A stretch of 14,947 nucleotides of DNA, from NCBI GenBank assembly GCA_903920925.1, contig CAIXOA010000117.1, positions 1 to 14,947 on the forward strand, in the 5' to 3' direction. A model generated the notes under the pieces. It was given only the letters and a program-made list of their open reading frames with translations, made no database searches and had not been told where the DNA came from. Numbering within the stretch: position 1 is the stretch's first letter; the number at the start of each line of letters is the position of its first letter. The translations under genes were made by a program, and so were the position numbers. Source of the DNA: an uncultured Microcaldota archaeon (GTDB lineage: Archaea; Micrarchaeota; Micrarchaeia; Anstonellales; Bilamarchaeaceae). Positions 1-14,947 of this stretch are shown piece by piece.

Positions 1-419
1 CGCATTCTTATGCGGCGATGGGCGGATATCATCCACTTACGAAATACTCAAAAGATGCGGACGGGAACCTGGTGGGCGAGATAGAACTGCCGCTTGCGGT
101 GGGAACCGTGGGCGGGGCGATAAACATAAACCCGCTGGCGCAGGTGGGGCAGAAGATTCTCGGGGCGAAGAGCGCGCGCGAGCTTTCCATGGTGATGGCG
201 GCGGTGGGGCTGGCGCAGAACTTCGCGGCGCTGAGGGCGCTGGGGACCGAAGGGATATCCAAGGGGCACATGAAACTGCACGCGAAGAACCTTGCGGTGA
301 TTGCGGGGGCGGGCACCCCTGCGGAAATAGACAAAGTCACGGAGAAGATGAGGGAGAGCGGGGTTTATACTGCGGAGAATGCGAAGAAGATACTGGAAGG
401 GATGAAGAAAGGTGCGTGA
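1..419 (+). CDS. hmgA: Hydroxymethylglutaryl-CoA reductase, 3' part
   Basis: This is the C-terminal part of HMG-CoA reductase, the NAD(P)H-dependent enzyme that makes mevalonate for archaeal isoprenoid lipids. The reading frame is open from base 3 ([15 protein letters not shown]), so the ATG at 18 is internal and the gene starts before the window. Visible family motifs are [10 protein letters not shown] and [11 protein letters not shown]. The His in GHMxLHxxN matches the catalytic His of class II (Pseudomonas mevalonii-type) reductases, followed by AVIAGAG. The short C-terminal tail ([16 protein letters not shown]) also resembles class II. The stop is 2 bases before the ATG of the next gene, so both are probably co-transcribed. 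The family call is firm; the cofactor preference cannot be read. Confidence 0.93.
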
Positions 420-420
420 A

Positions 421-1824
421 ATGAAGGAATACTTGCATCTGGCTGCGCTTGTGCTGTTTTCGGTTGGGTTCTTTTTGGTGGGGTACCAGGGGATTTCCGA
501 GCAGGGATACGGGAAACTGCTCGCGCTCGGAATCAATGACGTACAGACCGCATATTATATCGCGCTTGGGAGCGCGGTGGTTGCGCCGCTTCTCCTCTAT
601 TTTGCGCTCAAGAGCGTCGGGCTTTCCGACTGGAAGTGCATGTTCGGAGGGCTGATGCTCGCAACTGCGCCCGTGGCGATAAACAATTCCGTGGTTTTGG
701 CTGACCCGGAGGCATCGCTGATTATGGCCGGGGCGGCTGCGGCGATATTGGTTGCGGGGCTGGTTTCGCAAGCCATAAAGAATAGGAGAATGGGGCTGGT
801 GTTCCTGCTCGTTGTTGCGGGGGCTGCGATTTACCTGGGAAGCGCCCGCGGGACCGGAATAAACTATTATGTCGGCGAATATTCGCTCCTGCTTCCCTTC
901 TCGTTCGCGCTGTTCGTGGAGGGGATAAAGGAGAGAAGGGAGGATAAGGTTGGGCCGCCGCTCTTCGGCTTCGTTGCACTGCTGTTTTCCCATCCCATCG
1001 GAGCGGCGATACTCGCCTGCACGAGCGCCCTCGGGCTCGCGGAGCTATGGAAGGAGAAGGACAGGCCCATACTTTTGGAATTCCTGGCAGTCTATGCGCT
1101 TTGCCTTGTGTTCTCGCAGGGCGACCCGATGAGGAGCGCGGTGGCGGGGCTTTTCGGCTTCATAGTATTCTACGCGATAATGCTGATGTATAACATGAAG
1201 ATGAGGGAGGTCGCCCAGCCCGCGGCGATATTGCTGATGCTGGTTGCCGTGCTGACGATGGCCGGGAACCTTTCCGCGCACAAGTTCGAGGGGGGCGTGC
1301 TGCCCGTCCCTTCCGCTGAGACCATCGGGATGTTCCAGTGGGCGCAGGGAAAGGGAGAAATGGGGATATTCGCCTACCCGAATGCGTTCAAATTCTATGC
1401 GGGGAGGGACGCGAAGGTGCTGGATCCGCTGGGAAGCACATGGGCGGACAAGGTGATATTCTCCCATGACACGCTGGATGCCGGAGTCGGGGAAGGCCCG
1501 AACCTGTTCTATTATTTCGCCACGAGCACGGCGCAGGACAATTCCGAGGTCGCAATCTACAAGAACGGGAATTATGGGCTGATGATGAAGATAAGCGAGG
1601 GAAGGGTGGACAGGAGCGACGCCGACCTCATAGACATAAACAGGAGGGTGAAGATAAAGACGATACCGTTCACGAAAATAAAGATGCTGGACGGGAACCT
1701 TTCCTATTCGGATTCCAGGAACAGGGTAATCAACGTGCTGGATATCGAAGGCAGCGTGCTGGCTGATGGGATAAAGAAGAGCAGGGAATACTCCATGCCG
1801 GGAGCATTCGCGGTGAGTCGGTAA
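421..1824 (+). CDS. Polytopic membrane protein of unknown function, possibly GT-C-like
   Basis: I do not recognise a specific family. The 467-residue protein has roughly eight to ten hydrophobic segments in residues 1-285, beginning with HLAALVLFSVGFFLVGYQ. A soluble C-terminal part of about 170 residues follows. Many hydrophobic passes followed by a soluble tail recall GT-C glycosyltransferases, but I see no diagnostic motif. The ATG at 421 is preferred over the in-frame GTG at 412 because GGTG (411-414) sits six bases upstream as a ribosome binding site. The gene lies between HMG-CoA reductase and a GPT-family transferase and overlaps the latter by one base (TAATG). This context suggests a role in lipid-linked glycan or envelope synthesis, which is inference only. 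Confidence 0.85.
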   Translation: MKEYLHLAALVLFSVGFFLVGYQGISEQGYGKLLALGINDVQTAYYIALGSAVVAPLLLYFALKSVGLSDWKCMFGGLMLATAPVAINNSVVLADPEASLIMAGAAAAILVAGLVSQAIKNRRMGLVFLLVVAGAAIYLGSARGTGINYYVGEYSLLLPFSFALFVEGIKERREDKVGPPLFGFVALLFSHPIGAAILACTSALGLAELWKEKDRPILLEFLAVYALCLVFSQGDPMRSAVAGLFGFIVFYAIMLMYNMKMREVAQPAAILLMLVAVLTMAGNLSAHKFEGGVLPVPSAETIGMFQWAQGKGEMGIFAYPNAFKFYAGRDAKVLDPLGSTWADKVIFSHDTLDAGVGEGPNLFYYFATSTAQDNSEVAIYKNGNYGLMMKISEGRVDRSDADLIDINRRVKIKTIPFTKIKMLDGNLSYSDSRNRVINVLDIEGSVLADGIKKSREYSMPGAFAVSR

Positions 1825-2792
1825 TGTTCTGGAGCTTCATAGGGATACTGCTGTTTTCCGTCCTTGTGACGGTTACGCTTTCCGAATTCCTGATTCCCCG
1901 GCTGAAGAGGTTCGGGATTACCGGAAAGGACGTGAACAAGGAGGGGCGGCCGGAGGTCGCGGAGATGGGCGGGCTGGCGATAGTCGCGGGATTTACCGCG
2001 GGGGTATTGCTGGCGATAATGCTGAATACGTTCAACGGGCTTGGATTCAACATCACCTATGTGCTTGCCGCGCTTGTGACGATACACGCGATGGGCTTCA
2101 TCGGGATAGTGGATGATTTGCTGGACATACCGCAGATGGTGAAGGCGTTTTTGCCACTCGCCGCGGCTGTTCCGCTCGTGGCTGTGAGCGCGGCGGGGAG
2201 CACCGCGATGACCATTCCTTTTGTGGGCTCCGTGGATTTGGGCATATTGTACATAGTGGTGCTGATTCCGATGGGAATTGCGGTGTCATCCAATCTGACT
2301 AATATGCTTGCGGGATTCAACGGGATGGAGGCAGGGATGGGGAGCGTGATGATGCTTGTCATGGCGCTTCTCGCATTCATGCACGGCTCGAACGAGATGC
2401 TGGTGCTGTTCCTTCCGATGCTCGGGGCGCTCCTTGGCTTCCTCAGGAACAATTGGTATCCTGCGAGGGTGTTTCCCGGGGATGTGGGCAATTTGACCAT
2501 AGGGGCGGTGCTCGCATCCGGAGTGATAATAGGGAACATGGAAAGCGCCGGGGCTTTGATAATGATCCTTTACGTGGCGGATTTCTTCATTAAGGCGTAT
2601 AATAAGTTCCCGAGCAGCAAATGGTGGGGGGAGCTTAAGGAAGGGAAACTTTATCCCCTGGAAGGGAAGGTGCGGGGATTTGCGCAATTGGTCATGAAAT
2701 TTAGCGGCGGGATAAGCGAGAGGAACCTCACGCTCGTGTTTATCGGGATGCAGATACTAGTAGGATTAGTGGTTTTCTTACTCTATGCCTAG
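1824..2792 (+). CDS. GPT-family UDP-sugar:polyprenyl-phosphate sugar-1-phosphate transferase
   Basis: This is an integral membrane transferase of the MraY/WecA/Alg7 superfamily (glycosyltransferase family 4). It moves a sugar-1-phosphate from a UDP-sugar to a polyprenyl or dolichyl phosphate, the first step of lipid-linked glycan assembly, such as archaeal N-glycosylation. The sequence shows about ten hydrophobic segments over 322 residues. Family signatures are KDVNKEGRPEVAEMGG (35-50), the Mg-binding DDLLD (97-101), NLTNMLAGFNGME (157-169) and FPGDVGN (217-223). The ATG overlaps the upstream stop by one base and is preceded by GGTGAG (1812-1817). The 3' end overlaps the convergent gene by 15 bp. 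It resembles the archaeal AglH/Alg7 branch, but the exact sugar is not determinable. Confidence 0.9.
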   Translation: MFWSFIGILLFSVLVTVTLSEFLIPRLKRFGITGKDVNKEGRPEVAEMGGLAIVAGFTAGVLLAIMLNTFNGLGFNITYVLAALVTIHAMGFIGIVDDLLDIPQMVKAFLPLAAAVPLVAVSAAGSTAMTIPFVGSVDLGILYIVVLIPMGIAVSSNLTNMLAGFNGMEAGMGSVMMLVMALLAFMHGSNEMLVLFLPMLGALLGFLRNNWYPARVFPGDVGNLTIGAVLASGVIIGNMESAGALIMILYVADFFIKAYNKFPSSKWWGELKEGKLYPLEGKVRGFAQLVMKFSGGISERNLTLVFIGMQILVGLVVFLLYA

Positions 2793-3473
2793 CCTCTTTG
2801 GGAAATTCTCCTTCATCCTTTCGTATTCTTCCACGTTCCCTATGTCGTGCCAGTAGCCGGAGAGCGTGTAGGTGTTGATGCATTTTCCGGAGGAAAGGAG
2901 GCGAGGAAAAACATTCTTCGCGAAATCCTCCTTCTCTTTTATCTGCGATAATGCTTCGGGCTCTAAAATGTAGATTCCTGTGTTTATCTTGTGCGTGAGG
3001 AGGGGCTTCTCCTGGAATTCCTCCACTTTTCCGTCCTTCCTTGTTTTGATTACCCCGTACTCTATTTTGGTATGATAATCCTGGACAGCGATTGTTGCGG
3101 GGCAGCCGGATTTCTTGTGGGAAGCGAGCATCTCCCTGAAATTTATGTCCGTTAGGTGGTCGCCCATCGTAACCAAAAAGGTCTCGCGGGGCTTCTTCGC
3201 ATGGAGGAGGGCGCCGGCCGTTCCGCGTTCCTCTTCTTCCTCGACGTATGAGATGGATGCCCCGAATTTCTTCCCGTCCCCGAAATAGTCCTTTATGTCC
3301 TGGCGCAAATAGCCTACGAAGAGGGTGATGTCGGTTATGCCCGATGCCCTGAGATGCTCGATTATGTGCTGGAGGATGGGTTTTCCTCCAACCGGGAGCA
3401 TGGGCTTGGGCATCTTGTATGTGTATGGCCTGAGGCGGGTGCCTTTCCCCCCGCAGAGGATGAATGCTTTCAT
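2778..3473 (-). CDS. Sugar-phosphate nucleotidyltransferase
   Basis: This 231-residue protein activates a sugar-1-phosphate with an NTP to give a nucleotide sugar. The N-terminus has the NTP_transferase signature CGGKGTRLRPYT (7-18) followed by PKPMLPVGGKPI. GDHLTD (104-109) supplies the metal-binding Asp. EKP, NTGIYI and the WHDIGN motif near the C-terminus are also present. It lacks the left-handed beta-helix tail of longer relatives, so it is the short form (glucose-1-phosphate thymidylyltransferase or mannose-1-phosphate guanylyltransferase type). The start is supported by GGTGA (3482-3478), which overlaps the upstream stop and lies four bases from the ATG. It is the last gene of the minus-strand operon and may feed nucleotide sugars to the convergent GPT-family transferase. 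Confidence 0.9.
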   Translation of the reverse strand: MKAFILCGGKGTRLRPYTYKMPKPMLPVGGKPILQHIIEHLRASGITDITLFVGYLRQDIKDYFGDGKKFGASISYVEEEEERGTAGALLHAKKPRETFLVTMGDHLTDINFREMLASHKKSGCPATIAVQDYHTKIEYGVIKTRKDGKVEEFQEKPLLTHKINTGIYILEPEALSQIKEKEDFAKNVFPRLLSSGKCINTYTLSGYWHDIGNVEEYERMKENFPKRLGIE

Positions 3474-3477
3474 GTTT

Positions 3478-4092
3478 TCACCTTATGTAAAGCCCTATTA
3501 ATGCGCCGACTATTGCGCAGATTATGTTGGTGGTCCCTTTTGTGCCTATCCCCCTTTCCTCCAAGACGCCGAAAAGCGTGTCGACTATGCTTCCGGAGAA
3601 GCCCGCGAAGGTTACCAAGAGGGCGGCGGTGGGGGAGATGCCGAAAAGGAAGATTGCGCCTATTCCGATTAGGGCGGCCCCGCAGAGGGACATTATGAAG
3701 CCAAGGATGCTCACAGCGCCGGAGGTGCCGGGCTTCACCCGCTTGAATCCATCAAGGGAGAGGGGCTCTCCGGATAATACCCCCAATTCGGAAGCGAACT
3801 TATCGGAAGTTACTGCTGCGATGGAGGCGATATATGGGAGCGGGCCGGCATAAACGGAAAGGGCGGCACAGATTGCAGGAACTAACCCATTGGATAATAC
3901 ATTCTCCCAGCTCCGGTCGTGCTCGTAGATGCCCATGTCCTTTTTCTCATAATAGCCGTATTTTGTCACGAAGATGGCGAGCATGAGGAAGAAGAGCATC
4001 ATCGCGAGGTAGGGGGCGCCCCCGAAAATGAATATGGCTGCGCCGAAAATGATGGCAAGGGTTAGACCGGGCTTGTCCAGCATCGCGACCAT
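3478..4092 (-). CDS. DUF92 (TMEM19/VTE6-like) integral membrane protein
   Basis: This membrane protein of about 204 residues has six or so hydrophobic helices. DUF92 features include an LSNGLVPAICA-type segment, a polar SDKFASELG motif after a helix, a GTSGAVSILG segment, GSIVDTLFG, and GTKGTTNIICAIVGALIG at the C-terminus. The plant homologue VTE6 is a phytyl-phosphate kinase, and archaeal members are often linked to prenyl-phosphate metabolism. Function here is inferred from family only. A TTG at 4101 would overlap rtcA, but the ATG at 4092, one base after the rtcA stop, looks more likely. The ATG at 4083 is also possible. Four genes are packed on this strand with gaps of 1-5 bases. Confidence 0.85.
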   Translation of the reverse strand: MVAMLDKPGLTLAIIFGAAIFIFGGAPYLAMMLFFLMLAIFVTKYGYYEKKDMGIYEHDRSWENVLSNGLVPAICAALSVYAGPLPYIASIAAVTSDKFASELGVLSGEPLSLDGFKRVKPGTSGAVSILGFIMSLCGAALIGIGAIFLFGISPTAALLVTFAGFSGSIVDTLFGVLEERGIGTKGTTNIICAIVGALIGLYIR

Positions 4093-4093
4093 T

Positions 4094-5068
4094 TTAATCA
4101 ACTCTTATGGTTGTTCCCCCTATAGAGAATTTCCTCTGGAGGAATTTCCCTATTATATTTATAGAGGTTGCTGTATGGCTGGAGACTCTTGAGGTCGTGT
4201 AGGAGGTTTTTCCGGCCAAGGCTGCGTAGATGAGGAGCTGATCCGCGAGGCGGTGGTCCACGTCCACGTCGCCTTCATCCTTTATGCCGTTGAAGCATTC
4301 CTCGCCCACCTTCTCGGAAGGCTTTCCCTTTTCCCCCATCACCTGGAAGCCGACGAAGCCGCGCCAGGCGAGGATTGCGTTTCCGGGGTCCCTGCATTCC
4401 TCTTCCCGCACGTATACCCTGTTGATATTGTTATGGACGAATATCTTCTTCTCCCGGATTGCGATGGGCATGGGGAGATTTGCGAGGGAGATTATCACCT
4501 GCGTGGCGGGAAAAGGCACGCGGATCCAGTAATCGGTGGGCTTGGGCTTGGAAGGCTTCACCTTGAGGCGGATTTCCCCGCCTCCGGAGGGGTAATAGCC
4601 GGCCCGACGCATCTCGGATTCAACTTCGCAGCCCATGTATCCTAAGGCGGGAAGGAACACCCTCTCAAAATAATCGTAGGAAGGGGCCTTGGGGTTGTGG
4701 GTGCCCCCGATAATCTTTACTTCCGAAGGCTTGGAGGTGGAGAGGAGCAGGGGAAGGATGGTTTGGGCGACGAGGACCGCGGAGCCGGCGGTGCCTATGT
4801 TGAAATCATATTTCCCTCCGATTATTCCGGAGGGGGTGTAAGAAATCTCGCTGGATTCCTCTTCCGCACCCTCTAAAATGCCCCGGGCTATTGAACGGAC
4901 GGCCCTTGCGGCCATTAGGTGCTGGGGACGGAGGCCGGGCTTGTCCCGTTTTGCCCTTATGTTGAAGATGCGGATCGGAGTATTGGTGAGGGCGGAAAGG
5001 GTGAGGGCTGTCCTTACGCATTGGCCGCCGCCTTCTCCTGCACCTCCGTCTATTTCAATCATTTTCAT
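4094..5068 (-). CDS. rtcA: RNA 3'-terminal phosphate cyclase
   Basis: RtcA converts RNA 3'-phosphate ends to 2',3'-cyclic phosphates using ATP through a covalent AMP-histidine intermediate. The 324-residue length is typical. The N-terminal signature GGAGEGGGQCVRTAL (8-22) and KPGLRPQHL are present. DVDVDHRLADQL lies near the C-terminus, followed by SSHTATSINI with His298 in the position of the adenylated histidine. An internal GSAVLVAQTILPLLL stretch is also typical. The ATG at 5068 is one base after the upstream stop and follows GGGTTGAG. An alternative ATG lies six bases further in. The gene is the second of four tightly packed minus-strand genes. Confidence 0.95.
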   Translation of the reverse strand: MKMIEIDGGAGEGGGQCVRTALTLSALTNTPIRIFNIRAKRDKPGLRPQHLMAARAVRSIARGILEGAEEESSEISYTPSGIIGGKYDFNIGTAGSAVLVAQTILPLLLSTSKPSEVKIIGGTHNPKAPSYDYFERVFLPALGYMGCEVESEMRRAGYYPSGGGEIRLKVKPSKPKPTDYWIRVPFPATQVIISLANLPMPIAIREKKIFVHNNINRVYVREEECRDPGNAILAWRGFVGFQVMGEKGKPSEKVGEECFNGIKDEGDVDVDHRLADQLLIYAALAGKTSYTTSRVSSHTATSINIIGKFLQRKFSIGGTTIRVD

Positions 5069-5069
5069 C

Positions 5070-5345
5070 TCAACCCTTCTTTATTTTCCATTTTTCTATT
5101 ATCGCAAAAATTTCTTCCTTTCTCTGGAAATTAAGGCTCACTTCCAATCCATACCCTGTCGGTTTTTTAATAAGGAAATTATCCTTTATCAGTTGTTTGG
5201 CGGCATCCTCTATTTTATCTTTAAGGTGGCTGGGCGTGCCTTTTGCAATATTATCAAAACTGGTGTGTTTCGCCTTCCACCAGCCGTGGCGGGCGAACTT
5301 GTCAAGAATCCATGGGATTAATTCCTCGTTTCCCAGCTCAGGCAT
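5070..5345 (-). CDS. Small protein of unknown function, possibly winged-helix-like
   Basis: This 91-residue protein has no family I can name. It starts MPELGNEELIPWILDKFARHGWW. The order of predicted helices and then strands (a helix around NEELIPWILDKF, a helix around HLKDKIEDAAKQLIKD, then FLIKKPTGYGLEVSLN as a hairpin) would fit a small winged helix, but this is weak. An upstream ATG at 5390 is rejected as start because it lies in the TATA-like box (5380-5387). That box would place transcription start near 5357, just before the ATG at 5345. It is the first gene of the rtcA operon, one base from rtcA. Confidence 0.65.
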   Translation of the reverse strand: MPELGNEELIPWILDKFARHGWWKAKHTSFDNIAKGTPSHLKDKIEDAAKQLIKDNFLIKKPTGYGLEVSLNFQRKEEIFAIIEKWKIKKG

Positions 5346-5379
5346 CGCTGTCCACCAAAATATACATTCAACGTATTGT

Positions 5380-5387
5380 TTTATAAA
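5380..5387. promoter_or_regulatory. Shared divergent TATA-like box
   Basis: The near-palindromic TTTATAAA lies 26 bp upstream of the ATG at 5409 on the plus strand, fitting a leaderless transcript. On the minus strand it lies about 38 bp upstream of the ATG at 5345, giving a short leader. It is the only good TATA-like sequence in the divergent gap. A weaker AAAATATA lies at 5357-5364. Confidence 0.5.
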
Positions 5388-5408
5388 CACATACGACGTT
5401 AGAATGTT

Positions 5409-5735
5409 ATGGAAAAATCATTGTTTGTGAATTTCCTTGGGGACACGCCGCTTGTAAGGGTGATGGACTTCCTCATAGGGAACAGCATATTCGACTACAC
5501 GAAAACGGACATTGCGGAGAACTCGGGCGTGTCCAGGGCTTCCCTGTATGTGGTATGGCCGCAGCTCGAGCAATATGAAATAGTGAAGGCGAGCAGGAAG
5601 ATAGGGAACACAACGCTTTACCGGCTGAATAAGGAGAACCCGGTGGTGCAAAAGCTTATCGAGCTGGACCTGAAGCTCAGCAGGGAATATGCAGATATGG
5701 AAGGGAAGGCGGTGGCGAGAGTGGCGGCGCACTGA
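5409..5735 (+). CDS. Winged-helix DNA-binding protein
   Basis: This 108-residue protein has an archaeal-type winged helix. LGDTPLVRVMDFLIGN forms the first helix, YTKTDIAENSGVSRASLYVVWPQLEQYEIV gives the helix-turn-helix, and RKIGNTTLYRLNKENPVVQKL gives the wing and last helix. It is likely a transcription regulator, and no ligand domain is seen. A TATA-like box at 5380-5387 suggests a leaderless transcript. It sits just upstream of the DGR target protein gene, but its stop is 49 bp before that gene's start and a separate TATA-like box intervenes, so a functional link is not established. It is divergent from the rtcA operon, which it could regulate. Confidence 0.8.
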   Translation: MEKSLFVNFLGDTPLVRVMDFLIGNSIFDYTKTDIAENSGVSRASLYVVWPQLEQYEIVKASRKIGNTTLYRLNKENPVVQKLIELDLKLSREYADMEGKAVARVAAH

Positions 5736-5754
5736 GTATGTGTTAAAAGATGGG

Positions 5755-5762
5755 TTTTTAAA
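5755..5762 (+). promoter_or_regulatory. TATA-like box of the DGR target gene
   Basis: TTTTTAAA is centred 26 bp before the ATG at 5785. This is the spacing expected for a leaderless archaeal transcript and supports that ATG over the two in-frame ATGs at 5689 and 5770. Confidence 0.45.
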
Positions 5763-5784
5763 GATTTCCATGCACTATATTATC

Positions 5785-6705
5785 ATGAACTCCAAAACTG
5801 ATGTTGCAAAAAGGGAATTTATTCGTGGCCCAGCCCTTGAAGTGCTCGTGCCGAGAAGCAAGGGCAAGCCTTTTGACGAAGGAATTCTGATTGCAGAGCA
5901 AGGCAGGCGGGTTATCGCCTCATGCCTCAGGATGGACAGGGCGCTTGTCGGAAGCGAAGAATGGAGGAGCATCTCCGAAGTTTTTGCCTGCTGGACCGGC
6001 ACCATGACGGCTTATGTAGAACCAAATACGCGTTTCAGGGACAGCAAAAACGTGCAGAGGGTTGCCTCTCTGGACAACGGGCATTACCAGATTTACACCG
6101 ACCCGGATACAGGAATTCGTTACTTGTTCCCTATTTATGAAGAGCATCTGGATGCAAGCAACAGGCTTCTGCTCTCGGAACACCCTAACTACAGTTTGGT
6201 GCATGATGGAAACGACAGGATAGTGAAGCCGGTGGCTGATAACCTTGTTGATAAAGTGGATAAGTTCCCTGCGCGCGGCGATGCATGGTACGTAACAGAA
6301 CCGGTGCACGGCATTCCGCAGGGAGAGCAGACTAATGGCAGCACAAGCGATCAGAGCGTGCTCTGGAGAATAGATTCCAGAGTGGGCCCTGTCGGGCGCG
6401 GCGACGACTACTACGGGTGGGACGGCGACGACGGGCGGTACGTCGTCCTGGACGACAGGCCGTCGGATGGTCTTGGGGTGGCAGTAGAAGCCCCCGAAGG
6501 GGGGCGCGCCGCGGAGGCGCCGCAAAGATTGCAGGTTGAAGCCGCACCCGAGAAGAAGGGCGTCGTGATTGCGGCAACCATTGAGCAGATGAAAGAGCTG
6601 GTTGGAAGGGCAGGGGCGGCTGTGCAGGAGCTTTCCGCAACAGTCCTTTCTGAGAAGCTTGAGCCAATCCGCAATCTGCTTGAAGCGCTGCAAATAAAAG
6701 AATAA
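5785..6705 (+). CDS. DGR variable (target) protein
   Basis: This 306-residue protein is the target of the DGR. Residues 1-200 form a conserved-looking region (IASCLRMDRALVGSEEW, CWTGTMTAYVEP, SEHPNYSLVHDGNDRIV, HGIPQG, LWRIDSRVGP). The variable region spans residues 200-230. Compared with the template translation, N becomes D at 207, 208 and 216, Y at 210 and 219, and V at 221; R becomes G at 204, 211 and 217; and D becomes G at 214. This fits the surface of a C-type-lectin-like DGR fold, an inference from family knowledge. Unusually, about 75 residues follow the VR: a linker rich in A, E, P and G, then a probable amphipathic helix (ATIEQMKELV to IRNLLEALQ). No signal peptide or membrane segment is visible, so the protein may be cytoplasmic. 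The start at 5785 is chosen from the TATA spacing. Confidence 0.85.
   Translation: MNSKTDVAKREFIRGPALEVLVPRSKGKPFDEGILIAEQGRRVIASCLRMDRALVGSEEWRSISEVFACWTGTMTAYVEPNTRFRDSKNVQRVASLDNGHYQIYTDPDTGIRYLFPIYEEHLDASNRLLLSEHPNYSLVHDGNDRIVKPVADNLVDKVDKFPARGDAWYVTEPVHGIPQGEQTNGSTSDQSVLWRIDSRVGPVGRGDDYYGWDGDDGRYVVLDDRPSDGLGVAVEAPEGGRAAEAPQRLQVEAAPEKKGVVIAATIEQMKELVGRAGAAVQELSATVLSEKLEPIRNLLEALQIKE
6384..6470 (+). repeat. DGR variable repeat (VR)
   Basis: This segment aligns without gaps to 6878-6964, and the identity continues through 6476/6970 (offset 494). Differences in the core fall at VR 6394, 6403, 6406, 6412, 6415, 6425, 6430, 6433, 6439, 6445 and 6446. Every one lies opposite an A in the template: eight A-to-G and three A-to-T. 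No C, G or T of the template is changed. The last 30 bp (6447-6476) are identical and would serve as the initiation-of-homology end. Three further A-site differences follow at 6477, 6478 and 6481, beyond which homology is lost. Confidence 0.95.
6490..6505 (+). promoter_or_regulatory. GC-rich hairpin just downstream of the VR
   Basis: GCCCCC (6490-6495) and GGGGGC (6500-6504 plus C6505) pair in a perfect six-base-pair stem around the tetraloop GAAG. It begins about 14 bases after the VR end and has no counterpart after the template repeat. Known DGRs carry a short hairpin or cruciform with a four-base loop just after the VR that promotes retrohoming, and this matches in place and form. A second possible stem, GGCGC/GCGCC, spans 6503-6521. 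Here the hairpin lies inside the protein-coding frame (EAPEGG). Confidence 0.6.
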
Positions 6706-6707
6706 CC

Positions 6708-6720
6708 TTTTCTTTATTTT
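6708..6720 (+). terminator. T-rich terminator after the target gene
   Basis: TTTTCTTTATTTT directly follows the stop at 6703-6705. Archaeal termination commonly occurs at T-runs. If it works, the template RNA beyond it would need read-through or its own promoter. Confidence 0.35.
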
Positions 6721-7017
6721 CACCCGGGTGCAAGCCCGGGGCCACACACCCGTTTGCAGTGCCTGCTTTGGGCAGGACATGAAATTCAGCGGCGACAGTG
6801 AGTAGGCCATACCGGCTGAAATCCTGAAGCCGCGGTGTGGGCGCGAAAGCGCCATTTGAGCAAATGGGTTACCTCTGGGGCCCTGTCAGGCGCGGCAACA
6901 ACTACAACAGGTGGGACGACGACAACAGGCGGAACGTCAACCTGGACGACAGGCCGTCGGATGGTCTTGGAATGACTCTGGGCTTGCATTCTGGGGATTT
7001 TGTGACCCGTGGGATGC
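6721..7017 (+). ncRNA. DGR template RNA region (boundaries uncertain)
   Basis: This stretch of about 300 bases between the target gene and the reverse transcriptase has no convincing gene and holds the template repeat. Upstream of the TR are several potential stems. CCCGGG occurs at 6723-6728 and 6735-6740. CCTGC/GCAGG flank a short loop near 6761-6777. TTCAGC (6784-6789) can pair with GCTGAA near 6814-6819. A perfect GGCGC-GAAA-GCGCC hairpin with a GNRA tetraloop spans 6840-6853, 24 bases before the TR. By DGR precedent, the transcript is the template for mutagenic cDNA synthesis. The RNA ends are not visible in the sequence. Confidence 0.55.
6878..6970 (+). repeat. DGR template repeat (TR)
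   Basis: This 93-bp template copy matches the VR at every C, G and T. It reads G-P-V-R-R-G-N-N-Y-N-R-W-D-D-D-N in the frame of the target protein. Six AAC codons stand at the diversified sites (6897, 6900, 6906, 6924, 6933, 6939). AAC can be changed at both As to many residues without creating a stop codon, which is typical of DGR templates. Eleven of its 23 adenines differ in the VR. The next bases (to 6976) add three more A-site differences. The TR ends 47 bases before the reverse transcriptase ATG. Confidence 0.95.
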
Positions 7018-7518
7018 ATGAAACGATACGGAAACTTCTATCCGCGCATCTGCTCTTACGAAAACCTTGAGCTTGCCTTCAGGAGGGCGAGGCGGGGGAA
7101 AACAAAGAAGGAGTATGTGGTTGAGTTTGAGGCGAACCTTGGGGAAAATCTGGGCAGATTAAAGGAAGAACTGGAAAACTTCGCTTACTCTCCTGCGCCG
7201 ATGGAAACGTTTGTCGTGTGCGACCCGAAAACGAGGGTGATAAGCGCCTCTCATTTCCGCGACCGCGTTGTCCATCACGCGCTCATTAACGTGATTGGGC
7301 CGATTTTTGAGAAGAGCTTCATTTACGATTCATTTGCGAACCAGAAGGGAAAGGGGACTCATTCGGCGATACTGCGGTTTGAGAAATTTATGATAAAAGT
7401 TAGCGGGAAAAGAAAGCTAAGAACTGGAAACCGGGAACCGGAAACTGGAATCCTCTGCCCCCCCCCAGCATATCAGCGCCGGCTACGCGCTGAAGGCGGA
7501 CATAAGGCATTATTTTGA
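7018..7518 (+). CDS. DGR reverse transcriptase, N-terminal fragment (frameshifted)
   Basis: This is the first part of the DGR reverse transcriptase, starting MKRYGNFYPRICSYENL at the ATG 7018. The N-terminus and fingers region are recognisable (AFRRARRGKTKKEYVVEFE, FVVCDPKTRVISASHFRDRVVHHAL, FIYDSFANQKGKGTHSAI). RxSxxxFRDRVVHHAL resembles motif 1 of retron, group II and DGR enzymes. After about residue 147 the frame is wrong. The true continuation (GYALKADIRHYFETVDH) lies one frame away, and the tail after the nine-C run (7458-7466) is an artefact. Removing one base in that run rejoins both parts into one protein of 365 residues, the usual DGR reverse transcriptase length. A 10-base segment before the run has a repeated CTGGAAA-like composition. 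Confidence 0.85.
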   Translation: MKRYGNFYPRICSYENLELAFRRARRGKTKKEYVVEFEANLGENLGRLKEELENFAYSPAPMETFVVCDPKTRVISASHFRDRVVHHALINVIGPIFEKSFIYDSFANQKGKGTHSAILRFEKFMIKVSGKRKLRTGNREPETGILCPPPAYQRRLRAEGGHKALF

Positions 7519-7522
7519 GACG

Positions 7523-8116
7523 GTGGACCATGGGGTTCTGCTGAGGATTGTCGGGCGGAAGATAAAGGACGGGCACGTCTTATGGCTCATACGAAGAATA
7601 CTGGAAAACCACCGGGGTGCGGTTGCAGGAACTGGAATGGCGTTGGGAAACCTTACATCCCAATTCTTCGCAAATGTCTACCTGAATGAATTGGATTACT
7701 TCGTGAAGCACGAACTGAAGGCGAAACGATATATCCGCTATGTGGATGACTTTGTGATTCTGCACAGGGATAGGAAAACTCTTGTGAAGTGGCACAAGGA
7801 GATTGATGCATTCCTGCGCGGGAAATTGAAGATTGAACTGCACCCGGAGAAGACAACCATCATTCCGCTGGGAAATGGGATAACCCTGCTGGGGTTCAGG
7901 GTTTTCCGGCATTACAGATTGTTGAAGAAAAGCAATGCGCGGAGGATTTGGGGGCGGCTGGAGAGATTTAAGGAGAAATGCCATGCTGGGGAGATGCGCC
8001 GGGAGGATGTTGTGCGGAGCCTAGAGGGGTGGCTCGCATATGCGGAGTTTGCTAACTCGTATAAACTGAGGAAGAAAGTCACTGCTAGGTTCAATATGCT
8101 GTTTGGGACAATATGA
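7523..8116 (+). CDS. DGR reverse transcriptase, catalytic C-terminal fragment (frameshifted)
   Basis: This part holds the palm and thumb of the reverse transcriptase. The frame is open from 7421, and recognisable protein starts near 7478 (AGYALKADIRHYFETVDH, with the first catalytic Asp). The GTG at 7523 is only the first possible start. GMALGNLTSQFFANVYLNEL carries the SQ-type motif 4 (LGNLTSQ, 7643-7663) that is characteristic of DGR enzymes, where group II introns usually have other residues. RYVDDFVIL holds the catalytic YVDD (7739-7750), followed by KLKIELHPEKT and LLGFRVF. No maturase or endonuclease domain follows, so this is not a group II intron. The enzyme would copy the template RNA into A-mutagenised cDNA. 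Whether it is made depends on the nine-C run upstream. Confidence 0.9.
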   Translation: MDHGVLLRIVGRKIKDGHVLWLIRRILENHRGAVAGTGMALGNLTSQFFANVYLNELDYFVKHELKAKRYIRYVDDFVILHRDRKTLVKWHKEIDAFLRGKLKIELHPEKTTIIPLGNGITLLGFRVFRHYRLLKKSNARRIWGRLERFKEKCHAGEMRREDVVRSLEGWLAYAEFANSYKLRKKVTARFNMLFGTI

Positions 8117-8152
8117 ATGCCTAGCCCTCCTTCTGAAGGGGTAGAGAATTAG

Positions 8153-8174
8153 GCCAGCGCCAAGCGGCGCTGGC
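8153..8174 (+). terminator. Perfect GC-rich hairpin downstream of the reverse transcriptase
   Basis: GCCAGCGCC (8153-8161) and GGCGCTGGC (8166-8174) form a nine-base-pair perfect stem around the loop AAGC. No T-run follows directly, so termination is uncertain. It could instead mark the end of the DGR transcript or be a cruciform. Confidence 0.4.
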
Positions 8175-8230
8175 TGGCAAGGCGACCAGTTTCCTCCCCA
8201 AAATACGCAACCTACTCTTAGGAAGTACCA

Positions 8231-8240
8231 TATATATAAA
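8231..8240 (+). promoter_or_regulatory. TATA-like box upstream of the ferredoxin operon
   Basis: TATATATAAA is the clearest TATA-like sequence in the gap. It would start a transcript near 8260, giving a leader of about 140 bases before the ferredoxin. Confidence 0.45.
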
Positions 8241-8323
8241 TCTTTTGGGTGTGTGTGCGAAGGGAAACAGACGTGGATTTGGCGTCTTTTCCTTTAAAAA
8301 AGTATGCGAATAAAGGAGAACCC

Positions 8324-8404
8324 ATGAGGGGCATTCTATTTTCCCAATGGCTTAAAGAAGTTTTGCTGACTTTTAACCGAAGTAAGGGAGGGGAAAAGCC
8401 ATGA
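8324..8404 (+). CDS. Possible 26-residue leader ORF
   Basis: MRGILFSQWLKEVLLTFNRS begins this 26-residue ORF. It is preceded by AAAGGAGAA (8312-8320), an unusually good ribosome binding site. It ends in an ATGA overlap with the ferredoxin start. A TATA-like TTTAAAAA lies about 28 bp before its ATG. Its reality is unproven, but coupling of its stop to the ferredoxin start would fit a leader or a small amphipathic protein. Confidence 0.3.
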   Translation: MRGILFSQWLKEVLLTFNRSKGGEKP

Positions 8405-8580
8405 TTGAAATAAACCACGATAAATGCATACAGTGCGTGGGATGCGCGTCCGTGTGCCCGGTGCTCGCCATTGAGCTGGTGGGGCTGAGGATGAAGACTT
8501 ATCCGGAGAAGTGCATAAGCTGCAAGGCGTGCATAAGGGCCTGCCCGGCGGATTGCATTAAACTGATAGAAAAGAAGTGA
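8401..8580 (+). CDS. 2[4Fe-4S] ferredoxin
   Basis: This 59-residue protein carries two complete cluster motifs, CIQCVGCASVCP (Cys 9, 12, 15, 19) and CISCKACIRACP (Cys 38, 41, 44, 48), plus one further Cys at 52. It is a small bacterial-type ferredoxin carrying low-potential electrons. GGGAGGGG (8387-8394) lies seven bases before the ATG as the ribosome binding site. It ends five bases before the geranylgeranyl reductase. In Methanosarcina acetivorans such a ferredoxin next to the reductase is the reported electron donor for lipid saturation, so the same role is likely here. Confidence 0.93.
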   Translation: MIEINHDKCIQCVGCASVCPVLAIELVGLRMKTYPEKCISCKACIRACPADCIKLIEKK

Positions 8581-8585
8581 GTCCT

Positions 8586-9800
8586 ATGGATTACGATTAT
8601 GATATCATAATAATAGGCGGAGGGCCCGCGGGGGCGTCCATGGCCCGGATTGCCGCCCAGAACGGAATGAGCGTAATGATTTATGACAAAAGGAAGGAGC
8701 TGGGCGAGCCGGTGAGGTGCGGGGAGGGGCTCGGGCAGAGGGAGGTGCTCGCGCAGGGTGTAGACCTGCCGAGATGGTGCTTCTCAACGGAAATCCTGGG
8801 GGCGAAGGTGATTGCCCCCAACGGAAAGAGCATAACCTGGAAGAGCAAGGATACGAAGGGCTGGGTGCTCGAGCGGAAAATGTTTGACAAGTGGCTGGTG
8901 GAGCTGGCTGTGGAGAAGGGCGCGAAGGTGAGGACCTATTCCCGGGTTACGGATTTGGTGAAGAAGGACGGGAAAATAGACGGGGTAATGGTGTCCCAGT
9001 GGGGCAAGGAGCCGTTCGAGGTGCGGGCGCCGCTGGTGGTGTCGGCAGAAGGAATGGAGGCCATAGTCGCCCGGAAGGCGGGGCTGAAGGCCATGTCCAC
9101 GCTCTATGATGTGGACACCTGCTACCAGTATGAGATGAAGCCGTATAATCACGAGAACCTGATAGAACTCTATTTTGGGAACAGGATTGCGCCGAGGGGG
9201 TACGTATGGATATTCCCGAAGGACGCGAAGAAGGCGAATGTGGGGATAGGGATAGGCGCGCACCTTACTAATGGAAAGAAGGGCGGGAATGTGGACGGGG
9301 CGGAGCCGAAGAGACTGCTGGACGAGTTCATTGCGGGGAATAAGGAGTTGAGGGATGCGAGCGTATTGCAGGACTTTGGGGGCGTAATTTCGGTCGGGGC
9401 GCCGATAGATTCATTTGTGAAGGACGGATTCATGTGCATAGGGACCGCTGCTCGGCAGGTGGACCCAATCCACGGGGGCGGGATTGCGCTTGCAATGGAG
9501 ACGGGGATAATGGCCGCGGGGGTTGCGGCGAAGGCCCACTCTAGGAAGGATTACTCGGAAAGGATGCTGAAGGAGTATGAGAATGCCTGGAGAAGCGGGC
9601 CGGGAAAGAAGATGGGGAAGAGATTGTTGCTGAGAAAAGTGATGGAGGAGGTGAACGATGACGACCTCAACCACATCTTCAACACGATTAAGGACGCGGA
9701 CCTCCAGAAGGTGATGGAAGGGAACTTCGCGGGACCGGTGGCGAAAGTTGTCGCAGGAAGGCCGCAATTACTGCGTATTCTGAAAGCGCTGATTAGCTAG
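8586..9800 (+). CDS. Geranylgeranyl reductase family flavoprotein
   Basis: This FAD-dependent enzyme of 404 residues reduces double bonds of the isoprenoid chains of archaeal lipids. YDYDIIIIGGGPAGASMA (residues 3-20) is the FAD-binding Rossmann motif. ELGEPVRCGEGLG is the signature of the archaeal geranylgeranyl reductase group. GYVWIFPKDAKKANVGIGIG and GTAARQVDPIHGGGIALAMETG are the conserved substrate and second FAD motifs. The ATG at 8586 is preferred over the GTG at 8577 because the latter overlaps the ferredoxin stop. Its stop shares the CTAG palindrome with the stop of the convergent gene. Confidence 0.93.
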   Translation: MDYDYDIIIIGGGPAGASMARIAAQNGMSVMIYDKRKELGEPVRCGEGLGQREVLAQGVDLPRWCFSTEILGAKVIAPNGKSITWKSKDTKGWVLERKMFDKWLVELAVEKGAKVRTYSRVTDLVKKDGKIDGVMVSQWGKEPFEVRAPLVVSAEGMEAIVARKAGLKAMSTLYDVDTCYQYEMKPYNHENLIELYFGNRIAPRGYVWIFPKDAKKANVGIGIGAHLTNGKKGGNVDGAEPKRLLDEFIAGNKELRDASVLQDFGGVISVGAPIDSFVKDGFMCIGTAARQVDPIHGGGIALAMETGIMAAGVAAKAHSRKDYSERMLKEYENAWRSGPGKKMGKRLLLRKVMEEVNDDDLNHIFNTIKDADLQKVMEGNFAGPVAKVVAGRPQLLRILKALIS

Positions 9801-11140
9801 ATTATCGGCCGGAAGGAAAGCTCGCCGTTCTTCGCGTAGGGCATTGCTGCCCCGTCCCTTCCTGCAAGTTTTACGAAATACATCGCCATGTCTGCGAGGG
9901 TTATGAGGAGCTCGCCCCAGTTACTTGCGTACTCCAAAAGGGGGCCGTCTACCTTCTCCGGGAGCCTTCTCTGCCTGCGGATGCGCTTTAGGTCCGCGTC
10001 GCACTGTTCTCTGAGCTGCCTCATCCTTTCCATGCGCTCCGTCATGATTTTCATCATCTCTTCCTGGAAATCATGGGGGAATCGTTTCACCTCACGGAGC
10101 TCCTGCCATATGGATGAGCCCACGACGCCCACGCTGGCGCGAATTTCGACAGGCCCGGCTTCGGTGCTGCAGAGCATCGGGTTGAAGAGGCTGTGAAGGT
10201 AGGCGCCTTGCCGCTCTATGTCCGGAATGTTTGCGGCGCCAGGGCTCAGAAGCACGAATTCCTCGCCTCCATACCTGGAAGGGAAGCCACCCGCCTCGGA
10301 GCGGAGCCTGGAACCCATTATGCCCAGCACCTCGTCCGCGGTGCTGTGCCCGTAGGTGTCGTTGAACTTTTTGAAGTCGTCTATGTCAAGGAAGGCGACG
10401 CTGAAGCGCCTTTTCCGTATTATGCTTGCGATTGCCATCTTCAGCATAACCTCGTTGAGGAACCGCCTGTTCCAGAGGTTTGTGAGCGGGTCGATGTTCT
10501 TGATTTCCTCGTCGCGCTGGGTGTAAAGCTCCTGCCAGATGAGGCGGGCCATCCCCACGAGATAGTCCAGCTGCTCGTTGTCCCTGCTTCCGGAGGGGTT
10601 CACGAAACCTTCCACCGCGAGCATGTGGGTGACGTCCATGTTGCCCCTGGACATGTTTCCAAGGGGTATCCAGCACCCGCAGTTGCCGAAGGCGGTGGCG
10701 ACCCTCTCGCTCTGGGTGCTGAAATCGTCAGGGTCGGAAGTGAAGAGGTGCATATTCTCTCCGTTGAAAACGACCATGTTCCCCGCGAGTATCTTGCCTA
10801 TGCGGGCATCCATGCGCATCATGAATTCCCTCTGCTCGCTTCCCAGCGGAGCCCCCCCTTCCCGCGCCATTAGGCGGAAGCCTTCCTCCCCCTTTGCCTC
10901 CCAAAGCTCTACCTTGGAAAGGTTTGGGTCGGTGGCGAGAATCTCTTTCATTATGAATTTACGCCTGTTGTGCCTGTGCTCGACCATGTGGAGCCTGCGC
11001 ACTACGGAGCTCTGAGAACGGAAATAAGCGGTCTGGGGGTCCTTCAGGCCGAATTCCCTGGGTGCTGGCGGAAGCTGGGGTGCACCCGTCTCGTGGAAAC
11101 CCGGGGTGGGTGCGGCTGGAGGTCTGGATTTATCATTCAT
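9797..11140 (-). CDS. GAF-GGDEF protein (putative diguanylate cyclase)
   Basis: A diguanylate cyclase makes cyclic di-GMP from two GTP. This 447-residue protein has an N-terminal Pro-rich stretch (1-30) and a GAF-like sensory region (about 60-205). The GGDEF domain starts at DPLTNLWNRRFL (217-228), with FLDIDDFKKFNDTYGH (250-265), SRYGGEEF (288-295, active site intact) and LADMAMYFVKLAGRDG (415-430). The position of the inhibitory RxxD site reads EAGG, so it is lost. About 70 residues (341-412), including a Lys/Arg- and Glu-rich helix, are inserted before the last part of the domain. The ATG at 11140 is chosen because the TATA-like AATTATTAG lies 29 bp upstream. GGDEF proteins are rare in archaea. 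Confidence 0.88.
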   Translation of the reverse strand: MNDKSRPPAAPTPGFHETGAPQLPPAPREFGLKDPQTAYFRSQSSVVRRLHMVEHRHNRRKFIMKEILATDPNLSKVELWEAKGEEGFRLMAREGGAPLGSEQREFMMRMDARIGKILAGNMVVFNGENMHLFTSDPDDFSTQSERVATAFGNCGCWIPLGNMSRGNMDVTHMLAVEGFVNPSGSRDNEQLDYLVGMARLIWQELYTQRDEEIKNIDPLTNLWNRRFLNEVMLKMAIASIIRKRRFSVAFLDIDDFKKFNDTYGHSTADEVLGIMGSRLRSEAGGFPSRYGGEEFVLLSPGAANIPDIERQGAYLHSLFNPMLCSTEAGPVEIRASVGVVGSSIWQELREVKRFPHDFQEEMMKIMTERMERMRQLREQCDADLKRIRRQRRLPEKVDGPLLEYASNWGELLITLADMAMYFVKLAGRDGAAMPYAKNGELSFRPII

Positions 11141-11225
11141 ACTATTCAACCAATTATAACTACTAATAATTGCACCACATCTGTTTTTATTTGTTTCCCT
11201 ACTTCCATAGGGGCAGGTGGAACAA

Positions 11226-11318
11226 ATGTTCGCTTTCGATGAAGACGACGACTGGGAGGACGAGGACTTCGACGACGAGGAATGGGGAGAGGACGAGGAA
11301 GGGGAGGAAGAAGGCTAG
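11226..11318 (+). CDS. Extremely acidic 30-residue microprotein
   Basis: MFAFDEDDDWEDEDFDDEEW begins this ORF, which continues with ten further residues of E, D and G. 21 of 30 residues are Asp or Glu, with two Trp and three Phe. GGTGG (11216-11220) lies five bases before the ATG, a typical ribosome binding site in this window. A hairpin with a T-run follows within 30 bases. I know no family for it. Such proteins may act as nucleic-acid mimics or bind basic partners, but this is speculation. The good ribosome binding site and the placement between two genes make it likely to be real. Confidence 0.6.
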   Translation: MFAFDEDDDWEDEDFDDEEWGEDEEGEEEG

Positions 11319-11343
11319 GCATTTAGTTGCGTTTTTTATCGCA

Positions 11344-11367
11344 GCCCGCATGGGCGGGCCTGTTTTT
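11344..11367 (+). terminator. Terminator-like hairpin with T-run
   Basis: GCCCGC (11344-11349) and GCGGGC (11354-11359) form a six-base-pair stem around ATGG, followed by CTGTTTTT. It sits just downstream of the acidic microprotein and before the promoter region of the next gene. Confidence 0.45.
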
Positions 11368-11430
11368 CACTTTCCAGAAAGGGGAATAGGGTTAAAAATT
11401 TACGGGAGTAATGTTTCCACAGGTGCTCTA

Positions 11431-11889
11431 ATGGGAATTATGGATTACTTTCTAGGTGGCAGGAAAGAGAGGCCGAAGGCGGCGCCAGGCGCGCCGATGG
11501 CGACAAGGCCGGTGGAGAGGCCGTTCGCGATTTCGACCAAATTCAGCGCGCTGAGGCTGAAGACCGGGAGGAACAGCAAGATATTCCTGGAAGTGAGCGT
11601 GAAAAACATAAGCCCCACGAAGCAGCTCGTCTCCGTGGATTTGGGGCTTCCGCTGAATTCCAAGATAGGGTTCGACGTGAACTGCAGCCAGAACTACGTG
11701 GAAAAGAGGCTGGGGGAAATAGCGCCGGGCGCCACAAACACGTTCACGGTGCCGATTTATGCCTCAAGCCTTACGAAGGAGGGGAGCTACACGGTGGAGA
11801 TAAATTCTTTCTCGCACTATCTGGATTACAAGAAGGTGTTGTCGCAGATGAAGAATAAGGTGGCGCTCAGGGCTGTAGCAGGGCCTTGA
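11431..11889 (+). CDS. Protein of unknown function, possibly beta-sandwich
   Basis: I do not recognise this 152-residue protein. MGIMDYFLGGRKERP is followed by a Pro/Ala-rich linker and then a segment of alternating hydrophobic and polar residues (KIFLEVSVKNISPTKQLVSVDL). LGEIAPGATNTFTVPIYASSL and YTVEINSFSHYLDYKK follow, suggesting an Ig-like beta-sandwich. AGGTG (11421-11425) lies five bases before the ATG, and TTAAAAATTTA about 30 bases earlier is TATA-like. No signal peptide is seen. Its last 23 bases overlap the convergent hydrolase gene. Confidence 0.7.
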   Translation: MGIMDYFLGGRKERPKAAPGAPMATRPVERPFAISTKFSALRLKTGRNSKIFLEVSVKNISPTKQLVSVDLGLPLNSKIGFDVNCSQNYVEKRLGEIAPGATNTFTVPIYASSLTKEGSYTVEINSFSHYLDYKKVLSQMKNKVALRAVAGP

Positions 11890-12514
11890 GGGCTTCCGTC
11901 ACATCTTCCATATAGCCCGAGGCGGAAAAGGGCTCGCCGTGCCCGGGGAAGAATTTTTCTATTTTTAATTTGGAGAGCCTCTCGTAGGACTGAAGAAGAA
12001 GGAACGGGTCGCTCCTTGGGAGGGCGAGGTTGGGGAGCATCAGGTCCGGGAACACCGTGTCCCCGGAGAACAGATATTTCTTTTCCTCAAGATAAATGCA
12101 GATTGCGCCGGGGCAGTGGCCCGGGGTATGCAGGATGCGGAGGGTAAACCGAACGTCCAGAGCAGGAGGATGGCAAGAAGAGCGGACGTTCGGTTTAGTG
12201 AAATCCGGGAATTTGAGCAGTTCGTTGTCTTTCAGCGGGCGGATTTTTGCATCCCTTATTTCCGGCAGGCCCAGTTCCTTGCAGAAGGAATGGCCGATTT
12301 CCATTTCTTTCGCGGCAACTGGGCTGGCGCAGATTTTGCAGGAGTGCGCCGTGATTCCTGTGATGTGGTCGCAGTGCTCGTGCGTGAGTATGATCATTTC
12401 TGGATTTGGATAGAGAATTCCCTCAGGGGCGTCTATTGCAACCTTATTCTCAATTAGGTAGCCGGTGGCGAGGGGATGAGAGAAGGGGCTTTTCCCCGGG
12501 AAGACATCGATCAT
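11867..12514 (-). CDS. Metallo-beta-lactamase-fold hydrolase
   Basis: This is a 215-residue zinc hydrolase of the glyoxalase II type. THEHCDH (44-50) holds the HxHxDH metal ligands, TPGHCPG (130-136) the next His, FSGDTVF (149-155) the bridging Asp, and FPGHGEP the last His (192). The substrate is not determinable. Residues 107-124 (KPNVRSS to FT) interrupt the strand that in relatives runs straight from FPDFT to LRILHTPG. This insertion is encoded by a palindromic 53-bp element. The ATG overlaps the stop of the winged-helix gene by ATGA, so both are translated together. Confidence 0.88.
   Translation of the reverse strand: MIDVFPGKSPFSHPLATGYLIENKVAIDAPEGILYPNPEMIILTHEHCDHITGITAHSCKICASPVAAKEMEIGHSFCKELGLPEIRDAKIRPLKDNELLKFPDFTKPNVRSSCHPPALDVRFTLRILHTPGHCPGAICIYLEEKKYLFSGDTVFPDLMLPNLALPRSDPFLLLQSYERLSKLKIEKFFPGHGEPFSASGYMEDVTEALKALLQP
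12145..12197 (-). repeat. Palindromic element inserted in a coding sequence
   Basis: TAAACCGAACGTCC (12145-12158) and GGACGTTCGGTTTA (12184-12197) are perfect 14-bp inverted repeats around a 25-base centre. The element lies within the hydrolase gene and is translated in frame. Its edge adds an apparent duplication (FT before and FT within). It resembles in form the small palindromic elements known in other genomes that are tolerated inside genes, but I cannot name it. Confidence 0.6.
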
Positions 12515-12759
12515 TCTATTTTCCTCCTAAGCTCCTCCACCGCGTTCGCCACCTCCTTCCCCTTTTCGGTGAGGGTGACGGTCTTTTTCTTACCCGCGCT
12601 CTGGATTGTGGCCAATCCCTTCTGCTGCAGCAATTTCATCAGGTGGGTGATGTAGACATAGGTTGTGCCCGTCTCCTTCGCAATGTCTGAGAGATAGGTG
12701 GACCTGCCCTTGAGGAGAATGAGGGCCTTTGCCGGCTTGTCGCGCAGAAGGAATCCCAT
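12511..12759 (-). CDS. Winged-helix DNA-binding protein
   Basis: This 82-residue protein has a MarR-like winged helix. KALILLKGRSTYLSDIAKETGTTYVYITHLMKLLQQKGLA gives the helix-turn-helix, and KKKTVTLTEKGKEVANAVEELRR gives the wing and the last helix. It is likely an autoregulating repressor or activator. It overlaps the hydrolase start (ATGA) and shares a promoter region with the divergent gene at 12833. The TATA-like box lies 27 bp before its ATG, suggesting a leaderless transcript. Confidence 0.82.
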   Translation of the reverse strand: MGFLLRDKPAKALILLKGRSTYLSDIAKETGTTYVYITHLMKLLQQKGLATIQSAGKKKTVTLTEKGKEVANAVEELRRKIE

Positions 12760-12781
12760 GGGATGAATTGGCGGGCATTGG

Positions 12782-12789
12782 AATAAAAA
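12782..12789 (-). promoter_or_regulatory. TATA-like box of the winged-helix/hydrolase operon
   Basis: TTTTTATT on the minus strand is centred 27 bp before the ATG at 12759. The same AT stretch could serve the divergent gene on the plus strand, leaving a leader of about 20 bases. Confidence 0.4.
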
Positions 12790-12832
12790 GGTTTTTGGGA
12801 AAAGAGGTTGCTAGTTCGGGTGGGAATTCTAG

Positions 12833-14470
12833 ATGGCAGTGCCTAATCAGGAAGCGAAAACGAGGCAGCTTGCAGTTTCTCAGGCTCCAGTGGAAAAAAG
12901 GCAGTGCGGAAAATGCCCGTTCGCAAAGGAGAATGGGTACAACCTGGTGGAGAGGCCGCTCGTTCTGGTGGACAGGGAAGGAAAGGCACACACACTCCAC
13001 GGCTACGTGAGGGAGGGCGGAAACTGGCTGGATGGGATGCTGAGCATCCTGAAGCAGAACGGGGCTGCGGCGGAGAAGATATACCTGCCTGGTTGCGGAT
13101 GGGGAATAAGCGCTGCGGTACTGAGGGACGGCACCTTAATCCAGAACCCCCACGGCTATTTCGACGGGATGCTGCCGGTTGCAACGATGGGCAGCGACAA
13201 GACCGAATTGAACTTCGCAAACATAAGGATAGGGAACCAGAGCGTCTTAATTAAGGACGAAACCCCAAAATGCCCGGTGGGGAACTCCCTGGTCAATACC
13301 GAGGGGCTCGTATTCGGAAAGGGGGAATATGGAGAAATGGACCCGAATTCAGGGACGATAAGCTGGGGAAGCATCAACATTCCCGGGGCATCCATGCGCC
13401 CGCTTCTTGGGAGGGCGCCTTCATATCTTCTGCCGCAGATTGAGCAGGGGTTGGTCGTCCTCCCGAACCCAATGGCAGGTTTCCAGCAGAACCCGCTGGT
13501 TGGGGCACGGGGATACGATGCAATTGCTTTCAGGAAGATGGAAATAAGGGAAAATCATTCTTACTCGGGGCAGGATACTGTGGAATGCGCGGCGAGTGCG
13601 ATGGCCCCTGCCCCATTGGCTCAGGAGTTTTTTGCGCAGCCACTGGTGCAAGCCGGAAATCTGCCCGCGCAGGAGATTCGGATTGAAAGAATTGAAATCA
13701 TTAAGGTTAGAAAGGAGCCGGAAAGGCGGGAGGAGATTAAATGCGCGGAGGAAAAACCTGCGGTTGTGGAGATGAGGCATTCTCTTCCTGCAGAACTGCC
13801 TGCGCAGGAAGCAAGGATTGAACTCTCATTTAAGGAAAACGTGGTTTGGAAAGCTGATGCGCCCAGGGAAGAGAGAAAACCGGAAGAAAGGAGGGACGCG
13901 GAGGGGAAAAGAACCGGGAAAAAGGAACTGCCTGCGCAGACTAATGTGAAGAGGGCGGATATTCCGGTTGATCCATCCCCGTTCATCATGCATGATGCAA
14001 GAACCCAGAGGTCTGGAAGGAGGGCGGATCTTGCCAACTGGAAGGTTTGGCTTCCGGAAATGCCGAAGAGAATGAAAAGGAGAAAGGCGAAGGCAGATGA
14101 ACTGCCTAAGGAATTCGGGCAGAATAAGAGGGCGCCGGGGGAGGCGCGAAAGGGCAGGAGAAAAGTAATTTCTGAAATAGATCCCGGGGATGCGAAGGAA
14201 ATGCCCGGGAAAAGGAAGGCACGGAAGCAGAATGTTTTGGCAACGGAAATGAAGGTTGCAAAGGCGAAGCGTGCGAAGGAAAAAAGGGAGAAGAAATTTA
14301 CGGAAGAATTGCGTACACGAAAAACGGAGCAGAAGAAGAGGATAAAGGAAAAAAGGGCCGGAATGGCGGCTGAGAGGAGGAAGCGCAGCAATTATGCGGA
14401 AAAATACCTCCTAACGAAGAAGGCGGGAAAACAGAAGATAAGGAATTGGATCTCCATCAGCAGAAGATAA
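12833..14470 (+). CDS. Protein of unknown function with basic C-terminal tail
   Basis: I do not recognise this 545-residue protein. Residues 1-240 look globular, with CGKCPF (Cys 25 and 28) and an NPHGYFDG segment. After a linker, residues 275-380 carry ELPAQ-like repeats, and residues 395-545 are extremely rich in Lys, Arg and Glu (PKRMKRRKAKADELPKE, KAKRAKEKREKKF, RTRKTEQKKRIKEKR). Such a tail may form a charged helix or bind nucleic acids or ribosomal RNA, which is inference. GGGTGGG (12819-12825) lies several bases before the ATG. The only transmembrane-like sequence is in the antisense ORF, which is not a gene. Confidence 0.7.
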   Translation: MAVPNQEAKTRQLAVSQAPVEKRQCGKCPFAKENGYNLVERPLVLVDREGKAHTLHGYVREGGNWLDGMLSILKQNGAAAEKIYLPGCGWGISAAVLRDGTLIQNPHGYFDGMLPVATMGSDKTELNFANIRIGNQSVLIKDETPKCPVGNSLVNTEGLVFGKGEYGEMDPNSGTISWGSINIPGASMRPLLGRAPSYLLPQIEQGLVVLPNPMAGFQQNPLVGARGYDAIAFRKMEIRENHSYSGQDTVECAASAMAPAPLAQEFFAQPLVQAGNLPAQEIRIERIEIIKVRKEPERREEIKCAEEKPAVVEMRHSLPAELPAQEARIELSFKENVVWKADAPREERKPEERRDAEGKRTGKKELPAQTNVKRADIPVDPSPFIMHDARTQRSGRRADLANWKVWLPEMPKRMKRRKAKADELPKEFGQNKRAPGEARKGRRKVISEIDPGDAKEMPGKRKARKQNVLATEMKVAKAKRAKEKREKKFTEELRTRKTEQKKRIKEKRAGMAAERRKRSNYAEKYLLTKKAGKQKIRNWISISRR

Positions 14471-14492
14471 TCAATAAAAAGTGTTGTGCTGC

Positions 14493-14500
14493 TTTTATAT
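14493..14500 (+). promoter_or_regulatory. TATA-like box of the tRNA gene
   Basis: TTTTATAT is centred about 35 bp before the first base of tRNA-Lys, consistent with an archaeal tRNA promoter and a short 5' leader removed by RNase P. Confidence 0.5.
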
Positions 14501-14531
14501 TCTGCTTTCTGATTCCTTCAAAGCAGGAATT

Positions 14532-14606
14532 GGGCCTGTAGCTCAGCTTGGTCAGAGCGCCGGACTCTTAATCCGGGTGTCGGGGGTTCAAATCCCCTCA
14601 GGCCCG
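14532..14606 (+). tRNA. tRNA-Lys (anticodon CTT)
   Basis: A perfect seven-base-pair acceptor stem (GGGCCTG/CAGGCCC) is followed by a D arm (GCTC/GAGC), an anticodon stem CCGGA/TCCGG with loop CTCTTAA, and a T arm GGGGG-TTCAAAT-CCCCT. The anticodon is CTT, reading AAG for lysine. The base after the acceptor stem is G. The 3' CCA is not encoded, so it must be added after transcription. No intron is present. Confidence 0.95.
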
Positions 14607-14617
14607 CTAGAGAAAAC

Positions 14618-14682
14618 GCGGGGAGAGCGCTCCGCTATTTTTCCTGCGGGAAAAATGCGCACAGTTTCGCTAGGGCGAAACT
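14618..14682 (+). other. Cluster of hairpins after the tRNA
   Basis: Three possible stems occur in 65 bases. The first is an imperfect GGAG/CTCC stem (14622-14633). The second is ATTTTTCC-TGCG-GGAAAAAT (14637-14656). The third is AGTTTCGC-TAGG-GCGAAACT (14663-14682). The last two are perfect eight-base-pair stems with four-base loops. They may terminate or process the tRNA transcript. The rest of 14683-14785 shows nothing recognisable. Confidence 0.5.
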
Positions 14683-14789
14683 ATTGCCCCCATTTTCCTC
14701 TACGTTTCTGACCCCCTCCCACTTCACTCTGCAACTCTTTGAACGTCCTCCTTACGCAATGCACCAGCACCCACGTATGCCACCCATCC

Positions 14790-14797
14790 TTATAAAT
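14790..14797 (+). promoter_or_regulatory. TATA-like box of the dCTP deaminase gene
   Basis: TTATAAAT is centred 26 bp before the ATG at 14819, again the leaderless spacing. Confidence 0.55.
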
Positions 14798-14818
14798 TTT
14801 CTTCTCCCATCCAAACCT

Positions 14819-14947
14819 ATGCTGCTCTCCAACTCCGACATAAGGGAATATCTGAAGAATGGAAAAATCAGGATAAAGCCGCTGAAAGATGAGCAGATAA
14901 GCTCCGCCTCCGTGGACCTCACGCTCGGAAACAAATTCTGGTTCTTC
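14819..14947 (+). CDS. dcd: dCTP deaminase, N-terminal part
   Basis: The first 43 codons read MLLSNSDIREYLKNGKI, then IKPLKDEQISSASVDLTLGN. The LLSxxDIxxYL start and SSASVDLTLG segment are typical of the dCTP deaminase/dUTPase family, which makes dUTP (or dUMP in bifunctional archaeal members) for dTTP synthesis. The window ends before the catalytic Glu region, so mono- and bifunctional types cannot be separated. A well-placed TATA-like box supports the start. Confidence 0.85.
   Translation, partial: MLLSNSDIREYLKNGKIRIKPLKDEQISSASVDLTLGNKFWFF

Follow-up and report, generated by a model that had tools for sequence, protein, structure and literature searches.

A proposed contingency locus in a reverse transcriptase gene: a candidate phase-variable diversity-generating retroelement in a Micrarchaeota-like archaeon

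The window (the whole stretch of 14,947 nt that we analysed) holds a diversity-generating retroelement (DGR) whose reverse transcriptase (RT) gene is split over two reading frames at a run of nine cytosines (C9). Our main reading, to which we give a probability of about 0.7, is that this is a chromosomal, phase-variable DGR of a Micrarchaeota-like archaeon and that its RT gene is a contingency locus. We favour it because a slippage-prone repeat stands at a fixed spot, both frames are open across it, in-frame and out-of-frame states are mixed, the tract differs in length between close kin, and the halves of the broken genes are constrained. Almost as probable, in our judgement, is the wider proposal that simple-repeat switches were built repeatedly and independently, at four sites, into the DGR RTs of DPANN archaea, and that here the hypermutation engine is itself phase-variable, alternating between 'diversify' and 'keep what works'.

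In the mechanism that we propose, the DGR would diversify a C-type-lectin-like protein, and the C9 run of the RT would sit in a flexible linker that joins the fingers to the catalytic palm. Replication slippage (slipped-strand mispairing) on the run would change the length of the tract. The right length class would join the two frames and the RT would be made (ON), other lengths would lead to truncation before both catalytic motifs (OFF), and mutagenic retrohoming would then come in heritable, reversible bursts. We infer that slipped-strand mispairing is the cause, that switching is reversible within a single population, and that the ON and OFF states affect retrohoming. If a DGR were active all the time, it would overwrite good variants; a stochastic, heritable switch would solve this problem.

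The retroelement in the window

The features of the locus are as follows.

5409..5735, + strand: small helix-turn-helix-like protein upstream of the target gene, which may not belong to the system (weak HTH_7 match, below cut-off)
5770..6705, + strand: open reading frame of the target (variable) protein, 311 aa; the frame is open from 5689, and the likely start is at 5770
6384..6482, + strand: variable repeat (VR), core 6384-6476, with 14 differences to the template repeat, all at adenines of the latter
6723..6877, + strand: RT-16 RNA (Rfam RF03019; 73.2 bits, gathering score 50), presumed 5' part of the template RNA
6878..6976, + strand: template repeat (TR), core 6878-6970; the assembly has one TR and one VR
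7009..7518, + strand: RT first half (fingers region); past the C9 run its frame continues into an alien tail up to a stop
7421..8116, + strand: RT second half, in the other frame, with ADIRHYF, GNLTSQ and YVDD (Pfam RVT_1, 5.6e-9)
7458..7466, + strand: C9 homopolymer, the proposed contingency (phase-variation) tract, with both frames open across it

A preliminary description of the window, made from its letters, had recognised an archaeal DGR by two repeats that differ at adenines. This identification holds: besides the adenine-only differences between TR and VR, we find a DGR-type RT, a TR directly upstream of it and a target with a predicted C-type-lectin-like fold. At the offset of 494, VR 6384-6476 and TR 6878-6970 show the 11 differences that had been counted, all at TR adenines (8 A>G, 3 A>T), and the TR adenines at 6971, 6972 and 6975 differ from the VR as well, all by A>G. 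Over the full 99-nt pair, 14 of 14 differences (11 A>G, 3 A>T) fall on the TR's 26 adenines, with a positional chance of 2.5e-10; the three outermost ones may reflect the 3' border of the repeat rather than mutagenesis. With the TR as query, a search of the whole 900-kb assembly for further VR copies returned the TR itself and one VR only.

The bias towards A>G, which had been singled out, is present at the locus but is general in archaeal pairs and not peculiar to the window: the 28 TR/VR pairs of tract-bearing out-of-frame loci (see below) contain 301 A>G, 123 A>T and 14 A>C. As regards A-to-I-like editing as a source of A>G, we note that A>T is frequent too. A>C makes up 14 of 438 adenine changes in these archaeal pairs and is scarcer there than in the pairs that we saw in Chloroflexota and viral loci, namely L178, L188 and L191, with 4 of 21, 5 of 16 and 4 of 10, respectively. 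The archaeal RTs may have an error profile of their own.

The target protein had been thought possibly undescribed. It has indeed no Pfam or NCBIfam match, but 62 other homologues exist in the database (63 matches, itself included), and in the 47 that were aligned the scaffold is conserved and the VR contains hypervariable positions. Its structure model (pLDDT 85.8) gave no match at E 0.001 in a Foldseek search against the PDB. Among the 50 structural matches listed, the first 8 are C-type-lectin domains, including the nanoarchaeal DGR protein 5ioo, and the VR is predicted from the model to sit in a C-type-lectin-like variable protein.

In the 17 window ORFs scanned there was no match to a Pfam family of DGR accessory proteins (Avd or other). 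Sigma-70 and terminator scans, whose models are ill-suited to archaea, yielded little. At 9797-11149 (- strand) the window encodes a protein with a GGDEF (diguanylate cyclase) domain (Pfam, 1.2e-23); c-di-GMP enzymes are unusual in archaea.

The RT-16 match occupies the spacer between the target gene and the TR and ends right before the TR. We tabulated the distance for 19 of the 20 relatives that have a TR/VR pair, all but L099: the gap between the 3' end of RT-16 and the beginning of the TR is 0-2 nt in nine of the 19 and never exceeds 83 nt. RT-16 matches occur in 38 of the 301 genomes of the phylum, 35 of them above the gathering score, and 30 of the 41 genomes with an RT second half carry RT-16 as well. 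Since it adjoins the TR and co-occurs with the RT second half, these DGRs very probably have RT-16 as the 5' portion of their template RNA.

The preliminary description had noticed neither the RT-16 match nor the break in the RT gene behind the TR. This gene is split over two frames that overlap around the C9 run, and the label 'active-type' that had been given to the DGR can be kept in the sense of recent activity, but not for the RT reading frame, which is broken at this run in the assembly. The first half matches the first ~120 positions of RT models and is homologous to the N halves of relatives, and the catalytic motifs are kept despite the out-of-frame state in the assembly. In the window, the second frame contains no ATG, GTG or TTG start codon from where it opens as far as TVDHG, right behind motif A. 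The window's own 900-kb assembly has six G/C runs of at least 8, of which the C9 tract is the only one of at least 9.

For the RT of an in-frame relative, L115, the best PDB sequence match is 8ub7, 'Reverse transcriptase' (E 3e-45), which we take to be the BPP-1 DGR enzyme. GN[LMF]TSQ is found in 22 of 22 aligned RTs; the motif xGxxxSQ is a mark of DGR RTs. A group II intron RT was rejected (on TIGR04416, which has a cut-off of 300, the second half scores 79.5 bits and L115 161.3), and so was a Drt or retron identity, whose family models also score far below cut-off. In the model of the L115 RT (pLDDT 81.9), tract sites 1, 2 and 3 (see below) fall in loops between helices or strands, and the stretch 130-147 at site 1 has a pLDDT below 50. 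MutS_V was not found in the window's own assembly, which is 87% complete, so that its absence is not firm, and is present in 11 of 14 control genomes; missing mismatch repair would raise slippage.

Tracts in the phylum and in other groups

The survey of the phylum covers 47 RT second-half matches in 41 of the 301 genomes. Besides the window it includes 40 regions, of which 36 contain 37 of the 46 other matches and the remaining four just an N half or RT-16; a further nine second-half matches, weak or partial, were left out. Both RT halves lie on one stretch at 33 loci, the window included. The linker of 25 of these 33 contains a tract of G8-11, C8-9 or (AG)5-12, and 22 of the 25 tract-bearing RTs are broken, three (L078, L093 and L097) being in frame. 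None of the eight tract-less RTs is broken. If the decayed or interrupted L101, L102 and L103 are set aside, 19 of 22 tract-bearing RTs are broken. Sorted by offset, the broken genes comprise 11 at +1, 10 at +2, and L103, which is broken by a stop and an upstream break.

All 26 tracts (G/C runs of at least 8, AG/CT repeats of at least 5 units; L076 has two) lie within the 2,920 nt of linker, and none of the same G/C and AG/CT repeats occurs in the rest of the 252,639 nt of fetched phylum stretches. Runs of A or T of at least 9 are absent from these phylum loci. Both frames are open across the tract at 21 of 25 loci; L070 and L084 are not counted only because a stop codon shares the first letters of the tract, and L101 and L103, both decayed, truly lack two open frames. 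In 9 of the 17 genomes with an RT tract of at least 9, this tract is the only G/C run of that length. Genome-wide, 106 of 295 phylum genomes have at least one G/C run of at least 9, some elsewhere than in the RT. Several or long runs of this kind are found in G031, G032, G020, G004, G082 and G223, and are candidates for further contingency loci.

Read on the RT coding strand, the tracts are much more often G runs than C runs, a bias that slippage during replication would not by itself demand. The share out of frame (22 of 25) is larger than the two thirds expected of random tract lengths; such an excess of OFF states is expected of a costly, rarely needed activity, but also fits a productive frameshift or decay. 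At L102 (G037:C34:1-6000, 830-2283) the RT second half is split by ~1.4 kb, an inserted element or intron.

As in a contingency locus, the repeat at the RT lies in the coding sequence and sets the frame by its length, and this length differs between close relatives, namely between the decayed L101 and L103 and in pairs seen at the protein level. L101 (G161) and L103 (G157) are 98% identical over 745 nt, with identical flanks in the alignment, and have G10 and G8; this is the cleanest change of tract length, yet both copies are decayed. Genome G014 carries (AG)9 out of frame at L091 and (AG)10 in frame at L093. Furthermore, near-identical RT proteins exist in joined form and as second halves: P0185/P0059 (99.5% over 210), P0093/P0116 (99.5% over 190), P0211/P0065 (100% over 230), P0218/P0039 (93.7%) and P0184/P0040 (91.7%), all of them predicted proteins only, of which some could be explained by contig ends and one, P0093, is without the usual start.

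Outside the window's phylum, tracts are less confined to the RT. The named scan kept 80 of 107 loci, pooled with four viral loci to 84. Counting all repeat types, these have 25 in 81.7 kb of RT versus 16 in the other 482 kb, and 23 of the 84 carry a G, C or AG tract inside the RT. The RT is present in 110 of the 371 genomes of G301's phylum (labelled Pacearchaeota). Our sample of 60 matches from this Nanoarchaeota-like phylum was picked by hand (32 short-frame, 28 long-frame), so that prevalence is biased; among its 58 loci with segments A, B and C, a tract is found at site 2 in 24 (22 of them out of frame), at site 3 in two, and not at all in 32. The set has 26 tracts in the RT and none outside. 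Site 2, between motif A/3 and GMPLGNLTSQ, is the main tract place in this set. The phylum of G302 (Aenigmatarchaeota) has 11 tracts in the RT versus 8 outside. Read by eye, the site 3 frames of L250, L283, L298 and L304 are in frame, that of L160 is out of frame and that of L302 has a stop. At site 0, an in-frame RT is uninformative about the state of the switch.

In summary, tract places recur in three DPANN groups at four points inside the RT gene or immediately ahead of it: at its 5' end, in the linker before motif A, in the loop before GNLTSQ and in the loop of the thumb. A tree of 155 RTs, built by a quick method with no bootstrap, contains at least 39 changes of tract state, each a gain or a loss (9 at site 1, 23 at site 2, 3 at site 0, 4 at site 3).

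Genome G303 has three DGR RTs (L194, L243 and L247), with G8, G10 and G9 at site 2. In the Aenigmatarchaeota-like L287, L292, L293, L297, L301 and L309, a G9-G13 run lies outside the gene, 350-550 nt upstream of the RT, and at L128 the upstream G run comes after the stop of the presumed target gene. These runs are possibly a further switch on the template RNA or the target.

The control set has 36 loci, 32 from Chloroflexota (the phylum of G830 and the genome of L182) and four from G832. None of the 32 Chloroflexota RT loci contains a tract, and each has one frame. One of the four G832 loci (L317) carries C10. G832 ('bacterium isolate CSMAG_44', 1.0 Mb; L155, L317, L319, L321 and L322) is probably a mislabelled archaeon; its RT L155 groups with archaeal RTs. 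Four RT relatives on viral contigs (37-40% identical) are in frame and have no tract, and 113 phage records have a weak RT match.

Recent activity and rival explanations

Among tract-bearing loci, 28 of 51 that are out of frame and 8 of 15 that are in frame yielded a TR/VR pair with one or more differences; among tract-less loci, 46 of 87 in frame and 4 of 7 out of frame did so. In these classes the 'tract' of L136 and L265 is an A9 run only, site-0 tracts are counted as tract-less, and L160 and L302 as in frame. The 28 pairs of the first class have changes at 438 of 751 adenines and at 15 of 1,693 other sites, seven of these 15 in L173. Non-adenine differences number 5 of 413 in tract-bearing in-frame, 3 of 230 in tract-less out-of-frame and 44 of 2,743 in tract-less in-frame pairs, where 21 of the 44 come from the odd rows L161, L182 and L262, which we kept. 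Broken RTs are not accompanied by decayed templates, because non-adenine change is no higher in out-of-frame than in in-frame pairs.

Where synonymous change is short of saturation, the dN/dS of the out-of-frame pairs L070/L077, L072/L076 and L079/L085 is 0.04-0.08, rough values given a dS of 1.5-2.4. In-frame RT pairs have 0.09, and L194/L247 and L101/L103 higher values. Strong constraint on the out-of-frame RT halves is implied by these ratios, and recent activity by the TR/VR pairs.

Potentially, every out-of-frame gene could give some full-length RT by programmed frameshifting, through RNA polymerase slippage or a ribosomal shift, the tract then setting dosage rather than acting as a genetic switch. 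This would suit the observation that, in the phylum, 22 of 25 RTs with a tract are out of frame and yet TR/VR pairs look recently active, as well as the preference for purine tracts on the coding strand. On the other hand, the offsets are mixed, +1 (11) and +2 (10), unlike the single offset of a programmed ribosomal shift; tract-bearing copies in frame do exist; and the four tract sites are without A or T runs. A or T runs are the usual sites of transcriptional slippage, and ribosomes do not usually slip on (AG)n repeats. We consider frameshifting unlikely.

It is a good deal less probable that the RT gene was irreversibly inactivated by its frameshift, or that the frameshift arose from an assembly error in the homopolymer. 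Some loci do have this appearance: L101 and L103 are plainly decayed, with truncated second halves, L173 has seven non-adenine TR/VR differences, and the consensus of a MAG can err at G10-11. Against this reading stand a tract that recurs at one position phylum-wide and nowhere else in 250 kb, the strong constraint on out-of-frame halves, the absence of an excess of non-adenine TR/VR change (15 of 1,693 out of frame versus 44 of 2,743 in frame), and the k141 names of several named contigs, which presumably denote short-read MEGAHIT assemblies. As the sole explanation, a pseudogene was rejected for the family and kept as a rival for L101, L103, L102 and L173. A true split RT, made of two separately translated subunits that assemble, seems to us very improbable. 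Second-half predicted proteins are common in databases, in a set whose length limit omits most full-length RTs, but the window, L070 and L084 have no ATG, GTG or TTG from the opening of the second frame to TVDH, and close relatives hold joined copies.

Relation to known systems

DGRs and simple-repeat phase variation are each known; as far as our searches show, their union is not. Frameshift, homopolymer and phase variation are absent from the main texts of Roux 2021 (PMC8144416), Paul 2015 (PMC4372165) and Yan 2019 (PMC6642488), and term searches of the DGR papers PMC8867640, PMC10053308, PMC12875486 and PMC11792537 likewise did not find the union. The titles and abstract openings returned by our literature searches include no report of a phase-variable DGR. 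By a term search, a 2025 review (PMC11868660) mentions archaea once, as a group for extending surveys, and neither 'reverse transcriptase' nor 'retroelement' appears in a survey from 2010 (PMC2831843) of the homopolymer tracts of 99 genomes, 18 of them archaeal. The control of DGR activity in nature is called 'an exciting frontier' in a passage of a 2026 study of a reconstituted DGR (PMC12875486). If our reading is true, simple-repeat phase variation would, within the scope of these searches, be linked here for the first time to a hypermutation enzyme, and to archaea. Surveys of archaeal DGRs may drop such RT genes as pseudogenes or short fragments.

With known DGRs (the BPP-1 type and the archaeal DGRs of DPANN and ANMV-1) the system shares the adenine-only TR/VR differences, the RT downstream of the TR and the C-type-lectin-like target, but the window's RT gene is interrupted by a slippage-prone simple repeat. 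Compared with AvpA, the nanoarchaeal DGR variable protein (PDB 5ioo, as described in part of PMC5006420), the target has 8% identity over the structural match and, in the model, extends ~70 residues, partly helical, beyond the domain. RT-16 (RF03019) has its covariance match in the window and the phylum, and what differs is that it is tied to DGRs here. With the contingency loci of Neisseria, Campylobacter and Helicobacter the RT gene has in common G/C homopolymers and dinucleotide repeats in the coding sequence, two open frames and length differences between kin, whereas the gene that would be switched is an enzyme of targeted mutation instead of a surface or restriction gene, and the hosts are DPANN archaea.
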